From Melghirimyces profundicolus (lineage in GTDB: Bacteria; Bacillota; Bacilli; Thermoactinomycetales; DSM-45169): 64,000 nucleotides of DNA. The stretch's first letter is position 1. Every line of letters starts with the position of its first letter. The stretch is from NCBI RefSeq assembly GCF_003054245.1, contig NZ_QBKR01000003.1, forward strand, positions 62,001-126,000, read 5' to 3'. Positions 1-64,000 of this stretch are shown piece by piece. The notes below the pieces were generated by a model. It saw only the letters and a program-made list of their open reading frames with translations, did not search any database and was not told the DNA's origin. A program made the translations under genes and the position numbers.

Positions 1-1
1 G

Positions 2-1534
2 CTCAACAACAATTTATCCTGGGCTTCCACCATGTTTGCCTTTAATTCACTTCCGCCGGACCCGGAAATCGTCGGTGATCGGTGGAAAGAAATGTGGATG
101 GATCGACTGGAGAACAGCGGATTGTGGTTGGAAAAATGGATGAAAAAGCCCCATCGAAACGAGTATTGGAAACACGGTTCAATCTGCGAGAACTACGGTG
201 ATGTCCAGTGTCCGGTGATGGCTGTCAGTGGATGGGCGGACGGCTACTCCAATTCCGTCTTTCGCCTCATGGAGCATTTGAATGTGCCTAAAAAGGGGCT
301 GGTCGGTCCATGGAGTCACAAATATCCGCATGACGGCGTTCCCGGTCCTGCGATCGGCTTTCTGCAGGAAGTGCTCCGGTGGTGGGATCACTGGTTAAAG
401 GATCAAGATACCGGTATGATGAAGGAACCGATGATCCATTCCTGGATGCAGGATAGCTTCGAGCCGAAAACGAAATACGATAAAATTCCCGGCCGCTGGA
501 TTGGAGAAGAGCAGTGGCCTCCGCCCAAAATCGAGTCGGTTCGTTATCCGTTGGCGCCCGGAAAGATTTTGATGGACGATTCGACCCCGGATTCCGCATC
601 GGAATCGCTGACGATACAATCCCCGCTGAATGTCGGCTTGTTTGCAGGGAAGTGGTACTCCTCCGGAGATGCACCGGATTTACCCTATGACCAACGGTTG
701 GAAGATGGGGGCTCCTTGGTATTTGAAAGTGAGGCGTTGGTTCAAAAGTTGGAGATTCACGGTTCCCCCGCTGTCGAATTGGAATTGAGCGCCGACAAAC
801 CGGTGGCGATGATTGCGGTTCGGTTATCCGATATTTCGCCTGATCAAAAGGCGACGAGAGTGACATACGGTTTGTTGAATTTGTGCCATCGTCACAGTCA
901 TGAGCATCCCGAGCCCCTGACTCCCGGAAAAAAGGAACGCGTCAAAATCCATATGAATGAGATTGCGCATTCGTTTCAACCCGGGCACCGGTTTCGCATT
1001 TCCGTCTCCACGGTTTACTGGCCGTTGGCATGGCCTTCGCCGGAGCCGGTAACGCTGACGATCGATCCTTACCACAGCCAGGCCATTTTGCCGGTTCGTC
1101 CATCGAATCAGGAAGTGGATAGCCGTTTAACGTCATTTCCATCGCCAGAAAGCGCCAAAGTCGAACCGCCTGTGCAGAAGAGCTCATCTGAACAAAACTG
1201 GCTGATTACACATGACTTGGGCAAAGAGTCCACCACGTTGAAGGTGATTCAGGACGGTGGCGAGTTGTATTTCGCTGATATCAACCTGAACGTGGTGAGC
1301 AAAACGGAAGAATGGTATACCTATGAGGAAAACCGTTACGACTCCCTTCGTGGCGAAGTGCATTCGGTTCGTGGGTTGAGCCGGGAGGGTTGGTCGGTCC
1401 GAACCGTGACGCGAACCGTTCTGACATGTGATCAAGAAAACTTTTATGTCCACGCGACACTGGATGCCTATGAAAAGGATCGAAGAGTGTTTTCAAAAAC
1501 ATGGGATGAAACGATAAAACGCCAGCTGTTATAA
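2..1534 (+). CDS. CocE/NonD family hydrolase, 5' end outside window
   Basis: Alpha/beta-hydrolase of the CocE / X-Pro dipeptidyl-peptidase family, acting on acyl esters or peptides. The frame is open from base 2, and the residues before the first ATG (base 32) already fit the family, so the gene starts upstream of the window. The segment SGWADGY near base 235 carries the catalytic Asp and GPWSHKYP near base 308 the catalytic His; the nucleophile Ser lies in the missing N-terminal part. The rest is the C-terminal jelly-roll domain typical of the family (roughly bases 680-1100) and a further beta-rich tail. No signal peptide can be judged. A strong hairpin terminator follows. The substrate is unknown. 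Confidence 0.88.
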   Translation, partial: LNNNLSWASTMFAFNSLPPDPEIVGDRWKEMWMDRLENSGLWLEKWMKKPHRNEYWKHGSICENYGDVQCPVMAVSGWADGYSNSVFRLMEHLNVPKKGLVGPWSHKYPHDGVPGPAIGFLQEVLRWWDHWLKDQDTGMMKEPMIHSWMQDSFEPKTKYDKIPGRWIGEEQWPPPKIESVRYPLAPGKILMDDSTPDSASESLTIQSPLNVGLFAGKWYSSGDAPDLPYDQRLEDGGSLVFESEALVQKLEIHGSPAVELELSADKPVAMIAVRLSDISPDQKATRVTYGLLNLCHRHSHEHPEPLTPGKKERVKIHMNEIAHSFQPGHRFRISVSTVYWPLAWPSPEPVTLTIDPYHSQAILPVRPSNQEVDSRLTSFPSPESAKVEPPVQKSSSEQNWLITHDLGKESTTLKVIQDGGELYFADINLNVVSKTEEWYTYEENRYDSLRGEVHSVRGLSREGWSVRTVTRTVLTCDQENFYVHATLDAYEKDRRVFSKTWDETIKRQLL

Positions 1535-1546
1535 CATCAAACGAGG

Positions 1547-1590
1547 GACCCCCCTGATTCCACTGAATCAGGGGGGTCACGTTTCACGCT
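1547..1590 (+). terminator. Rho-independent terminator of CocE gene
   Basis: A 14-bp stem (1547-1560 pairing with 1565-1578) with a 4-base loop starts 12 bases after the stop codon. A T-rich stretch follows from about 1590. Confidence 0.9.
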
Positions 1591-1600
1591 GTTTTTATTT

Positions 1601-1807
1601 GTCAGTTGGAGGGTGAGTCATCGGTCATCAGGTCGATTGCCACGGGGATGGCGTCTTCGTTGGGTTGGATTCGGGGATGGTGAAGGCCGTGGGGCTGTCC
1701 ACACCCAGCCAGATTCCGCGAACGAGGGACCGGATCCTGCTTTTGATCTTCTCCATCGATTCCATGGACAAGGTGCGGATGGTGCCTTCCAGTCGGGCGT
1801 TGCCCGG
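1601..1807 (-). pseudogene. Decayed, internally deleted copy of dapL 3' end
   Basis: Bases 1601-1713 match 4779-4893 (the C-terminal coding end of dapL, same orientation) almost exactly. The sequence then jumps to bases matching 5086-5182 of the same gene. About 190 bp is missing between the halves, and small indels break the frame, so no product is possible. The copy and the intact dapL lie on opposite sides of the penicillin-acylase gene as direct repeats. This points to a past duplication, or to insertion of the acylase gene with later erosion. Confidence 0.9.
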
Positions 1808-1810
1808 GGA

Positions 1811-1840
1811 AAAACCGGCCGGTAAATAGCCGGTTTTTTT
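1811..1840 (+). terminator. Terminator-like hairpin before acylase gene
   Basis: A 9-bp stem (1811-1819 / 1829-1837) has A-run and T-run flanks, so it could work in both directions. It lies directly after the dapL remnant. Confidence 0.65.
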
Positions 1841-1953
1841 CATGTTGAAAGAAAATTGATATTTTTTTCATGAGTACGTTATGGTACTATATCAGAAAAT
1901 ACACACTCGATTGAATTATCAGGGGTGGAAGGTGACCAGAAGGAGGGATTTCT

Positions 1954-4662
1954 TTGATCAAGGGAAAAAACTTTTTTTCCCGGAAGAGAGGAAAGCCTCG
2001 AGGTATTTGTCTGGTTCTCTGTGTGGTTTTGGCCGCAGCCACCGTTCTTTTCCCCGGATCGGGCCCCGGGAAGGGAGCGGCATCGGCCGGGACCGCCGAT
2101 CCCGGGGGCTTTTTGAACATCATGCCGCCGGGACAGGATGGGACGTTGAATACGGTCGAATGGGGAGTCTATCAGGTGACCGGGGAGTACCCGAAGCACT
2201 TTAACGATCAGACAAAGATGTACGATTCACTGTCGAAGGCGGCCCGGGGTGTGACCGACGGGGAACTGACCCGTTATTTCAAGGAGGCTTCCTTCGGCTT
2301 GAAAGGCGAAGCGGAGCGGACCTATTCCCCGACCGAAGGGGCTTTGATTCGCCGGGATGAATTCGGCGTCCCTCATATCGAGGGAGAAACCCGGGAAGCA
2401 ACGATGTTTGCCGTGGGGTATGCCACGGCGGAAGACCGTCTGTTCCTGATGGATGTGTTGCGGCACTTGGGCCGGGGGCGGCTGAGTCAATTCCTGGGGG
2501 CCAGTGAAGCCAACAAAGCCATGGACCGGGCACAAGTCCAAGTGGCACCGTACAAGGAAGAGGAACTGATTCGACAGTGGGAAGCGAGTTGTACACAAGG
2601 GGCGGAAGAGGCCGAAGCCTGTGAAGACATGAAAGCGTATACAGCGGGTGTCAACGCCTATATCGGCAAAGCCCTTCTCAACCCCAACCTGTTGCCGGCG
2701 GAATATCCCGCCTTACAGCAGATGCCCCGTAAATGGAAGCCTGAGGACAGTGTGGCCATTGCCAGTCTGGTGGGCGGCATCTTCGGAAAGGGTGGCGGCA
2801 ATGAAGTGGCGAGCGGCCGATTCCTCTCCCAACTCCGGCAGAAACACGGGAACAAGGAAGCACGGGCGATCTGGGAAGACTTTAGAAACGCCGACGACCG
2901 GGAAGCCCCCGTCACCACGGACAAGCCCTTTTCCTACAACCGGCATGACAGGGTGGATCCCCGTTCCACCGCGCTTTTGGATCTCGAAACCGTGGACGGG
3001 ACTCTGAAGGAGATGAAGAAGCCGGAGATGGCAGCCGACGGTCCCTTCGGGAAGATTCCGCTGAAGGTGCCGGAGCGTATGAGCAACGCCATCTTGGTCA
3101 GCGGCCGACACACCGAAAACGGACGCCCCATCGCCGTCTTCGGTCCCCAGACCGGCTACTTCAGCCCGCAGCTGTTGGTGGAAACCGATGTTCACGGGCC
3201 GGGGATTGATGCCCGGGGGGTCGGTTTTGCCGGGGTGAACCTCTACGTCCAGCTGGGGAGGGGACGGGATTATGCCTGGTCCGCCACCTCCGCCGGAGCC
3301 GACAATGTGGACCAATGGGTGGTGAAGCTGTGTGAACCGGAGGGAGGCGAACCCACGAAGGAGTCCCAGGGCTACTGGTACAAAGGGGAATGCAAGCCGA
3401 TGGACGTGTACACTCACCGCCAGATCGCCAAACCCACGGCAGCCGGTATTCCGAAACCCGGGCTGGAGAACATCGTTTTCGACATCGAGGTGGAACGGAC
3501 GGTTTACGGTCCGGTCAACGCTCGGGGAACCGTGGATGGAAAACCGGTGGCGGTGACCACCCAGCGTTCCACCTACGGCAGGGAACTGAACAGCGCTCTC
3601 GGGTTCAAGCGGATCAACGATCCCGCCTTCATGAAAGATGGGGCACGGTCCTTTCTGAAGGCCTTTGACGGGGTGGAATACACCTTCAACTGGTTCTATG
3701 TGGATAAACAGGACATCGCGTATAAACATTCGGGCTTGGCCCCGATCCGGGATTCCCGGACGGACCCCGACCTGCCCACCTGGGGAACGGGAGAATACGA
3801 CTGGAGCGGCGAGTATCTGAAACCGGAACAACAGCCCCATGAAATCAACCCCGACAAAGGTTACTTCGTCAACTGGAACAACAAACAGGCTCCCGGTTTC
3901 CGGGCCAATGATGCCGAGTTCAGCTACGGGCCCGCCCACCGTTCCCTCCACCTGGAAAAACGGATCAAGGAGGCGGTGAACTCGGGAGAGAAAATGACCC
4001 GGGCCGATATGGTGAACATCATGATGGATGCCGCCACCGTCGATCTGAAGGGGCAGGAAACGGTCCCCTGGATCCTCCGGGTCCTCGGAGAGAAAGCCCC
4101 CCAAGGAGACCCGACCCTTCAGGCGATGCGGGACCGGCTCGCGGATTGGGCAGCGGATGGGGGTCACAGGAGGGATGTTCAACCCCGTGATGGTCAGTAT
4201 GATCACGCCGTTGCCGTGGCGATCGCCGATACCGCCCTTCCTCATTGGACAGAGGCGGCCTTCGGTTCCGCTCTGGAAGGAAGTGACCTCCCCTTTCCCC
4301 TCGAAGATTCTCCCCGTACGGGGGTGGGATCCGCCTTTATCGAAGGGGTGTATTCCCACCTCCACAAAGACCTGAGGCAGGTGTTGAAGGAGCCGGTGGA
4401 GGATCCATGGCACCGGACCTACTGTGGGGACGGGGACCTTGCCGCCTGCAGGGAGGACCTTTGGAACGCTCTTTCCAAAACCTCGGAGGAACTGGCGAAG
4501 GAATACGGTTCCGAACGGGTGGAGGACTGGGTTTACGACCCTTCCCGGGACGCCATCCGCCAGGAAGCGGTTGGCCTTGTTTCCGCCCCTGACATGGCCT
4601 GGGTCAACCGTCCCACTTTCCAACAGGTCGTTCAGGTGGGGGTACCCGTTCAGGGCGAATGA
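1954..4662 (+). CDS. Secreted penicillin acylase family protein (penicillin / acyl-homoserine-lactone acylase type)
   Basis: N-terminal nucleophile amidase that hydrolyses an amide-linked acyl chain (penicillins, acyl-homoserine lactones or related amides). It is matured by autocleavage of a 902-residue precursor. The TTG start at 1954 is chosen for the AGGAGGG ribosome site at 1941-1947. A basic then hydrophobic N-terminus (about residues 1-45) is a Sec signal peptide. The A-chain begins near residue 115 with the family segment RRDEFGVPHIEG. The B-chain should start at Ser377 in the segment MSNAILVSG, where that Ser is the catalytic nucleophile after cleavage. The length fits the family (750-900). 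It stands alone between terminators. The true substrate cannot be read from sequence. Confidence 0.9.
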   Translation: MIKGKNFFSRKRGKPRGICLVLCVVLAAATVLFPGSGPGKGAASAGTADPGGFLNIMPPGQDGTLNTVEWGVYQVTGEYPKHFNDQTKMYDSLSKAARGVTDGELTRYFKEASFGLKGEAERTYSPTEGALIRRDEFGVPHIEGETREATMFAVGYATAEDRLFLMDVLRHLGRGRLSQFLGASEANKAMDRAQVQVAPYKEEELIRQWEASCTQGAEEAEACEDMKAYTAGVNAYIGKALLNPNLLPAEYPALQQMPRKWKPEDSVAIASLVGGIFGKGGGNEVASGRFLSQLRQKHGNKEARAIWEDFRNADDREAPVTTDKPFSYNRHDRVDPRSTALLDLETVDGTLKEMKKPEMAADGPFGKIPLKVPERMSNAILVSGRHTENGRPIAVFGPQTGYFSPQLLVETDVHGPGIDARGVGFAGVNLYVQLGRGRDYAWSATSAGADNVDQWVVKLCEPEGGEPTKESQGYWYKGECKPMDVYTHRQIAKPTAAGIPKPGLENIVFDIEVERTVYGPVNARGTVDGKPVAVTTQRSTYGRELNSALGFKRINDPAFMKDGARSFLKAFDGVEYTFNWFYVDKQDIAYKHSGLAPIRDSRTDPDLPTWGTGEYDWSGEYLKPEQQPHEINPDKGYFVNWNNKQAPGFRANDAEFSYGPAHRSLHLEKRIKEAVNSGEKMTRADMVNIMMDAATVDLKGQETVPWILRVLGEKAPQGDPTLQAMRDRLADWAADGGHRRDVQPRDGQYDHAVAVAIADTALPHWTEAAFGSALEGSDLPFPLEDSPRTGVGSAFIEGVYSHLHKDLRQVLKEPVEDPWHRTYCGDGDLAACREDLWNALSKTSEELAKEYGSERVEDWVYDPSRDAIRQEAVGLVSAPDMAWVNRPTFQQVVQVGVPVQGE

Positions 4663-4679
4663 TGCCTCTTTGATCAGGA

Positions 4680-4720
4680 AAGCCCGACACACCGGTTTGA
4701 AGGGAGTGTCGGGCTTTCTT
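4680..4720 (+). terminator. Rho-independent terminator of acylase gene
   Basis: An 11-bp stem (4680-4690 / 4706-4716) starts 17 bases after the stop codon and is followed by a T-rich tail. Confidence 0.85.
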
Positions 4721-4772
4721 TGGGGTTGGGGGATCCGGTACAAGAAACGGCAGGGGGAGGCCTGCCGCTTGT

Positions 4773-5906
4773 TTAGCCGTCGGCTTGCAGGGTGAGCCAT
4801 CGGGTCATCAGGTCGATTGCCACGGGGATGGCGTCTTCGTTGGGGTGGATCCGGGGATGGTGAAGGCCGTGGGGGCTGTCCACACCCAGCCAGAACATGA
4901 AGCCGGGAATCTCCCGAAGAAAGTAACCGAAGTCTTCCCCGGCCATGGATTCCCGGCATTCCATGACACGGACGTTCCCGTGGCGGGCAGCCCAATCCAT
5001 GAATTCCCGGGTGAGGGAAGGGTCGTTTTCCACCTGACAGTAATTGGCCCCCCAATCGATATGCGCCTCGCATTCAAAACCTTCCTCGATTCCGCGAACG
5101 AGGGACCGGATCCTGCTTTTGATCTTCTCCATCGATTCCATGGACAAGGTGCGGATGGTGCCTTCCAGTCGGGCGTTGCCCGGAATGATATTTTGTTTGG
5201 TGCCGATGGTCACTTTTCCCAGGGTGAGGATGGCGGAGTCCAAGGGATCGATGTTGCGTGAAATGATGGTCTGGAGCTGCATCGCCAGTTGACTGCCGGC
5301 GATCACCATGTCGTTGGACCGGTGGGGGAGGGAGGCATGGCCGTCCGTTCCCACCAGGTCGATAAACAGTTCCGAGGTGTTGGCAAAGAGGATTCCCGGG
5401 CGGGTGGCGATGGTTCCGACGGGATAATCGGGGCCGATGTGGAGGGCGAAGAGGCAGTCGGGACGCCAGGATCGGAACTCTTCGCTCTCCATCATGGGCA
5501 GAGCCCCTCCCGGTCCTTCCTCCGCCGGTTGGAAAAGGAACAGGAGGTCATCCCGCACCGGCCGTTCCGCGAAATGGGTCAGAATCCCCAAGGCGATCGC
5601 CATGTGCAGATCATGTCCACAGGCGTGCATCTGACCGGGGTGTTCGGACGTAAATTCAACCCCCGTTTCCTCATGGATCGGCAAACCGTCCATATCCGTC
5701 CGGTACCCGATGGTCCGGGTCGGCCGCGTTCCCTTCACCTTGACCAATACTCCGGTTCGCCAGGTTTTCACTTCGAGCCGGTCTTGGGGAAGACGGGATA
5801 AATAGTCCAATATGAACCGCTGCGTTTTAAATTCGGCAAACCCCAGTTCCGGAATCCGGTGAAGTTGTCTTCGGATTTCCACAAAAGGGTGGAGGCACGT
5901 GGTCAT
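4773..5906 (-). CDS. dapL: N-acetyldiaminopimelate deacetylase, M20 family
   Basis: Metal-dependent amidohydrolase (377 aa) that removes the acetyl group from N-acetyl-LL-diaminopimelate, the last step of the acetylase branch of DAP/lysine and peptidoglycan synthesis. It is close to Bacillus YkuR over its full length. Metal and catalytic motifs of M20 enzymes are visible: [10 protein letters not shown] near residues 93-102, [11 protein letters not shown] near 125-135, and [11 protein letters not shown] near 320. It is the third gene of a minus-strand operon, starting 12 bases after the aminotransferase gene. A partial decayed copy of its 3' end lies at 1601-1807. Function is supported by the neighbouring dapH. 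Confidence 0.93.
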
Positions 5907-5918
5907 CTTCCTTCCTCC

Positions 5919-7121
5919 TCAGGAGAGAATCCGGCTCAGGCAGTGCTCCAGACACCCAATGAACCGGTCGGTTTCAGCATGTTTCAGGGTAAGCGGGGGC
6001 AACAACCGGACTACGGTCTGCTGGGTGAGGTCCACCAGCACTCCGTCATCCAGAAGGTCCAGTTGCAAACGGTTCGCCTGTTCCGGGGTGAGGGACGTAT
6101 GGACGCCAATCATCATGCCCCTGCCCCGGATTTCCCGCAGGACAGAGGGGAAGCGTTTCTGCAGTTGACGGAGCTTTTCCCAGAGGTATTCCGCATTGCG
6201 ACGACCTTCTTCCAGCTGCCCCCGCTCCAGCAATTCCTCCAGCACCGCGTTGCCGAGGGCGGCGCTCAGGGGGGACGGGGCGAAGGTGGTTCCATGATCC
6301 CCCGGGCGGAACAGATCAGCCAGCTCGTCGCCGGCGATGATGCCGCCGAGGGGCAAGCCGCCGCCCACACCCTTGGCAAAAAGGATCAGATCCGGTTCGA
6401 TTCCGTCATGCTGGTAGGCGAACAACGTGCCGGTCCGGCCCATGCCTGTTTGGATCTCGTCCATCAGAAGGAGCATACTCCGCTCCCGGCACAGCCTTTC
6501 CATTTCCCGCAGGTACGAGGACACGAGGGGCTCCACGCCCCCCGAACCGAGGATCGGCTCCGCCAGGATCGCTGCGGGGTTTTCTTCTTCACATACTCGT
6601 TCTAAGGCATCCGGGTCGTTGGGTTCCACTTCGATGACGGGGAATTCCGGCATGGGGAAATCCTGATACACACCGGGCTGGCGGGTGAGACGAACCGCAC
6701 CCAGGGTTCGACCGTGGAAACTCTTTTTCATCACCACGAAGCCGCGTTTACCGTCTTCCCGTTCTTTCGTCCACTTATGAACCAGCTTGACCGCCGCCTC
6801 CGTTGCTTCGGCGCCGGAATTGGAGAAAAAAACTTTCCCGCTGATGCTGTGTTTGACCAACCGTTCCGCCAGACGGATGGCGGGAATGTTCAGGAATTTG
6901 TTGGAGATATGGAGAAACTGTTCCCCCTGTCGGTGGAGCGCCTCCATGACCGCCGGGTGGGAATGACCCAGCACATTGACGGCCAACCCGGTAAAGAGGT
7001 CCAGGTATTCTTTTCCTTCGGTGTCGATGAGGGTGTTTCCCCGGGCTTCAGCAATGGCGATCGGAAGCCGGAGGTAGGTATTCATGAGATACTGTCGGTC
7101 CAGTGTTTGCCATTGGGTCAT
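5919..7121 (-). CDS. Class III aminotransferase, probable N-acetyl-LL-diaminopimelate aminotransferase
   Basis: PLP enzyme (400 aa) of the acetylornithine / succinyl-DAP aminotransferase family. The Schiff-base Lys is in FAKGVGGGLPLG (near residue 250), and the cofactor segment FSNSGAEATEAAV lies near residue 100. By sequence it could be ArgD, ornithine aminotransferase or a related enzyme. Its place between dapH and dapL, with a 12-base gap to dapL, strongly suggests it does the middle transamination of the acetylase DAP pathway. Bacillus uses a class I enzyme (PatA) for this step, so this would be a different protein family in the same job. The ATG start has GGGGGAG 5 bases upstream. Confidence 0.88.
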   Translation of the reverse strand: MTQWQTLDRQYLMNTYLRLPIAIAEARGNTLIDTEGKEYLDLFTGLAVNVLGHSHPAVMEALHRQGEQFLHISNKFLNIPAIRLAERLVKHSISGKVFFSNSGAEATEAAVKLVHKWTKEREDGKRGFVVMKKSFHGRTLGAVRLTRQPGVYQDFPMPEFPVIEVEPNDPDALERVCEEENPAAILAEPILGSGGVEPLVSSYLREMERLCRERSMLLLMDEIQTGMGRTGTLFAYQHDGIEPDLILFAKGVGGGLPLGGIIAGDELADLFRPGDHGTTFAPSPLSAALGNAVLEELLERGQLEEGRRNAEYLWEKLRQLQKRFPSVLREIRGRGMMIGVHTSLTPEQANRLQLDLLDDGVLVDLTQQTVVRLLPPLTLKHAETDRFIGCLEHCLSRILS

Positions 7122-7171
7122 AATGCTCCCCCTTGATGCACGTTCATCATTTCCGGTCGGATAGAAAAGGA

Positions 7172-7192
7172 GGGCCGCCTGGATGACGGCCC
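7172..7192 (-). promoter_or_regulatory. Intercistronic hairpin between dapH and the aminotransferase gene
   Basis: A 6-bp GC stem (7172-7177 / 7187-7192), read on the minus strand, is followed by TCCTTTTCT. It could attenuate read-through from dapH into the downstream genes. Confidence 0.4.
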
Positions 7193-7215
7193 GGATGAGG
7201 ATGAGGTTGCGTTTT

Positions 7216-7926
7216 TCAAAGTTGGCGGAGTTCCTGCTTGATCTCCGTCTTGGACCGGGTCTGTTCGTCGATCTTTTTGATCACGCGGGCCGGGGTTCCG
7301 GCGACCACACTGTTTTCCGGCACGTCTTCCACCACGACGGCACCGGCGGCGACGACGGATCCTTTCCCGACGCGGACCCCTTCCAGAATGACGGCGTTGG
7401 CTCCCACCACGACCCCGTCTTCGATGATCACGGGTGTGGCGGACGGCGGCTCAACCACGCCGGCGATGACGGCCCCGGCTCCGATGTGACAGTTTTTCCC
7501 GATCGTGCCGCGTCCTCCCACAACCACATTCATGTCGATCATGGTGCCTTCACCGATGACGGCGCCGATGTTGATCGAGGCACCCATCATAATCACCGCG
7601 TTCTTGCCGATTTCCACCTGGTCACGGATGATGGCTCCGGGTTCGATCCGGGCTTCCACGTTTTTCAGGTCGAGGAGCGGGATGGCGGAATTGCGGCGGT
7701 CGTTTTCCACGACCATGTCCTCAATTTTGTCTTTGTGAGCTTCAAGGACCGGTTCAAGGGCCTTCCAATCCCCGAACAGGACGCCCACTTTCCCCGTAAT
7801 GAAAGAATGGACTTCTTTCCCGAAGTCGATCCCTTCCAACTCCCCTTTGATATGTACTTTCACCGGGGTTTTCTTTTCACTTGTCCGGATAAATTCGATT
7901 ATTTGGTTGGCATCCATCATTTCCAT
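7216..7926 (-). CDS. dapH: 2,3,4,5-tetrahydropyridine-2,6-dicarboxylate N-acetyltransferase
   Basis: Acetylates tetrahydrodipicolinate with acetyl-CoA, the committed step of the acetylase branch of DAP synthesis (236 aa). The N-terminal segment ([17 protein letters not shown]) and the left-handed beta-helix of hexapeptide repeats (about residues 90-200, for example [19 protein letters not shown]) match Bacillus DapH (YkuQ) closely and end at the same point. It is the first gene of the dapH-aminotransferase-dapL operon. Several in-frame ATGs occur at the start; the first (7924-7926) is used because AAGGGTGG precedes it by about 7 bases. Confidence 0.95.
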
Positions 7927-8138
7927 CCTTTGTCCACCCTTTCTATGTCCATGTCAAAGACGGTTTTTCTTTTGGACGACACTGGCCTAAAGATGAGTAT
8001 AGCATAAGGCTCCGCGATGAAGAAACCGGACCGTCGGGGGAAGTTTCTGCCGGAGAGGGTCACGCTTTTTGATCCGGTGCTATAGAGTGTTGCAGAGGGT
8101 ACGGAATGGAATGACATATTTTCTTTCAATTAGAACCA

Positions 8139-8173
8139 AAGCGCTTCCAAAGAAATGTATTCTTCTCTATAAT
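8139..8173 (+). promoter_or_regulatory. Promoter of the oppA-like gene with cre-like box
   Basis: A perfect -10 (TATAAT, 8168-8173) lies 17 bases after a weak -35 (TTCCAA, 8145-8150). The -35 is embedded in CCAAAGCGCTTCCA (8139-8152 approx.), which agrees with the CcpA cre consensus except for its first two bases. Carbon catabolite control is an inference. Confidence 0.55.
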
Positions 8174-8235
8174 GAGTAAGTGCATGTACTTTGCCCATTT
8201 TTTCAAATCGTTTCTCATCGGGGGGGATCAATCAC

Positions 8236-9906
8236 ATGAGGCGGATTTGCTCATTTTTCGCGGTGCTGCTGGCCTCCGGTCTGTTTCTGGGCGGCTGCGG
8301 TCCAATAGAACAGATTCGGGAGTGGCTCCCGGAGACGGGAAAAGAGACCCATGCCCGGGCAGAGAAGGAAGAGCAGGTCCTCAGGTTGACGACGGAGGCG
8401 GAGCCTCCCAACCTGGACAGTGCCGAAGCCATTGACGGGAACTCATTCAACGTATTGAACAACGTGATGGAAGGGCTGATGCGGCTGGATCAGGACAACA
8501 AGCCGCAGCCGGCGATGGCCGAAGATTTTGAGGTGAGTGACGACAAAAAAACCTATACTTTCCAAATCCGGGAGGGAGCCCGTTGGAGCGACGGAAAACC
8601 GGTAACGGCCCAGGATTTCGAGTACGCCTGGAAACGGGCGCTGGACCCGGAGAAGAAACTGGAATCCGCATACATCCTGTTTCCTCTTGAAAATGCCCGG
8701 GCATATTATTCGGGGCAACTGCCGGTGACCGCGGTGGGAGTGAAAGCGCTGGATGACCGCACGCTCCGCGTCCGCTTGGACGAGCCCGTGCCCTATTTCC
8801 TGAGTCTGACGGCATCGGCGGCCTACTATCCCCAACGGAAGGATATCATCGAAAAATTCGGCTCCGATTATGCCAAAGAGGAAGACAAGATGGTCTACAA
8901 CGGTCCTTTTGTTCTGAAGGACTGGGAACATGAACAGAGCTATCGCTTGGTGAAAAACGAAAGCTACTGGGATGCGGGAAGCGTGAAGCTGGATGAAGCG
9001 CAGGTGCGGATCATTCCGGATTCCGTGGAGGCGACCAACCTTTACACCTCGGGGGAAGTGGACATGGCGCCCCTGAGTGACAGCTTGGTGCAGGCGTTTA
9101 AGGGCAACCCGGAATTCGTACCGGTGGAGCGGGGGGCAACGTTCCTCCTTCTGTACAATACCAACATGACCTTCTTTTCCAATACGAAAATCAGAAAAGC
9201 GTTCAGCCTGGCCATCGACCGGGAACAATTGGTGCAGGATGTGTTGAAGAACGGTTCCCGGCCGGCAAAGGGGATGGTCCCGGACTCGATCTCGGGGTAC
9301 AACGATGAACCCTTCCGAAAACAGGCGGGAAAACTGTTGGACACGGATGTGGAAGAAGCCCGGCGCTTGTTGAAGGAAGGGATGCAGGAACTGGGGATTT
9401 CCTATCTCCCCCAGATCGAGCTGAACGTGAACGACGACGACCGCAAGAAAATTGCCCTTAACCTGAAGCAACAACTGAAAAGCACGCTCGGAGTCGATAT
9501 CGTGATCAACCCCAAAACCATGAAACAAAAATTGAAGGCGGAACAGGCCGGCTACTTTCACCTGTCCCTGGTCCGTTGGATCGGACGGTATAACGATCCC
9601 ATGGCCTTCCTCGAAATCGGACACTCCCAGAGCCGGGTGAACTTAGGCCGTTGGAGTGACCCCACCTTTGACAAGTTGATCGTCCAATCCAAATTCAACA
9701 CAGATCTGAAAAAGAGGGACACGGATCTGGCCAAGGCGGAAGAAATCGTAATGAACCAGGCGGGGGTTTCCCCTTTGTTTTACGAAACACAGGCTTATAT
9801 CCAGAAACCCTACGTAAAGAACCTGTACCGTTCCCCCGTCGGAGCGGAGTATACCCTGAAATGGGTTTATATCGACGGCAGGGTCGAAGCGGAATCCGTT
9901 AACTGA
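8236..9906 (+). CDS. Oligopeptide ABC transporter substrate-binding lipoprotein (OppA-like)
   Basis: Captures peptides outside the membrane and hands them to an ABC permease. The start is set at the ATG at 8236, preceded by a GGGGGGGATC ribosome site; an in-frame ATG at 8191 would put extra residues before the signal peptide. A lipoprotein signal ends in the lipobox LGGC, so the mature protein is lipid-anchored at that Cys (near residue 21). The SBP_bac_5 fold is seen in segments such as ARWSDGKPVTAQDFEYAWKR and SLAIDREQLV. 556 aa is the usual size. No permease or ATPase genes adjoin it, so it probably serves a transporter encoded elsewhere. Confidence 0.9.
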   Translation: MRRICSFFAVLLASGLFLGGCGPIEQIREWLPETGKETHARAEKEEQVLRLTTEAEPPNLDSAEAIDGNSFNVLNNVMEGLMRLDQDNKPQPAMAEDFEVSDDKKTYTFQIREGARWSDGKPVTAQDFEYAWKRALDPEKKLESAYILFPLENARAYYSGQLPVTAVGVKALDDRTLRVRLDEPVPYFLSLTASAAYYPQRKDIIEKFGSDYAKEEDKMVYNGPFVLKDWEHEQSYRLVKNESYWDAGSVKLDEAQVRIIPDSVEATNLYTSGEVDMAPLSDSLVQAFKGNPEFVPVERGATFLLLYNTNMTFFSNTKIRKAFSLAIDREQLVQDVLKNGSRPAKGMVPDSISGYNDEPFRKQAGKLLDTDVEEARRLLKEGMQELGISYLPQIELNVNDDDRKKIALNLKQQLKSTLGVDIVINPKTMKQKLKAEQAGYFHLSLVRWIGRYNDPMAFLEIGHSQSRVNLGRWSDPTFDKLIVQSKFNTDLKKRDTDLAKAEEIVMNQAGVSPLFYETQAYIQKPYVKNLYRSPVGAEYTLKWVYIDGRVEAESVN

Positions 9907-9921
9907 TCCCGCGCTTCGGAC

Positions 9922-9965
9922 CCATACGAAAAACCCGGTTCACCGGAACCGGGTTTTTCGTATGG
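9922..9965 (+). terminator. Strong terminator after oppA-like gene
   Basis: A 19-bp stem (9922-9940 / 9947-9965) contains A-rich and T-rich arms, so it can terminate in both directions. Confidence 0.9.
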
Positions 9966-10075
9966 TTTTCAAGTCAATGATATTGGATCAGGACGAATGA
10001 AGATTCGAGTTTTGGCCGCTGCGTTCCTCCGAAAGAACGGAGGCCGGCGGGTGTTCAAAGGACGCCATTGGAAAA

Positions 10076-10684
10076 TCATTCGGCGAACGGATTCAGCCGC
10101 TCTGTGAGATTCTGAATCAAGTTTTTCTTTTTTTCGGTTTGGGGCACTCCCACGGGGTCATCCGGCGGATCCGTCAAGCGACGTTCCGGTTCGGGTTCCG
10201 GTTTTTGCAGGGGCGGTTCCTTTGCTTCAGGATGGTTTTTCACCGGTTCTTCGGCCCCCGCTTGTTTGACCAGGGCGCTCTCCCGATAGCGTCGGATCGC
10301 TTCTTCCCCCGGCTGTTTCACTTTCACGAGAACGATGTTGTCAAAAATCCGGTAGACCACTTTCCCATTGAGCTTCCGGTGCAGCTTCTGCTGGTCCTCT
10401 TGGCTTACATTCCGGTGAAACTGGACGGCCACGGTATCCTCCGGTTTTGGGGCGACCGGGGGGGTTTCGATCCGACTTTGCCGTTGAATTCGTTTCCGTT
10501 TGGGGACGTCCTTTCCCTGCTCATTTTTCACGGGGGCTTTGTTGACAGCCGCATGGGTTCGGGGGTGGGGGGAGAAGGGTTCCCGGTAAGCCAAGGCATC
10601 GGAACCCATGGTGAAGGTTCCGGCCAAAGGAATGCTGACGCAGGTTCCCACCAGAAAGACACCCTTGATGATCGATTTCTTCAT
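10076..10684 (-). CDS. Secreted protein with a subtilase-propeptide-like domain
   Basis: A 202-aa protein of unassigned function. Residues 1-32 form a Sec signal peptide with a likely cut after SDALA. A basic linker follows. About residues 85-145 (from AVQFHRNVSQEDQQ to SALVKQAGAEE) have the length and pattern of the propeptide of fervidolysin-type subtilases, which inhibits and folds the protease. The C-terminal 60 residues are Pro/Glu-rich and low complexity. No protease domain follows, so it may be a free-standing inhibitor or chaperone for a subtilase encoded elsewhere. A TATAAT box lies upstream on the minus strand (about 10716-10721), and a good GGAGG site precedes the ATG. Confidence 0.7.
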   Translation of the reverse strand: MKKSIIKGVFLVGTCVSIPLAGTFTMGSDALAYREPFSPHPRTHAAVNKAPVKNEQGKDVPKRKRIQRQSRIETPPVAPKPEDTVAVQFHRNVSQEDQQKLHRKLNGKVVYRIFDNIVLVKVKQPGEEAIRRYRESALVKQAGAEEPVKNHPEAKEPPLQKPEPEPERRLTDPPDDPVGVPQTEKKKNLIQNLTERLNPFAE

Positions 10685-10886
10685 GAACTGTTCCTCCGCT
10701 GAACCTTTTCTCCATTATAACAAACGCGGTGGATGACATTCCTTCGTCGTTTTTGTCCGAAGATCCTTTTTATGGCGGGCCGCCTGTAACATAACAGGAT
10801 GCCGACCCGAGGGCAGTGACTTGCCGCGCTCGGCGTTGACCTCCGGGTGTATGAAAAGCCTTTTTATTCGAAATGGGAAAAAAGTC

Positions 10887-10916
10887 TTGTCAATTTCGGC
10901 TTTACTGTTATATAAT
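10887..10916 (+). promoter_or_regulatory. Sigma-A promoter of aceB-aceA
   Basis: -35 TTGTCA (10887-10892), an 18-base spacer and -10 TATAAT (10911-10916) lie 60 bases upstream of the malate synthase start. The preceding 150 bases hold no gene. Confidence 0.85.
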
Positions 10917-10975
10917 ACAACACGAGTTAATCACTCTGTATCTGAACAGACGTCAACCCAAAGGAGTGACCTTCC

Positions 10976-12580
10976 GTGAACACAGAGATTTCCTCACTCC
11001 CCAAAGATGTGGAAGTGAAGGGGGAGATAACCGGGGAATTTGGAGAAATCCTGACTCCCGAGGCCTTGGAATTCGTGGCAAAACTGGCACGGAATTTTAC
11101 CGATGACCGGGACCGTCTGTTGCATAACAGGGAACGGCGCCAAAAGGAGATCGATGAGGGTCGGGGGCCCGGGTTTCGGAAGGAGACCGAAGAGATCCGG
11201 AACCGTTCCTGGTCCATCGATCCGGTTCCCTACGACCTTCGGGACCGGAGGGTGGAGATCACCGGTCCCGCTTCCGACCGGAAGATGGTGATCAACGCCC
11301 TCAACTCCGGGGCGAAGGTGTTCATGGCGGACTTTGAGGATGCCAACTCTCCCACTTGGGAGAACTGCATCCAGGGTCAGATCAACATGCGCGATGCCGT
11401 CAACGGGACGATCCGTTTCATCAACCCCGACGGGAAGCGTTACCAACTGAAGGAGAAACCGGCGGTACTCCTCATCCGTCCGAGGGGCTGGCACCTGGAT
11501 GAAAAGCACGTCACGGTGGACGGCCGACCCGTTCCCGGCGGCCTTTTCGACTTCGGACTGTACTTTTTCCATAACGCCAAACCCCTGCTGAAAAAAGGAT
11601 CCGGCCCTTATTTTTATCTTCCGAAGCTGGAAAATCACTTGGAAGCCCGCCTGTGGAACGATGTATTTCTCTTCGCCCAGAAGGAGCTGAAGATCGCTCC
11701 GGGCACCATCAAGGCGACCGTCCTGATCGAAACGATCACCGCCGCCTTTGAGATGGATGAAATCCTCTACGAACTGAAGGAACACTCCGCGGGGCTCAAC
11801 TGCGGGCGTTGGGATTACATCTTCAGCTGCATCAAGCGCTTCCGTAACCGTCCGGAAGTGATTCTTCCGGACCGGTCCCTGGTGACGATGACGGTTCCCT
11901 TCATGCGGGCCTACACCCTGCTGGCGGTCCAAACGTGCCACAAACGGAACGCCCACTGCATCGGAGGGATGGCGGCCCAGATTCCGGTCCGGAACGACCC
12001 TGAAGCCAACGAAGCCGCTCTCTCCAAGGTTCGGGCTGATAAGGAACGGGAGGCCCTCGACGGTCATGACGGCACTTGGGTGGCCCATCCGGCGTTGGTG
12101 CCTGTCGCCAAAGAAGTCTTTGACAAACACATGCTTCATCCGAACCAGATCGACAAGAAGCGGGGAGACGTGGAGGTCACCGCAAAGGATCTGTGCCAGG
12201 TTCCCGAGGGTCCCATCACGGAAGAGGGATTGCGCCAAAACGTGAGTGTGGGGATCCAATACATGGAAGCCTGGCTCCGGGGTTACGGGGCGGTGGGTAT
12301 CAACCACCTGATGGAAGACGCGGCCACGGCCGAAATCTCCCGGGCCCAGGTGTGGCAGTGGATCCGCCACCCCAAGGGGGTGCTGGAAGACGGACGGAGA
12401 GTGACGGTGGACCTTTTCCGCCGCACGGTGGAAGAAGAGTTGGAGAAGATCCGGGAAACGATCGGGGAGGAACGGTTCTCCGCCGGGCGGTTCACGGAGG
12501 CGAAGGATCTTTTCGATGCGCTGACCGTCTCCGATGAATTCGTGGAGTTTCTCACCCTGCCGGGATATGAGCGGCTCTGA
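10976..12580 (+). CDS. aceB: Malate synthase A
   Basis: Condenses glyoxylate with acetyl-CoA to malate, the second step of the glyoxylate shunt, which allows growth on acetate or fatty acids. 534 aa is the normal length of the A isoform. The family signature [16 protein letters not shown] is present near residue 270. The GTG start at 10976 is chosen for the AAAGGAGTG site at 10961-10969. It is followed 48 bases later by isocitrate lyase in the same transcription unit, and a clear promoter lies upstream. Confidence 0.97.
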
Positions 12581-12628
12581 AGCCGCCGCCCCATACATTT
12601 CAAATAAAGATTAAAGGAGAGGTTGAAA

Positions 12629-13918
12629 ATGACCACCATCCAAGAAGAAGCGAAAAAGCTGCGGGAATCCTGGGAGAACGACTCCCGCTGGCAAGGTATC
12701 GAGCGCCCGTACAGCGCCGAAGAGGTACTGAAACTCCGCGGTTCGATCCACATCGAGCATACGTTGGCCCGCCGGGGTGCAGAACGGCTGTGGAAGTTAC
12801 TTCAGGAGGAGCACCATGTCAAAGCCCTCGGAGCCCTGACCGGAAACCAGGCGGTTCAGCAAGTCAAAGCCGGTTTGAAAGCGATTTATCTCTCCGGGTG
12901 GCAAGTGGCCGCCGACGCCAACCTCGCCGGGCAGATGTACCCGGATCAGAGCCTCTACCCGGCCAACAGCGTTCCCCATGTCGTGAAGCGGATCAACCAG
13001 GCGCTTCAGCGGGCAGACCAGATCGAGCACGCGGAAGGAGGAGCCCAACGGGACTGGTTTGCCCCCATCGTGGCCGATGCGGAAGCCGGCTTCGGCGGCC
13101 CCCTGAACGTCTTTGAACTGATGAAAGCGATGATCGAAGCCGGAGCGGCCGGGGTTCACTTCGAGGATCAGTTGGCCTCCGAGAAAAAATGCGGCCACCT
13201 CGGCGGGAAAGTGTTGATTCCGACTTCCCAGGCGGTGCGCAACCTCATTTCCGCCCGTCTGGCCGCCGATGTGATGGGAGTGCCCACGATCCTGGTGGCC
13301 CGCACGGACGCCAACGCGGCAGAATTGATCACCAGTGACGTCGATCCATCGGATCACCGGTTCCTCACCGGCGAGCGGACAACGGAAGGGTTCCACCGTC
13401 AGCGCTGCGGTCTGGAGACCGCCATCGCCCGGGGCCTGGCCTACGCTCCCTACGCTGACTTGATCTGGTGTGAGACCTCCACTCCGGACCTGGAGGAAGC
13501 CCGGCGGTTCGCCGAAGCCATCCATGAGCGATTCCCGGGTAAAATGCTGGCTTACAACTGCTCCCCCTCCTTCAATTGGAAAAAACACCTGGACGACGAT
13601 ACCATTGCCCGATTCCAGGACGAACTGGGCGAGATGGGGTACAAATTCCAGTTCATCACCCTGGCCGGCTTCCATTCCCTCAACAACAGCATGTTCGAAC
13701 TGGCCAACGGTTACAGGGAAACGGGGATGGCTGCCTACTCCCAGCTCCAGGAGCGGGAATTTGCCAACGAAGTTCACGGATACAGCGCCACCCGCCACCA
13801 GCGGGAGGTGGGGACCGGATACTTCGATGCCGTCTCCATGACCATCACCAGTGGCTCCTCTTCCACCACCGCCCTCAAAGGATCCACGGAAGAAGCGCAG
13901 TTCACCGCCGCAAAATAA
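12629..13918 (+). CDS. aceA: Isocitrate lyase
   Basis: Splits isocitrate into glyoxylate and succinate, the first step of the glyoxylate shunt (429 aa, cytoplasmic). The catalytic Cys is in the KKCGHLGGK loop near residue 190, and the ligand segments WQVAADAN and [10 protein letters not shown] are present. The ATG at 12629 is used because AAAGGAGAGG lies 6-7 bases upstream; an in-frame TTG two codons earlier would sit too close to that site. Together with aceB it forms a complete shunt operon. A hairpin terminator closes the unit. Confidence 0.97.
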
Positions 13919-13932
13919 AGGCTGTTTCTTTC

Positions 13933-13962
13933 GCCGCCACCCTCAGGGGTGGCGGTTTTTCC
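13933..13962 (+). terminator. Terminator of aceB-aceA
   Basis: A 9-bp GC stem with a short loop is followed by TTTTT, 15 bases after the aceA stop. Confidence 0.9.
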
Positions 13963-13990
13963 ATTTGCATCACGAACAAGCGTTCCTTTT

Positions 13991-14000
13991 GTGGTATCAT
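13991..14000 (+). promoter_or_regulatory. Extended -10 promoter of the GNAT gene
   Basis: TGG followed by TATCAT (13995-14000) forms an extended -10. It overlaps the upstream ATG at 13999, which argues that the TTG at 14026 is the true start of the next gene. Confidence 0.5.
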
Positions 14001-14025
14001 GGATGAACAAGAGGAGGTGCGGGGG

Positions 14026-14889
14026 TTGATTCAGGATGAAAGCATCCTCCAGTATGACTTTCACCGGTTATCCCGGAACGAAATCGGAGCCATCGTCGGA
14101 CTTTCCGAAAATTTGGGCTGGGATTATTCAGAAAAGGACGTGGAGGGGATGATGCGGTCCGGTGTGTTTTTCGGCCATCGAAACGGGGCGGGAAAGGTGA
14201 TCTCCACCGCTGCCATCTTTCCCTACGGCAACCTGGCTTCTCTGGGGGTGGTTATGGTGGATCCGGGTTACCGGAGAAAGGGATTGGCGACGGAAGCCAT
14301 CCGGGCCTGTCTGGGGGAAGTCCCCGGGTTTCCCGTCACGCTTGTCGCCACGGAGGAAGGGGTGCCCCTCTATGAAAAGTTGGGGTTCAGAATGGTGGAC
14401 ACCTTGGACAAGCTGGTGGCGAAGCGCTGGTCGGGGCAAAAGCCGTCGGAGGAAGGAGACGGTATCCTCCGACCCCTGACGGAGGCGGACATTGAGCCGG
14501 TGCTCAAGCTGGACCGGAAAGTCTTTGGGGCCAACCGGGAGACTTTGCTCAAATGGAGGATCCGGCAGGCGAGGGAGCGTGTACTTTTCCGGAGTCCGAC
14601 CGGGGAAATTTCGGGGTTCGCCTTGGGAGTGCAGGGGCCGGACGTGTTGCTGATCGGTCCCGTCATCGCTCCGGATCCAGCCTCGGCCGCCTGGCTGATC
14701 CACCGGATCGCCTCAGGGCATCCGGGTCCGATGCGCATCGATCTTTTCTCCGGGCACCGGGGGTTGTCGGATTGGCTTATCCGAAACGGCTTTGTACGGG
14801 AGCGAAAGCCGCCGGTCATGTTGAAGGACGGGGTCTTGCTTCCTTCCGGGAAAAACCTTATCGCCGTCGCTTCCCAGGCATTCGGATAG
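14026..14889 (+). CDS. GNAT family N-acetyltransferase with C-terminal second domain
   Basis: A 287-aa protein. Residues 1-140 form a GNAT fold with the acetyl-CoA loop in VMVDPGYRRKGLATEAI. Residues about 150-287 resemble the extra C-terminal acetyltransferase-like domain of the YitH/HolE type. The substrate is unknown. The TTG start at 14026 is preferred because AGGAGG lies 8 bases before it and the upstream ATG (13999) falls inside the promoter -10. The gene is monocistronic. Confidence 0.82.
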   Translation: MIQDESILQYDFHRLSRNEIGAIVGLSENLGWDYSEKDVEGMMRSGVFFGHRNGAGKVISTAAIFPYGNLASLGVVMVDPGYRRKGLATEAIRACLGEVPGFPVTLVATEEGVPLYEKLGFRMVDTLDKLVAKRWSGQKPSEEGDGILRPLTEADIEPVLKLDRKVFGANRETLLKWRIRQARERVLFRSPTGEISGFALGVQGPDVLLIGPVIAPDPASAAWLIHRIASGHPGPMRIDLFSGHRGLSDWLIRNGFVRERKPPVMLKDGVLLPSGKNLIAVASQAFG

Positions 14890-15011
14890 GGAATTCCCGC
14901 GGGATCTCTCCGTTCGGCTATGTCTTTCTTCCTAGTGACGGAAAGGGAAATCTTACATACAATTGAAGCGGAGAAAATATTTTTATTTATCAAATCAAAG
15001 AGGTGTTGGCA

Positions 15012-15722
15012 TTGCCGTTAAAATGGCTGGCGGCGTTTATTGCGGCTTCCGTCCTGTGTTTTGCGAGCGGTTGCTCCCTGGCGGCCAAAGAGTGGATAGA
15101 CGCCAGCCGTGCTCAGATGGAAGAATCTCAGAAAGAAAAAGAAGTGGCGAAAAAAGAGGAAGAAGAGCCCTCCACCGACGAACCATCGCCTGACGCTCCC
15201 GACAGCACCGATGGAGCGGAGGGGCCGGCGGCCGGTGACGGAGCCGGTCTCTTGGACGGAAAGAAATTGGAGGCGAGCAACATCACCATCCTGGCCGATG
15301 ATCGCAATTGGCAGCAGGTGGACTTTCAGATCCTGGACACCAACCACGAATACACGGAATTCACGCCCGACGGGCAACCCTCCGATCTCAGCCGGGAGCT
15401 CATCGGCGTCCACTTTTTCAAAGGACTGCACCATCAGGCGAGCGTTTCCCAGACTGCGGAAGTCATGAAGCGGGGAATGGAGGAAGAAAGCCAGGGAACG
15501 GTGACCTGGAAGGTCCTTTCCCAGGATCGGGACAACATGCTGGTGGAACTGTCGTTGACCGGGAATCCCCAGGGTAACATGTACGGATACGCCCGGTTTC
15601 TCACCACCCATGAGGGAATCTGCACGGTGTTGTATCTGACCGGCGATGTGATGAGCGACGAAGAGAAGAAAAAGTGGCAGTCCCTCCTCAACCAGGCCAA
15701 CCGGGCGGGGGTGACGTTGTAA
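15012..15722 (+). CDS. Hypothetical lipoprotein
   Basis: Not recognised. A 236-aa protein with a lipoprotein signal (hydrophobic stretch ending FASGC) and an acidic, low-complexity linker (about residues 30-75, rich in Glu, Asp, Ala, Pro). A folded C-terminal domain of about 150 residues has alternating hydrophobic beta strands. The TTG at 15012 is preferred over the GTG at 15003 because the AGAGGTG site ends 6 bases upstream. It is probably anchored on the outer face of the membrane. A strong terminator follows 7 bases after the stop. Confidence 0.75.
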   Translation: MPLKWLAAFIAASVLCFASGCSLAAKEWIDASRAQMEESQKEKEVAKKEEEEPSTDEPSPDAPDSTDGAEGPAAGDGAGLLDGKKLEASNITILADDRNWQQVDFQILDTNHEYTEFTPDGQPSDLSRELIGVHFFKGLHHQASVSQTAEVMKRGMEEESQGTVTWKVLSQDRDNMLVELSLTGNPQGNMYGYARFLTTHEGICTVLYLTGDVMSDEEKKKWQSLLNQANRAGVTL

Positions 15723-15728
15723 TGGGAC

Positions 15729-15768
15729 AAACCAGGTCCTTCTGAATCGAAGGGCCTGGTTTTGGGAA
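15729..15768 (+). terminator. Terminator of the lipoprotein gene
   Basis: A 14-bp stem (15729-15742 / 15749-15762, one mismatch) ends in TTT. Confidence 0.85.
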
Positions 15769-15832
15769 AGGATCGGGGAATCGTGTTGGAAAGAAGGGTT
15801 ATCGGATCTGTGCCCGTGGATTGATCCGATTT

Positions 15833-15919
15833 GCAGGCTGATTCTCCGCTGGGCAGGACAGCTGGTTTGGGTAAACGCTTCCCCTTTTCCCGAAACGAAC
15901 ATTCAATCACAGCGCTTCC
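15833..15919 (-). repeat. Dispersed nested-inverted-repeat element, copy A (5' module only)
   Basis: Read on the minus strand it carries the conserved 5' module of the element at 26677-26931 and 60011-60273. The order is AGCG-TGTGATTG, then GAAGCGTTTACCC, then GCTGTCCTGCCCAGCGGAG running into AATCAGCC. The matching 3' arm is absent, so this copy is truncated. Confidence 0.85.
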
Positions 15920-15983
15920 AGATCAGTTCCCCGGTTTTCGTATGGTGGGACATATTCATTGACCGGAAAGCGAGGGTTTATCG

Positions 15984-16619
15984 ATGGATGGGACCAACCT
16001 GCTCACATTTACGGGAATCTCGATCATGCTGACGTTGATGCCCGGACCGGACATTCTGTTTGTCATCACCCAGAGCATCACCCGCAATCCGAAGGACGGA
16101 ATCGCCGTTGCCCTGGGACTGTGCACGGGATTGATGGTCCACACGACGGCGGCAGCCCTGGGTGTCTCCGCTGTCCTGTATCATTCCTCCCTCGCTTTTC
16201 AGACGTTAAAAGTCGCGGGGGCGCTTTATCTCTTTTATTTGGCCTGGCAATCCCTCAGGGAAGCGGGGGCCGCCCACACCGGGTCTTTAGCGGTGGAAGG
16301 GCGGAAACGCCCGTTCTTTGCCCTGTACCGCAAGGGGATCCTGATGAACCTCTTAAACCCGAAAGTTTCTCTTTTCTTTTTGGCGTTTCTCCCCCAGTTT
16401 GTCTCGCCGGAAGCGGGTTCCGTTTCGGTGCAGATGATCCTTTTGGGTGTGATCTTTATGGTGCAGGCCTTTTTGGTGTTTGCCGTCGTTTCATTGGCCG
16501 CCCACCGGCTGGGCCGAAACTTCATGGCGAACGTTGCCGTCTCCAGGTGGGTGGACCGGGGCAAGGCGGGAATCTATGCTCTGCTGGGAGCGCGGTTGTT
16601 GTCAATGGAACACCAATGA
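15984..16619 (+). CDS. LysE/RhtB family amino-acid exporter
   Basis: A 211-aa membrane protein with about six hydrophobic segments, belonging to the LysE/RhtB exporters of amino acids such as lysine, threonine or homoserine lactone. The family N-terminal segment LTLMPGPDILFVITQS is present near residues 15-30, and the mid-protein segment GILMNLLNPKVSLFF fits the family. The ATG at 15984 has GAGGG 7 bases upstream. It stands alone and the substrate is unknown. Confidence 0.88.
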   Translation: MDGTNLLTFTGISIMLTLMPGPDILFVITQSITRNPKDGIAVALGLCTGLMVHTTAAALGVSAVLYHSSLAFQTLKVAGALYLFYLAWQSLREAGAAHTGSLAVEGRKRPFFALYRKGILMNLLNPKVSLFFLAFLPQFVSPEAGSVSVQMILLGVIFMVQAFLVFAVVSLAAHRLGRNFMANVAVSRWVDRGKAGIYALLGARLLSMEHQ

Positions 16620-16841
16620 ATCCGGAGAGGTCAAAGGTGAAAACGATCAGCGTGATTGGCAGGAAGAGCTTGGAAAGCCATCTTTCTGAGTTCCGTCGGC
16701 ACCAAAGACGGAACCGGTCCGACTCGTCCCCGTCAAGGGCGGAGGGGGAAAAGTTTTTGTCCACTTTTCCGATGGATCATCGATCCTATAAGCAAAATCC
16801 TTGAAAAAGGGCTCCCGCAGGTATCCGGCGTGGGTCTATTT

Positions 16842-17033
16842 TTAAGGGATTGGTGGGTACCAATCGATTCGATATCTATACCGCCGTGGGTCCATGACAG
16901 GATAATCAGGCGGTATAGATGGTGGTGTATAAGGAATTGGATCCGGATAGGGCCAGGGTGTTGGAGGCGGTGGCAGGTCGGGTCGGGGCAGCCGTTGAGA
17001 CGGAATGGGTCCAGGATAAAAGCCTGCTTTCAC
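16842..17033 (-). CDS. Small Pro/Tyr-rich protein, hypothetical
   Basis: A 63-aa frame rich in Pro (about a third), Tyr and Trp, with patterns such as PPPPTPWPYPDPIPY. The GTG start is preceded by AGGAAGG at 6-base spacing, which is the main reason to keep it. No transmembrane segment is seen. Composition resembles small spore-coat or cell-surface proteins and the larger Pro/Tyr-rich protein at 58556-59005. A chance frame is possible. Confidence 0.45.
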   Translation of the reverse strand: MKAGFYPGPIPSQRLPRPDLPPPPTPWPYPDPIPYTPPSIPPDYPVMDPRRYRYRIDWYPPIP

Positions 17034-17048
17034 GATGTTCCTTCCTGA

Positions 17049-17404
17049 TCTTCAAGTGGTGATCTCTATAGATTGCAGTATGGTGTTTTGGGTGATTGTC
17101 GCCAGTGATCGCGCCGGCACAAGACCGCCCGGGATTTTTCTAGGGGTCTCGCCAGCCATTTAACAAAATCCTGGGCTAAGCACAGGAATCGCCTGATTTG
17201 CGTCAATCCATCTGCTCTAAGGATCGTTAAAAATTCCAAGGGATAAATACCATCTATCCAGCATTATCGGCCTGTTCAGCCTCGATTTTCATCGTAGAAC
17301 CGATATTCTGCGACGAATGGTCCCTCCAGATATCCTGGACGGGCCAGAACCAGCACCGTTACTGAATCCGCAATTTGACCACTTATTGGAATTAGATACA
17401 ACGT
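17049..17404. other. Region upstream of ars operon; possible gene fragment on + strand
   Basis: No complete gene. A plus-strand frame is open from about 17219 to 17445 without a usable start. It encodes protein-like sequence containing LRRMVPPDILDGPEPAPLL near 17300-17360 and runs into the ars promoter. It may be the C-terminal remnant of a lost gene. The rest shows nothing recognisable. Confidence 0.3.
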
Positions 17405-17446
17405 TATATAGGTATATTGCAATATTATTACTAACCTGTTTATAAT
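17405..17446 (+). promoter_or_regulatory. ars operon promoter and candidate ArsR operator
   Basis: -35 TTGCAA (17417-17422), an 18-base spacer and -10 TATAAT (17441-17446). An ATATA-GG-TATAT palindrome (about 17406-17417) abuts the -35 and is a plausible ArsR site. A short hairpin (17468-17473 / 17477-17482) followed by a T-run lies in the leader. Confidence 0.7.
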
Positions 17447-17547
17447 AACAGTACTCCCTACGTCTGACTCCTGCAACAGGAGCATTCTTTTTTGAGTAAC
17501 GGAAGGCTTAAGCATAAGCAATGTCTTGGAAGGAGTGGCGATAAAGG

Positions 17548-17874
17548 ATGATGGCATTGGATCAGTTGGCCGAGTATCACAAAGTGCTCGGGGATCAGAC
17601 CCGTTTGCGTATCCTGGCTTTATTGAAATGCGAAGAACTGTGTGTCTGCGAACTGGTGGAGATCCTCCAACTATCACAACCCACCGTTTCTCAGCATATG
17701 CGACGCTTAAAAAGCATCGGTTTGGTCAAGGAACGCCGGCAGGGGCAATGGGTTTTCTACTCCCTGGACGGGAGCCAATATCCCTTGTTTAAGGGAGTGA
17801 TTGAAACCTTACCCGATCTTCGGGAAGAAATCGAACAACTGAAGAACAACGGCAAAAAAGTGATTTGCAATTAG
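17548..17874 (+). CDS. arsR: ArsR family metalloregulator
   Basis: A 108-aa winged-helix repressor that releases the ars promoter when As(III)/Sb(III) binds. The sensor motif ELCVCELVEIL, with the two Cys of the alpha3 helix, is at residues 30-40. It is followed by the recognition helix segment SQPTVSQHMRRLK. It is first in the arsR-acr3-arsC operon, 15 bases before acr3. GGAAGGAG lies upstream of two adjacent ATGs (17548 and 17551), and either could be used. Confidence 0.93.
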   Translation: MMALDQLAEYHKVLGDQTRLRILALLKCEELCVCELVEILQLSQPTVSQHMRRLKSIGLVKERRQGQWVFYSLDGSQYPLFKGVIETLPDLREEIEQLKNNGKKVICN

Positions 17875-17889
17875 AAAGGATGGGACATC

Positions 17890-18942
17890 ATGAGTGGTGT
17901 GATGAGACGGTTGTCTTTTTTGGATCGATACTTAACTTTGTGGATCTTTCTGGCGATGATCGTGGGAATCGCTTCGGGTTATCTCTTTCCCGGAATGGTG
18001 GACACCCTGACGGGCTACCAGGTTGGCACAACCTCCATCCCGATCGCCATCGGCCTCATTCTAATGATGTATCCCCCGCTGGCTAAGGTCCGGTACGAAG
18101 AGTTGGGTCAAGTGTTCCGAAATACGCGGATCCTCGGATTGTCCCTGGTGCAGAACTGGATCATTGGCCCGGTGTTGATGTTCGTCTTGGCCATCCTTTT
18201 TTTGCGCGATGACCCCGCATATATGGTCGGCCTGATCCTGATTGGATTGGCCCGCTGCATCGCCATGGTTATCGTTTGGAACGATCTTGCCAATGGAAAC
18301 CGGGAGTATGCTGCGGGTCTGGTCGCGTTCAATTCCGTCTTCCAAATCGTGTTTTACTCCTTTTATGCCTACTTCTTCATCACCCTGATCCCAAAATGGC
18401 TCGGCATGAAAGGAGCAGTTGTGAACATCACCATGGCTCAGGTGGCGGAAAGTGTATTGATTTACTTGGGGGTTCCCTTCGTGGCCGGCATGTTGACTCG
18501 GTTGGCTCTCGTGAAGGCCAAGGGCCGGGAGTGGTATGAAAATGAATTCATCCCGGTGATCAGCCCGCTTACCTTGATTGCTCTTCTGTTTACCATCATC
18601 GTTATGTTTTCTTTGAAAGGGGAGCTGGTGCTCCAATTGCCCTTGGACGTGGTTCGTATCGCCATTCCACTGGTAATCTACTTCGTGATCATGTTCCTGG
18701 TGTCGTTCTATATGGGGAAGAAGGTGGGCGCCGATTACTCTAAAACCGTCTCCCTCTCCTTCACGGCAGCCAGCAACAACTTTGAGTTGGCCATTGCTGT
18801 CGCCATCGGCGTGTTCGGGATCCACTCTGGGGCCGCCTTTGCTGCCGTGATCGGTCCCTTGGTGGAAGTCCCGGTCCTGATCGCTTTGGTGAATGTGGCC
18901 TTCTGGTTCCAACGCAAGTATTTCCAAGCCAAACAAGCGTAA
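17890..18942 (+). CDS. acr3: Arsenite efflux transporter, ACR3 family
   Basis: A 350-aa membrane protein with about ten transmembrane helices that extrudes As(III) using the proton gradient. ACR3 family sequence is clear, including [17 protein letters not shown] with the conserved Cys of TM4 near residue 125, and the helix with [15 protein letters not shown] near residue 300. The start has AAAGGATGGG 7 bases upstream. It lies between arsR and arsC and completes a minimal arsenate-resistance set. Confidence 0.95.
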
Positions 18943-18955
18943 AGGAGGCGAAAAC

Positions 18956-19375
18956 ATGAATAAAAAGACGGTCTATTTCCTCTGTACCGGCAACTCCTGC
19001 CGCAGCCAAATGGCCGAGGGATTCGGTAAAAAAATCCTCGGCGATCGGTTCAACGTTTATAGTGCCGGAATCGAACCCCACGGATTAAATCCCAAGGCGA
19101 TTAAAGCGATGAAGGAAAAAGGGATCGACATTTCCGATCAGACTTCGGAGGTGATCGATCCGGATATTCTGAACAAAGCCGATTACGTCATCACCCTGTG
19201 CGGGGACGCCAACGAAACCTGCCCTATGACCCCGCCCCAAGTCCAACGGATCCACTGGGGCCTTGACGATCCGGCGAAGGCGGAAGGAACGCCGGAAGAG
19301 GTATGGGAAGTATTCCGACGGGTTCGGGATGAAATTGAAGAGCGAATCCGTCGATTTGCAGACGAAACCCAATAA
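18956..19375 (+). CDS. arsC: Arsenate reductase, thioredoxin-coupled
   Basis: Reduces arsenate to arsenite for export by ACR3. It is a 139-aa low-molecular-weight phosphatase fold with the P-loop CTGNSCR (Cys10, Cys15, Arg16). The resolving Cys pair is in [10 protein letters not shown] (about Cys82 and Cys89), as in the Bacillus/Staphylococcus thioredoxin-linked type. The start has AAAGGAGG 7 bases before the ATG and lies 13 bases after the acr3 stop. Confidence 0.96.
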
Positions 19376-19408
19376 AACTGGCGATCGAAAGCTAAAATCG
19401 ATAACGAA

Positions 19409-19438
19409 ACCGCACCCTTTTGGGTGCGGTCTATTTTT
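19409..19438 (+). terminator. Terminator of ars operon
   Basis: A 9-bp stem (19409-19417 / 19422-19430) with a 4-T loop is followed by CTATTTTT. Confidence 0.9.
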
Positions 19439-19572
19439 GGCTCGGTGATAAATATTTCTTCATGGCCATCACATCAACAAAACGGCAAGTCCCATATCAA
19501 TTCCTTGGTTATAGATGACTTGAATCTGCCGCCAATCCTCTTCCTATGCTTTTCGGATCGTCCAGGAAACGC

Positions 19573-19707
19573 TCATGGAGTGATCATCGCTTCGGTCAGG
19601 TGGAAGCGGCGGGATAGTTCCTCACAGAAGGCCTTCAGCATGACTTGGTTGACGGAGTAATAGTTCGGATCCGGGGTTGAATGGACTTCTCCGGTTGCAC
19701 CTTCCAC
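19573..19707 (-). CDS. Possible 44-aa small protein or gene remnant
   Basis: This frame reads as natural protein sequence (segments PNYYSVNQVMLKAFCEEL and SRRFHLTEAMITP). Its GTG start overlaps the AAAGGAGG motif, so start spacing is poor. A better-spaced GTG 8 bases downstream is out of frame. It may be a decayed or frameshifted small gene. No family recognised. Confidence 0.25.
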   Translation of the reverse strand: MEGATGEVHSTPDPNYYSVNQVMLKAFCEELSRRFHLTEAMITP

Positions 19708-19758
19708 CTCCTTTCAAGGGTTGACGATACATAGGGGGCTCTTTCCTTCTCCTCGATC

Positions 19759-19786
19759 GCCGTCCATCTTCGGACGGCTCTTTTTA
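19759..19786 (+). terminator. Orphan plus-strand terminator
   Basis: A 7-bp GC stem (19759-19765 / 19772-19778) is followed by TCTTTTTT, with no plus-strand gene in the 320 bases before it. It may end an unrecognised short RNA or be left from a deleted gene. Confidence 0.6.
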
Positions 19787-19917
19787 CGATCAAATTTTTG
19801 CACCGGAGTCGGATGGATCTGTGTCCAAACATGACGACAAGTGTTAAAATATAGAAGAATTCAGTACCGATCTTTGCCTCTTGTGTTCATCGGGGGACCA
19901 TGAAGCGGAGGGAAAGC

Positions 19918-20439
19918 ATGAGTGCATTTCTTTATGCCCTGATCGGAACAGCAGTGGGGTCCTGGGCCACCGGTTGGCTGTTGTACCGGCATCTTCACCG
20001 ACAGGTGAAAGTCAGCCAGTCGATGATCCGGGAGTTGCAACAGCGCTTGGAACGGGATTTCTGGCGCCGGCTGCTGTTGGAGTTTTACGCGGAGTTGATT
20101 CATTTTCACCGGATGCTGGGGCATTGGAAACAGAGCGGCAAAGTGGATCCGGCAGCTCTGGAAAAGACAGTGACCGCATACGGGAGAGCGCAAGCAAAAG
20201 CGGAATTTTTGTTTTCCGAAGAGTTTCATCAGTCGGTACAAACCATGGCGGAGTCCTTTCACGTGATGGTGGATGCCATCCGTTTTCACCAAGACAAACC
20301 GGATGACGCCCGGATCGACTATGATCTGGACGAGATCTGGGAAGAGGCGAACCGGCGTTACGTGGCAGTGAAAGACCGGCTTTCGGAGACGGTGGACCGT
20401 CCCTTATCCTCCCAGCCGGGAGAACGGTTCCAGGTGTGA
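19918..20439 (+). CDS. Hypothetical protein with N-terminal membrane anchor
   Basis: Not recognised. A 173-aa protein. Residues 1-22 form one hydrophobic helix, and the rest is strongly charged and helical (for example QQRLERDFWRRLLLEF), probably cytoplasmic. The ATG at 19918 is chosen over 19900 because GGAGGG lies 5 bases upstream. A TAAAAT -10 is seen near 19847. It precedes cobT by 90 bases, but an own promoter-like TACAAT before cobT suggests separate units. Confidence 0.65.
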   Translation: MSAFLYALIGTAVGSWATGWLLYRHLHRQVKVSQSMIRELQQRLERDFWRRLLLEFYAELIHFHRMLGHWKQSGKVDPAALEKTVTAYGRAQAKAEFLFSEEFHQSVQTMAESFHVMVDAIRFHQDKPDDARIDYDLDEIWEEANRRYVAVKDRLSETVDRPLSSQPGERFQV

Positions 20440-20529
20440 AAGGGGGTCCGGAAGTCCCGGGACTGTTCCTCCCGTTTTACGAACGGTACAATGAGGGAGG
20501 ACCGATCAAACAGAGAAAGGGAGATCCGG

Positions 20530-21582
20530 TTGGAAAAGGACCAATGGTTGAAGGGATTGATGGAGATCCCGGTCACGGATGAAAAGGCGGAAAAAGAAGC
20601 CCGGAATCATATGGATCAGTTGACCAAACCCCTGGGCGCCCTGGGGGATCTGGAAGAGATTGTGATCCGGCTGGCGGGGATCACGGGTGAAACCGTTCCG
20701 GACATCGAACGGAAAGGGGTGGCGGTCTTCTGCGGCGATCACGGAGTGACCGAAGAAGGGGTCAGCGCCTATCCCGCCGAGGTGACGGGTCTCATGATCG
20801 GGAACTTCAGCCGCGGGAAAGCGGCGGTCACCGTGCTGGCCCGCCGCTTCGGTGCGGAAGTGTCGGTGGTGGATGTGGGAAGCCGCCTGGAACCCCTGCC
20901 GGAAGGCGTCCTGGACCGGAAAGTCCGCTTCGGCACCGCCAATATGGCCCGGGGACCCGCCATGACAAGGGAGGAAACTTTGAAAGCTCTCCGGGTGGGG
21001 GCGGACCTGGCCCTTCAGTGGAAAGAGAATGGAATTCAGTTGGCGGCAGTGGGCGAGATGGGTATCGGGAACACCACCTCCGCCTCAGCGGTCGCCGCGG
21101 TTCTCACGGGGAAACCGGTCCGTGAACTGACCGGCCGGGGAACCGGGCTGGATGATGACGGCCTGGAGCGAAAGCGGGAGGTGATCACCCGCAGCCTGGA
21201 AGTGAACCGCCCCGATCCGGCGGACCCGCTGGATGGGTTGGCCAAGGTGGGTGGACTGGAAATCGCGGCCATGACGGGATTCATCCTGGGGGCGGCACGT
21301 CATCGGCTGCCGGTGGTGGTGGACGGTTTGATCTCCACGGTGGCTGCGCTGGCCGCGGTCCGACTGGCTCCCGGTGTTCGTGCCTGTTTGTTTGCCTCCC
21401 ATCGGTCTGCGGAACCCGCCCACGGGGTCCTGTTGGAGGACCTCGGGTTGAAGCCCTTGATCACGGCCGGCATGCGGCTGGGGGAAGGGAGCGGAGCCGT
21501 TCTCGCTTTTCCCCTTTTCGACGGGGCAGTGACGACGGCGAAGGAAATGGCCACGTTTTCGGAACTGGGGCTGAATGGATAA
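20530..21582 (+). CDS. cobT: Nicotinate-nucleotide:dimethylbenzimidazole phosphoribosyltransferase
   Basis: Makes alpha-ribazole phosphate from nicotinate mononucleotide and dimethylbenzimidazole for the lower ligand loop of cobalamin (350 aa). Family segments are present: QLTKPLGALGDLEE near residue 30, FCGDHGVTEEGVSAYP near 65, and GEMGIGNTTSASAV near 175. The catalytic Glu lies near the C-terminus in FPLFDGAVTTAKEM context. The TTG at 20530 is preferred (GGGAG 6 bases upstream); the ATG at 20491 overlaps a TACAAT -10. It lies upstream of the cobalamin riboswitch, so it is not under that switch. Confidence 0.93.
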   Translation: MEKDQWLKGLMEIPVTDEKAEKEARNHMDQLTKPLGALGDLEEIVIRLAGITGETVPDIERKGVAVFCGDHGVTEEGVSAYPAEVTGLMIGNFSRGKAAVTVLARRFGAEVSVVDVGSRLEPLPEGVLDRKVRFGTANMARGPAMTREETLKALRVGADLALQWKENGIQLAAVGEMGIGNTTSASAVAAVLTGKPVRELTGRGTGLDDDGLERKREVITRSLEVNRPDPADPLDGLAKVGGLEIAAMTGFILGAARHRLPVVVDGLISTVAALAAVRLAPGVRACLFASHRSAEPAHGVLLEDLGLKPLITAGMRLGEGSGAVLAFPLFDGAVTTAKEMATFSELGLNG

Positions 21583-21599
21583 CGGAACCAAGGGGAAAA

Positions 21600-21765
21600 G
21601 GCGGGGCGAGTCTTTCGCCCCCGCAAGAGGGAAGCCGGTGTAAATCCGGCGCGGTCCCGCCACTGTGACCGGGGAGCGGCAAGCCGGGCCACTGTCCGTC
21701 AGGATGGGAAGGCCGGGCGAACGGAGCCGCGGGGATCCGGGAGCCAGGAGACCTGCCTTTTCCGA
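21600..21765 (+). ncRNA. Cobalamin riboswitch aptamer
   Basis: Contains the B12-box core motifs in order: GAAGCCGGTGTAAATCCGGC (about 21631-21650), GCGGTCCCGCCACTGTGA (about 21651-21668) and GAGCCAGGAGACCTGCC (about 21741-21757). It precedes the cobD-cbiB operon and should lower its expression when adenosylcobalamin is plentiful. Confidence 0.96.
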
Positions 21766-21841
21766 CAACACCGACGATCCGCGCGGAAGGGGAGGTGTTC
21801 GGCAGGACGGGGTCCCGAGGATGGGGTTTCCCCGTTGCTGG

Positions 21842-21880
21842 ACACTTTCCTCCCTGAACGCGGAAAGTGTTTTTTATTTT
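21842..21880 (+). terminator. Regulated terminator of the cobalamin riboswitch
   Basis: A 9-bp stem (21842-21850 / 21862-21870) with an 11-base loop is followed by a long T-run, 20 bases before the cobD start. This is a transcription-termination expression platform. Confidence 0.9.
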
Positions 21881-21899
21881 GATGAAAGGTTGTGACCCC

Positions 21900-23036
21900 A
21901 TGGAAAGTTTGGAACGGTACGGGCACGGAGGGGACCGGTGGACCGCCGGGGAGCGCTTCGGCCGGGAAGCCGGATCGTTCCTCGATTTCAGCGCCAATAT
22001 CAACCCCCTCGGTCCGCCAACCGGGGTGCTGGACATACTTCGGCGGATCTGGAACGATCCGGAATGCTCCACCCTCTCCCGTTACCCGGATCCCGCCGCC
22101 CGCTCCCTCCGGAGCGCCTTGGCCGGGCGGTTGGGAGTGGATCCGGAGCAGGTGCTGATTGGAAACGGAGGGGCGGAATTGATCGATCTCCTCCATTCGG
22201 CGGCCCGTCCCCGCCGGGTCGGAGTGATTCACCCCTCCTTCGCCGAATACGAAGCGGCAGCGAGGAAGCGGGGGCAGGAAATCGTCCCCCTGAAGACGGA
22301 ATGGGACCGGGCGTTCCTTCCGGAACGGAAAGCGCTTCTGGCCTGGATCCGGGAAGTGGACCTGGCCTGGGTCGGCCATCCCAACAACCCCACCGGCACC
22401 CGGATCCCCTTCGAAGACCTGGTGGCCGCGGCGGAAGAGGCGACCCGCCGGGGAACGGTCCTCGCGGTGGACGAAGCCTTTCTCGATTTTCTCCCCCCGG
22501 GAGAGGAGATCTCCCTGCTGCCCCGTTTGGAAGAGTTTCCCACCACGATTCTCTTCCGTTCCATGACCAAATTTTACGCCATCCCGGGGTTGCGGTTGGG
22601 GTATGCGGTGGCTGCCCCGGAGTGGATCCGGAAGCTGGCGGAATGGCAAATCCCCTGGAGCGTCAATGGGGTGGCCCAGGAGGCCGGTACAGCGGCGCTC
22701 GGAGACCGGGAATTTGAAGAACAAACGCGGAGCTGGCTGGCGGAGGAACGTCCGGCGCTGGCCCGTGGCCTGGCGTCCCTTCCCGGGGTGGATGTGCTGC
22801 CGGGGGAGGCGAACTACCTCCTGCTCCGGGTGGCGGAGAATGTGGGAGGCCCGATCCCTTCCCGTTGGTTGCAACGGGAGCTGGGGGAGCGGGGCATCAT
22901 GATCCGGGACGGCTCCACTTATCCGGGGCTGGACGGCCGCTACGTCCGGGTCGCGGTACGGGGACGGAAGGAGAACCGCCGGCTCCTCTCGGCGATGGAG
23001 GACGCTCTTTTCCGCGCGGGGAGGGTCGGGTCATGA
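21900..23036 (+). CDS. cobD: L-threonine-O-3-phosphate decarboxylase
   Basis: PLP enzyme (378 aa, histidinol-phosphate aminotransferase fold) that makes (R)-1-amino-2-propanol phosphate, the linker between corrin ring and nucleotide loop. Family features: DFSANINPLGPP near residue 38, GHPNNPTGT near 160, and the PLP-lysine in RSMTKFYAIPGLRLGY near 222. The start ATG 21900 follows AAAGG by about 10 bases and the riboswitch terminator by 20. Its TGA overlaps the cobU ATG (ATGA), so the two are translationally coupled. The name follows the Salmonella scheme. Confidence 0.93.
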   Translation: MESLERYGHGGDRWTAGERFGREAGSFLDFSANINPLGPPTGVLDILRRIWNDPECSTLSRYPDPAARSLRSALAGRLGVDPEQVLIGNGGAELIDLLHSAARPRRVGVIHPSFAEYEAAARKRGQEIVPLKTEWDRAFLPERKALLAWIREVDLAWVGHPNNPTGTRIPFEDLVAAAEEATRRGTVLAVDEAFLDFLPPGEEISLLPRLEEFPTTILFRSMTKFYAIPGLRLGYAVAAPEWIRKLAEWQIPWSVNGVAQEAGTAALGDREFEEQTRSWLAEERPALARGLASLPGVDVLPGEANYLLLRVAENVGGPIPSRWLQRELGERGIMIRDGSTYPGLDGRYVRVAVRGRKENRRLLSAMEDALFRAGRVGS

Positions 23037-23569
23037 TCCGTCTGGTCACCGGGGGGGTTCGTTCCGGGAAAAGCCGTTTTGCCGAAGCCTTGGCCTCGAA
23101 ATGCGGGGAGCGCATTCTGTATGTGGCCACCGGATTTCCGGGAGACGGGGAAATGGAGAGGCGGATCGCCCGCCACCGGGAACGCCGCCCCGCTGCCTGG
23201 GAGTTGGCGGAAGCCCCGAAGGACCCGGCCGATGCCGTGAAGGAAGCACAAGGGTGGGACGGGATCTTGGTGGACTGTCTGTCCGCCTGGGTGGCCAACC
23301 GGTTGATGGCGTTGCCCGAGGGGCGGATCGGGGAGCCGGGAGATGCCTTTGAACGGGAAATGGAAAGGGAAACGATCCGGCTGCTGGATGCCCTGGAGGG
23401 TCGGGAGGCGGTCCTGGTCACGTCGGAAGCGGGACTGGGCGGCGTCTCGATGAACCGGATGGGCCGACAGTTCCAGGACGCTCTGGGAACCGTCAACCAG
23501 CGGGCGGCGGAGCGGGCGGAAGAAGTTTGGATGGTGGTCTCCGGTGTTCCCTGGAGGGTGAAAGGATGA
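23033..23569 (+). CDS. cobU: Adenosylcobinamide kinase / guanylyltransferase
   Basis: A 178-aa bifunctional enzyme that phosphorylates adenosylcobinamide and adds GMP to give AdoCbi-GDP. The P-loop GGVRSGKS is at residues 7-14. The ERRIARHRERRP segment, with the His that carries GMP, is near residue 45. DCLSAWVANRL follows near 80. It starts inside the cobD stop codon and its own stop overlaps the cobS start (ATGA both times). Confidence 0.95.
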   Translation: MIRLVTGGVRSGKSRFAEALASKCGERILYVATGFPGDGEMERRIARHRERRPAAWELAEAPKDPADAVKEAQGWDGILVDCLSAWVANRLMALPEGRIGEPGDAFEREMERETIRLLDALEGREAVLVTSEAGLGGVSMNRMGRQFQDALGTVNQRAAERAEEVWMVVSGVPWRVKG

Positions 23570-24303
23570 ACGCGTTTTTCGTCGCCCTCTCCTTTCTGAC
23601 GCGCTTTCCCGTCCCCCGGAGAACCGATCCCGAAGGTTGGCCCCGGAGCACCCTTTACTACCCCGTCGCCGGGTTGGTGATCGGTTTTGCCCTGATTCTC
23701 TTCGATCTTTTGGTGGCCGGCTTTTTCCCCTCCGCAGTCCGGGGCGTGCTGTTGCTGGGGGTGTGGGTGGGACTCACCGGGGGGCTTCATCTGGACGGTC
23801 TGATGGATACCGCCGACGGTTTCGGTTCCAACCGGGGACCGGAGCGGACGCTGGAGATCATGAAGGACAGCCGGGTGGGGGCGATGGGGGTGCTGGCGGC
23901 TTTGTTCCTCCTGCTGCTGAAAGCGGCGGTGCTGGCCTCTGCTCCCGCCCCGCTTTGGGTCCCGCTGTTGGTGGCTCCGACCGTCGGCCGCTGGTCCATC
24001 CTGTTGGCCATCCGCTTTTATCCGTATCGTCGGGAAGACGGGATCGGACTCGGATTGCGGGAAGGTCTGACAGGTCCCCGGCTGGCGGGGGCCACCCTGA
24101 TCACCCTGGGGGTGTCGGTGGCCGCTCTCGGCGGGTGGGGGCTCCTGTTTCCGGTGGGGGCGGCCCTGTTGGTTGGGTGGACCGCCCGGGTGGTGATCCG
24201 GCGGATCGGCGGATTTACCGGGGATGTGTACGGGGCGCTGGTGGAAGGGACGGAAGCGTGGATGCTCCTTTTGTGGTTGTGGCTGGAGGTTGTGGATCCA
24301 TGA
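23566..24303 (+). CDS. cobS: Adenosylcobinamide-GDP ribazoletransferase
   Basis: A polytopic membrane enzyme (245 aa, six or seven hydrophobic segments) that joins AdoCbi-GDP and alpha-ribazole (phosphate) to give cobalamin (phosphate). The catalytic, Mg-binding DGLMDTADGF motif is near residue 77, and GVLAALFLLLLKAAVL is a membrane helix. It is coupled to cobU and cobC by ATGA overlaps. Confidence 0.95.
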   Translation: MNAFFVALSFLTRFPVPRRTDPEGWPRSTLYYPVAGLVIGFALILFDLLVAGFFPSAVRGVLLLGVWVGLTGGLHLDGLMDTADGFGSNRGPERTLEIMKDSRVGAMGVLAALFLLLLKAAVLASAPAPLWVPLLVAPTVGRWSILLAIRFYPYRREDGIGLGLREGLTGPRLAGATLITLGVSVAALGGWGLLFPVGAALLVGWTARVVIRRIGGFTGDVYGALVEGTEAWMLLLWLWLEVVDP

Positions 24304-24920
24304 GGCTGATCTGGATTCGCCACGGGGAGACAGAATTAAACCGCGAAGGGCGGTACTGCGGCCACCTGGATGTGCCCCTGAATGAAAACGGCCGCCGCCA
24401 GGCGGCATCGGTGGCGGAACGACTGGCCGCCCACCCGATCCGTCATGTGTATGTCAGCGATTTGCTCCGTTCCCGTCAGACGGCGGAACCTCTTCTGACC
24501 CGGCTGGCGGAAGCCCGGGTGGAACCCACCCCCCTGCTGCGGGAGCTTTCCTTCGGGGATTGGGAGGGGTGGACCTATGAAGAAATCCGCGCCCGGTTTC
24601 CGACGGCCCTCCACCGGTGGCTTTCCGACCCGGTCCGGGTTCCGCCGCCGGCGGGGGAGACATTGGGCCAAATGGAAGAACGGCTGGGACGGTGGCTGGA
24701 AGAAGTCCTCCATCGCCACCGGGAGGGCGGGGAGTGGGTGGCGGCGGTCAGCCACGGCGGTCCCATCCGCTGGTTTTTCTCCCGTCACATCAAAGGAGAT
24801 CCCGATGCGTTCTGGGAGAGGAGACTCCCCCACGGGGTTCTTTTGTCGGCGGAATGGAACGGGACGACGTGGCGGGAGGTTCCGCTCCGTGCCGAAGAGA
24901 GAGAGGGAGGGAATTCATGA
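24300..24920 (+). CDS. cobC: Alpha-ribazole phosphatase
   Basis: Histidine-phosphatase superfamily member (206 aa) that removes phosphate from alpha-ribazole-5'-phosphate or cobalamin phosphate. The catalytic RHGETELN motif is at residues 7-14, the second His motif SHGGPIR near 150, and the acid residue in ELSFGDWEG near 80. General phosphoglycerate-mutase-like enzymes look similar; the position between cobS and cbiZ decides the call. It overlaps both neighbours by ATGA. Confidence 0.92.
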   Translation: MRLIWIRHGETELNREGRYCGHLDVPLNENGRRQAASVAERLAAHPIRHVYVSDLLRSRQTAEPLLTRLAEARVEPTPLLRELSFGDWEGWTYEEIRARFPTALHRWLSDPVRVPPPAGETLGQMEERLGRWLEEVLHRHREGGEWVAAVSHGGPIRWFFSRHIKGDPDAFWERRLPHGVLLSAEWNGTTWREVPLRAEEREGGNS

Positions 24921-25621
24921 AACCGATGATCCGCAAACTGTTCAATCAAAACACCCTGCGCCTCCACCGGATGGACACTCACTTATCCCTCCGTTCCCAA
25001 GCCCCGCTGACGGTGCTGTCCAGCGCCCCTCTGGGCGGCGGATTCTTCCACACCCAAACCATCGTCAACCGACAGGTGGACAAGGGTTACCGTGAAACCG
25101 ATCCGGTGGGGGAGACGCGGCGTTGGTTAGCCCAGCACGGTTATGATCCCGGGAAGACGGCGGCCATGCTGACCGCCGCCTCAATCAAGGACGCGGCGGT
25201 GGTGGAGGCGGAGTCGACCCGTGTCCGGGTCGCCGCCGTTGTCACCGCCGGAGTGAGCAATGCCGCCCGGGCGGGGACGGACGGCCCTGTTTATACCCGC
25301 TGTCCGGAACCGGGCACGATCAACACGATTCTGCTGGTGGACGGACAGGTGACGGAAGCAGCCATGGTCAACACCGTCATCACCGTGACCGAAGCCAAGA
25401 CCGCCGCCCTGGAGGAGCTGAGGATCACAGACCGGGAAGGGAGGCCCGCCACCGGAACGACCACGGACGCGGTGGTGATCGCGGTGACCGGAGAAACCCG
25501 GGACCGCTATGTCCATGCCTACGGCGGTCCGGCCAGTCCCCTGGGACAGGCGGGGGGCCGGGCCGTCTTTGAGGCGGTCCGGGAGGCGCTGTTGAGGGCA
25601 GGGGAGGCAGTCCGTCGATGA
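24917..25621 (+). CDS. cbiZ: Adenosylcobinamide amidohydrolase
   Basis: A 234-aa CbiZ enzyme that cleaves the aminopropanol arm from adenosylcobinamide (or pseudocobalamin), giving adenosylcobyric acid, which CbiB can then re-use. The family core includes LSSAPLGGGFFHTQTIVNRQV near residues 35-55 and TAGVSNAARAG near 112. CbiZ is best known from archaea and some bacteria that remodel scavenged corrinoids. It is coupled to cobC and cbiB by ATGA overlaps. Confidence 0.93.
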   Translation: MKPMIRKLFNQNTLRLHRMDTHLSLRSQAPLTVLSSAPLGGGFFHTQTIVNRQVDKGYRETDPVGETRRWLAQHGYDPGKTAAMLTAASIKDAAVVEAESTRVRVAAVVTAGVSNAARAGTDGPVYTRCPEPGTINTILLVDGQVTEAAMVNTVITVTEAKTAALEELRITDREGRPATGTTTDAVVIAVTGETRDRYVHAYGGPASPLGQAGGRAVFEAVREALLRAGEAVRR

Positions 25622-26580
25622 TCCCTTGGGCCTTGTTGCTGGCGCATCTCATCGACCGGATCGTGGGAGATCCCCGCCGCCTGCCCCATCCGGTGGTGGG
25701 GATGGGTTGGCTGATCACCCGCGTGGAAAAGCTCCTGCACCCCCTGACGGAGCGGAAGCCGGGCAGGGGTGTAGAACGGCTGATTGGATGCCTCTTGCCG
25801 CTGACGGTGGTCGGCTCCGTCTGGCTCCTGTCCTTCCTTCTCCTGTCCGGGGTGGGAGCCCTTTCCCGGTGGGCGGCTTTCGTCCTGGAAGTCTGGCTGA
25901 TTGCCACCACGCTCGCCACCCGTGGCTTGGCGGATGCCGCCCTCTCCATCTACCGTGCCCTTGCGGCGGGGAATCTGGCACAGGCCCGGAAGGCGCTGTC
26001 CATGGTGGTGGGGCGGGACACGGAGGAGCTGGATGAACCGGAAGTGGTGCGGGGGGCGGTGGAGACGACGGCGGAAAATCTGGTTGATGCGGTTACGGCG
26101 CCCCTTTTTTTCGCCGCCGTCGGGGGAGCCCCGCTGGCCCTGGCCTACCGGGCGGTCAACACGCTGGACTCCATGGTCGGGTACAAGGATGAACGGTACC
26201 TCCACCTGGGCTGGGCCTCCGCCCGTCTGGATGATCTGGCCAACTGGCTTCCGGCCCGGCTGACCGTTCTCCCCCTGCTGACCGCACTGTGGTGGACCGG
26301 ACACTCCCCCCGGAGGGCATGGCGGATTCTCCGACGGGATGCGGGAAAGCATCCCAGTCCCAACAGCGGAATCACCGAATCCCTGATGGCCGGGGGATTG
26401 GGAATCCAGCTCGGCGGAACCAACCGATACCGGGGCACCCTTTCCCACCGGGCGTTCCTCGGGGATCCATCGAGGCCGAAGGAACCGGAAGACATCCGGG
26501 AATCGGTCCGGATTTTGAAAGCGGCCGGCTGGGTGTATGTACTTCTCCTGGCCCTGATCTGTTACACTGTAAGTGGATAG
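25618..26580 (+). CDS. cbiB: Adenosylcobinamide-phosphate synthase
   Basis: An integral membrane enzyme (320 aa) that attaches aminopropanol phosphate to adenosylcobyric acid. Family segments include DRIVGDPRRLPHPVVGMG at residues 13-30, RDTEELDEPEVVRGAVE near 139-155, and ETTAENLVDAVTAPLFF near 155-171. It is the last gene of the riboswitch-controlled unit. No terminator is seen; the repeat element B begins about 40 bases downstream. Confidence 0.95.
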   Translation: MIPWALLLAHLIDRIVGDPRRLPHPVVGMGWLITRVEKLLHPLTERKPGRGVERLIGCLLPLTVVGSVWLLSFLLLSGVGALSRWAAFVLEVWLIATTLATRGLADAALSIYRALAAGNLAQARKALSMVVGRDTEELDEPEVVRGAVETTAENLVDAVTAPLFFAAVGGAPLALAYRAVNTLDSMVGYKDERYLHLGWASARLDDLANWLPARLTVLPLLTALWWTGHSPRRAWRILRRDAGKHPSPNSGITESLMAGGLGIQLGGTNRYRGTLSHRAFLGDPSRPKEPEDIRESVRILKAAGWVYVLLLALICYTVSG

Positions 26581-26621
26581 TGGGGTCAGGACGGTGGACT
26601 GTCCAGTAACGGGTGTTGAAA

Positions 26622-26972
26622 GGAAGGCGAGCTTGTGCTCTGTGAGTGCATAGCGAGACCGGGGAGAGAGCGAACCAAGAAGCGTTGTGATTGATGGTCA
26701 GGCTCAGAAGAAGGGAAGCGTTTACCCGAAACAGCGACTTTGCTGTCCTGCCCAGCGGAGAATCAGCCAGCAAGGGCGTTCAGGGGCAAAGGCTTCTCTG
26801 TGTTGCATCCGCAGGCGTTTGCCCCTGCCCGCAGCAGGAAGATTCGGAGCGGACAGTGCCTACATCCCTGCAGGACAGAAACCGGAGCGGCTTCGGGTAA
26901 ATGCCGCCGCTTACTTTTTCACAATACTTCTGCGCGAGACTTGTGCTCTGTCATACAACCGGAGCGCGGCAA
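26622..26972 (+). repeat. Dispersed nested-inverted-repeat element, copy B (near-complete)
   Basis: Outer arms 26677-26690 and 26919-26931 (AGCGTTGTGA type / TCACAATACTTCT). Second pair 26718-26730 / 26892-26904 (GCGTTTACCCGAA / TTCGGGTAAATGC). Third pair 26742-26751 / 26870-26878 (GCTGTCCTGC / GCAGGACAG). An inner pair lies at about 26781-26790 / 26818-26827. It is flanked on both sides by the accessory motif GACTTGTGCTCTGT. It holds no credible gene. Confidence 0.9.
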
Positions 26973-27097
26973 AACACGATCCACCATCCCCATATGAAGT
27001 GAGTCAATACTCATGAATGGGGGAAAGGGTTGCGTGAAAGCCCCCTTGCACGGACCTGGATGGAAACGCTCCCATTACCTGAACGGAGGGGATCCCG

Positions 27098-27940
27098 ATG
27101 TTGGAAGGACAGCCGCTGGTAACACCGGAATGGTTGCATGCGCATTTGGAAGACCCGGACCTGGTGGTGGTGGACAGTCGGTTTGAACTGGCGGATCCCG
27201 CCGCCGGTAAGGAAGCCTACCGACAGGATCATATCCCGGGAGCCCGGTACATGGACCTGGAAGAAGATCTGTCCGGTCCCGTGAAGAAGCACGGGGGACG
27301 CCATCCGCTCCCCGATCTGGACGAATTCGTTGAAAAACTGGGGACCGTGGGGATCGACGGAGCCAAAACCGTGATCGCTTACGACGATCAGGGCGGCGCC
27401 ATGGCCGCCCGTTTCTGGTGGATGCTCCGCTATCTGGGACATGAAGAGGTGGCCATTTTGGACGGGGGGTATCGTGCCTGGAAAGAGAGGGGGTATCCGG
27501 TGACCGGGGAAATCCCCCAACCGGTGCCTTGCCGATTCCAACCCCGGATCGACCGGCCCGAGCAACTGGCGGGGATGGAGGATGTCAAACACTACAGCGG
27601 ACTGGTGATCGACTCCCGGGACCCGGACCGCTTCGAAGGAAAGACCGAGCCCATCGACGCCAAGGCGGGCCATATTCCGGGGGCGGTCAACCGCTTCTGG
27701 AAGAAGAACCTGTGTGAGGACGGCCGGTGGAAGCGCCCGTCGGAATTGAAAAAAGAGTGGGCGTTCGCCTCCCGGGGCGAAGCCCCGATCGTCTACTGCG
27801 GCTCCGGCGTCACCGCCTGTGCCAACCTCCTCGCCCTCCACGCCGCCGGCTTCAAAAATGCCCGCCTCTACGCCGGCAGCTGGAGCGACTGGATCAGCTA
27901 TGAGGCAAACCCGGTCCGGACAGGGAAAACGAATCATTGA
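27098..27940 (+). CDS. Thiosulfate/3-mercaptopyruvate sulfurtransferase (tandem rhodanese)
   Basis: A 280-aa enzyme with two rhodanese domains. The inactive N-terminal one is about residues 8-125 and the catalytic C-terminal one about 160-275. The active-site loop CGSGVTA near residue 235 is of the type that usually marks mercaptopyruvate-type enzymes, so thiosulfate or mercaptopyruvate is the sulfur donor. The ATG has GGAGGGG 6 bases upstream. Monocistronic, with its own terminator. Confidence 0.92.
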   Translation: MLEGQPLVTPEWLHAHLEDPDLVVVDSRFELADPAAGKEAYRQDHIPGARYMDLEEDLSGPVKKHGGRHPLPDLDEFVEKLGTVGIDGAKTVIAYDDQGGAMAARFWWMLRYLGHEEVAILDGGYRAWKERGYPVTGEIPQPVPCRFQPRIDRPEQLAGMEDVKHYSGLVIDSRDPDRFEGKTEPIDAKAGHIPGAVNRFWKKNLCEDGRWKRPSELKKEWAFASRGEAPIVYCGSGVTACANLLALHAAGFKNARLYAGSWSDWISYEANPVRTGKTNH

Positions 27941-27941
27941 A

Positions 27942-27975
27942 AAAAGACGACGGGTCGAATCCCCGTCGTCTTTTC
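27942..27975 (+). terminator. Terminator of sulfurtransferase gene
   Basis: A 12-bp stem (about 27943-27954 / 27962-27973) with A and T flanks, starting just after the stop. Confidence 0.9.
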
Positions 27976-28139
27976 ATTTGACACTTCCCATGATGATTCA
28001 ACCTGAGGTCTTCTGAACGGCCGACAAACCCTTCTGCCAATTTGAGGTGCCTGAGAAAGCCGAAGTCCAAAGGTGTGGAGATATGAACGTCCAGATCCTT
28101 TCATTCAACGGTACCTGTGATTTGGAATAATAATAACCA

Positions 28140-28161
28140 GCAGGGATCGGGAGATCCCTGC
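28140..28161 (-). terminator. Probable terminator of M29 aminopeptidase gene
   Basis: A 9-bp stem (28140-28148 / 28153-28161) lies 9 bases past the stop on the minus strand, followed by TGGTTATTATTATT. The tail is only moderately T-rich. Confidence 0.55.
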
Positions 28162-28169
28162 CTTACCAT

Positions 28170-29399
28170 TTAAAACGCCCAATTTCCCTTGCGGAAGATC
28201 GGCTCCCGACGTCCGTCGGCGGTTTCGCCGTCGATGTCCATGTCGGCCGAGCCGATCATGAAGTCCACGTGGGTGAGACTGTCGTTGAGTCCGGCTTGCT
28301 CCAGTTCTTCCCGGGACATGGAGGTTCCGCCTTCGATGCAGGAAGAAAAGGCTTTTCCGAGGGCCAGGTGGTTGGAGGCATTCTCGTCGAACAGGGTGTT
28401 GAAGAAGATCAGGTTGGAGTTGGAAATGGGGGAATCGTGGGGGACCAGGGCGATCTCACCCAGGTGACGGGCCCCTTCGTCCAGCTCCAGCAAGCTCTTC
28501 AACGTTTCCTGTCCCCTTTTCGCGTGCATGTCCACCACCCGGCCGTTTTCAAAGGTCAGGGTGAAGTCTTCGATCAGGTTCCCTTGGTAGCTCAAGGGTT
28601 TGGTGCTCCGGACCGTCCCCTGGGTTCCGTTTTTCAGCGGGGAAGTGAAGACTTCTTCGGTGGGAATGTTGGCGTTGAACCAGATCCCTCGCTCGTTCTT
28701 CGAGGAGCCGCCGCTCCAGATATGGCCGTCGGGGAGCTCCACGGTCAGGTCCGTGCCGGGAGCCCGGTAGTGGAGTTTTTTGAACCGCTTCCGGTTCAGA
28801 AAGTCCATTTTTTCATGCAGGGTGGCGCTGTGCTGCTTCCACGCCTCCACGGGATTCTCCGTGTCCACCCGCGTCGCGTGGAAGATGGCCTGCCACAGTC
28901 TTTCCACGGCCTCCTTCTCATCCAAATCGGGGAAGACTTTTGTGGCCCAGGCCGGTGACGGAGCCGCGATGATGGACCAGCTGATTCGGTCGGAGAGGAT
29001 GTACTCCCGCAATTTTTTCATGGCGTTGCCCGCCGCTTTGGAGAAAGCGGCGATCCGTTTCGGATCGACTCCTTTCAACAGCTCCGGGTTCTGGGATTCC
29101 ACATGAAGGAAAGCCCCGCCGTTCGCGGCGATCTCTTCCCTTCCCCTGGCTTTCCAGAGGGGAAATTCCTCAAAAGCCTCATCCGGTGCCAGATCATATT
29201 TCAAACGGGTGCACACTTCATCCTGCCAATCGACATAGACGTGTTTCGCCCCTTCCTGATAGGATTTTTCCACGATCAACCGGATCAGTTCCGCCGTATG
29301 GATCGATGCGGTGATCACCAGCGTTTGTCCGGGTTGGACGTTCACTCCGGTTTTGACGGCCAGTTCCGCATATTTTTCGAGTTGGTTTTGAAAAGACAT
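28170..29399 (-). CDS. Aminopeptidase, M29 (thermophilic aminopeptidase) family
   Basis: A cytoplasmic two-metal aminopeptidase (409 aa) of the AmpS/PepS/aminopeptidase T family that removes N-terminal residues from peptides. Family segments include GVNVQPGQTLVI near residue 18, ERGIWFNANIPTEEVFT near 245, and HLALGKAFSSCIEGG near 345 with metal His and Glu. The ATG at 29399 has AAGGAGCG 5 bases upstream; an in-frame start at 29501 lies in the upstream remnant and is rejected. Confidence 0.92.
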   Translation of the reverse strand: MSFQNQLEKYAELAVKTGVNVQPGQTLVITASIHTAELIRLIVEKSYQEGAKHVYVDWQDEVCTRLKYDLAPDEAFEEFPLWKARGREEIAANGGAFLHVESQNPELLKGVDPKRIAAFSKAAGNAMKKLREYILSDRISWSIIAAPSPAWATKVFPDLDEKEAVERLWQAIFHATRVDTENPVEAWKQHSATLHEKMDFLNRKRFKKLHYRAPGTDLTVELPDGHIWSGGSSKNERGIWFNANIPTEEVFTSPLKNGTQGTVRSTKPLSYQGNLIEDFTLTFENGRVVDMHAKRGQETLKSLLELDEGARHLGEIALVPHDSPISNSNLIFFNTLFDENASNHLALGKAFSSCIEGGTSMSREELEQAGLNDSLTHVDFMIGSADMDIDGETADGRREPIFRKGNWAF

Positions 29400-29477
29400 G
29401 GGACGCTCCTTCGTTGTAAAGTTGATAACCACTTCTTCACTCAACCCAAATATCCTTTTCATGCCTGTGAATCCATC

Positions 29478-29664
29478 ATCCCGGCGTGCCTGCCCCGGCA
29501 AGTGATTTTTCCGCCGGGGTTTCCGCTTCCGCGGGCTCCAACGACAGGAAGAGATCCACGGCGGCCAGAAAATCCGGCTTGTTCAGCGCTTCTTCCACCC
29601 GGTGGGCGTTGGGGCTGGACACCACGGATTGGAAGCGAAGATCACCATTCCCCGGAGTTCCCCG
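29478..29664 (-). pseudogene. Fragment of a molybdopterin oxidoreductase
   Basis: Minus-strand reading gives GELRGMVIFASNP, then after a one-base frameshift VVSSPNAHRVEEAL and NKPDFLAAVDLFLSL. This is the segment before the ADVVLP motif in nitrate reductase and formate dehydrogenase alpha subunits. Only about 60 codons remain, and the frame ends at a stop near 29478. It is a decayed remnant just upstream of the aminopeptidase gene. Confidence 0.7.
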
Positions 29665-29728
29665 GAATGGACCACTTCATACCTCTCATATGCCGAGACT
29701 CTTTGGCAATATAGGAAAAGTTCTGTAT

Positions 29729-29762
29729 CGAAAGGGAAAAAGAAGAGCCGGCCCCAGCCGGC
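29729..29762 (-). terminator. Terminator of pncB
   Basis: A 6-bp GCCGGC stem (29747-29752 / 29757-29762), read on the minus strand, is followed by TCTTCTTTTTC. Confidence 0.8.
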
Positions 29763-29768
29763 CGCAGT

Positions 29769-31235
29769 TCACTTACCGTTCTCTTCACGGATCTGGCGGT
29801 AGATATTACGGATCAGTTCCTGTTTGGTTTCCCAAAGTTCGTCGGAGAGGTCCACGGGGTATTCCTCCGGATTCAGTTGACGCAGGTATTCCTCCCAGAA
29901 CAGGGAGCGCTGCTCCCGGTGATACTTGCGCACTTCCGAAAGGGTTGGCAGATCGTACACCCGTTTCCCGTCCTCAAAGATCGGCTCCAGCAGGTTGATC
30001 GCCCGGAAGTCGCGGACCTTCTTCTTCCGGTAGGTGTGGACCGGGTGAAACAGGGTGAGCGGCCGATCTTCGTCGAGGACCTGATCGGCGGGGGTGATCA
30101 GGTCGCCACGGGCTTTGTTGGTCTTCCGGTCGATGATCCGGTACACCGTCTTCCGTCCGGGCGTGGTCACCTTCTCCGGATTGGAGGAAATCTTGATGGA
30201 GGGGATCCATTCTCCGTTCCGGTGGCGGGCCACCAGCTTGTAGACCGCTCCCAGAGCCGGTTGGTCGTAGGCGGTGATGAGGCGGGTACCGACCCCCCAA
30301 GCGTCGATGCGGGCTCCCTGGGATTTCAGGTTGAGCAGGGTTTCTTCATCCAAGTCGCTGGAGGCGATGATCCGGGTGTTCGTCAGTCCGGCTTCGTCCA
30401 GCATTTTCCGCGCTTCTTTGGAAAGGTAGGCGAGGTCACCGCTGTCCAGGCGGATCCCGGCCAGCTCGTGACCCTGCTCCCGCAATTCCAGCCCCACTTG
30501 GATCGCATGGGGGACGCCGCTTTTCAGCGTGTCGTACGTATCCACCAGGAGCACCGACCGTTCCGGGAAGGCCCGGGTGAAGGCGCGGAAGGCTTCCAGT
30601 TCGCTGTCAAAGTCCTGAACCCAGGCGTGGGAGTGGGTGCCGCTGGTGGGGATGCCGAATTGTTCACCGGCCCGGAGATTGGAGGTTCCGTCGAAACCCG
30701 CCAGATAAGCTGCACGGGCCCCCCAGACCGCCGCGTCCGTCTCCTGGGCCCGGCGGGTGCCGAATTCCAGCAGGACATCTTCCTCCGCCACCGTGCGGAG
30801 CCGTGCCGCTTTGGTGGCGACCAGGGTTTGGTATCCGATGAAATTCAGGAGGGCGGTTTCAATCAGTTGCAATTCGATCACGTTGCCCTCCAGGCGCAGG
30901 AGCGGTTCGTTGGGAAAAATCAGGGTTCCTTCTTTCATGCCGTAGACATCGCCGGTGAACCGAAACCCCCGGAGCAGGTCCAGAAAAGCGGGGTCGTATC
31001 TCTCCGGCTGCTCGGCCAGGTAACGGAGATCTTCCTCGGTGAACCGGAGATTCTCCAGATATTGAACGGCCCGTTCCAGGCCGGCGAAAACGGCGAATCC
31101 GTTTCCGAAGGGGAGCTTGCGGAAGTACAGATCAAAAACCTTCCGCTGGTGATGGGAGCCGTTTTTCCAGTGGGCATACATCATGGTGATCTGATATTTG
31201 TCGGTGTGAAGCGCCCACCCCGGATTGGTTTGCAT
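29769..31235 (-). CDS. pncB: Nicotinate phosphoribosyltransferase
   Basis: Converts nicotinate, PRPP and ATP to nicotinate mononucleotide in NAD salvage (488 aa). Family segments: HTDKYQITMMYAHWK at the N-terminus, EFGTRRAQETDAA near 157 with the catalytic His replaced by a family-typical context, GTHSHAWVQ near 205 and DSGDLAYLSKEARK near 270. The ATG at 31235 is used (GGAGTGA 5 bases upstream); a GTG at 31244 overlaps the preceding stop. It is the second gene after the JAMM protease gene. The NaMN produced is also the substrate of CobT in this window. Confidence 0.94.
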   Translation of the reverse strand: MQTNPGWALHTDKYQITMMYAHWKNGSHHQRKVFDLYFRKLPFGNGFAVFAGLERAVQYLENLRFTEEDLRYLAEQPERYDPAFLDLLRGFRFTGDVYGMKEGTLIFPNEPLLRLEGNVIELQLIETALLNFIGYQTLVATKAARLRTVAEEDVLLEFGTRRAQETDAAVWGARAAYLAGFDGTSNLRAGEQFGIPTSGTHSHAWVQDFDSELEAFRAFTRAFPERSVLLVDTYDTLKSGVPHAIQVGLELREQGHELAGIRLDSGDLAYLSKEARKMLDEAGLTNTRIIASSDLDEETLLNLKSQGARIDAWGVGTRLITAYDQPALGAVYKLVARHRNGEWIPSIKISSNPEKVTTPGRKTVYRIIDRKTNKARGDLITPADQVLDEDRPLTLFHPVHTYRKKKVRDFRAINLLEPIFEDGKRVYDLPTLSEVRKYHREQRSLFWEEYLRQLNPEEYPVDLSDELWETKQELIRNIYRQIREENGK

Positions 31236-31240
31236 CGAGT

Positions 31241-31681
31241 TCACTCCATTCGGTTTCGGTCCGGAGACGGACCGTTCACCACAAGATAAATGACCGGAAA
31301 GATCCGGCCGTTCTTAATGGTATAAGCGGAAAGACGGGGCTTTTCGCCTTTCAGGGACAAGATCCAGCTGATCAGTTCGGGATAATGCCATTCCCGGGTG
31401 TCCCGAGCGGATGGATACGGATCGGTATGGGGGTGCGAATGAAGAATCCCCAACAGCTCCAGTTCGAGCCTGCGCATCTCTTTGAGGGTTTCCAGATACG
31501 CCTTCGGTTCAAAGGAAAAGGAGCGGGGGCTCATATCCTGGTTGGGGATCGGGAAAAAACGGGTGATCTCCCGCCCCGATCCCGCCAGGATGCCGCACCC
31601 TTCGCGGGGCTTTTCCCGCAGGCAGTGATCCTCGATATCGGTGATCACATCGGAACGAATCGTGATCGTAGAAAACGCCAC
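31241..31681 (-). CDS. JAMM/MPN (Mov34, M67) metalloprotease-like protein
   Basis: A 146-aa zinc isopeptidase fold. The full JAMM motif is present: Glu in REGCGILAG, then HSHPHTDPYPSARD (His-x-His, 7 residues, Ser-x-x-Asp). Bacterial relatives cut C-terminal extensions of sulfur-carrier proteins or unknown substrates. The GTG at 31681 is preferred (AGAGGTGG 5 bases upstream) over the GTG at 31690. Its stop lies 5 bases before the pncB ATG, so both genes are probably co-translated; the functional link is unclear. Confidence 0.87.
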   Translation of the reverse strand: MAFSTITIRSDVITDIEDHCLREKPREGCGILAGSGREITRFFPIPNQDMSPRSFSFEPKAYLETLKEMRRLELELLGILHSHPHTDPYPSARDTREWHYPELISWILSLKGEKPRLSAYTIKNGRIFPVIYLVVNGPSPDRNRME

Positions 31682-31852
31682 CGCTGCCACCTCTTCAGTC
31701 TGAGTGAAGATCCGGATCCCTCAGGGGTTCATCCTCTGTCGAAGGATTTTCCCCCTTATTTTACTCTGAAACCGCCGGTTCGGCAAAACCCGTCAGAAAC
31801 CGTCGAAGTCTGTGGTAAAATGGCGGCACCGAAAGCGAGAGGGGGGTTCGGA

Positions 31853-32740
31853 ATGGAGAGTCAAAGCGGCCCTGTCAATCCGGTTCAAATCGGCGTTTGC
31901 GGCTGGGGGGATCACGACCTCTACCCGCCCGGAACTCCATCGCGGGAAAAGCTCTCCCTTTATGCCGGCCATTTTCCCGTGGTGGAGGTGGACAGCACCT
32001 ATCACGCGATCCAGCCCCGGGAGCGGATGGCTCAGTGGACGGAGGAGACGCCGAAAGATTTTCGTTTCGTGGTGAAAGCGTATCGGGAAATGACCGGCCA
32101 CGGCCGGCGGGAAGGGGCTCCCGTCCGTTCGGTGAAAGAAATATTCCGTGAATTCGTCGACTCCCTTGAGCCGATGGCGAAGGCGGGGAAACTGACGGCG
32201 GTTCTGTTCCAGTTTCCTCCCTGGTATGATTGCAACCGGGATCATGTGCGGTATATCCGCCAATCGCGGCAGGCAGTTCCGGATCTTCCCATGGCGGTGG
32301 AGTTTCGGAACCGGACATGGTTTGAGCCCCGGTACCGTGACCGGACGCTCCGCTTTCTGGTGGAGGAACAGCTGATCCACGTCGTCTGCGACGAACCTCA
32401 GGCGGGGATCGGCTCCGTTCCGGTCGTGCCCGCCGTCACTCACCCGGCTCAAGGGTTGATCCGGTTTCACGGGCGGAATGTTTCCGGATGGAACAAGTCC
32501 GGACGCAGCAACAGCCACTGGCGGGATGTCCGCTATGCTTACCGGTACAGCCGGAAAGAACTGGGGGAATGGGTGGGCCGGGTGGTCGGGATGAAGGAGC
32601 AAGCGGATCAGATCACTCTTTTGTTCAACAACAATTCCCGGGGGGACGCCGCCGACAATGCCAAAGAGATGATCGATCTTCTCGGCATCGACCTGAACGG
32701 GTTGGGGCCGCGGCAGATGGATATGTTCCGATGGACGTGA
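31853..32740 (+). CDS. DUF72 (YecE-like) family protein
   Basis: A 295-aa TIM-barrel protein of the DUF72 family, of unknown function. Family segments: IGVCGWGDHDLYPPG near residue 12, VVEVDSTYHAIQP near 42, MAVEFRNRTWF near 145 and LFNNNSRGDAADNA near 265. The ATG at 31853 follows GAGAGGGGGG by 6 bases. An extended -10 (TGG TAAAAT, about 31812-31820) lies just upstream. It is divergent from the JAMM-pncB unit. Confidence 0.9.
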   Translation: MESQSGPVNPVQIGVCGWGDHDLYPPGTPSREKLSLYAGHFPVVEVDSTYHAIQPRERMAQWTEETPKDFRFVVKAYREMTGHGRREGAPVRSVKEIFREFVDSLEPMAKAGKLTAVLFQFPPWYDCNRDHVRYIRQSRQAVPDLPMAVEFRNRTWFEPRYRDRTLRFLVEEQLIHVVCDEPQAGIGSVPVVPAVTHPAQGLIRFHGRNVSGWNKSGRSNSHWRDVRYAYRYSRKELGEWVGRVVGMKEQADQITLLFNNNSRGDAADNAKEMIDLLGIDLNGLGPRQMDMFRWT

Positions 32741-32837
32741 TTGGATTTCAAAGTGAAAAAGGGTTGCGGAGGAGGGGATGGGGAAATATGAATAGGTGAA
32801 AGGTTTCAGGATCCATTTCGAAGTTTAGGAGGGTTTC

Positions 32838-33230
32838 ATGGGAGATTACCGGTTGCCGATATCCGTCAAAGGGGTTTTACTGGACGCATCCGATCGGATC
32901 TGTCTGTTGAAAAACGAGCGGAACCAGTGGGAACTTCCCGGGGGAAGGCTGGAGCGGGGAGAATCGCCGGAACAGGCGCTGGTGCGGGAAATCCGTGAAG
33001 AGCTGGGGATTCAGGTTTTGATCAGTCACCTGCTGGATACCTGGATTTTCGAGGTATTGCCGGGCAAGGAAGTCCTGATTGTCACCTATCGCTGTTATTG
33101 GGATGGAGAAGGCCAAATCGAGCGGAGTGAAGAGCATGAGGCCCTGGAGTGGTTTTCCTTGGACGACCTCAAAGGAATTGAGTTTCCGGATGGATATCAA
33201 AAAGCGGTGCAAAAGAGCCTGGACAGGTGA
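32838..33230 (+). CDS. Nudix hydrolase
   Basis: A 130-aa phosphohydrolase acting on a nucleoside diphosphate linked to another moiety. A complete Nudix box starts at GGRLERGESPEQAL and ends REIREELGI (residues 35-57). The substrate is unknown. The ATG has TAGGAGGG 5 bases upstream. Confidence 0.92.
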   Translation: MGDYRLPISVKGVLLDASDRICLLKNERNQWELPGGRLERGESPEQALVREIREELGIQVLISHLLDTWIFEVLPGKEVLIVTYRCYWDGEGQIERSEEHEALEWFSLDDLKGIEFPDGYQKAVQKSLDR

Positions 33231-33254
33231 CTGGTGCCAAAGGGAAGGGGGCCG

Positions 33255-33278
33255 GGGGAACGGTCCCCGTCTTCTTTT
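33255..33278 (+). terminator. Probable terminator of Nudix gene
   Basis: A short GGGGA/TCCCC stem (33255-33259 / 33264-33268) is followed by GTCTTCTTTT. Confidence 0.6.
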
Positions 33279-33354
33279 GCTTTGCCTTCTCTGTTAGGAT
33301 GGTAGGGAAGACATCAGACAACGGCTTCATCGGACGCCGTCGCAGGAGGGGAAC

Positions 33355-34176
33355 ATGCTGTCGGAGTGGATGTTGTTTTTGTTGATCGGCCTGATCTCTG
33401 GAACGGTGGGCAGCCTGGTGGGGTTGGGAGGGGGCGTTGTCACCGTTCCCTCCCTGTTGTTGATGGCAACGTTCTTTCCGGGACAGAGCCACCTCACCCC
33501 CCAGGTGGCGGTGGGAACCTCCCTGGTGTTGGTCATCATCACCGCCCTGTCCTCCACCCTTTCCTATGCCCGGCAAAAACGGGTGGACTTTCTGAGCGGA
33601 GGGGTGTTTTTCCTGGCGAGCGGGCCGGGGGCGATCCTGGGTGCCTGGCTCACCCGCTTTTTTCAGGAAGAGGCTTTTTACACCGGTTTCGGTCTCTTTA
33701 TGTTGCTGGTCACCGGGATGCTGACTTTCCAGGGGCGTATGGACAAGAGGCCGGTTCGGTGGAGTGTCAAGAGGGAATTCAGCGACCCCGAAGGGAATAT
33801 ATACCACTATGGTTATCGTCGGTCCACGGCCTGGGCGGGCTCCTTCCTGATCGGAATGATTTCGGGGTTGTTCGGGATCGGGGGTGGGGCGTTGCTGGTC
33901 TCAATGATGATGCTGTGGTTTCGTTTTCCGCCCCACGTGGCGACGGCCACCTCCATGTTCGTCATCTTTCTGTCGGCCGCAGTGGGTTCTTTGACCCACC
34001 TGATTCAGGGGCATGTCGATTGGCAGGCGGTGCTCTTGATCGCACCGGGATCCTGGATCGGGGGACAGCTGGGAGCCCGGGTTTCCAGGGTGATGACCGG
34101 CCGCTCCCTGATGATCGCCATGAGGTTGGCGTTGATGGTCGTGGCGTTGCGGATGATCTTTGAGGGTCTCTTCTGA
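33355..34176 (+). CDS. yunE: TauE/SafE family membrane transporter (YunE-like)
   Basis: A 273-aa protein with about eight hydrophobic helices in two repeats, each opening with a glycine-rich motif: SLVGLGGGVVTVPSLLL near residue 20 and ISGLFGIGGGALLVSMMML near 170. The family moves sulfite, sulfonates or other anions. It is followed 12 bases later by the yunD-like gene, and yunC lies 2.5 kb on, as in the Bacillus yun cluster. The specific substrate is unknown. Confidence 0.88.
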   Translation: MLSEWMLFLLIGLISGTVGSLVGLGGGVVTVPSLLLMATFFPGQSHLTPQVAVGTSLVLVIITALSSTLSYARQKRVDFLSGGVFFLASGPGAILGAWLTRFFQEEAFYTGFGLFMLLVTGMLTFQGRMDKRPVRWSVKREFSDPEGNIYHYGYRRSTAWAGSFLIGMISGLFGIGGGALLVSMMMLWFRFPPHVATATSMFVIFLSAAVGSLTHLIQGHVDWQAVLLIAPGSWIGGQLGARVSRVMTGRSLMIAMRLALMVVALRMIFEGLF

Positions 34177-34188
34177 AGAGAAGGGAGG

Positions 34189-35640
34189 ATGAAGGTGAAC
34201 GGCAGGAATCGGGTGCACATTTTACATACGAACGATCTTCACAGCCATTTTGAGGCGATGCCTCACGTTCATACCGTCCTGAAAAAGATGGCCGGGGAGC
34301 TGGAAGCGGCGGGGGAGGCCGTGATCCCGGTGGACTTGGGGGATCATATGGACCGGGTCAGTGTGGAGACGGAAGGCACCGGGGGCATGGCCAATCGAGC
34401 GGTGATGGAAGCCGCCGGTTACAAGATGGTTACGTTGGGAAACAATGAGCTTCTCACCTTTTCCAAAGAAGAACTTCACCACCTCTACCACGATGCACCC
34501 TTCGAAGTGCTGGCCACCAACGTGACCGACTCCGACGGGGAGCGACCTGCCTGGATCCGTTCCCGGTCCATCCGGAAGGTGGGGGGATGTCGCATCGGAT
34601 TTCTGGGGGTGACCATCCCTTTTCAAAACTTTTACCGCCTGTTGGGTTGGGATGTTTCCGACCCTTTGGAGGTGCTGATCCTGGAAGTGCCCCGTTTGAA
34701 AAAGGAAGTGGATGCCGTGGTGGTCCTCTCCCATCTCGGCTTGGGAAACGACCGGCGTCTGGCGGAAGAAATCCCGGGGATCGACGTGATCATGGGAAGC
34801 CACACCCACCATCTCTTGGAAGTGCCCGAACGGGTGGGGGACACCCTGATCGCCGCGGCCGGCAAGTTCGGCAGCCATGTGGGCCACATCACGCTGGAGT
34901 GGGATTCCCGCCTGAAACGGGTGGCCCGGATCGAGGCCCGGTGTCTGGAGACGGACCGTGCGGAGCCCGATCCGAAAGTGAAGGAGAGAATCCGGGAATA
35001 CCGGCGGGAAGCGGAACACCGTCTCTCCGAACCCTTCGCGAAGCTGGATCGGCCGCTTCCCGTCGACTGGTATGGGGAGTCCCCCCTGGGGAATTTCCTG
35101 GCTGACGGGCTTTTTCACTGGGTTCCCGATTCCGAATGTGCCCTGGTCAATTCCGGCCAGCTGTTGGAGGGGTTGGAGGCGGGGCCCGTCACCCGGGGGC
35201 TTCTCCACCGGATTTGCCCTCATCCGATCAATCCCGCAAGGATCGGGCTGGAAGGAAGACAAATCCGCAAGCTGTTGGAGGAGGCGCTGGACTTCAACCA
35301 TCAGGACCGGGAGATCCGCGGATTCGGGTTTCGCGGGAAAAAACTGGGGATCCTGAACCTCGCCGGGATCGAAGCGGAATACGATCCCGAGGCCCCGCCC
35401 GGAAGACGCCTGGGGGAAGTCCGGGTCGGATCGGAGCGCCTGCAGCCAAGTCGCACCTATCGGGTGGCCACGATCGACATGTTCACCTTCGGTGTCGGTT
35501 ACAAGGAGTTTAAAAACGGAAAAGACCTGAAATATTACCTTCCGGAATTTCTGCGGGACATTCTCGCCCTTCGCCTCAGGCAACCCGGAGCGGTAAAAGA
35601 GTCCTTCCGGGCCCGCTGGCACCCCCGGGGATCCGGTTAA
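34189..35640 (+). CDS. yunD: Bifunctional metallophosphatase / 5'-nucleotidase (YunD-like)
   Basis: A 483-aa protein. The N-terminal calcineurin-type phosphoesterase (about residues 8-250) has metal motifs HTNDLHSHF, DLGDHMDR, LGNNE and GSHTHH. The C-terminal 5'-nucleotidase domain (about 285-470) follows. Unlike secreted 5'-nucleotidases it has no signal peptide, so it is cytoplasmic, like Bacillus YunD. It is co-transcribed with yunE. The likely substrate is a nucleotide or nucleotide sugar. Confidence 0.9.
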   Translation: MKVNGRNRVHILHTNDLHSHFEAMPHVHTVLKKMAGELEAAGEAVIPVDLGDHMDRVSVETEGTGGMANRAVMEAAGYKMVTLGNNELLTFSKEELHHLYHDAPFEVLATNVTDSDGERPAWIRSRSIRKVGGCRIGFLGVTIPFQNFYRLLGWDVSDPLEVLILEVPRLKKEVDAVVVLSHLGLGNDRRLAEEIPGIDVIMGSHTHHLLEVPERVGDTLIAAAGKFGSHVGHITLEWDSRLKRVARIEARCLETDRAEPDPKVKERIREYRREAEHRLSEPFAKLDRPLPVDWYGESPLGNFLADGLFHWVPDSECALVNSGQLLEGLEAGPVTRGLLHRICPHPINPARIGLEGRQIRKLLEEALDFNHQDREIRGFGFRGKKLGILNLAGIEAEYDPEAPPGRRLGEVRVGSERLQPSRTYRVATIDMFTFGVGYKEFKNGKDLKYYLPEFLRDILALRLRQPGAVKESFRARWHPRGSG

Positions 35641-36116
35641 GAACGGGGGCGGGCGCCGGGGGTTTGCTCCCGGAGCCGCTCCAGCACATACAGAAGGGAA
35701 GGCCGAAGCCGCAGCACACGGCCAATTGCCCGCCCCCCACATACAACATGGCGGCGGGAAGGGTGACATCCAGTCCGGTGACCGTTTCAAGCAAAATTCC
35801 GATGATCACGGCATTTACCAGGACCGGGGGCAGGGGAGCCAGCCACCGAAAGGGCATCCTGGCCGTCCACCAGGCCGCGATCAAGGAAGCCAACTTCCGA
35901 AGAGGACGTCATAAAAACCCACGGGGCTGAAGAGTTGGCCACCAGTGCCCCCACAAACAGGCCGGGCACGGCCAGGGGCGTGATCCAGGGGAGCACGGTC
36001 AGAATTTCCGGGATCCGAAACGGACGAGACCATGGGACAGCGGAGCGACCAACACGGTCAGGACCGCGTAGATGGCGGCAATCATTGCCACGGTGGCGAT
36101 TTTCTGAGCGGACATG
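35600..36116 (-). pseudogene. queT: Broken queT-type transporter gene
   Basis: Minus-strand translation from the ATG at about 36116 (MSAQKIATVAMIAAIYAVL) follows the QueT family (queuosine-precursor ECF S component). It changes frame about three times: after LSHGLVRF, after LFVGALVAN, and before ASLIAAWWTAR. Each change is explained by one missing base. The C-terminal part (LPPVLVNAVIIGILLE, MLYVGGGQLAVC) is still clear. The gene has the GGAGATGAC ribosome site but cannot make a full protein. Confidence 0.82.
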
Positions 36117-36232
36117 GGTGTCATCTCCTTTCACTTGCCTGTATTATTCACGATCCGCCGGCATGGTTTCTTCCCGCTGGGAAAAAATAGTGGGGAGTGT
36201 GGAAGTCGGTCTCCTTTTTAAGCGGAACCGGG

Positions 36233-36261
36233 TTCCATACGGCCTCCCGATAGGTTAGAAT
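36233..36261 (+). promoter_or_regulatory. Promoter of DUF6154 gene
   Basis: -35 TTCCAT (36233-36238), a 17-base spacer and -10 TAGAAT (36256-36261), 25 bases before the start codon. Confidence 0.6.
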
Positions 36262-36286
36262 AGCGGAGGAGAAGGAGGCTCAACCG

Positions 36287-36541
36287 ATGCGATTTGTGGA
36301 CGACCTGTATTCCCTTTACCGGGAGCACCTTGAAGATGAAGAAAACGCCGTCTCGGTGGTTTTGAATATCCTGGAAGATCAAAACCGGGAAGACATCATG
36401 AAATTGATCGAGGAGATGGACGATGAAGAAGTGGTCCAGATGGTGGGGGTTTACCTTGTCGAGATGCTGAAGATGAAGATGTCCCAGGAGGGGCAACTCA
36501 GCGATTGGGAATCCCCTCTGAAGCGTCCCCGATACCATTGA
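36287..36541 (+). CDS. Small DUF6154-type protein
   Basis: An 84-aa acidic helical protein (RFVDDLYSLYREHL at the N-terminus, MDDEEVVQMVGVYLVEML near residues 45-63). Size, composition and place near yunC fit the DUF6154 family of Bacillales, of unknown function. That assignment is from memory of the family pattern. The ATG has GAAGGAGG 8 bases upstream. Confidence 0.7.
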   Translation: MRFVDDLYSLYREHLEDEENAVSVVLNILEDQNREDIMKLIEEMDDEEVVQMVGVYLVEMLKMKMSQEGQLSDWESPLKRPRYH

Positions 36542-36735
36542 GACGGATCCGGTGACGAGTCCGTTCCCAACCTCATACCGGTTCGGGGGAGTTTCCGGGG
36601 AAAAAGGAACGGACAGCCCCGCATTCCGAAGCTTCCGCCGTTTTGCCCCGGGAAGACGCCCGGTTCAGACGGATCCGACACCCCTTCCATTTGCTTCACA
36701 TACGCTGTAGTGTAACGGAACGCAAGGTGGGAGGG

Positions 36736-37044
36736 ATGTCAGTGGTCCGGCTGAAACCGATGCAAGTGGATGGCCATCCGGTCGTGGGGGTGGAAGTGGC
36801 GCTGCCGAAAACCAACCTTCTGGTCATCACGACGGAGAAAGGGTACATCATGTGTGGCGCCTTGGATGTGGCCCTCTTAAACGAAAAGCTGGCGGACCGA
36901 AGGGTCCTGGCCGGCCGCGCCGTCGGGGTGCGCACGCTGGAAGAGCTTCTGGACGCCCCGTTGGAAATGGTGACGGTCGAAGCGGAACAATTGGGAATCC
37001 ATGCGGGGACGACCGGCAGGGAAGCTCTTTTGCACATGCTGTGA
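36736..37044 (+). CDS. yunC: YunC family protein (DUF1805)
   Basis: A 102-aa protein matching Bacillus YunC over its whole length (segments PKTNLLVITTEKGYIMCGA and LDVALLNEKLADR), a small mixed alpha/beta protein of unknown function. The ATG at 36736 follows AAGGTGG by 5 bases; a GTG two codons later is also possible. It sits in the yunE-yunD-yunC neighbourhood. Confidence 0.9.
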   Translation: MSVVRLKPMQVDGHPVVGVEVALPKTNLLVITTEKGYIMCGALDVALLNEKLADRRVLAGRAVGVRTLEELLDAPLEMVTVEAEQLGIHAGTTGREALLHML

Positions 37045-37159
37045 GGGTACCGACGGGTGCCCTCACCCTTTGTCCGGATCAATTGAACGGGATATTCAAC
37101 TCCGGTATACTGAAACCTGAATCATCGGACTCATTTTCACAAAACCGGAGGAAAAGCGA

Positions 37160-37498
37160 ATGGCGACATGGTACGCGAACAAAGGGAGCCACCCCGTGAC
37201 GGGTTCCAAGGAAGCGATGGAACTGGTGAAACGGTATTTGTTCGATGTCGTGGCGGAGAAACAGGTCACCAAAGCGGAGATCAAACTGATGGGCTACTTG
37301 GTCCGGAAATCCCTCCGTCTCGGAGAGGACGGAAAGGAGACCCTTCGCATCGGGACGAAGGATTGGGAGAAAGAAGCGGGTCTGTCCCGGAACGAGGTGG
37401 ACAAGACCCTTGCCAAGTGTGAGGAGCGGGGGTGGATTTCCATCGATCACGGATCCCAGCCCGTCAGCCTTCGCCTGAAATTGCGACATCGGGCATAG
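37160..37498 (+). CDS. Hypothetical protein, winged-helix-like
   Basis: Not recognised. A 112-aa basic protein. Residues about 65-100 (TKDWEKEAGLSRNEVDKTL) look like a helix-turn-helix followed by a wing. It has no signal peptide or membrane segment. The ATG has CGGAGGAAAAGCG upstream. A terminator follows, so the unit is monocistronic. Confidence 0.65.
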   Translation: MATWYANKGSHPVTGSKEAMELVKRYLFDVVAEKQVTKAEIKLMGYLVRKSLRLGEDGKETLRIGTKDWEKEAGLSRNEVDKTLAKCEERGWISIDHGSQPVSLRLKLRHRA

Positions 37499-37509
37499 GG
37501 AAGAAAGGG

Positions 37510-37550
37510 ACACCCCCGGAGAGAGGGCTTCGGGAGTGTCTTTTATTTTT
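37510..37550 (+). terminator. Terminator after 37160-37498 gene
   Basis: A 10-bp imperfect stem (37510-37519 / 37532-37541) is followed by TTTTATTTTT. Confidence 0.85.
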
Positions 37551-37673
37551 CGGCCCGTTCGTTGAAGCAGGTCCCCATCCTGAAGTTCGTATCTTGGATC
37601 CCCTCTCCCCATCCGGGTTTCTAGGCAACGGCTCTTTCGACATCGAAAGGGATCTCCGAGGCAGGGAATCGTA

Positions 37674-37708
37674 ACAACAGCCCTCTGCCGGTACAGGAGG
37701 CTGTTGCG
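37674..37708 (-). terminator. Hairpin after the symporter gene
   Basis: CAACAGCC-type stem arms flank a 15-base loop, 20 bases past the stop on the minus strand. The tail is not T-rich, so termination is uncertain. Confidence 0.4.
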
Positions 37709-37727
37709 ATGGATGGCACAACCCTGT

Positions 37728-39245
37728 TCAGGCCGTTTTCTTCAACTCCTCCAGTTCCCTCCCGGCTTCGGCGGGAACCCGGGTCAGCAGGCTGACCACC
37801 ACCGTGACCAAGGTGGACACGAGGAATCCGGGGACGGCTTCGTAGGTGATTCCTCCGAGGAGGGTGGCGAACAGTTCCTTGATGTCCGGCAGGAAGGAAA
37901 AGGTCCAGGCCGGCTGTTTTTTCACCAGAATCACGGTGATCAAACCGCTGATCATTCCGGAAAGAACCCCCCATTTGGTGGCCCGTTTCCAGAACATCGA
38001 AAAGATGAGAGCCGGACCGAGGGCCGCTCCCAGACCGCCCCAGGCGAAAAGCACCAGCCAGAAGACGAACTCCTGGGCCGAGAAGGCGAGCCACAGCGCG
38101 AGCAGAATGACGAGAAGGATGGAGAGCCGGCTGTAGACCACCAGGCGCCGTTCCGGCGCCTCTTCCTTTTTGGTGAACCGTTGGTAGATATCCCGGATGA
38201 AGGAGCTGGAGGCCACCAACAGCTGACTGTCGGCGCTGGACATGATCGCCGCCAGGACGGCGGTCAACAGCAGTCCGAGAATAAAGGGCCCGAACAATTC
38301 GTCACCCAGAGTCATGAAGATGGTTTCCTGGTTTTCATCCGGCAAACTTCCGATGTCGGGAAAATAAACCCGGCCGGCAAGCCCCAGGATCACCGCCCCC
38401 CAGCCCATCACCACGTTCCAGACCGATCCGATCAGCGCAGCCTTGCGCATCTCTTTCCGGTTTTTAAGCGCCATGTAGCGAACAATGATGTGGGGATTGC
38501 CGGGGCTGCCGAATCCGATCCCCAAAAGCCCGGCGATGGCGCCGAAGCCGAAGTGCCAAGGGTTGACAAAACCTTCTCCCTGTGCCTTCATTGCCTCCAA
38601 AATGGGTCCGAATCCACCCAAGTCGATCACGGCCGCCAACGGCACAATCACGAGGGAGAACAACATAAATCCGGCCTGCAGAACGTCGGTTTTGCTGACC
38701 GCGTGAAATCCGCCCAGCATGGTGTAAACGAGGATGATCAAAGCGGTCACCCACATTCCCTGAGTCGGGGTGAGCCCCAGGCTGGAGGAAAAAGCGCTCC
38801 CCCCGGCCACAACCTGGCTGCTGACGTAAGCGATCATGAAAAAGATAATGATGATGGCGGCGGTGAGCCGGAGAACCCCGGTTTGATCCCGGAAGCGATG
38901 CTCCAGGATGTCGGTCAGAGTGATGCTGCCCGAGGTTTCACTGTATTGGCGCACCCGCCGGGCCAAAAACATGAACAGGAAGACTTCCACGGTGATGAAC
39001 CCGGCGAGAGCCCAGACCGCGTTTAACCCGGTGGCATAAGCCATTCCGGTAACGCCCAGGACCAGCCAGGCACTCCGGCCGGAACTGACTGCGCTCAGGG
39101 CAACGGTGAATTTTCCCAGCTTTCGCCCCGCCAGGAAAAAGTCGGCCAGAGATCCGGAGCTGGTGCGGGATGTGAGGATTCCGATCGTCACCAATAACAA
39201 AAGATACCCGCCCAAGACCGTCAGGGTCAGCGGATGAGCGCTCAT
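37728..39245 (-). CDS. Sodium:solute symporter, PutP-like
   Basis: A 505-aa member of the sodium:solute symporter family with about 13 membrane helices, closest in layout to sodium/proline symporter PutP. Family segments: FFLAGRKLGKFTVALSAVSSG near residue 36, GFGSPGNPHIIVRYMA near 245 and IMSSADSQLLVASSS near 335 with the Na-site Ser residues. Its ATG overlaps the TGA of a 43-codon upstream gene. Proline is likely but not certain. Confidence 0.9.
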   Translation of the reverse strand: MSAHPLTLTVLGGYLLLLVTIGILTSRTSSGSLADFFLAGRKLGKFTVALSAVSSGRSAWLVLGVTGMAYATGLNAVWALAGFITVEVFLFMFLARRVRQYSETSGSITLTDILEHRFRDQTGVLRLTAAIIIIFFMIAYVSSQVVAGGSAFSSSLGLTPTQGMWVTALIILVYTMLGGFHAVSKTDVLQAGFMLFSLVIVPLAAVIDLGGFGPILEAMKAQGEGFVNPWHFGFGAIAGLLGIGFGSPGNPHIIVRYMALKNRKEMRKAALIGSVWNVVMGWGAVILGLAGRVYFPDIGSLPDENQETIFMTLGDELFGPFILGLLLTAVLAAIMSSADSQLLVASSSFIRDIYQRFTKKEEAPERRLVVYSRLSILLVILLALWLAFSAQEFVFWLVLFAWGGLGAALGPALIFSMFWKRATKWGVLSGMISGLITVILVKKQPAWTFSFLPDIKELFATLLGGITYEAVPGFLVSTLVTVVVSLLTRVPAEAGRELEELKKTA

Positions 39246-39373
39246 GTCGACTCACCGCCTTTCCGGGCTTCGGCTTCCGTGTTGTTTCTTCCGGTCACCG
39301 CGTACAGGATCACCGCCAACAGGATGATTCCAACCGGGAGACCCACCAGGGCGAAGAAGATGCCTCCGCTCAC
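39242..39373 (-). CDS. Tiny membrane protein coupled to symporter (symporter small accessory protein type)
   Basis: A 43-aa single-span protein: a short N-terminus, the hydrophobic helix ALVGLPVGIILLAVILYAV, then a charged tail. The GTG start (39371-39373) follows AAAGGAAGTGG by 6 bases. A longer frame upstream to 39484 lacks such a site. Its TGA overlaps the symporter ATG, so the two are translationally coupled. Small single-helix proteins directly before sodium:solute symporters are a known annotation class; function is unproven. Confidence 0.75.
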   Translation of the reverse strand: MSGGIFFALVGLPVGIILLAVILYAVTGRNNTEAEARKGGEST

Positions 39374-39510
39374 GGATATCCACTTCCTTTCTCTTTTTTC
39401 TCGCAGAATATTCTTTCGATGAAACAGAGCCTGCCACCTCCCGGTATTTTGCAGGAAGGGAACCAATCCCCACTTTTTTCGCAACGCTTCGAGTGAGTGT
39501 TAAGATTCTG

Positions 39511-39545
39511 AATTGATGTTTACCAAGGAATGCTATATTCTAATA
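39511..39545 (+). promoter_or_regulatory. Candidate promoter of the DUF6612-like lipoprotein gene
   Basis: TTGATG followed at 15-17 bases by TATATT/TATTCT, about 45 bases before the start codon. Confidence 0.5.
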
Positions 39546-39592
39546 GTGCTTGCCTCTTGGATATGAATCTCTACCAACAGGAAGGGTGTACT

Positions 39593-40522
39593 GTGTTGAA
39601 GCCATTCAAATCTGTTTTATGGATTCTTCTTCTCTCCATCAGTTTGATTACCGGTTGCGGGCAGGCAGAGCAAGCGGATCCGGGATTCGAAGAAAAGAAG
39701 AAGAAAGAACTGACGCCCGCCCAAGTGCTGGAGAAAGCAACAAAAGCCGCCGAAAAGCAGACCGGATTACACTTTGACACCACAATGGATCAAACCTTGA
39801 ACATGGAAACCAACGGTATGAAACAATCCATGGACCAAAACATGGAGATGGAGATTCAGATGACTCGCGAACCCCTTGCGATGCACGCAAAGGGAACCAT
39901 AAACATGAACGAATCGATCCCCATGGAGATGTATTTTGCCGATATGACGTACTACATGAAAAATCCCCAAGGCGACGAATGGAGCAAAATGGAGATCCCT
40001 GGCAACTTTGATAAGGAGAAGTTTGAGGAGCTCTTGAACCAAAGCAGTTCAGAAGATCCCCAAGCCATGTTGGAACAATTAAAACCCTTTCAAAACGATC
40101 TGAAGATGACCCATGAAAAGGGGATGTATATCATCACCTTGGAACTGAACGAAGAACAGTCTCAGAAGTACATGGACGTTATAGTCGAGGACAAGATGGA
40201 TCAAATTCTGAACATGATGAAGGATACCGGTGTCCCCGGAGAAGAAGAGATGAAAAGCGAAATGGACAAATTTCTGAAGAACATGAAGATCCATGATTTA
40301 AAGCAAACCTTTCACATCGATGAGAAAACCTTTGAGCAAAAAAAAGTGGACCAGAAACTGAACATGGAAATGATGCTGGAAGGCAACAAGATAAAGACGG
40401 ATCAAAAAATGAGCATGGAAATCAAAGGGGGAGTGGATCAAATTACGATCCCCGATGAAGTAAAGGCAAATGCGGTCGATATGGGGAATATGAAGGAGAT
40501 GGACGGCATGGGGCAGCAATAG
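39593..40522 (+). CDS. Met-rich lipoprotein, DUF6612-like
   Basis: A 309-aa lipoprotein with signal and lipobox LITGC near residue 18. The body has the LolA/LppX-like repeat pattern of DUF6612 proteins (for example PMEMYFADMTYYMKNPQG). It is unusually rich in Met, with several MEME/MDQN motifs. It is less GC-rich than its neighbours. The GTG at 39593 or TTG at 39596 follows GGAAGGG; the ATGs further upstream precede an out-of-place segment. Function unknown; a cell-envelope role is likely. Confidence 0.78.
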   Translation: MLKPFKSVLWILLLSISLITGCGQAEQADPGFEEKKKKELTPAQVLEKATKAAEKQTGLHFDTTMDQTLNMETNGMKQSMDQNMEMEIQMTREPLAMHAKGTINMNESIPMEMYFADMTYYMKNPQGDEWSKMEIPGNFDKEKFEELLNQSSSEDPQAMLEQLKPFQNDLKMTHEKGMYIITLELNEEQSQKYMDVIVEDKMDQILNMMKDTGVPGEEEMKSEMDKFLKNMKIHDLKQTFHIDEKTFEQKKVDQKLNMEMMLEGNKIKTDQKMSMEIKGGVDQITIPDEVKANAVDMGNMKEMDGMGQQ

Positions 40523-40703
40523 GGGCTTTCATAATGAAGCTCCCCAAAATATTGAAAAAAATCAAGCTCTGATCAGAGCATCCGGTTCAGACAAGGCCCT
40601 GCGTTGAAAGGCGTGAGGGCTTGGTTTTTCCAGGGGTGCAACGGGGTAAGCCAAAGAACGGAACCGATCAGCGATCCGTTTGACTGAAAAGGAGGTGATT
40701 GGC

Positions 40704-41267
40704 TTGCATGCCGTGGTTGTAGGTGGGACCGGAATGATTCGGGATGTGTCTGTTTTCCTTGCGGGGAAAGGTTATGATGTAACCGTCGTTGCACGGAATC
40801 ATCAGCGCTTAAACTCCTTGGTGAATGACACTCCATCCGCTGAAGGTTCCGTCCATCCCGCACAAGTCGATTATCATGATGGGGATGCATTTCTGAAAGA
40901 GATGGAACGGGCGATATCCACATACGGCCCGATCCAATTGGCAGTCGTCTGGATTCATTCCACGGCTCCTGAAGCCCCTTACAAGTTGGCTTCTTTATTG
41001 GACCAGTCAATTGAATCCTGTGATTATTTTCATATTATTGGAAGCAGCGTTGCGGACCCCTCCCGCGATTCGACATCCGGAATCGAAGGATTTCATCGAT
41101 TCAAGAACCTCCGATATCACGAAGTCATTCTGGGATTCATTTTAGAAAACGATGGCTCGAGATGGTTGACCCATCAGGAGATCAGTCAGGGAGTGATCGA
41201 TGCGATTCATTCCAACAGAACAACATCCATCGTGGGAGTCGTTAAACCGTGGTCAAAAAAACCTTGA
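40704..41267 (+). CDS. Short-chain dehydrogenase-like Rossmann protein
   Basis: A 187-aa NAD(P)-binding protein with the dinucleotide motif VVGGTGMIRDV at residues 4-14, followed by a basic VVARNHQR segment that would favour NADP. The usual Tyr-x-x-x-Lys catalytic pair is not clear (HRFKNLRYHEV), so it may be a non-classical or regulatory member. The TTG at 40704 is chosen for the AAGGAGGTGAT site 5 bases upstream. Monocistronic. Confidence 0.78.
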   Translation: MHAVVVGGTGMIRDVSVFLAGKGYDVTVVARNHQRLNSLVNDTPSAEGSVHPAQVDYHDGDAFLKEMERAISTYGPIQLAVVWIHSTAPEAPYKLASLLDQSIESCDYFHIIGSSVADPSRDSTSGIEGFHRFKNLRYHEVILGFILENDGSRWLTHQEISQGVIDAIHSNRTTSIVGVVKPWSKKP

Positions 41268-41288
41268 GAAAAGGTGCCCGCGTGGGAC

Positions 41289-42209
41289 TCATTCCGGGGT
41301 GCGCAGTTTCAGGTTCCGGGCCAGATCGAGGAGGTCTTTCGGCAAGGGGGATCGGACTTCGATCGATTCTTCCTTCAGCGGATGACGGAAACGCAATTCA
41401 CAGGCATGGAGGGCCTGGCGCCGGATCAGACGGCTTTTGCTCCCGTAGAGGCCGTCGCCGAAGAGCGGGAAGCCCAGATGGGCGAAATGGACCCGGATTT
41501 GATGGGTCCGGCCGGTTTCCAGTTCCACCCGGACCAGGGTGGCGTGTTCGTTCCGTTCCAGCACGCGGTAATGGGTGACGGCGGGATCCCCCTTCGGGGA
41601 GACGGTGCGCCGGAGCGGGTGGTTCGGTTCCCGGGCGATGGGGGCGTCGATGGTTCCCTCGGAGAAGCCGGATCCGGAGAAGCTCCCCTCCAAAAAGGCG
41701 TAATAGAATCGCTTCAGCCGTTTCTCCCTCAGTTCCCGGTCCATCAGTTGGTGGGCGTAGGCGGATCGGGCCACCATCAAAAGACCGGAGGTGTGGCGGT
41801 CCAACCGGTGGACAGGGCGGACTTTCCCTTCCCTCCCCTGCTCTTTCCAGTAATGAACGATCCCGTGGGCCAACGTACCGGTTTCCCCCGGACGGACCGG
41901 ATGCACATTGACCCCCGCCGGTTTATCCACCACCATCAGGTCGGCGTCTTCGTACCGCACGTCGAAGGGGACCGGTTCCGGTTCCAGGTCGGCCCGCTCC
42001 CGGGGACGGACTGCCACCTGAAGCCGGTCCCCCTTTTTGACCACCCGTTTCAGCCAGGGCATCTGTCCGTTCAGACGGATTCCCCGGCTGCGGGTCAATC
42101 GGTTGATCATCCGGTTGGACAGGAGGAGCGGACCTTTCAACACCTCCTCCACCGTGTGCCGGTCCCACTCTTCGGGGACGCGGTAGGTGATCCACTTGTT
42201 GTGCGACAT
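41289..42209 (-). CDS. RluA family pseudouridine synthase
   Basis: A 306-aa RNA-modifying enzyme. An S4-like N-terminal domain (about residues 18-70) is followed by the RluA catalytic domain with VHRLDRHTSG, whose Asp (near residue 147) is the nucleophile, and GRTHQIRVHFAHLG near 238. The target (rRNA or tRNA uridines) cannot be told from sequence. Monocistronic on the minus strand. Confidence 0.93.
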   Translation of the reverse strand: MSHNKWITYRVPEEWDRHTVEEVLKGPLLLSNRMINRLTRSRGIRLNGQMPWLKRVVKKGDRLQVAVRPRERADLEPEPVPFDVRYEDADLMVVDKPAGVNVHPVRPGETGTLAHGIVHYWKEQGREGKVRPVHRLDRHTSGLLMVARSAYAHQLMDRELREKRLKRFYYAFLEGSFSGSGFSEGTIDAPIAREPNHPLRRTVSPKGDPAVTHYRVLERNEHATLVRVELETGRTHQIRVHFAHLGFPLFGDGLYGSKSRLIRRQALHACELRFRHPLKEESIEVRSPLPKDLLDLARNLKLRTPE

Positions 42210-42345
42210 CCGGCAACCCCCGCTTTCTCTTTGTCATATGGCCGCTTCCGTATCCATCGTACCCCTTTTTCCCCCTTTGGCAAAGGTTTTACTGGAAGAA
42301 ATGCGTTTGCCGCCCGGCGGGGCTTATGATATATTGGGTTCAACA

Positions 42346-42442
42346 CGACAATGGGGAGCCGGGGAAACCGGCTGAGAGGGTGCTGGATCCCGCACCGACC
42401 CGCTGAACCTGATCTGGATGATACCAGCGTAGGGAACATACG
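42346..42442 (+). ncRNA. TPP riboswitch (THI element)
   Basis: Conserved motifs in order: GGGGAGCC, CTGAGAGGGTG, GACCCGCTGAACCTGATCTG and the 3' core ATACCAGCGTAGGGAA. It senses thiamine pyrophosphate and controls the uptake operon that follows. Confidence 0.97.
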
Positions 42443-42489
42443 GAAAAAGCGGCCCATAAGGGCCTGCAGGCAGGTACGTATGGAAGCTC

Positions 42490-42525
42490 GCCAATCCGTC
42501 CGGTCAGGATTGGCTTTTTATTTTG
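42490..42525 (+). terminator. Regulated terminator of the TPP riboswitch
   Basis: An 8-bp stem (42490-42497 / 42507-42514) is followed by TTTTTATTTT, ending 19 bases before the first start codon. Confidence 0.9.
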
Positions 42526-42543
42526 TCCAAAGGAGGGAATGCC

Positions 42544-42849
42544 GTGGCGAATGCCAATGTCAGCCTTCAGATCCTGCCCCGGGCCGCCGGGGACGAAGAG
42601 GCTTATGCCCGGGTGGACGAAGCGATCCGGGTGATCCGGCGTTCCGGCGTGAAGTACGAGGTTGGCCCGATGGAAACGACGATGGAAGGCGACTACGACA
42701 GCCTGATGACCATCGTCAAAGAAGCCCAGGAAGCGGTGGTCCGGGCCGGAAGCGATCGGGTGATCTCCATTATCAAGGTGGACTACAAGCCGGCGGGGAT
42801 CTCGATGGAAGAGAAGACGGCCCCCTATCGCTCCGGCGGTTCCCAGTGA
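42544..42849 (+). CDS. Thiamine-binding protein (MTH1187/DUF77 family)
   Basis: A 101-aa ferredoxin-like fold protein (NVSLQILPRAAG at the N-terminus, KYEVGPMETTMEGDYDSLM near 38-56) of the DUF77 family that binds thiamine. The GTG at 42544 follows AAAGGAGGG by 6 bases. It is first gene after the TPP riboswitch, and its TGA overlaps the permease GTG. It probably scavenges or delivers thiamine-type ligands in the cytoplasm. Confidence 0.88.
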   Translation: MANANVSLQILPRAAGDEEAYARVDEAIRVIRRSGVKYEVGPMETTMEGDYDSLMTIVKEAQEAVVRAGSDRVISIIKVDYKPAGISMEEKTAPYRSGGSQ

Positions 42850-43646
42850 GGCGCAGGGTTAAGAAACGGTTTCGGGACGGGGCTCCTCCGGTCCTGACCG
42901 TGCTTTTGTTTCTCCTGGTATGGGAAGCGGGGGTGCGGCTCACGGGGATCGAAAGGTGGCTTCTCCCCGCTCCCAGCGGAATCGCTGCTTCCTTTGCGGA
43001 CAGCTGGGAATTGATCCAACGTCACACCTGGCCCACCCTTCAGGAGGCGGTCCTCGGTTTCCTGCTGGGGATCGGGGTGGCCCTGTTGCTGGCGGTGTTG
43101 ATCCAACTTTCGGCTTGGCTCCGCCGGGGGATTTATCCGCTGTTGATCGGTTCCCAGACGGTGCCCATCATCGCCGTCGCCCCGCTGTTGATTCTGTGGT
43201 TCGGGTACGGCCTGTTGCCCAAGGTGCTGATTGTCGCCCTGGTCACCTTTTTCCCTGTTGTCGTGAGCACCGTGGACGGACTGTCCTCCGCGGATCCGGA
43301 CATGGTGCGGCTTCTCCGCTCGATGGGGGCGAAGGAATGGCAAGTGTTCCGGATGGTCCGGTTTCCCCACGCGCTGCCCTCGTTTTTCTCCGGAATGAAG
43401 ATCGCCGCCACCTACGGGGTGCTCGGAGCGGTGATCGCCGAATGGTTGGGGGCGAGTGAAGGATTGGGCGTCTTTCTGATCCGGTCCCAAAACTCCTTCG
43501 CCGCGGACCGGGTGTTTGTGGCCATCACTGTCATCACCTTCTGGAGTCTGGTGCTATTTGGTCTGGTCTGTCTGGCGGCGCGGTGGGCGGCCCCCTGGGC
43601 GTACCTTCGGAAAGAGGATTCATGGAAGGGAGAGGAAAAACGATGA
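42846..43646 (+). CDS. thiX: Thiamine-precursor ABC transporter permease
   Basis: A 266-aa permease with about six helices and the binding-protein-dependent transport signature (LRSMGAKEWQVFRMVRFPHA, EAA loop near residue 165). The GTG start overlaps the previous stop; its own TGA overlaps the next ATG. The TPP riboswitch and the NMT1-type partner indicate uptake of hydroxymethylpyrimidine or a related thiamine breakdown product. Confidence 0.9.
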   Translation: MRRRVKKRFRDGAPPVLTVLLFLLVWEAGVRLTGIERWLLPAPSGIAASFADSWELIQRHTWPTLQEAVLGFLLGIGVALLLAVLIQLSAWLRRGIYPLLIGSQTVPIIAVAPLLILWFGYGLLPKVLIVALVTFFPVVVSTVDGLSSADPDMVRLLRSMGAKEWQVFRMVRFPHALPSFFSGMKIAATYGVLGAVIAEWLGASEGLGVFLIRSQNSFAADRVFVAITVITFWSLVLFGLVCLAARWAAPWAYLRKEDSWKGEEKR

Positions 43647-44665
43647 TGGGGAGAAGGAGAGTGTATCCATTCACCGTGCTACTGCTGTCACTGGTCCTGG
43701 TGATCACCGGTTGCGCCGGCGGGGGCCATGACGCGGGGGGCGGTGATTCCGGCAAGAAAAAAGTGAAACTCATGCTCGACTGGGTGCCCAACACCAACCA
43801 CACAGGCCTCTATGTGGCCAAAGAAAAAGGATATTTTGCCGAAGAGGGACTGGAGGTGGAGATCGCCACTCCGGCGGAAACCACCGCCAACCAGCTGGTG
43901 GGAGCCGGTAAGGCGGATTTCGGCATCAGCTCCCAGGAGTACGTGACCCAGGCCCGGGCGGAAGGGGTGCCGATCGTTTCCATTGCGGCCATCCTGCAGC
44001 ACAACACCTCCGGGTTCGCCGCTCCCAAAGGGAAAAGGATCCAACGGCCGAAAGATTTCGTCGGCAAAACCTACGGAGGATGGGGCACTCCGATCGAAAA
44101 CGCCTTTATTCAGACCGTCCTGAATATGGACGGAGTGAAGACCCGGAACGTCGAGGACCAAGTGAAGATCGTCAACATGGGAGAGGCCGACTTCTTCACC
44201 GCCACCGAACGGAATGTGGACTTCGCCTGGATTTACTACGGATGGACGGGAATCGAAGCCAAGCTGCGGGGGGTTCCCATCGACTTTTTGGAACTGAGGG
44301 AACTGGATCCGGTGCTGGACTTCTACACGCCCACCGTGATCACCAATGAAAAGAAAATCAAGGAAGATCCGGAGACGGTCAAAAAGTTCATGAAAGCGGT
44401 GAGCCGGGGATACGAATACGCCATCGACCATCCGAAAGAGTCGGCGGACATCCTGGTCAAAGCGGCACCTGAAACGGACAAAAAACTGGCCCGTGCTTCC
44501 CAGAAGTGGATAAGCAAACGCTACCGGGCCGATGCCGACCGTTGGGGGGAACAGAAAGAGAAGGTATGGACGGACTTCACGGAGTGGATGTGGAAGCACC
44601 GGCTGATCGAGAAAAAAATGGACCCGGACAAAGCCTTCACCAATGAATTCCTTCCGGAGCAATGA
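43643..44665 (+). CDS. thiY: Thiamine-precursor ABC transporter substrate-binding lipoprotein
   Basis: A 340-aa lipoprotein (lipobox VITGC near residue 24) of the NMT1/THI5-like family. The opening of the mature domain, MLDWVPNTNHTGLYVAKEKG, and the segment GWGTPIENAF are typical of pyrimidine-precursor binders (ThiY). It overlaps the permease stop by ATGA and precedes the ATPase by 3 bases. Confidence 0.92.
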   Translation: MMGRRRVYPFTVLLLSLVLVITGCAGGGHDAGGGDSGKKKVKLMLDWVPNTNHTGLYVAKEKGYFAEEGLEVEIATPAETTANQLVGAGKADFGISSQEYVTQARAEGVPIVSIAAILQHNTSGFAAPKGKRIQRPKDFVGKTYGGWGTPIENAFIQTVLNMDGVKTRNVEDQVKIVNMGEADFFTATERNVDFAWIYYGWTGIEAKLRGVPIDFLELRELDPVLDFYTPTVITNEKKIKEDPETVKKFMKAVSRGYEYAIDHPKESADILVKAAPETDKKLARASQKWISKRYRADADRWGEQKEKVWTDFTEWMWKHRLIEKKMDPDKAFTNEFLPEQ

Positions 44666-44668
44666 CCG

Positions 44669-45424
44669 ATGAAGTTGGAAATGGAAGCCCTGGAACAATC
44701 CTACGCTTCCCCGACCGGAGAACGACGGGTGATCGACCGGGTGGACCTCAAAGTGGAGGAGGGGGAGTTCGTCAGTCTCATCGGTCCCAGCGGATGCGGA
44801 AAGAGCACCCTCTTCAACCTGGTGAGCGGGTTGGAGCGTCCTCTGGGGGGCCGGATCCGAAAAGACGGCTCCGACATCACCGGCGCGACGGGCCACGTCA
44901 GTTACATGCCCCAGAAGGATTGCCTCTTTCCTTGGCGGACGGTGGTGGAAAATGCCTCCCTGGCTGCCGAGGTCGCCGGAAAGGACAAGAAAAAAGCCCG
45001 GGAACGGGCGGAACGGCTCCTGCCGGTCTTCGGGCTGGAGGACTTCGCCGGGGAGTATCCCGCCCGCCTCTCCGGGGGCATGCGGCAACGGGCGGCCCTT
45101 CTGCGCACCGTGATGGCGGACCGTGACCTGTGGCTCCTGGACGAACCCATGGGTGCCCTGGACGCCCTCACCCGGGAGCGGATACAGGACTGGCTCCTGC
45201 AAATCCTGAGTCGGTTTCCCCGGACCGTCCTCTTCATCACCCACAGTGTGGACGAAGCCGTCTACCTCTCCGACCGCGTGGTGGTGCTCACTCCCCGTCC
45301 GGCCCGGGTCAAAGGAGAGCTTTCCATCACCCTCCCCCGTCCGAGGACACGGGAACAGATGACTTCGGAGGCGTTCCTTCAGGCGAAACAGTGGCTGTGG
45401 GAAAAGCTGCATGAGGACAAATGA
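44669..45424 (+). CDS. thiZ: Thiamine-precursor ABC transporter ATPase
   Basis: A 251-aa ATPase that powers the ThiX/ThiY transporter. Walker A GPSGCGKS near residue 39, Q-loop MPQKDC near 80, signature LSGGMRQR near 137, Walker B LWLLDEP near 157 and the His switch ITHSVDEA near 190 are all intact. It is the last gene of the riboswitch operon. Confidence 0.94.
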   Translation: MKLEMEALEQSYASPTGERRVIDRVDLKVEEGEFVSLIGPSGCGKSTLFNLVSGLERPLGGRIRKDGSDITGATGHVSYMPQKDCLFPWRTVVENASLAAEVAGKDKKKARERAERLLPVFGLEDFAGEYPARLSGGMRQRAALLRTVMADRDLWLLDEPMGALDALTRERIQDWLLQILSRFPRTVLFITHSVDEAVYLSDRVVVLTPRPARVKGELSITLPRPRTREQMTSEAFLQAKQWLWEKLHEDK

Positions 45425-45425
45425 A

Positions 45426-45463
45426 ACCACCCCGTGACGTTCGGGGTGGCTTTCATTTTTTGA
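45426..45463 (+). terminator. Terminator of thi operon
   Basis: An 8-bp CCACCCCG stem with a 7-base loop is followed by CTTTCATTTTTT, directly after the thiZ stop. Confidence 0.85.
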
Positions 45464-45536
45464 TCCGTGTCATCCCTGACGCAGACGGCGCTTGATTTTA
45501 TTGTGGGAAAAGCGTAGACCGGCTGTCTGATGCATA

Positions 45537-45565
45537 TTGATTCTGCTTTTGGCACATGATATATT
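45537..45565 (+). promoter_or_regulatory. Promoter of candidate antitoxin RNA
   Basis: -35 TTGATT (45537-45542), an exact 17-base spacer and -10 TATATT (45560-45565). It drives a transcript of roughly 75 bases with no reading frame. Confidence 0.75.
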
Positions 45566-45571
45566 AAGCTT

Positions 45572-45650
45572 AGATGAACGACAGGGCGTGGTCTCGCTTC
45601 CGGGGCCGGGAACCTCACCGAAGTTGCCGCTTCAGGTGAGGTTTTTCATA
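45572..45650 (+). ncRNA. Candidate antisense antitoxin RNA, convergent with toxin gene
   Basis: A short RNA predicted from the promoter at 45537-45565 to the hairpin 45611-45643 (AACCTCACC arm, inner GAAG/CTTC pairs, GGTGAGGTT arm) followed by TTTTTC. No coding frame. It runs toward the 34-codon minus-strand gene at 45677-45781 and would pair with the 3' part of its mRNA, as RNA II does in par/Fst loci. Confidence 0.55.
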
Positions 45651-45676
45651 CCCGTCGCTGCCACAAGGGTTAGCGC

Positions 45677-45781
45677 CTACTCCTCCTTATCCTGATCGCG
45701 CCGATCGCGATACAGGTCAAAGAGAAGCCGGGCAACAGCGGTGAAGGCTACTGTCACAGCAGCCCATTCTGCCATGCCCAT
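45677..45781 (-). CDS. 34-aa candidate type I toxin (Fst/TxpA-like)
   Basis: A tiny protein: short N-terminus, one hydrophobic helix (AAVTVAFTAVARLLFDLY) and a highly charged tail (RDRRDQDKEE), the plan of Fst-type membrane toxins. A strong AAAGGGAGGAT site precedes the ATG. The 5' leader holds CCCCCTTCCGG (about 45814-45824 on the complementary strand), which can pair with the CCGGAAAGGG of the ribosome site, so translation may be locked in the full-length RNA. A TATAAT -10 lies upstream (about 45853-45858). Homology to named toxins is not proven. Confidence 0.6.
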   Translation of the reverse strand: MGMAEWAAVTVAFTAVARLLFDLYRDRRDQDKEE

Positions 45782-45937
45782 AGACATCCTCCCTTTCCGG
45801 ATGGTCTCCGACACCCGGAAGGGGGACAGCCGTTCATCCTATGCTTGTTATATTATACCTTGCTTTTTGATAGAAGATTTTCAGCATAGAAAACGGAAAA
45901 TTCAAACGAACCATAGCGAATGAAAACGGGAAGGCAA

Positions 45938-45977
45938 CCCTGCAGCCAACGATATACGTTGGCTGCAGGGTTTTTTC
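45938..45977 (+). terminator. Very strong orphan terminator
   Basis: A 14-bp perfect stem (45938-45951 / 45957-45970) is followed by TTTTTTC. No plus-strand gene precedes it within 500 bases, so it may end a second short RNA beginning near 45895 or be left from a lost operon. Confidence 0.85.
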
Positions 45978-46009
45978 TTGGGATTTCCCAATGTCACGGG
46001 AAACGGAAA

Positions 46010-46291
46010 ACAACGTGCGCGTCATGTCAGCTGAGCGGGATGCTGCGGATTGCGATCGCCGACACCGGAATCGGCATCGAACCCGATCAACTCCCTTTCC
46101 TCTTCAATCGGTTTTATCGAGCCGATGAAGCACGTACCCGGAACAGAGGGGGAACGGGACTGGGGCTGGCGATTGCGAAGGAATTCGTGTTGGCCCATGA
46201 CGGAACCATTGAAGTGGAAAGCCAGCCGGGGCAAGGCATGACCTTTATCGTCAAGTTGCCTTACAGGCACGATGAAGCCAAAAAGATCTAA
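46010..46291 (+). pseudogene. C-terminal fragment of a sensor histidine kinase
   Basis: About 85 codons of a HATPase domain: the G1 box IADTGIG, F box [11 protein letters not shown] and G2 box GGTGLGLAI, ending in TFIVKLPY as in intact kinases. The dimerisation/phospho-His domain and N box are missing, and no proper start exists (ATG at 46040 is internal). It is a remnant of a deleted two-component gene. A terminator follows at the expected place. Confidence 0.85.
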
Positions 46292-46324
46292 CCACCCCTT
46301 AGCCTGTGGATGGTTAGATCTTTT
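46281..46324 (+). terminator. Terminator after kinase fragment
   Basis: A 14-base A-rich/T-rich stem (46281-46294 / 46311-46324) overlaps the remnant's stop. It can work in both directions and may also serve the minus-strand MOSC gene. Confidence 0.8.
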
Positions 46325-46429
46325 CAGTTCAACGGCGGCATCCGGAGGGAAAAGGTGTCGGCGGTCGGCCTCCGGGGAGACGGATCTCCTCCGGCAACGC
46401 TTCAGGGCATTGAGTCGGCGAAGCTGGTC

Positions 46430-47002
46430 TTAAGACTCATTTTCCGCTCGGGAACGGCAGATGGCGAGAGTGGCCGTTTCCCCACGACGGATGGGCCCCG
46501 GTTTCTCCACCACACATACGATCCCCCGCAAGCCCCGTGAGGCTTTGACAAAACGGGAGGCCAGTTGGGGTTGATCGGGGAACCGCTGCTGGAGGATTTT
46601 TCCCGGCTGGATGCAGGGGAGGTTTTCCCCTTCGCACAGGAGTCCGGCTCCGTCAGGGAAGATGATCCGGCTTCCGGGAGAAAGGCGGGAAAGTTCAGGG
46701 TATCCGGTGATAGCCAAATTGGCTCCCAGCCATTCGGGCCGAACTTCCTCGATTCCCAATTCTTCGGCGATACGGGTACACTCCTCGACGGAGGCCACGG
46801 AGACCTGTCTCCGGTTGAAAATTTCCGTCCCCCGGGGGTACATGGGTTCCCTGGCACCGGCTTTTTTCGTCCATCCGAAGTGAAGGTCCCCCGGGATGCC
46901 GCCGTATTCCAGCTCCGCCGACTCCATCGACCGGGTGACAAACGTATCCCTTCGGTCGGCTCGGTAGATTCCTTCAATTCTTACTTCCTCATGCCTCCAC
47001 AT
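46430..47002 (-). CDS. MOSC domain-containing protein
   Basis: A 190-aa stand-alone MOSC domain, the fold that binds pyranopterin cofactors or carries persulfide sulfur. Family segments: YGGIPGDLHFGWTKKAG near residue 33, RQVSVASVEECTRIAEELG near 65 and LRGIVCVVEKPGPIRRGE near 157, with the conserved Cys. The ATG has AAAGGAGGAG 6 bases upstream. It lies 36 bases past the CGNR regulator gene on the same strand, so they may share a transcript. Confidence 0.85.
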   Translation of the reverse strand: MWRHEEVRIEGIYRADRRDTFVTRSMESAELEYGGIPGDLHFGWTKKAGAREPMYPRGTEIFNRRQVSVASVEECTRIAEELGIEEVRPEWLGANLAITGYPELSRLSPGSRIIFPDGAGLLCEGENLPCIQPGKILQQRFPDQPQLASRFVKASRGLRGIVCVVEKPGPIRRGETATLAICRSRAENES

Positions 47003-47038
47003 CCGATCTCCTCCTTTTTATCTTCATATCATACCGCA

Positions 47039-47602
47039 TCACCGACCTTCCGGCGTCGATGGTTTGCCGCTTTGCCGGGCCCGGTGTCTGCGGACATTCA
47101 TCCGGTTGCCGCAGGTTCGGTGGTCACACCAGCGGCGGCTTCGGTTGCGGCTTTCATCATAGAAGAACCAAAGACAGGCATCGTTTCCGCAGATTCGCAC
47201 CCGGCCAGGATCATGCCGGACGAGGAGTTCGGCGAAGGAAGCCGCGATCTCGGCTTTCACCCCGTCCCAATCCATTTCCACCGGAGTCAGCTTCCACTCG
47301 AAGGAATCACCTTCCTGTCGAAGTTGCCGTCGGACCGGCCGGTGCGCGAGACAGGCGTTCAGGTGGCTCAGAGCCTCTTCGTCCGGCGGAATCCCCCGGG
47401 TCAGGTCCATCGTGAGCAGGCGGAGCCAGGCCCGAAACCGTTTCAGGGCCTTCTCCGGGAACGGCTCCCCCGGCGTCCGGATGCCCCAGTCGGCGAGCAC
47501 CTGATCCAGCCAGCCGGGTTTCTCCAGGCGGTCCTCCAGGAAATCGGGATGCACCCCGTCCCGCCATTCACTGTTGAGAAAATCGATGAACAGAAAATTC
47601 AC
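47039..47602 (-). CDS. CGNR zinc-finger / ABATE domain regulator
   Basis: A 187-aa predicted stress-response transcription regulator. The N-terminal part is the ABATE domain. The C-terminal zinc finger has Cys in VRICGNDACLWFFYD and WCDHRTCGNRMNVRRHRAR (the CGNR motif, near residues 137-180). The GTG at 47602 is chosen over an upstream start because GAGGGGGG lies 6 bases before it. An AT-rich promoter and inverted repeat lie just upstream. Confidence 0.88.
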   Translation of the reverse strand: MNFLFIDFLNSEWRDGVHPDFLEDRLEKPGWLDQVLADWGIRTPGEPFPEKALKRFRAWLRLLTMDLTRGIPPDEEALSHLNACLAHRPVRRQLRQEGDSFEWKLTPVEMDWDGVKAEIAASFAELLVRHDPGRVRICGNDACLWFFYDESRNRSRRWCDHRTCGNRMNVRRHRARQSGKPSTPEGR

Positions 47603-47651
47603 AGTGACCCCCCTCTCTTTCCTTGTTCCATTCAAAATTTACGCTAAATTT

Positions 47652-47692
47652 CGTTTGTAATAAATATAAATGAATTAAATAGTTACAAACAA
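47652..47692 (-). promoter_or_regulatory. Promoter and inverted repeat upstream of CGNR gene
   Basis: GTTTGTAA and TTACAAAC form an inverted repeat 22 bases apart (about 47655-47692). Read on the minus strand, TTGTTT and TATATT at 18-base spacing form a promoter within it. The repeat is a candidate operator. Confidence 0.55.
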
Positions 47693-47805
47693 GGAGGACG
47701 GGACAGGGGAAGAGGCAGCATGAAGGGGCGATTTCGGGCCGGGTATTGAAGTTGTGGTGCGGGAGTCCGTATCTCTCTTGCGGGATTACCAAACTCCCTC
47801 CCCAA

Positions 47806-47834
47806 TTGAAAAGCCTTGTCATCAAGGGTATGAT
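47806..47834 (+). promoter_or_regulatory. Promoter of bdbD-bdbC
   Basis: -35 TTGAAA (47806-47811), a 17-base spacer and -10 TATGAT (47829-47834), 50 bases before the bdbD start. Bases 47693-47805 show nothing else. Confidence 0.75.
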
Positions 47835-47884
47835 GGGAAAAGGTATAGGAGCTCAAACACACAGCGATTGGGAGGGATAACCGG

Positions 47885-48628
47885 ATGGCAAAGAAAAAGA
47901 CGGGGCAGAGCCATAAACAGAAAAAGAAACAGGTCGAGGCCCGCTCCGACCGCATGCAGACCCTCACCCTCGTGACGGTCATCCTGCTCTTCCTGGGATT
48001 GGGTATCTTCGCGCTGGTGGACAGTTTCATCGGAGGAGAAGAAGTCAAACAGGGAGACGGGGGGAAGGCCAACGTCGACGAAGCGATCTTCGCCTATGAT
48101 AAACAGCCCGTCCGGGGCAATCCGGACGCCAAGGTCAGGATCGTCGAATTCGGGGATTACAAGTGCCCGGTTTGCAAACGGTTCAAGGATGAAATCTTTC
48201 CGAAACTGAAGAAAGATTTCTTGGATACCGACAAAGCCGGTTTTTATTTCATCAACAACCCGTTCATCGGAGAGGATTCCGTGACTGCGGGGATTGCCGG
48301 GGAAGCGGTTTACGAACAGGATCCGGATGCATTCTGGAAGTTCTACCATGCGGTCTACGACAACCAAGGGCCGGAAAAGGAAACCTGGGCCACCCAGGAG
48401 TTTCTGGTCGATCTGGCAAAAAAAGAAATCCCCGGGGTGGATCGGCAAAAGCTGAAACAGGCGATCGAAGACCGGAAATATGAAGACGCGGTCCAACAGG
48501 ACAGGCAGATCGCCGCGAAGGCGGGGGTTACTTCCGTTCCCACTCTGTTCATCAACGGGAAACCGGTTCCCAACACCTTCGATTACGATCAAATTAGAAA
48601 GATGATCGAGGAAGAGTTGGAAAAATAA
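47885..48628 (+). CDS. bdbD: Membrane-anchored DsbA-like thiol:disulfide oxidoreductase
   Basis: A 247-aa protein. Basic residues 1-25, a membrane helix at about 26-45, and an extracytoplasmic thioredoxin fold with the CPVC active site (near residue 95) and cis-Pro loop GVTSVPTLF (near 216). It introduces disulfides into exported proteins and is re-oxidised by BdbC, whose gene follows 22 bases later. The ATG has GGGAGGG 9 bases upstream. Confidence 0.92.
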   Translation: MAKKKTGQSHKQKKKQVEARSDRMQTLTLVTVILLFLGLGIFALVDSFIGGEEVKQGDGGKANVDEAIFAYDKQPVRGNPDAKVRIVEFGDYKCPVCKRFKDEIFPKLKKDFLDTDKAGFYFINNPFIGEDSVTAGIAGEAVYEQDPDAFWKFYHAVYDNQGPEKETWATQEFLVDLAKKEIPGVDRQKLKQAIEDRKYEDAVQQDRQIAAKAGVTSVPTLFINGKPVPNTFDYDQIRKMIEEELEK

Positions 48629-48650
48629 CCCACAGGGGGGAGAGTCGTCG

Positions 48651-49067
48651 GTGTCCTGGATACGCACCTACAGTCTCTATCTGGCGTGGTTGGTGGCGGT
48701 GGCCGCTCTGGTCGGAAGCCTTTGGTTCAGCGAAGTGGCCGGATTTATCCCTTGCAAACTGTGCTGGTTCCAACGAATTCTCATGTACCCCCTTGCGTTG
48801 ATCTTAGGTCTTGCCAGTTACCGCGGGGACCGTGATGCCGTGCTTTACGCGTTGCCTTTCAGCGTGATGGGGCTGGTCGTCTCCCTCTGGCATTACGCAC
48901 AGCAAAAAATCCCGGGGTTGGCTGACGTGGCCGGTTGCAGCGAAGGGATTCCCTGTTCCGGTCAGTACATCAATTGGTTCGGTTTCGTCACGATTCCTTT
49001 TTTGGCTTTGACCGCCTTTGTCCTGATCACTTCCCTTTTATGGATCGGGCGGAAAGAAACGGACTGA
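48651..49067 (+). CDS. bdbC: DsbB-like disulfide oxidoreductase
   Basis: A 138-aa membrane protein with four helices. The two Cys pairs of DsbB-type proteins are seen: CKLC in helix 2 entry (near residues 35-38) and Cys in VAGCSEGIPCSG (near 97-103). It passes electrons from BdbD to menaquinone. The GTG start follows a purine-rich GGGGGGAGAG. A terminator closes the pair. Confidence 0.93.
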   Translation: MSWIRTYSLYLAWLVAVAALVGSLWFSEVAGFIPCKLCWFQRILMYPLALILGLASYRGDRDAVLYALPFSVMGLVVSLWHYAQQKIPGLADVAGCSEGIPCSGQYINWFGFVTIPFLALTAFVLITSLLWIGRKETD

Positions 49068-49071
49068 CGGG

Positions 49072-49105
49072 GAGGGTGCCTTTTTTTTCCGGGCACCCTT
49101 TTTGT
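49072..49105 (+). terminator. Terminator of bdbDC
   Basis: A GGGTGCC / GGCACCC stem with a T-rich loop is followed by TTTTT. Confidence 0.85.
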
Positions 49106-49260
49106 CGAAGCAGGAATGAATTCATTTCCAGTTTATTGTAATTTGTATCAGTTTTCTTGAACGCCCGGAAGCACTTTGGTACATTAATTTTACCCGTCAG
49201 GGTAAACACCGGGAGACCGCCCTTTATATAGATCGGATTCTATCGGCAAAGGAGAGATCC

Positions 49261-50307
49261 ATGGTGAGCGAAACGATTCCGCTGCACGTGTTGCGCATCA
49301 CCGACCTGAATAGATCCCTCACTTTCTACCGGGACATGCTGGGGTTTGAGCCCGATTGGGAGGACCCCGAAAGGGGGACCGTCCGGCTGGTGGCACCCGA
49401 CGGGGATCGGATCCTGTTGACTTCGGATCCGGAACTGGACATTCGAACCCTGTTTGCCCCGGAGACACCGCCCCGGGAACCGGCGGAACCGGAACCCGCG
49501 GTGCCGGAGGAGAGGTTGGAGCCTGAATCGGAAGAAGATCAGGCAGCCCCTGACGGCGGACCGGACGGGGAGCAGGCTCCGAATCCGGAAGCGGAACCTG
49601 TCGGTTCTTATGATCCTTTCGGGGAAGAGGAACCCAAGGGGCAAGTTGGGACCTATCAGATTCTGGAAGCGAATAAAGAGGAGCCCCTCCGTTTTCCCGG
49701 AGAGAACCTCGAGTATTTCCAGGAACGCCTGGCCATGTACGGGCTCCCCGACCTCCTTCTGGAAGAGAACCCCGGAGTGGAGCAGGTTTTGAAGATCCAG
49801 GATCCGGACGGTTACCGCATCGCTCTCTATGAGAGCCTCCGCCTGGACGATGAGGAAGTGATCGCCCTCTACCGCAAAGGTCCGGACCTCTTAGAGGGCG
49901 CGATTCTGGGTTTGGAGAACGAAGATTTGGAATGGGAAACCGAAGAGGGGGAAACCATCCGCCAGTTGATCCTCCAAATCGTGGATTTCGATCTGGAGAT
50001 GATGCAACGGATCAAGTGGGCGCTGGCCGAAAGCGGCCGGAAGTATACCATCCCCCTCTACGATCCCGAGGAATGGGCCGAAAAACTCCATTACGCTTCC
50101 CGTCCCGTTCAGGCTGAACTCGGCATGTTCCGCTTTGTCCGGGATCATGTCCTCAGCCAGTTGGAAACCGTTTCCGGAGCGATGGACCGTTACCTGGTTT
50201 CCGAACATGGGAACGTGGAGGTTCGCACCATGGTGCAGGTGGCGGGAGAGTCGGTCCGGGAGCAGGTCCAGACCATTATGGAGACACGCCGTCGCTACGG
50301 GAAATGA
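49261..50307 (+). CDS. VOC-fold protein with acidic insert and DinB-like C-terminal domain
   Basis: A 348-aa protein of unusual build. Residues 1-60 are the first half of a VOC/glyoxalase fold (LHVLRITDLNRSLTFYRDML). About 65-135 is a Pro/Glu/Asp-rich disordered insert. About 135-195 resumes the VOC half (KIQDPDGYRIALYESLR). About 230-348 is a four-helix bundle resembling DinB/YfiT enzymes, without the usual three-His metal site. Function unknown. The ATG has AAAGGAGAG upstream. Monocistronic. Confidence 0.7.
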   Translation: MVSETIPLHVLRITDLNRSLTFYRDMLGFEPDWEDPERGTVRLVAPDGDRILLTSDPELDIRTLFAPETPPREPAEPEPAVPEERLEPESEEDQAAPDGGPDGEQAPNPEAEPVGSYDPFGEEEPKGQVGTYQILEANKEEPLRFPGENLEYFQERLAMYGLPDLLLEENPGVEQVLKIQDPDGYRIALYESLRLDDEEVIALYRKGPDLLEGAILGLENEDLEWETEEGETIRQLILQIVDFDLEMMQRIKWALAESGRKYTIPLYDPEEWAEKLHYASRPVQAELGMFRFVRDHVLSQLETVSGAMDRYLVSEHGNVEVRTMVQVAGESVREQVQTIMETRRRYGK

Positions 50308-50308
50308 C

Positions 50309-50356
50309 GCCCGGACCCCTCCGGTGTGCAGCACTCGTGTATACCGGAGGGGTCCG
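50309..50356. terminator. Bidirectional terminator between the VOC gene and the Crp-like gene
   Basis: CCGGACCCCTCCGGT-type arms flank a 15-base loop between two convergent genes. The plus-side tail is TTATTTCTG. Confidence 0.75.
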
Positions 50357-50357
50357 G

Positions 50358-50855
50358 TTATTTCTGTGTTTTCCGGAGTTGCCGGTTGACCGTCTCACGG
50401 CTCATTCCGATCAGCTGCCCGATTTCTTCCTGAGTGAGCATCTCTTCCACGGATTGGCTTCCAAAGTGGCGTCTGAACCATTCTCTCAACAGGGGAATCC
50501 GTTCCTTGGCGGGAGCGGTGGCAATGTTCAGACGTTGTTGGATGATCCGGAGGGTGTGCTGCAACTGTACGGCCACTTCCCGGTATTTTACCGGATCTTT
50601 CTCCAGGGAATCGTACCATTCCCGGGCGGGGACCGCTTCCACTTCGCTGGAGATGACGGCGATTGCGGTGGCGAAATAGGGCTGAGGGCTCAACAGGGAA
50701 TGATGGGGGAAGAATTCTCCCGGAACCAGCAGGTTGAAAAGCAGAGAGGAACCGTCGGGACGAAGACGAACCACTTTTAAAAGCCCGCTTTTCAGCCGGT
50801 ACAAATCTCCGGTTTCTCCCTGTCGAAACAACACTTCTCCCCGGTGCAGGATCAA
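50358..50855 (-). CDS. Short Crp/Fnr family transcription regulator
   Basis: A 165-aa regulator. The cyclic-nucleotide-binding-type beta barrel spans about residues 1-80, then the dimer helix, then a helix-turn-helix LTQEEIGQLIGMSRETVNRQ near 140-160. It is shorter than usual (220-240): the N-terminal strand and the C-terminal wing are trimmed. It contains no Cys, so it cannot carry an Fnr-type iron-sulfur cluster and may sense NO by haem or another ligand. The TTG start follows AAAGAGGTGA by 6 bases. It is divergent from hmp, so it is the likely regulator of hmp. Confidence 0.85.
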   Translation of the reverse strand: MILHRGEVLFRQGETGDLYRLKSGLLKVVRLRPDGSSLLFNLLVPGEFFPHHSLLSPQPYFATAIAVISSEVEAVPAREWYDSLEKDPVKYREVAVQLQHTLRIIQQRLNIATAPAKERIPLLREWFRRHFGSQSVEEMLTQEEIGQLIGMSRETVNRQLRKTQK

Positions 50856-50882
50856 GGGGGTTCACCTCTTTGTCAAAGTCAG

Positions 50883-50898
50883 TGTGCCGTGCATCACA
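50883..50898. promoter_or_regulatory. Crp/Fnr-type palindrome between regulator and hmp
   Basis: TGTG-N8-CACA exactly matches the spacing of Crp/Fnr-family operators. It lies in the 115-base divergent space, 28 bases from the regulator's start and 72 from hmp. Confidence 0.6.
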
Positions 50899-50970
50899 GA
50901 AATGAACCGGCTTCCTCCGCTATCTTGGAGATGGAAAAACACCATCCCGTGAAATGAGGGGGAACCGTTC

Positions 50971-52239
50971 ATGCTGGATGAGAAAACGTTGGCGATTGTC
51001 AAGAGGACGGCACCGGTATTGAAAGAGCAGGGAGAGGTCATCACCCGCCGATTTTACGGGCGGATGTTTTCCCGTCACCCCGAATTGTACAACATTTTCA
51101 ACCGATCCAACCAACGGGAAGGAAAACAGGCCCGGGCCCTGGCGGATACCGTGTATGCCGCTGCGGCCCATATCGACCGGTTGGAGGACATCCTGCCGGT
51201 GGTGGAGCGGGTGGCGCACAAGCACCGGGCCCTGGGGGTTCGTCCCGAACAGTACCCCATCGTGGGGGAGAACCTTCTTTGGGCCATCGGGGATGTGCTG
51301 GGGGAAGCTGCCACCGGAGAAGTCCTGGATGCCTGGAAAAAAGCTTATGATGCGATCGCCCGGATCTTTATCGGGGTGGAGGAGCGGTTGGTTCAGGAAG
51401 TGAACAGCCAGCCCGGTGGTTGGGCCGGTTTCCGTCCGTTCCAGGTGGTCCGGAAAGTCAGGGAAAGCGAAGTCATCACGTCCTTTTATCTGAAACCTGC
51501 CGACGGCGGCCCCTTGGCCCGTTTCCAGCCAGGACAATACGTGACCGTTCGCGTCCGGATCCCGGGAGATCCCTGCACCTCCATGCGCCATTACAGTTTG
51601 TCCGGCGCTCCCGGAGCAGAGGTTTACCGGATCACGGTGAAACGGGAAGACGGGATCGACGGAAAGCCGCCGGGAGCGGTTTCCACCCACCTCCACCGGG
51701 ACATCCGCGAAGGGGATGTGCTGGAGCTGTCCGCCCCCGCCGGTGATTTCACCCTGAAACGGGAAGGGAGCGATCCCGTCATTCTTCTCAGCGGAGGAGT
51801 GGGACTCACCCCGCTGGTCAGCATGTTGCGGACCTTGGTGGAAGAGGGGTCGAACCGGGAGATCACCTTCATCCATGCCGCGGTGAACGGACGCGTCCAC
51901 GCTTTGGGGGATGAAGTCTCCGGTCTGGCTGCCCGAAACCCCCGCATCCGGTCCTTCATCTGTTATGAGAAGCCCACCGAACGGGATCGAAAAGAAGGAA
52001 GGTTTCACAAGGAGGGTAATATCGACGGAACCTGGCTCCGGACCGTGCTCCCGTCCAACCGCGGGGACTTTTACCTTTGCGGTCCTTTTCCCTTCATGAA
52101 AGCCATGTACCGGATTCTGAGGGAATGGGGAGTGGACGATCTACGGATTCATTATGAAGTATTCGGTCCCACCTGCCATCTGGATGAATCCCGTGAAGCG
52201 GGAACAATCCGGGGGAGAAGGGAGCCGTCCCGGATCTGA
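50971..52239 (+). CDS. hmp: Flavohemoprotein, nitric oxide dioxygenase
   Basis: Oxidises NO to nitrate with NADPH and O2 (422 aa, cytoplasmic). The globin domain (about residues 1-145) has Tyr in RRFYGRMF and the proximal His in ERVAHKHRALG near 86. The FAD domain has RHYSLSGAPG near 207, and the NAD domain has LSGGVGLTPLVSML near 272. All three domains are intact and of usual length. It is divergent from a Crp/Fnr-type regulator and preceded by a matching palindrome. Confidence 0.96.
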   Translation: MLDEKTLAIVKRTAPVLKEQGEVITRRFYGRMFSRHPELYNIFNRSNQREGKQARALADTVYAAAAHIDRLEDILPVVERVAHKHRALGVRPEQYPIVGENLLWAIGDVLGEAATGEVLDAWKKAYDAIARIFIGVEERLVQEVNSQPGGWAGFRPFQVVRKVRESEVITSFYLKPADGGPLARFQPGQYVTVRVRIPGDPCTSMRHYSLSGAPGAEVYRITVKREDGIDGKPPGAVSTHLHRDIREGDVLELSAPAGDFTLKREGSDPVILLSGGVGLTPLVSMLRTLVEEGSNREITFIHAAVNGRVHALGDEVSGLAARNPRIRSFICYEKPTERDRKEGRFHKEGNIDGTWLRTVLPSNRGDFYLCGPFPFMKAMYRILREWGVDDLRIHYEVFGPTCHLDESREAGTIRGRREPSRI

Positions 52240-52253
52240 GGGTTCCCATAAGC

Positions 52254-52288
52254 AAAAGGCGGCCGGAGGAAAAGGCTGCCTTTTTTTG
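52254..52288. terminator. Terminator shared by hmp and the convergent small gene
   Basis: An AAAGGCGGCC / GGCTGCCTTT stem with a 9-base loop. The plus side ends in a T7 run and the minus side in TTTTGC. Confidence 0.75.
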
Positions 52289-52296
52289 AATGGATA

Positions 52297-52434
52297 TTAA
52301 TGGAGTTCCTTGAGCAGCTTGAACAGAATCCGGAGTCCCCCGGGGTGATCGTCTCCCAGGAGGTAGAGGATCACCAGCAGGATTCCCAGCAAAACCGCGG
52401 CCCGGATCAGCCATTCTTTCCTTCGTTGATTCAT
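52297..52434 (-). CDS. 45-aa single-span membrane protein, hypothetical
   Basis: A short protein: basic N-terminus (MNQRRKEW), one strongly hydrophobic helix (AAVLLGILLVILYLL), then GDDHPGG and an amphipathic tail ending LKLLKELH-like. The ATG follows GAAAGGGGTGG by 6 bases, which supports real translation. No family recognised. It is convergent with hmp and shares its terminator. Confidence 0.6.
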   Translation of the reverse strand: MNQRRKEWLIRAAVLLGILLVILYLLGDDHPGGLRILFKLLKELH

Positions 52435-52518
52435 CGGTTCCACCCCTTTCACCGGGGAGATCGGAATCTCTTTCCGCGAAACCCGGTTATTTCACGGAAA
52501 AGGAGAGGCCCACAGATC

Positions 52519-53082
52519 ATGATCCAAAGCATGACGGGTGACCGGGTGTACATCCGGCGGCCGGAAATGGAAGACCTCGATGCTTTTCTGGAGCTTCGCC
52601 TGAACAACCGAGCATTTCTGAAACCCATTGAGCCCCGGTTTCCGGAACGTCATTTCACCGAGGAAGGGCAGCGGGAAGCCGTCCAAACGACGATCGACCG
52701 GTGGGAACGCGGGACGGGATTCGGTTTCGGCATCTTCCTCCGCCCCACGGACCGGTTGATCGGCCGGGTCAATCTCAGCAACATCGTCCGGGGCGCTTGG
52801 CAAAACTGTACCATCGGATATTTTTTGGATCAACAGCACCAGGGCAAAGGGTACATGACCGAAGCAGTCCGCCTGGCCACCTCCTTTGCCTTTCAGGAAG
52901 CAGAACTCCACCGGATCGAAGCTTCCGTGATGCCCCGGAACCGGGCCTCCATCCGGGTGGTGGAACGGACGGGATTCCGGTACATCGGTTTGGCGAAGCA
53001 GCATCTCAAAATCAACGGCAAATGGGAGGACCACCACCTGTATGCCTTGACCGCGGAGATGGCGGAACTTCCCGCCGAATGA
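52519..53082 (+). CDS. RimJ/RimL-type GNAT acetyltransferase
   Basis: A 187-aa acetyltransferase of the ribosomal-protein N-acetyltransferase type. The acetyl-CoA loop is in LDQQHQGKGYMTEAVRL near residue 107, and the conserved helix RASIRVVERTGFRYIG near 150. The substrate may be a ribosomal protein or a small molecule. The ATG at 52519 follows AAAAGGAGAGG by about 10 bases; an ATG 12 bases later is possible. Confidence 0.88.
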   Translation: MIQSMTGDRVYIRRPEMEDLDAFLELRLNNRAFLKPIEPRFPERHFTEEGQREAVQTTIDRWERGTGFGFGIFLRPTDRLIGRVNLSNIVRGAWQNCTIGYFLDQQHQGKGYMTEAVRLATSFAFQEAELHRIEASVMPRNRASIRVVERTGFRYIGLAKQHLKINGKWEDHHLYALTAEMAELPAE

Positions 53083-53095
53083 TCGCTTCCGTCCC

Positions 53096-53122
53096 TGACC
53101 GGCCAAACCGGCCGGTTTTTTG
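53096..53122 (+). terminator. Terminator of GNAT gene
   Basis: A GACCGGCC / GGCCGGTT stem is followed by TTTTTTG, 14 bases after the stop. Confidence 0.85.
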
Positions 53123-53132
53123 ATTGGCTTCC

Positions 53133-53186
53133 TCAACACAATTTTGAATTCATTTTAAAATTCCATTCAAACTACTATTCTATCCT
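53133..53186 (+). promoter_or_regulatory. Probable PhoP box array and promoter of phoD
   Basis: Four TTAACA-like hexamers at exact 11-base steps: TCAACA (53133), TTGAAT (53144), TTAAAA (53155) and TTCAAA (53166). A -10-like TATCCT (53181-53186) follows 9 bases later. This is the arrangement of PhoP-activated promoters in Bacillus, and there is no proper -35. Confidence 0.7.
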
Positions 53187-53224
53187 TTTCGTGTATCCAT
53201 TACGAAGGAACCGGGGGGATCAAG

Positions 53225-54922
53225 GTGGATCGAAAGGAACGTTGGGAGAACATGGACCGCCGTGGATTTTTGAGGGAAACGGGTCGTTTGGCCATGATGG
53301 CGGCGGGCGCCGCAATCGCCGGGACGTTTCCGGTTCGGGAGGTGGAAGCTTCTCCGGTCTTCAGCGATTATCCGTTTTCTCTGGGGGTCGCTTCGGGAGA
53401 TCCCCTTCCGGATGGGGTGGTGCTGTGGACGCGTCTGGCTCCCGATCCGTTGAACGGCGGGGGAATGCCGGCCCGGGACGTCCCCGTTCAATGGGAAGTG
53501 GCGAAGGACCGAAATTTTACCAACATTGTGCGGAGAGGAACGGAGTTGGCCCGTTATGATTTGGCTCATTCTGTTCATGTGGAAGTGGAGGGGTTGGAGC
53601 CGGGACGGGAGTATTACTACCGGTTCCGGGCCGGCAGCGAGGTGAGCCCGGAAGGAAGAACCAAGACGGCGCCGGGGCGGGGGGCCGCACTGGAGACGTT
53701 CACCTTTGCCTTTGCTTCCTGCCAACAGTATGAGCACGGCTACTATACCGCCTACCGCCACATGGCCCGTGAGAATCTGGATCTGGTGGTCCATTTGGGC
53801 GATTACATCTACGAATACGGGCCGGACGAATATGTATCCAAAACAGGAAACGTCCGGCACCACAACAGTCCGGAGATCCTGACCCTGGAAGACTACCGGA
53901 ACCGTCATGCCCAGTACCGATCGGACAAGGACCTGCAGGCGGCCCACGCCGCTTTTCCCTGGGTGGTGACCTGGGATGACCATGAAGTGGAAAACAACTA
54001 CGCTGACCACATCCCGGAAAAGGGGCAGGACCCCGAAGCCTTTATCCGCCGCCGCGCCGCTGCCTACCAGGCTTATTACGAGCACATGCCCCTGCGTCGC
54101 TCGTCGCTGCCGAAAGGACCGGACCTGAAGCTGTACCGGCGGCTCACCTTCGGCAATCTGGTCCAATTCCACGTGTTGGACACCCGGCAGTACCGGGACG
54201 ACCAGGCCAACGGGGACGGGTTCAAGGCCCCGAACGAAGAGTCGCTCGACCCCAACCGGACGCTTCTCGGAAAGGAGCAGGAAGCGTGGCTGTTCGACGG
54301 GCTGCGAAACTCCCCTGCCCGGTGGAATGTCTTGGCCCAGCAGATCTTTTTTGCGGAGCTGGACATTCAAACGGGGCCCGGCAAGTTGCTCAACATGGAT
54401 GCCTGGGACGGATATGCCGCTTCCCGGAACCGACTTTTGGAATTGTTTGGGGAGGGGTCCGTATCCAACCCCGTCGTGATTACGGGGGACGTTCACGCCA
54501 GTTGGGCCAATGACCTGAAAGCCGATTTTGACAACCCCGAGTCCCCCATCGTCGGGTCGGAATTTGTGGGAACGTCGATCACCTCCGGCGGCAACGGTTC
54601 CGACATCCGTGCCGAAACACCCGTCCTGCTGGAGGAAAACCCGCATATCCGCTTTTTTAACGACTACCGGGGATACGTCCGCTGCACCCTGACCCCGGAC
54701 CGCTGGCAGACCGACTACCGTGTCGTTCCCTATGTCAACCAACCGGGCGCCCCAATCTATACCCGGGCCTCCTTTCTTGTGGAAAACGGAAAGCCCGGCA
54801 TGAAACAGACCGGAGACCATCCCATCCCCGGGGGCGAGGCTCAAACCTCCGAAGTGGAGAAGGACCGACTGAAGGCACAGGACCGGGCACACGAAAGGCA
54901 GAAAGCCAAGGTGACCCGATAA
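53225..54922 (+). CDS. phoD: Alkaline phosphatase D (phosphodiesterase/phosphomonoesterase), Tat-exported
   Basis: A 565-aa secreted phosphatase that releases phosphate from phosphodiesters, teichoic acid among them. A twin-arginine signal is at residues 10-20 (DRRGFLRETG). The PhoD N-terminal domain opens with LGVASGDPLPDGVVLWTRL. Metal sites: FASCQQYEHG near 165, HLGDYIYEYG near 190, VTWDDHEVENNYA near 245 and GDVHASW near 420. The GTG at 53225 has GGGGGG 5 bases upstream; an ATG at 53252 is also possible. Probably PhoP-controlled. Confidence 0.94.
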   Translation: MDRKERWENMDRRGFLRETGRLAMMAAGAAIAGTFPVREVEASPVFSDYPFSLGVASGDPLPDGVVLWTRLAPDPLNGGGMPARDVPVQWEVAKDRNFTNIVRRGTELARYDLAHSVHVEVEGLEPGREYYYRFRAGSEVSPEGRTKTAPGRGAALETFTFAFASCQQYEHGYYTAYRHMARENLDLVVHLGDYIYEYGPDEYVSKTGNVRHHNSPEILTLEDYRNRHAQYRSDKDLQAAHAAFPWVVTWDDHEVENNYADHIPEKGQDPEAFIRRRAAAYQAYYEHMPLRRSSLPKGPDLKLYRRLTFGNLVQFHVLDTRQYRDDQANGDGFKAPNEESLDPNRTLLGKEQEAWLFDGLRNSPARWNVLAQQIFFAELDIQTGPGKLLNMDAWDGYAASRNRLLELFGEGSVSNPVVITGDVHASWANDLKADFDNPESPIVGSEFVGTSITSGGNGSDIRAETPVLLEENPHIRFFNDYRGYVRCTLTPDRWQTDYRVVPYVNQPGAPIYTRASFLVENGKPGMKQTGDHPIPGGEAQTSEVEKDRLKAQDRAHERQKAKVTR

Positions 54923-54956
54923 CCCACCTCTTTGTTCCCGGCCCCATTTTCATCCC

Positions 54957-54992
54957 CACCCTTCCCCAATGCGGAAGGGTGTTTGATTTTAT
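54957..54992 (+). terminator. Terminator of phoD
   Basis: A CACCCTTCC / GGAAGGGTG stem with a 7-base loop is followed by TTTGATTTT. Confidence 0.85.
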
Positions 54993-55002
54993 GCCCTGGC
55001 TT

Positions 55003-55055
55003 CCCGGGAGCGGCTTCGGGTAAATGTCGCCGCTCACTTTTTCACCATACTTTTA
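55003..55055 (+). repeat. Dispersed nested-inverted-repeat element, copy D (3' arm only)
   Basis: Matches the 3' module of copies B and C: GGAGCGGCTTCGGGTAAAT, then CGCCGCTCACTTTTTCAC-ATACTT. The 5' arm is missing. Confidence 0.85.
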
Positions 55056-55299
55056 AGGACGTATCATGGCCCTGATGCGTTACTTTTTATAAAATCCCGC
55101 GAAACTGTCGCCGAAAATGACACGTTCGGATGCATGTCCTCGTTCCCGAAGAGGATTTGTCCTGAAAGGCGAAACTAAAGTTGATGCTACATCTTGCGGT
55201 TATTATACGACCCGTTTTTTCGGAACCATTGGGCGGCTGGTTGAATAATCCTGTATCAACTCAAAAAGATAAAGGGATCGTCGTTGATTCCAATGTATC

Positions 55300-55712
55300 C
55301 TTATACATCTCTACCACAGCCTAAAAGGATGATCGCGCCGATGGGATTGATTCAGGCCCGCTCGACGTGATGCGCGACCTTGAGATTCCCGACATGCCGG
55401 CCACTGACGCCGGAACGATCCCCAGCTTCTTTCTCCGACACCTATATGCAGTTCAATCATAGCAGTGGCTCGCGGGAAGTAAAAGTTAGAGAGATGTCGG
55501 TCGCAAGCACATTGCGGGGGTGATTGTGCATGAGTCCATTGGCATAAACAAACGGAGTGGGCTTGCATGCTTTGGGGTCGTGCGCACATTACCGCGGCCG
55601 ACCAGAACGGGCGGAACTTCATAGCCGATGTCGGCATGGGCGATTTGTGGTACTTTTCCCCCCCGGACACACTCGATTCAAAGGCTGGAGGAATCGTAAC
55701 TTCCGCCATTCT
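55300..55712 (+). pseudogene. oxdC: Decayed oxalate decarboxylase (bicupin) gene, N-terminal part
   Basis: Fragments in different frames follow the OxdC order: PQP at the start, then GPLDVMRDLEIPDM, then DAGTIPSF, MQFNHS, SREVKVREM-like, [20 protein letters not shown] and MGDLWYF with HSIQ-like remains. The HWHK metal motif region is damaged, and at least four frame changes and stops are present. The second cupin is gone. The 245 bases before it (55056-55299) show nothing recognisable. Confidence 0.85.
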
Positions 55713-55766
55713 CACGAGGCATCCATTTTGCATAAGATGAATTATTTATAAAAAGGAATGAGAATA

Positions 55767-56009
55767 ATGCCTCCTTTTGTAAAAATAGGGAGCATTAAGA
55801 TTAATAATATTGCTAATAACGGGTCGTTTAACGTTGGAAGTACGCTCCACAACAGCCACACAGCAAACACTAAAGCTCAGGGGACGAATATGTCAGTAGG
55901 AGATTTATCTCCGGCGAAATCCCAAATGAATAATGGTCTATCTGATAATGATTTAAGCGATCAAGGCCAATTCGGAAACCCGTCTTCCCCGGTAAATAAA
56001 TCACTTTGA
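55767..56009 (+). CDS. GerPA/GerPF-like spore germination protein
   Basis: An 80-aa protein of the GerPA/GerPF family, small proteins of the spore that help germinants reach the inner receptors. The N-terminal KIGSIKINNIANNGSFNVGS matches the family opening, followed by a Ser/Asn/Thr-rich body. The ATG at 55767 follows AAAAGGA by 9 bases; the ATG at 55758 is too close. It is clearly AT-richer than its surroundings and stands alone, not in a gerP operon, which may indicate transfer or a spare copy. Confidence 0.75.
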   Translation: MPPFVKIGSIKINNIANNGSFNVGSTLHNSHTANTKAQGTNMSVGDLSPAKSQMNNGLSDNDLSDQGQFGNPSSPVNKSL

Positions 56010-56047
56010 TTAATGAATGCTGAACAAACGCATCATCCTGCTGTTCA

Positions 56048-56126
56048 TGCGCGACTTGTGCTCTGTGAGAAAAAGCCGGAGCGGCGTTGGTTAAATGCTG
56101 CCGCTCACTTTTTCACAACGCTTCTG
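56048..56126 (+). repeat. Dispersed nested-inverted-repeat element, copy E (3' part)
   Basis: Accessory motif CGCGACTTGTGCTCTGTGAG, then GCCGGAGCGGCGTTGGTTAAATGC and the outer arm TTTTTCACAACGCTTCT. The 5' arm is missing. Confidence 0.85.
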
Positions 56127-56290
56127 GGGGAGTGGTAGGGAACCCGGACTGTCTTCCACCATTTTTCGGTTTTCTCAAAGCCGGACAGGCCGTCCCCACC
56201 CTGTTCAAAAAATTCGAACTTAAATTTCACGGAAAAAAGGGAAACCCGCCTTCTCCGTGGAAAGGTATGAGGAGAAGGAGGGTGAAGAAA

Positions 56291-56665
56291 ATGGAGAAAG
56301 CGGAAGCGTATCAAGAGAAGGAAAAAGAGATGGAAACCAAGGTCGAAGACCGGAATGCCGAAAAGCCGTCCCTCGAAATGAGGGACGGTCTGAAAGGGCT
56401 CAGGGAAAACCTGAAAGATTTTCTGAGGAATGAGACCGAGAAACGCAAAAAATCCCGTGAGAAAACCCCGCTTCTGATGGAAGAAGTGAAAGAGGAGATC
56501 CTGCAGGAAGAGGAAACGGAAAGAGAACCGGCGGCGCTTCCTTCCATGGTGACAATCGTGCGCAATCAGGAAGCCATGATGGCCCGCCAGGAAAAGATGA
56601 CGGAAGAGCTCCAAACCCTTCGCAATCTCGTCGACCAGCTGATTTACGGCGTGCGCCGTCCCTGA
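56291..56665 (+). CDS. Charged coiled-coil protein, hypothetical
   Basis: Not recognised. 124 aa, about half of them charged (Lys/Glu), predicted helical throughout, with a heptad-like stretch at the C-terminus (about residues 85-118, MMARQEKMTEELQTLRNLVD). The ATG at 56291 follows AAGGAGGGTGA by 7 bases. Longer frames upstream run into repeat E and are rejected. A terminator follows directly. Confidence 0.7.
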   Translation: MEKAEAYQEKEKEMETKVEDRNAEKPSLEMRDGLKGLRENLKDFLRNETEKRKKSREKTPLLMEEVKEEILQEEETEREPAALPSMVTIVRNQEAMMARQEKMTEELQTLRNLVDQLIYGVRRP

Positions 56666-56700
56666 AAGGCCGGGCTTTCCCGCCCGGCCTTTCTCTTTCC
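56665..56700 (+). terminator. Terminator of coiled-coil gene
   Basis: An 11-bp stem (56665-56675 / 56682-56692) is followed by CTCTTT. Confidence 0.88.
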
Positions 56701-56907
56701 CGGTTGCCGCTAAGCAAAGGTTTCGACAAAAATGACAGCCCGGCCGTCCCGGGTGACACTGCGGCTGACAGACAAACCGATTCATCGGCGGAAGTCGGTT
56801 TTTTGTCGCTCCTTCATGCGGGTTCCCCACCGGGAATAAGCTGATGATTGACGGGTGTCCTTTCAGGGACTATACTTCTCCTGCGTAGAAGTGAACGGGA
56901 GGGAACG

Positions 56908-58065
56908 ATGATGAGTGAAACGGAAGTCGGCAAGAGAGCGGAAAAAACCCCCCTTTCCCCGGCATGGGATCCGTGGGACCCGTGGTACACCCGGAGCCGA
57001 AAAGGTCGGCATGAACTGACGGGCGTGGAGTTCACCGTCACCCAGCTCTGCAACCTTCGTTGTGAACACTGTGCCGTCGGGGAGGCGTTGGTGAAGGAGG
57101 AAGGGATCCCGCTTCCGGCCGATCAGCTGATCCGGAGACTCGAGGAAGTGGAGAACCTGCAGACCCTCAGCATTACCGGCGGGGAGCCGGTATTGAGTCC
57201 CCGGATCGTGAAAGAGACGATCCGGCCTTTGCTCCGGTATGCCCGGGACCGGGGGGTGTACACCCAACTCAACTCCAACCTGACCCTCCCGTTGTCCCGG
57301 TACGAAGATTGGGTCGCCGACGTGGACGTTTTACATATCTCCTACAATTACCGGGATGAAGCGGACTTTCACCGGATCGCCTTTGAAAAATACGGGCGTG
57401 AGGTGACACCGAAGGCCGCGGATAAGTTATTCAGACAGATGGTGGAGAACGCGAAGGCCCTCTCCGACGCCGGGGTGTTCGTTTCCGCCGAGACCCTGTT
57501 AAGCCCTTTCACCTCCCCTCATATCGATCGGATTCACCGGGATGTGGCCGGGATGGGGTGTCGCCGGCATGAAGTCCACCCCCTCTATCCCAGTGATTTC
57601 GCCAGGGGAATGGAGCTGATCGATCTGGAGACGTTCCGGGAAACCGTGATCCGTCTCCTGGATTGGAGGGATCCGGGGGTTTGGATCCTGTTCGGAACCC
57701 TCCCCTTTTATCCTTGCAGTGAAGAGGAAGCGGACAGGGATCTGTGGCTGCGCCTTCACCGGGAGGAAAACGTCACTGTCCGGCATGATCCCGATGGCAG
57801 GAACCGGCTCAACGTCCATGCCTTCACCGGGGATGTGATCGTAACCGACTTCGGGGACGTCCCGCCCCTCGGCAACATTTATTCGGACCGGCTGGAGGAG
57901 GTCTTCAACCGCTGGCTGAAACACCCTTTGGCTCGCCGGCACCACTGTTATTGTCCTGAAGCCCGTTGCACCGGCCCCAATATCCTCGTGGCCGATGCTT
58001 ATTATTCCGGAGTGGATTTTCAAAAACGAAAAGCCCTCGTTTCGCTGGACGGGGATCCGGATTGA
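56908..58065 (+). CDS. yfkAB: Radical SAM / CxCxxxxC motif protein YfkAB
   Basis: A 385-aa radical SAM enzyme. The [4Fe-4S]-SAM motif is CNLRCEHC (three Cys in CxxxCxxC) near residue 50, and the SAM-binding GGEP segment is in SITGGEPVL near 90. The C-terminal CYCPEARC near 350 fits the CxCxxxxC motif that defines YfkAB and may hold a second cluster. The reaction is unknown. The ATG at 56908 follows GGGAGGG; the next codon is also ATG. In Bacillus it is one gene as here. Confidence 0.92.
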   Translation: MMSETEVGKRAEKTPLSPAWDPWDPWYTRSRKGRHELTGVEFTVTQLCNLRCEHCAVGEALVKEEGIPLPADQLIRRLEEVENLQTLSITGGEPVLSPRIVKETIRPLLRYARDRGVYTQLNSNLTLPLSRYEDWVADVDVLHISYNYRDEADFHRIAFEKYGREVTPKAADKLFRQMVENAKALSDAGVFVSAETLLSPFTSPHIDRIHRDVAGMGCRRHEVHPLYPSDFARGMELIDLETFRETVIRLLDWRDPGVWILFGTLPFYPCSEEEADRDLWLRLHREENVTVRHDPDGRNRLNVHAFTGDVIVTDFGDVPPLGNIYSDRLEEVFNRWLKHPLARRHHCYCPEARCTGPNILVADAYYSGVDFQKRKALVSLDGDPD

Positions 58066-58173
58066 AACCGGAGGGCCGGGTGACCGGATTCCCGGCTTTT
58101 TTTTGGATGGATCAACGCGCGTATCCATTGTTTCGTACGGCCGGGAATCGATGATCGAAATATGGATTTTGAT

Positions 58174-58202
58174 AAAAAAACCCCACGGTCGTGTCCATGG
58201 GG
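58174..58202 (-). terminator. Terminator of SR1P gene
   Basis: An 8-bp stem (58181-58188 / 58195-58202), read on the minus strand, is followed by seven Ts, 20 bases past the stop. Confidence 0.9.
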
Positions 58203-58221
58203 CACTCTCTATGCAATTTCG

Positions 58222-58353
58222 TCAATTGGCGGAGTGATTTTTTTCTGCCTGTAGTTCGTGACAATCGCAACAAGTGCCGTAAAGGGTACCATTTTTCTCC
58301 CCATCGACGTAATCAATAACCGTGTCGCAGGTTTGGCAGACAAGGGCCTCCAT
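58222..58353 (-). CDS. SR1P family small peptide (GapA-binding), on a probable dual-function RNA
   Basis: 43 aa. The pattern VCQTCDTVIDY and GTLYGTCC matches Bacillus SR1P (VCQxC, then Glu-Lys, then TLYGTCC), the peptide encoded by the regulatory RNA SR1 that binds glyceraldehyde-3-phosphate dehydrogenase GapA. AAAGGGGGAT precedes the ATG by 5 bases. Promoter, cre-like site and terminator define a transcript of about 220 bases. Whether the RNA also base-pairs with targets, as SR1 does with ahrC mRNA, is not visible. Confidence 0.85.
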   Translation of the reverse strand: MEALVCQTCDTVIDYVDGEKNGTLYGTCCDCHELQAEKNHSAN

Positions 58354-58371
58354 GGATGATCCCCCTTTACA

Positions 58372-58430
58372 AGTAAGCGCTTTAATAAATGTGTCACATT
58401 AATATTATTATGTTATACAGTTTACGTCAA
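58372..58430 (-). promoter_or_regulatory. Promoter and cre-like site of the SR1P RNA
   Basis: On the minus strand, -35 TTGACG (58425-58430), a 17-base spacer and -10 TAATAT (58402-58407). Just downstream lies TTAAAGCGCTTACT (58372-58385), which fits the cre consensus apart from two bases. This fits sugar-repressed expression, as known for SR1 (CcpN and CcpA). Confidence 0.75.
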
Positions 58431-58527
58431 CACATGGAATAATGTTTCATTATTCATGTCGTATCCCGTTGTAAATCCCATATATCCTTACAGCCTTTTT
58501 ATTATACGGAATTGGAAACACAAGAAA

Positions 58528-58548
58528 CCCCCGGAGGGACCGGGGGGT
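58528..58548 (-). terminator. Terminator of Pro/Tyr-rich protein gene
   Basis: A CCCCCGG / CCGGGGG stem with a short loop, read on the minus strand, is followed by TTTCTTGTGTTT. Confidence 0.75.
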
Positions 58549-58555
58549 GAATCGA

Positions 58556-59005
58556 TTATCTCCGGTAAGGATAATAAGGCGGTCGGTACGGCGGGTAGTA
58601 AGGCGGCCGGTAAGGCGGGTAATATGGACGACGGTACGGCGGGTAGTAAGGTGGCCGATAGTAGGGCGGATAATAAGGCGGATACCGCCGGCGCTGCTCG
58701 GTGTCGAGGTCCTCCTCCTCTTCGGGGTACGATGTGGTCTGGCTGTAGGGATCCGGGGAAAAACCGTAGGGATCCGGGGAAAAACCGTAGGGGTCCGGCC
58801 AGCCGTAGGCTGCCTGCTGTGGATCAAAACCTTCCTGGGCCGGTTGCCAGGGATCCTGACCGAACCCGTACTGACTCACCGTGGGGTGCGCCCAATCGTA
58901 TCCGTAGGGATAAGGAGCCCCGTAATCCGGTTGGGCTTCCTGCTCTTGTCCGGAAGAGCGGGCTTCCGGTTGGTTTTCCCGTTCCTTTCGTTCCTGATCG
59001 GACAA
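58556..59005 (-). CDS. Pro/Tyr-rich repeat protein, spore-coat-like
   Basis: 149 aa. The N-terminal third is polar and Gln/Glu-rich. The middle has a direct repeat of DPYGFSPDPYGFSPDPY type. The C-terminal 45 residues are built of PPYYPPYR-type repeats ending in YPYRR. No signal peptide. The TTG start follows AAAGGAGGAGAGGAAGG. About 45 bases upstream, CATACATT matches the -10 of sporulation sigma factors E/K, so a mother-cell coat protein is a reasonable guess. Tyr-rich tails can be cross-linked in coats. Confidence 0.75.
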   Translation of the reverse strand: MSDQERKERENQPEARSSGQEQEAQPDYGAPYPYGYDWAHPTVSQYGFGQDPWQPAQEGFDPQQAAYGWPDPYGFSPDPYGFSPDPYSQTTSYPEEEEDLDTEQRRRYPPYYPPYYRPPYYPPYRRPYYPPYRPPYYPPYRPPYYPYRR

Positions 59006-59214
59006 CCTTCCTCTCCTCCTTTTTCACCGTAAATAGGCTTACACCACAAATGTATGTGGGTGGGACTGTTTTTTGTTTGTCCACGGACAATTTATGCCGG
59101 ATAAATCACCGTTTGCATAAATTGGAATCCAAAAGGATTTTCAGGTTTCTTTGGAAAAGTGGTAGGGATCAAGGATTTCCAGAATGTTCCTTATGGCGAA
59201 AGGGGTGGCCCAAG

Positions 59215-59907
59215 GTGATCGTCAGGGAAGAGAAAGACCGGTACATCCTGATCCGTCAGCATGACCACGGACGGGTCTCCGGGGATATTGCAGACCATTG
59301 GAAGGAAACGCCGGACGCGTCCACGCGGACGGCCGTCCGTTATCATGACGTGGGGTGGGAAGAGTTGGACCGATCGGTCCGGTGGAACCCGAAGACCGGC
59401 AAACCGTATTCCTTTGTGGATCATCCGATGGAGGACAAAATACGCGCCTATCATTCGGGAGTGAACCGGGTGGAAGAGATGGACGGGTGGGCCGCCTGTC
59501 TTTGCAGCATGCATTATGTCTCTTTTTTTTCCAAACCCCGGGAAGAAGCGGCCGTCCGGTTCGTCGAAAGGGAAACAGAGCGGCAACGCAGATGGACCGG
59601 CGGGACGGGAGAAGCGGACCGGCGAAAGCTGGAGGAACGTCTGCGCTTTTTGAAGCTGTGCGATGATCTCTCATTGTTTCTCTGTCTCAATTCACCGGGA
59701 AAAAACGAACACCCCTGGTACCGGGCCGGGTTTCGCTCCGGGAGCGAACGCTTCCTTCCGAGGTGGGAAGAAACAGATCTCCTGCGCCTGGAACCCCTGC
59801 CCTTTTTCGTCACCTTTGAAGTGGTCCTTCCGTACCAAGAGATCAGCTTCTCCGGGAAGCCGCTGAAAGAGGGGGTCCACCGGATCCGGGTTGCCGGGGA
59901 GGACTGA
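59215..59907 (+). CDS. DUF3891 family protein
   Basis: A 230-aa protein of the DUF3891 family, of unknown function. Conserved His/Asp-containing segments (RQHDHGRVSGDIADHW, AVRYHDVGWEELD, FVDHPMEDKI) suggest a metal-dependent HD-like hydrolase. The GTG at 59215 follows AAAGGGGTGG by 6 bases. The long frame running back to 58456 is only the complement of the Pro/Tyr-rich gene. Confidence 0.85.
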   Translation: MIVREEKDRYILIRQHDHGRVSGDIADHWKETPDASTRTAVRYHDVGWEELDRSVRWNPKTGKPYSFVDHPMEDKIRAYHSGVNRVEEMDGWAACLCSMHYVSFFSKPREEAAVRFVERETERQRRWTGGTGEADRRKLEERLRFLKLCDDLSLFLCLNSPGKNEHPWYRAGFRSGSERFLPRWEETDLLRLEPLPFFVTFEVVLPYQEISFSGKPLKEGVHRIRVAGED

Positions 59908-60010
59908 GACTCCCATCTTTTCATTCCCATGACCGTTCCCATTGGATATAATGGGAGATGACGCCTTCCGGCCGGTCCCGCCGGGTGATGGAAGGGCCGG
60001 TGAAGCACTA

Positions 60011-60273
60011 AAAGCGTTGTGATTTCATGTTCGTTTCGAGAAAAGGAGAAGCGTTTACCCAAAATAGCGACTTTGCTGTCCTGCCCAGCGGAGCGGACAG
60101 TGCTCTCTGCAGGACAGCATAGCGAGACCGGGGAGAGAGCGACCCAGGCGAGACTTGTGCTCCGTGAGTGCATAGCGAGACCGGGGAGAGAGCGACCCAG
60201 GCGAGACTTGTGCTCTGTGGTACAGCCGGAGCGGCTTGGGTAAATGCTGCCGCCACTTTTTCACAACGCTTCT
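60011..60273 (+). repeat. Dispersed nested-inverted-repeat element, copy C (near-complete)
   Basis: Outer arms 60011-60022 (AAAGCGTTGTGA) and 60261-60273 (TCACAACGCTTCT). Second pair 60051-60060 / 60238-60247 (GCGTTTACCC / GGGTAAATGC). Third pair 60075-60084 / 60109-60118, perfect over 10 bases. It also contains two tandem 53-base units (60118-60170, 60171-60223). Frames here are short and unconvincing. Confidence 0.92.
60118..60223 (+). repeat. Two tandem 53-bp units inside copy C
   Basis: The unit begins CATAGCGAGACCGGGGAGAG and ends CTTGTGCTCYGTG. The two units differ at few positions. One unit also precedes copy B (about 26622-26676). Confidence 0.9.
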
Positions 60274-60294
60274 AAGAGAGAGGGGAGAAGCGGG

Positions 60295-60969
60295 ATGATT
60301 CGAGCGGTGATCTTTGACTTTGACGGGCTGATTTTGGATACGGAAACGTCCGAATACCGGACCTTTGCGGAAATATACGAACAATACGGGGCCCAGCTTC
60401 CGATGGAGTCCTGGGCACGGGTCGTCGGCAGTTCGGACAGCGATTTCGATCCGTACGACTATCTGGAGAAGCACGTGGGTCGTCCGTTGGATCGCGGGGA
60501 TCTGGAGAGCAGGCGGCGGGAGCGTCACCTTGCGTATATTGAGGAGGAAGACATTCTTCCCGGTGTCCGGGAAGTCCTGGAACAGGCCCGTGAGCTCGGC
60601 TGGAAAGTCGGGCTGGCTTCCAGCTCCACCCGAAGCTGGGTGGAAGGATACTTGAACAAACTGGGGATCCGCCCTCATTTCCAATGTCTCCGGACCCGCG
60701 ACGACGTGGAACGGACCAAGCCCGACCCCGCTCTGTACCGGCTGGCGGCGGAATGCCTGGGAGTGGATCCGTCGGAAGCGGTGGCGCTGGAAGACTCCCC
60801 GAACGGGGCTCTCGCCGCCAAACGGGCCGGGATGAGATGCATTGCCGTTCCGAACTCTGTCACAAAGCATTTCGCCTTCGGGGACATTGACTTGCGGCTG
60901 GATTCCTTGGAAGAACTGGATCTGAAAGCCTGGGCGGACCGAGTGGAGAAAACCGCCACGGGTAAGTGA
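60295..60969 (+). CDS. HAD superfamily hydrolase (beta-phosphoglucomutase-like)
   Basis: A 224-aa HAD phosphatase. Motif I DFDGLILDTE near residue 8, motif II ASSSTRSW near 107, motif III Lys in ERTKPDPALY near 140 and motif IV LEDSPNGALAA near 164. It has the four-helix cap of the subfamily I phosphatases and is similar to YhcW-type proteins. The substrate is a small phosphate ester, unknown. The ATG at 60295 follows GGGGAGAAGCGGG. Confidence 0.92.
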   Translation: MIRAVIFDFDGLILDTETSEYRTFAEIYEQYGAQLPMESWARVVGSSDSDFDPYDYLEKHVGRPLDRGDLESRRRERHLAYIEEEDILPGVREVLEQARELGWKVGLASSSTRSWVEGYLNKLGIRPHFQCLRTRDDVERTKPDPALYRLAAECLGVDPSEAVALEDSPNGALAAKRAGMRCIAVPNSVTKHFAFGDIDLRLDSLEELDLKAWADRVEKTATGK

Positions 60970-61079
60970 AAGAAGGTCCGCAGGGAAAGCGGTGCGGAGA
61001 CGGCAATCGCGCCCCAGTCCCAGTTTGTAAATCATCCGGGGGTTTCTTTTTTACTCCATGGAGAGGGGAGAACGGGGAG

Positions 61080-61475
61080 ATGAAGGTGTCCGGATTCAAC
61101 CATGTGACCATCCGTGTCACCGACTTGAAAGCATCGCTCCATTTTTACGTGGAAGTTCTCGGGATGGAACTGGTTCACCGGGGACGCCTGGATGCCTACC
61201 TCGAGTGGGGGACGGCCTGGGTCTGTCTGATCGAGAGGGAAGGAGAAGCGATCCGGGAGGAAAACCCGGGCCCCGGGGTGGATCATGTGGCCTTCTCGAT
61301 CGCGGAAGAAGACTTCGATGAAGCGGTGGAACAACTTCGCCTGCACCGGGTCCCTGTTGTCCGGGGGCCGGTGGAACGGGGCGGCGGCCGGGTGATCAAC
61401 TTTCTCGACCCCGACGGCACCCAATTGGAGCTGAATACAGGGGATCTCCGCGGACGGATGAAAGTCTGGGTCTGA
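61080..61475 (+). CDS. VOC family protein, FosB/FosX-like
   Basis: A 131-aa VOC metalloenzyme. Metal ligands are predicted in GFNHVTIRV (His near residue 7), GVDHVAFSI (His near 66) and TQLELNTGDLRGRM (Glu near 117). The layout and the closing NTGDLRGRM resemble fosfomycin thiol transferases (FosB) and related proteins. It may inactivate fosfomycin or an electrophile with bacillithiol. Resistance activity is not proven. The ATG has GGGGAG upstream. Confidence 0.82.
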   Translation: MKVSGFNHVTIRVTDLKASLHFYVEVLGMELVHRGRLDAYLEWGTAWVCLIEREGEAIREENPGPGVDHVAFSIAEEDFDEAVEQLRLHRVPVVRGPVERGGGRVINFLDPDGTQLELNTGDLRGRMKVWV

Positions 61476-61525
61476 TTTTCCGGGAATGGAATCGCGATCA
61501 GAGACCGGGAGGGATCGGTTCCCCC

Positions 61526-62449
61526 ATGCGAATCGCCATGACAGGATCTTCGGGATTGATCGGCAGCACATTGGTCCGTCACCTGACCGGCACGGGACAC
61601 GAGGTAACCCGTGTGGTCCGGAGCCATACGGACCGGAAGAAGAAAGGCTTTGAAATTCGTTGGAGTCCGGACCGGGGAGAAATCGATGCCGCCGGGTTGG
61701 AAGGCCATGAGGCGGTCATTCATCTGGCGGGAGAGAACATCGCCTCCGGACGCTGGACGCGAAAAAAGAAGGAACAAATTCTGAAAAGTCGGCAGGAAGG
61801 GACGCAGTTACTTGCCCGAACCCTGGCCGGGCTCAAACATCCACCGAAGGTGTTGCTGTCCGCTTCCGCTGTTGGGTATTACGGTAACCGGCCTCCCGGA
61901 ATCAAAGTGGATGAAGGAACCCCGGCAGGAAACGGGTTTCTCGCACGGGTGTCGATGGAGTGGGAACGGGCGACCCGGGCGGCCGTTGACGCGGGGATCC
62001 GGGTGGCCCACATGCGCTTCGGGATGGTGCTGAGCCGAAAGGGAGGGGCGCTGGCGACCATGCTCCCCCTCTTCAAACTGGGGCTGGGCGGGCGAATCGG
62101 GCGGGGCCGTCAAATGATGAGCTGGATCGCACGGGACGAGATCCCCCATGTGGTGGATTTCCTGCTGGAACGGGAGGACCTGTCCGGACCGGTGAATATT
62201 GTCGCTCCCGCACCGGTCAACAATGAGGAGTTCACCCGCACGTTGGGACGGATCCTCCGCCGGCCGACTCCGTTCCCCCTGCCGGGTCCGATCGCCCGGG
62301 TGGTTTTGGGGGAGATGGCGGAGGAGTTGCTCCTCGGAGGAAACCAAACGCTTCCGAAGAAGCTGTTGGAATCGGAGTGCCGCTTTCGATGGCCCCACCT
62401 TGAAAAAGCGCTTCGTCACGAATTGAATAAGGAAGACGGCCACCGGTGA
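61526..62449 (+). CDS. TIGR01777 family epimerase (SDR39U1-like)
   Basis: A 307-aa extended SDR protein. NAD(P) motif TGSSGLIGSTLVRHL at residues 6-20, EAVIHLAGENIASGRW near 70, SASAVGYYG near 112 and the DUF1731 C-terminal segment (GEMAEELLLGGNQ near 265). The reaction is unknown. It is the first of three genes (with TspO and DUF523/DUF1722) that often occur together near photolyase in other bacteria. GTG/ATG choices upstream are poor; the ATG at 61526 is kept. Confidence 0.9.
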   Translation: MRIAMTGSSGLIGSTLVRHLTGTGHEVTRVVRSHTDRKKKGFEIRWSPDRGEIDAAGLEGHEAVIHLAGENIASGRWTRKKKEQILKSRQEGTQLLARTLAGLKHPPKVLLSASAVGYYGNRPPGIKVDEGTPAGNGFLARVSMEWERATRAAVDAGIRVAHMRFGMVLSRKGGALATMLPLFKLGLGGRIGRGRQMMSWIARDEIPHVVDFLLEREDLSGPVNIVAPAPVNNEEFTRTLGRILRRPTPFPLPGPIARVVLGEMAEELLLGGNQTLPKKLLESECRFRWPHLEKALRHELNKEDGHR

Positions 62450-62472
62450 ACTTCCGGTGGTTTTTTCCTTCC
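62439..62472 (+). terminator. Terminator of epimerase gene
   Basis: A CCACCGG / CCGGTGG stem is followed by TTTTTTCC, overlapping the stop codon. Confidence 0.85.
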
Positions 62473-62525
62473 CCCACTCGGCCATCCCCTGTCCCGGGTT
62501 GAATCCGGGGTGGAATCGGGAACAA

Positions 62526-62586
62526 TGGTACTATATTCCGTTTACCCATCATTAAAAAGTGAAGAGAATCGGTTGAATCGCTTCAC
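62526..62586 (+). promoter_or_regulatory. Extended -10 promoter and inverted repeat before tspO
   Basis: TGG TACTAT (62526-62534) forms an extended -10. About 25 bases on, GTGAAG (62559-62564) and CTTCAC (62581-62586) form an inverted repeat enclosing two GAATCG copies. This is a candidate operator in the 5' leader. Confidence 0.5.
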
Positions 62587-62616
62587 AGGTCATCAAATGG
62601 GTGAGGGGGTGTACGG

Positions 62617-63087
62617 GTGAAGCGAAAATGGGGATCGTTGGCCGTTTTCCTGGTGTTCTGCTCCATTGTCGCGGCTCTGGGAGGGAGGGTGTCGGATCCC
62701 GATCCGGGATCATGGTATGATCGGTTGCAAAAACCGTTCTTCCACCCTCCCGGATGGGTTTTCGGTCCGGTGTGGACGGTATGGTACGTTCTGATTGCGA
62801 TTTCCGGCTGGATGGTCTGGGAGGGAAAGGATTCGACGGAACGTCGGTATGCGCTGTTGTTCTGGGGAGGACTGGTACTCCTCAATCTGGTGTGGACCTG
62901 TTTGTTCTTCGCGTATCAGTTCCCTGGCGCGGCCCTGTTGGAAATCCTTCTGTTGTGGTTTTTCATCGGGGCTTTTGTGATCGCCGCCTGGAAAGTGACC
63001 CGGACGGCCGCGGTGCTGTTGCTCCCCTATTGGATCTGGGTCACTTTTGTCGCATTTTACAACCTGAACATCTGGTGGTTGAATTAA
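62617..63087 (+). CDS. tspO: TspO/MBR family membrane protein
   Basis: A 156-aa protein with five membrane helices and many Trp residues. Family segments: KPFFHPPGWVFGPVWTVWY near residues 38-56 and the helix-5 end AFYNLNIWWLN. TspO proteins bind and degrade porphyrins and respond to light or oxidative stress. The GTG at 62617 follows GAGGGGG by 7 bases. The next gene follows after 49 bases. Confidence 0.95.
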   Translation: MKRKWGSLAVFLVFCSIVAALGGRVSDPDPGSWYDRLQKPFFHPPGWVFGPVWTVWYVLIAISGWMVWEGKDSTERRYALLFWGGLVLLNLVWTCLFFAYQFPGAALLEILLLWFFIGAFVIAAWKVTRTAAVLLLPYWIWVTFVAFYNLNIWWLN

Positions 63088-63136
63088 AAGGAGGCTGTCG
63101 GCATACGGCACCGGTTTTTCATCGGGAGGTGGAAGG

Positions 63137-64000
63137 ATGAACTGGGAGTCGGACGTCCCCGTTCTGCGCGTCGGGATCAGCAGTTGTCTGCTCGGCGAGC
63201 GGGTGAGATACAACGGGGCTCACAAATACCATCGGTTTATCAATCGGGAGCTGGGACGTTTCTTCCGGTGGGTGCCTGTCTGCCCCGAGGTGGAACTGGG
63301 GTTGGGGGTCCCCCGGGAAACGATCCGGCTGGAGTCAGACGGCAGGGAAGCCGCCCCCCGCCTGGTTGCGACGAAGACCCGGCGGGATCTGACGGAGGCC
63401 ATGGAAGCGTATTCGGAACGCCGCCTGGCGGAGCTTTCCAAGGAACCTCTTCACGGCTACATCCTGAAAAAAGGTTCCCCTTCCTGCGGTCTCCGGGAGA
63501 TTCCCATCCACCACCACGGAGAAGAAGAGAAAGAAGAGGGGCGCGGGTTGTTTGCCGAAGCGTTGCTGCGACGGTTTCCCGGGCTCCCGGTGGCGGAGGA
63601 GACGGAGCTGGAAGATCCGGGAAGGCTGGCTGTCTTTATCGGCCGGGTGGCCGCCCGGTGGAGGTGGCTTTCCTTTCTTTCGCGGAATCCCGGGTCCGGG
63701 GATCTGGTTGAGTTTCACACCCGTCAGAAGCTGAGCCTCCTGTCCCACAGCCGGGATCTGTACACCCGTCTCGGCCGGATCGCCGCCGACGGGGATCGCC
63801 CCGTGGAGGAGCGGCTGAAAACGTATGGAGAGCATTTCATGGAGGCGGTGGCGAAACCCGCCACCCGGAAGCGGCACACCGATGTACTCACCCATTTGGA
63901 GGGACGCCTGAAAGACTTCCTTCCGGCGGAAGAAAAAGGGGAGATCCGGGAAGCGATCGAAGCGTTCCGGAAGGGGAGACTTCCCCTGACCGTTCCTCTT
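63137..64000 (+). CDS. DUF523 and DUF1722 (YbgA-like) protein, 3' end outside window
   Basis: 288 codons are visible and the frame runs off the end. Residues 1-150 are DUF523 with its Cys motifs (ISSCLLGERVRYNG, VCPEVELGLGVPRE, KKGSPSCG), probably a metal or iron-sulfur site. From about 190 the DUF1722/YbgA domain begins (LVEFHTRQKLSLLSHSRD, YGEHFMEAVAKPATRKRH). Function unknown; often next to photolyase genes. The ATG has GGGAGGTGG 6 bases upstream. Confidence 0.92.
   Translation, partial: MNWESDVPVLRVGISSCLLGERVRYNGAHKYHRFINRELGRFFRWVPVCPEVELGLGVPRETIRLESDGREAAPRLVATKTRRDLTEAMEAYSERRLAELSKEPLHGYILKKGSPSCGLREIPIHHHGEEEKEEGRGLFAEALLRRFPGLPVAEETELEDPGRLAVFIGRVAARWRWLSFLSRNPGSGDLVEFHTRQKLSLLSHSRDLYTRLGRIAADGDRPVEERLKTYGEHFMEAVAKPATRKRHTDVLTHLEGRLKDFLPAEEKGEIREAIEAFRKGRLPLTVPL

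Follow-up and report, generated by a model that had tools for sequence, protein, structure and literature searches.

A second SR1P-family gene beside yfkAB in Melghirimyces profundicolus, probably expressed as a CcpN- and CcpA-repressed small mRNA

Homologs of SR1 have been reported in 139 species, all of them in Bacillus and Geobacillus (PMC8501984), and at an identical genomic location (PMC8152036). A unit of about 220 bases beside yfkAB in Melghirimyces profundicolus, which lies in the 64-kb stretch of DNA analysed here (the window), was described in an earlier note as an SR1-type dual-function RNA, that is, one that encodes the peptide SR1P and also base-pairs with ahrC mRNA. This raises the questions of whether the unit belongs to the SR1P family, whether its role would lie in the peptide, in base-pairing or in both, and how it came to stand where it does. 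The features that bear on these questions are the following, in window coordinates:

58222..58353, minus strand: SR1P-family open reading frame of 43 codons plus stop, identified by its PF13790 match and by purifying selection against its paralogue
58425..58430, minus strand: -35 hexamer TTGACG, kept in the order-wide alignment
58402..58407, minus strand: -10 hexamer TAATAT, from the order-wide alignment
58407..58419: CcpN-like operator 1, in the promoter spacer
58388..58400: CcpN-like operator 2, over the transcription start, 19 bp from operator 1
58372..58385, minus strand: cre-like CcpA site TTAAAGCGCTTACT, at about +11 to +24
58361..58368, minus strand: Shine-Dalgarno sequence AAAGGGGG, strong and of the GGGGG type, 7 nt before the ATG
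58173..58203, minus strand: intrinsic terminator, a 9-pair stem with a T run
58173..58395, minus strand: predicted sr1-like transcript of about 221 nt, from promoter, terminator and a sub-threshold RF02376 match
56848..58065, plus strand: neighbour yfkAB (TIGR04478, 550.6 bits), convergent with the sr1 copy
59215..59907, plus strand: neighbouring DUF3891 gene (PF13030 match), start not fixed

The reading frame (58353..58222) encodes MEALVCQTCDTVIDYVDGEKNGTLYGTCCDCHELQAEKNHSAN, with the pattern VCQxC...TLYGTCC, and the peptide matches the Pfam SR1P family PF13790 over residues 2-33 with 43.9 bits (E 2.7e-11) against a cut-off of 26 bits, which bears out the four-cysteine homolog of 43 codons announced earlier. 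Both CxxC pairs (C6, C9, C28, C31) and the TLYG core with L24-Y25-G26 are present, and every position found invariant in a sample of 13 family sequences is kept (M1, C6, C9, I13, K20, L24, Y25, G26, C28, C31). The four-cysteine pattern is likewise intact in 101 of 102 relatives, and a family alignment that breaks this pattern, which the earlier note had named as grounds for giving up the reading, is therefore not what was found. NCBIfam holds no model for the window peptide; the NCBI pipeline names the family elsewhere as ‘GapA-binding peptide SR1P’, and because the family is annotated by name the peptide is already known to annotators.

The peptide gene appears to be a transcription unit of its own, as had been claimed. 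A promoter of the sigma-A type, TTGACG-17-TAATAT, lies at 58430..58402 with a transcription start expected near 58395, and a 70-bp profile built from 30 sr1 promoters of other genera gives this place 65.6 bits, the best unrelated place in the 64 kb reaching 8.8. The Rfam SR1 model RF02376 aligns end to end (58395..58175) and so gives the same ends as the reading from promoter and terminator. Apart from the strong terminator that had been predicted, the folding of the transcript is nothing special (z -0.93).

Two CcpN-like operators accompany this promoter, scored against the consensus TRTGHYATAYW, which was checked against loci of the data set rather than derived from footprints in Thermoactinomycetales. 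Operator 1 reads TATGTTATACA on the plus strand (58409-58419, 11/11) and TATAACATAAT on the minus strand (58417..58407, 9/11), while operator 2 reads TGTGTCACATT on the plus strand (58390-58400, 10/11) and TGTGACACATT on the minus strand (58398..58388, 10/11). A single best match upstream is equalled in 22% of shuffles; the strength of these candidate operators lies in the pair, its spacing and the profile across genera rather than in any one site. The window sr1 promoter is the sole place in the 64 kb at which two CcpN-like sites of at least 10/11 stand 19 bp apart. This spacing, with one site in the spacer and the other over the transcription start, is that of Thermoactinomycetales, whereas in Bacillaceae the pair is 32-33 bp apart. 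In B. subtilis, the sr1 operators bound by CcpN lie upstream of the -35 box and in the spacer, and the cre bound by CcpA lies some 260 bp upstream (PMC8464778). The window copy lacks this arrangement of CcpN operators.

The cre-like site had been placed at about +10 to +23 and is indeed found at 58385..58372, where 9 of 11 informative positions match, a score attained by 3.6% of shuffles of the region. Of 34 loci of the order, 19 have a site of this kind just 3' of the transcription start, as do 12 of 18 Bacillaceae-type loci from other Bacilli, and shuffles yield about one. It is also seen after the start in the B. subtilis group, despite the CcpA site reported far upstream there; one example from the Bacilli sr1 loci (L041) carries the cre-like ATTAAGCGTTTTCA 39 nt before the ATG.

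The partners expected of such a gene are encoded in the same genome. CcpN is 67% identical to the Bacillus protein and its gene lies upstream of a yqfL-type gene. Perfect CcpN-like sites stand before gapB and pckA, the other classical CcpN targets. Membership of the CcpN regulon was judged by two operators at the promoter together with a CcpN gene in the genome, and both are found here at the level of sequence, which makes the window gene a putative member. GapA is 71% identical and keeps Lys332, a position at which GapB has Arg. The genome also has RNase J. The B. subtilis peptide binds GapA near Lys332, a residue whose role is decisive, and strengthens both the binding of GapA to RNase J1 and the activity of RNase J1 (PMC8152036). 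A part of this RNA in switching between glycolysis and gluconeogenesis, offered earlier as plausible, gains strength from the CcpN-like operators, the CcpN gene and the conserved Lys332 of GapA, as far as sequence can speak to it.

The best explanation, which we hold to be quite probable, is that the locus gives rise to a small mRNA, about 221 nt long, which is repressed by CcpN and CcpA and encodes a second SR1P acting via GapA. A selected peptide, a homologous promoter, paired operators, a cre-like site, a Shine-Dalgarno sequence, a terminator and the expected partners can all be read from the DNA; repression, translation and GapA binding of the window SR1P are what we infer. Under glycolytic conditions, CcpN would hold RNA polymerase at the sr1 promoter and CcpA would add to the repression, while under gluconeogenic conditions the RNA would be made and translated. 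SR1P would then bind the C-terminal helix of GapA, which would at that time not be needed for glycolysis, and would raise RNase J1 activity. Given that the operators of the extra and the canonical copy are not identical in detail, the likely contribution of the extra copy is added dosage or a slightly altered response. This account leaves out any antisense role of the ahrC type.

Such a role is the substance of the first alternative, in which the RNA is a full dual-function SR1 that also pairs with the mRNA of ahrC or of another gene and so blocks translation of that mRNA, like its B. subtilis counterpart. The family is homologous, the genome has ahrC, and RF02376 aligns over the whole length, though its 26.6 bits fall short of the gathering score of 45, which is reached by B. 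spizizenii and Geobacillus but by no copy in 10 family genomes. The left terminator arm is where B. subtilis SR1 starts to pair with ahrC (PMC8464778). It is this 3' part that is unconserved between the window copy and any relative and is unrelated to that of B. subtilis SR1: a comparison of 11 RNAs of the family shows conservation at the leader start and in the reading frame but not in the sequence of the 3' UTR and terminator, and no common fold of the 3' part was found. Accessibility-weighted local pairing with ahrC was matched by 40% of shuffled targets, a weak test in that two Bacillus controls were equally without signal; this search took the place of whole-length SR1-ahrC duplex energies, which were discarded as they were swamped by unrealistically long duplexes. 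The base-pairing half of the earlier dual-function claim is not supported, and a full dual-function RNA at this locus is rather unlikely.

The remaining alternatives concern what has become of the peptide since the two copies separated. The genome carries two SR1P genes, one in the window and the other on contig 1 (G000:C1:287474), beside speA and a gene with DUF1054 relatives in Bacillus; these flanks match those in Bacillus, the site reported as identical among SR1 homologs (PMC8152036). This canonical gene has the promoter layout, Shine-Dalgarno sequence and cre-like site of the window copy, and its peptide is 67% identical. The two genes differ at 29 of 93 nt, with 5, 5 and 19 substitutions at the three codon positions, and at 7 of 31 amino acids, where random mutation would give 18 on average; this is the pattern of a peptide under purifying selection. 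The canonical gene differs by 12 nt from that of G008, a member of the same genus, and by 19 nt from that of Kroppenstedtia, and since the 29 differences exceed both, the window gene does not stem from a recent duplication of its paralogue. In a tree built from promoter and reading frame, the canonical copy groups with the G008 gene, while the window copy sits on a long branch (0.44-0.54) and does not clearly join either of these; the sequences are too short to place it, and neither a grouping with the second copy of Marininema halotolerans nor one with the canonical copy is rejected.

The length of that branch would suit a copy that has diverged towards a different partner or task and has stopped acting via GapA, as would its distinct C-terminal tail and the core changes I4L, E11T and T14D against the canonical peptide; with this tail, GapA binding by the window peptide is best called putative. 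Yet all invariant family positions are kept, the changes are mostly synonymous and the regulatory signals are the same as those of the canonical gene, and such a change of function is unlikely. A decaying duplicate without function, which might be suspected as other family members have no SR1P at the yfkAB site and few genomes have a second copy (5 of 144 with SR1P), is highly improbable given an open frame, kept signals and a third-position bias over the 29/93 differences that a pseudogene of such age would lose.

The location of the window gene is not the canonical one. The gene is next door to yfkAB, as had been noted; aceB and aceA, said to be in the same region, are within the window but at 10976-13918, and the phrase is loose for a distance of about 44 kb. 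In four relatives that were checked (G001, G002, G006, G007), yfkAB and the DUF3891 gene adjoin without SR1P between them, and the gap holds neither an SR1P remnant nor an sr1-type promoter. The simplest reading is that the window copy was gained at the yfkAB site in the lineage of the window. By position, the window gene is taken as a paralogue off the canonical site and the copy at the speA site as the orthologue. A block of Marininema halotolerans (G006) is syntenic with the window over about 70 kb (-17 kb to 52 kb, G006:C12). The second SR1P gene of that species (L012, G006:C12:84736) is off-site too and inside this block, where aceA is 4 kb and yfkAB 41 kb away, so that its exact position differs. 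For these two extra copies, a common origin followed by local movement, which the tree does not reject (AU p 0.37), and two independent events are both possible.

Several further observations were made around these loci. A dispersed repeat family in direct orientation flanks both the window copy and the canonical sr1 locus, with copies in the window at 56046-56125, 60009-60273 and 26625-26966 and elsewhere at 5020-5217 and 8818-9128 of L047, 18386-18698 of L181 and 1938-2241 of L062; with about one copy per 15-20 kb this flanking may be chance, yet such repeats provide a way for genes to move. In Seinonella peptonophila (L114), yfkAB adjoins the canonical sr1 gene, but the two are divergent there and convergent in the window. 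Directly upstream of the window sr1 copy lies a minus-strand reading frame (58556-59005) with a Pro/Tyr-rich tail and YPPYYRPPYYPPYRRP repeats, for which there is no Pfam match. The window also holds a cobalamin riboswitch (21582-21774) and a TPP riboswitch (42342-42452).

The AlphaFold2 model of SR1P consists of three strands and a helix (mean pLDDT 81.8). Comparison with solved structures gave no significant fold (best E 0.24), the nearest being the Zn(Cys)4 parts of PerR/Fur/Zur proteins and ribosomal proteins, and solved sequences were also searched by profile, again with nothing significant (best E 0.09; RPB9 at E 0.2). Because of the two CxxC pairs and the likeness to these nearest folds, a Zn(Cys)4 mini-domain at residues 6-31 is plausible as a modelled feature; a literature search for SR1P together with zinc returned no paper on zinc in SR1P. 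A bolder picture, possible but doubtful, is a system of two SR1P genes, the extra one derived from a dual-function RNA but reduced to the peptide, freed from base-pairing and set to its own operator strength; SR1P would in this picture be a minimal Zn(Cys)4 domain, whose contact with GapA could be gated by zinc or redox state.

With SR1P/SR1 of B. subtilis (PF13790, RF02376), the window copy has in common the peptide family with its four cysteines, a sigma-A promoter with CcpN-like and cre-like sites, the size of the RNA, the one-gene unit and its own terminator; it differs in standing beside yfkAB as a second copy rather than beside speA. It is an extra member of the known SR1P family and not a new kind of system. 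Of 42 genomes of the order, 39 carry SR1P. A class-wide sample of 399 genomes gave 144 with the family, which cover 81 of 146 sampled genera, and the phylum sample gave only 8 of 398. Among genomes with multiple matches, G581 has three SR1P genes, and G534 and G036 have two each, one of those in G036 being partial. No phage carriage of SR1P was found, and a plasmid search gave one match, a pdh-speA stretch on an 807-kb B. velezensis record. A literature search found no paper linking Thermoactinomycetaceae with SR1P.

Published searches place SR1 in Bacillus and Geobacillus alone and at one location, whereas here the family is far wider in the class Bacilli, and SR1P can duplicate and move together with its regulatory region. 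The conservation of the peptide and the operators, but not of the 3' part, suggests that what has been widely kept is the peptide rather than the antisense function. The two copies in one genome are a natural test of this peptide-first view.
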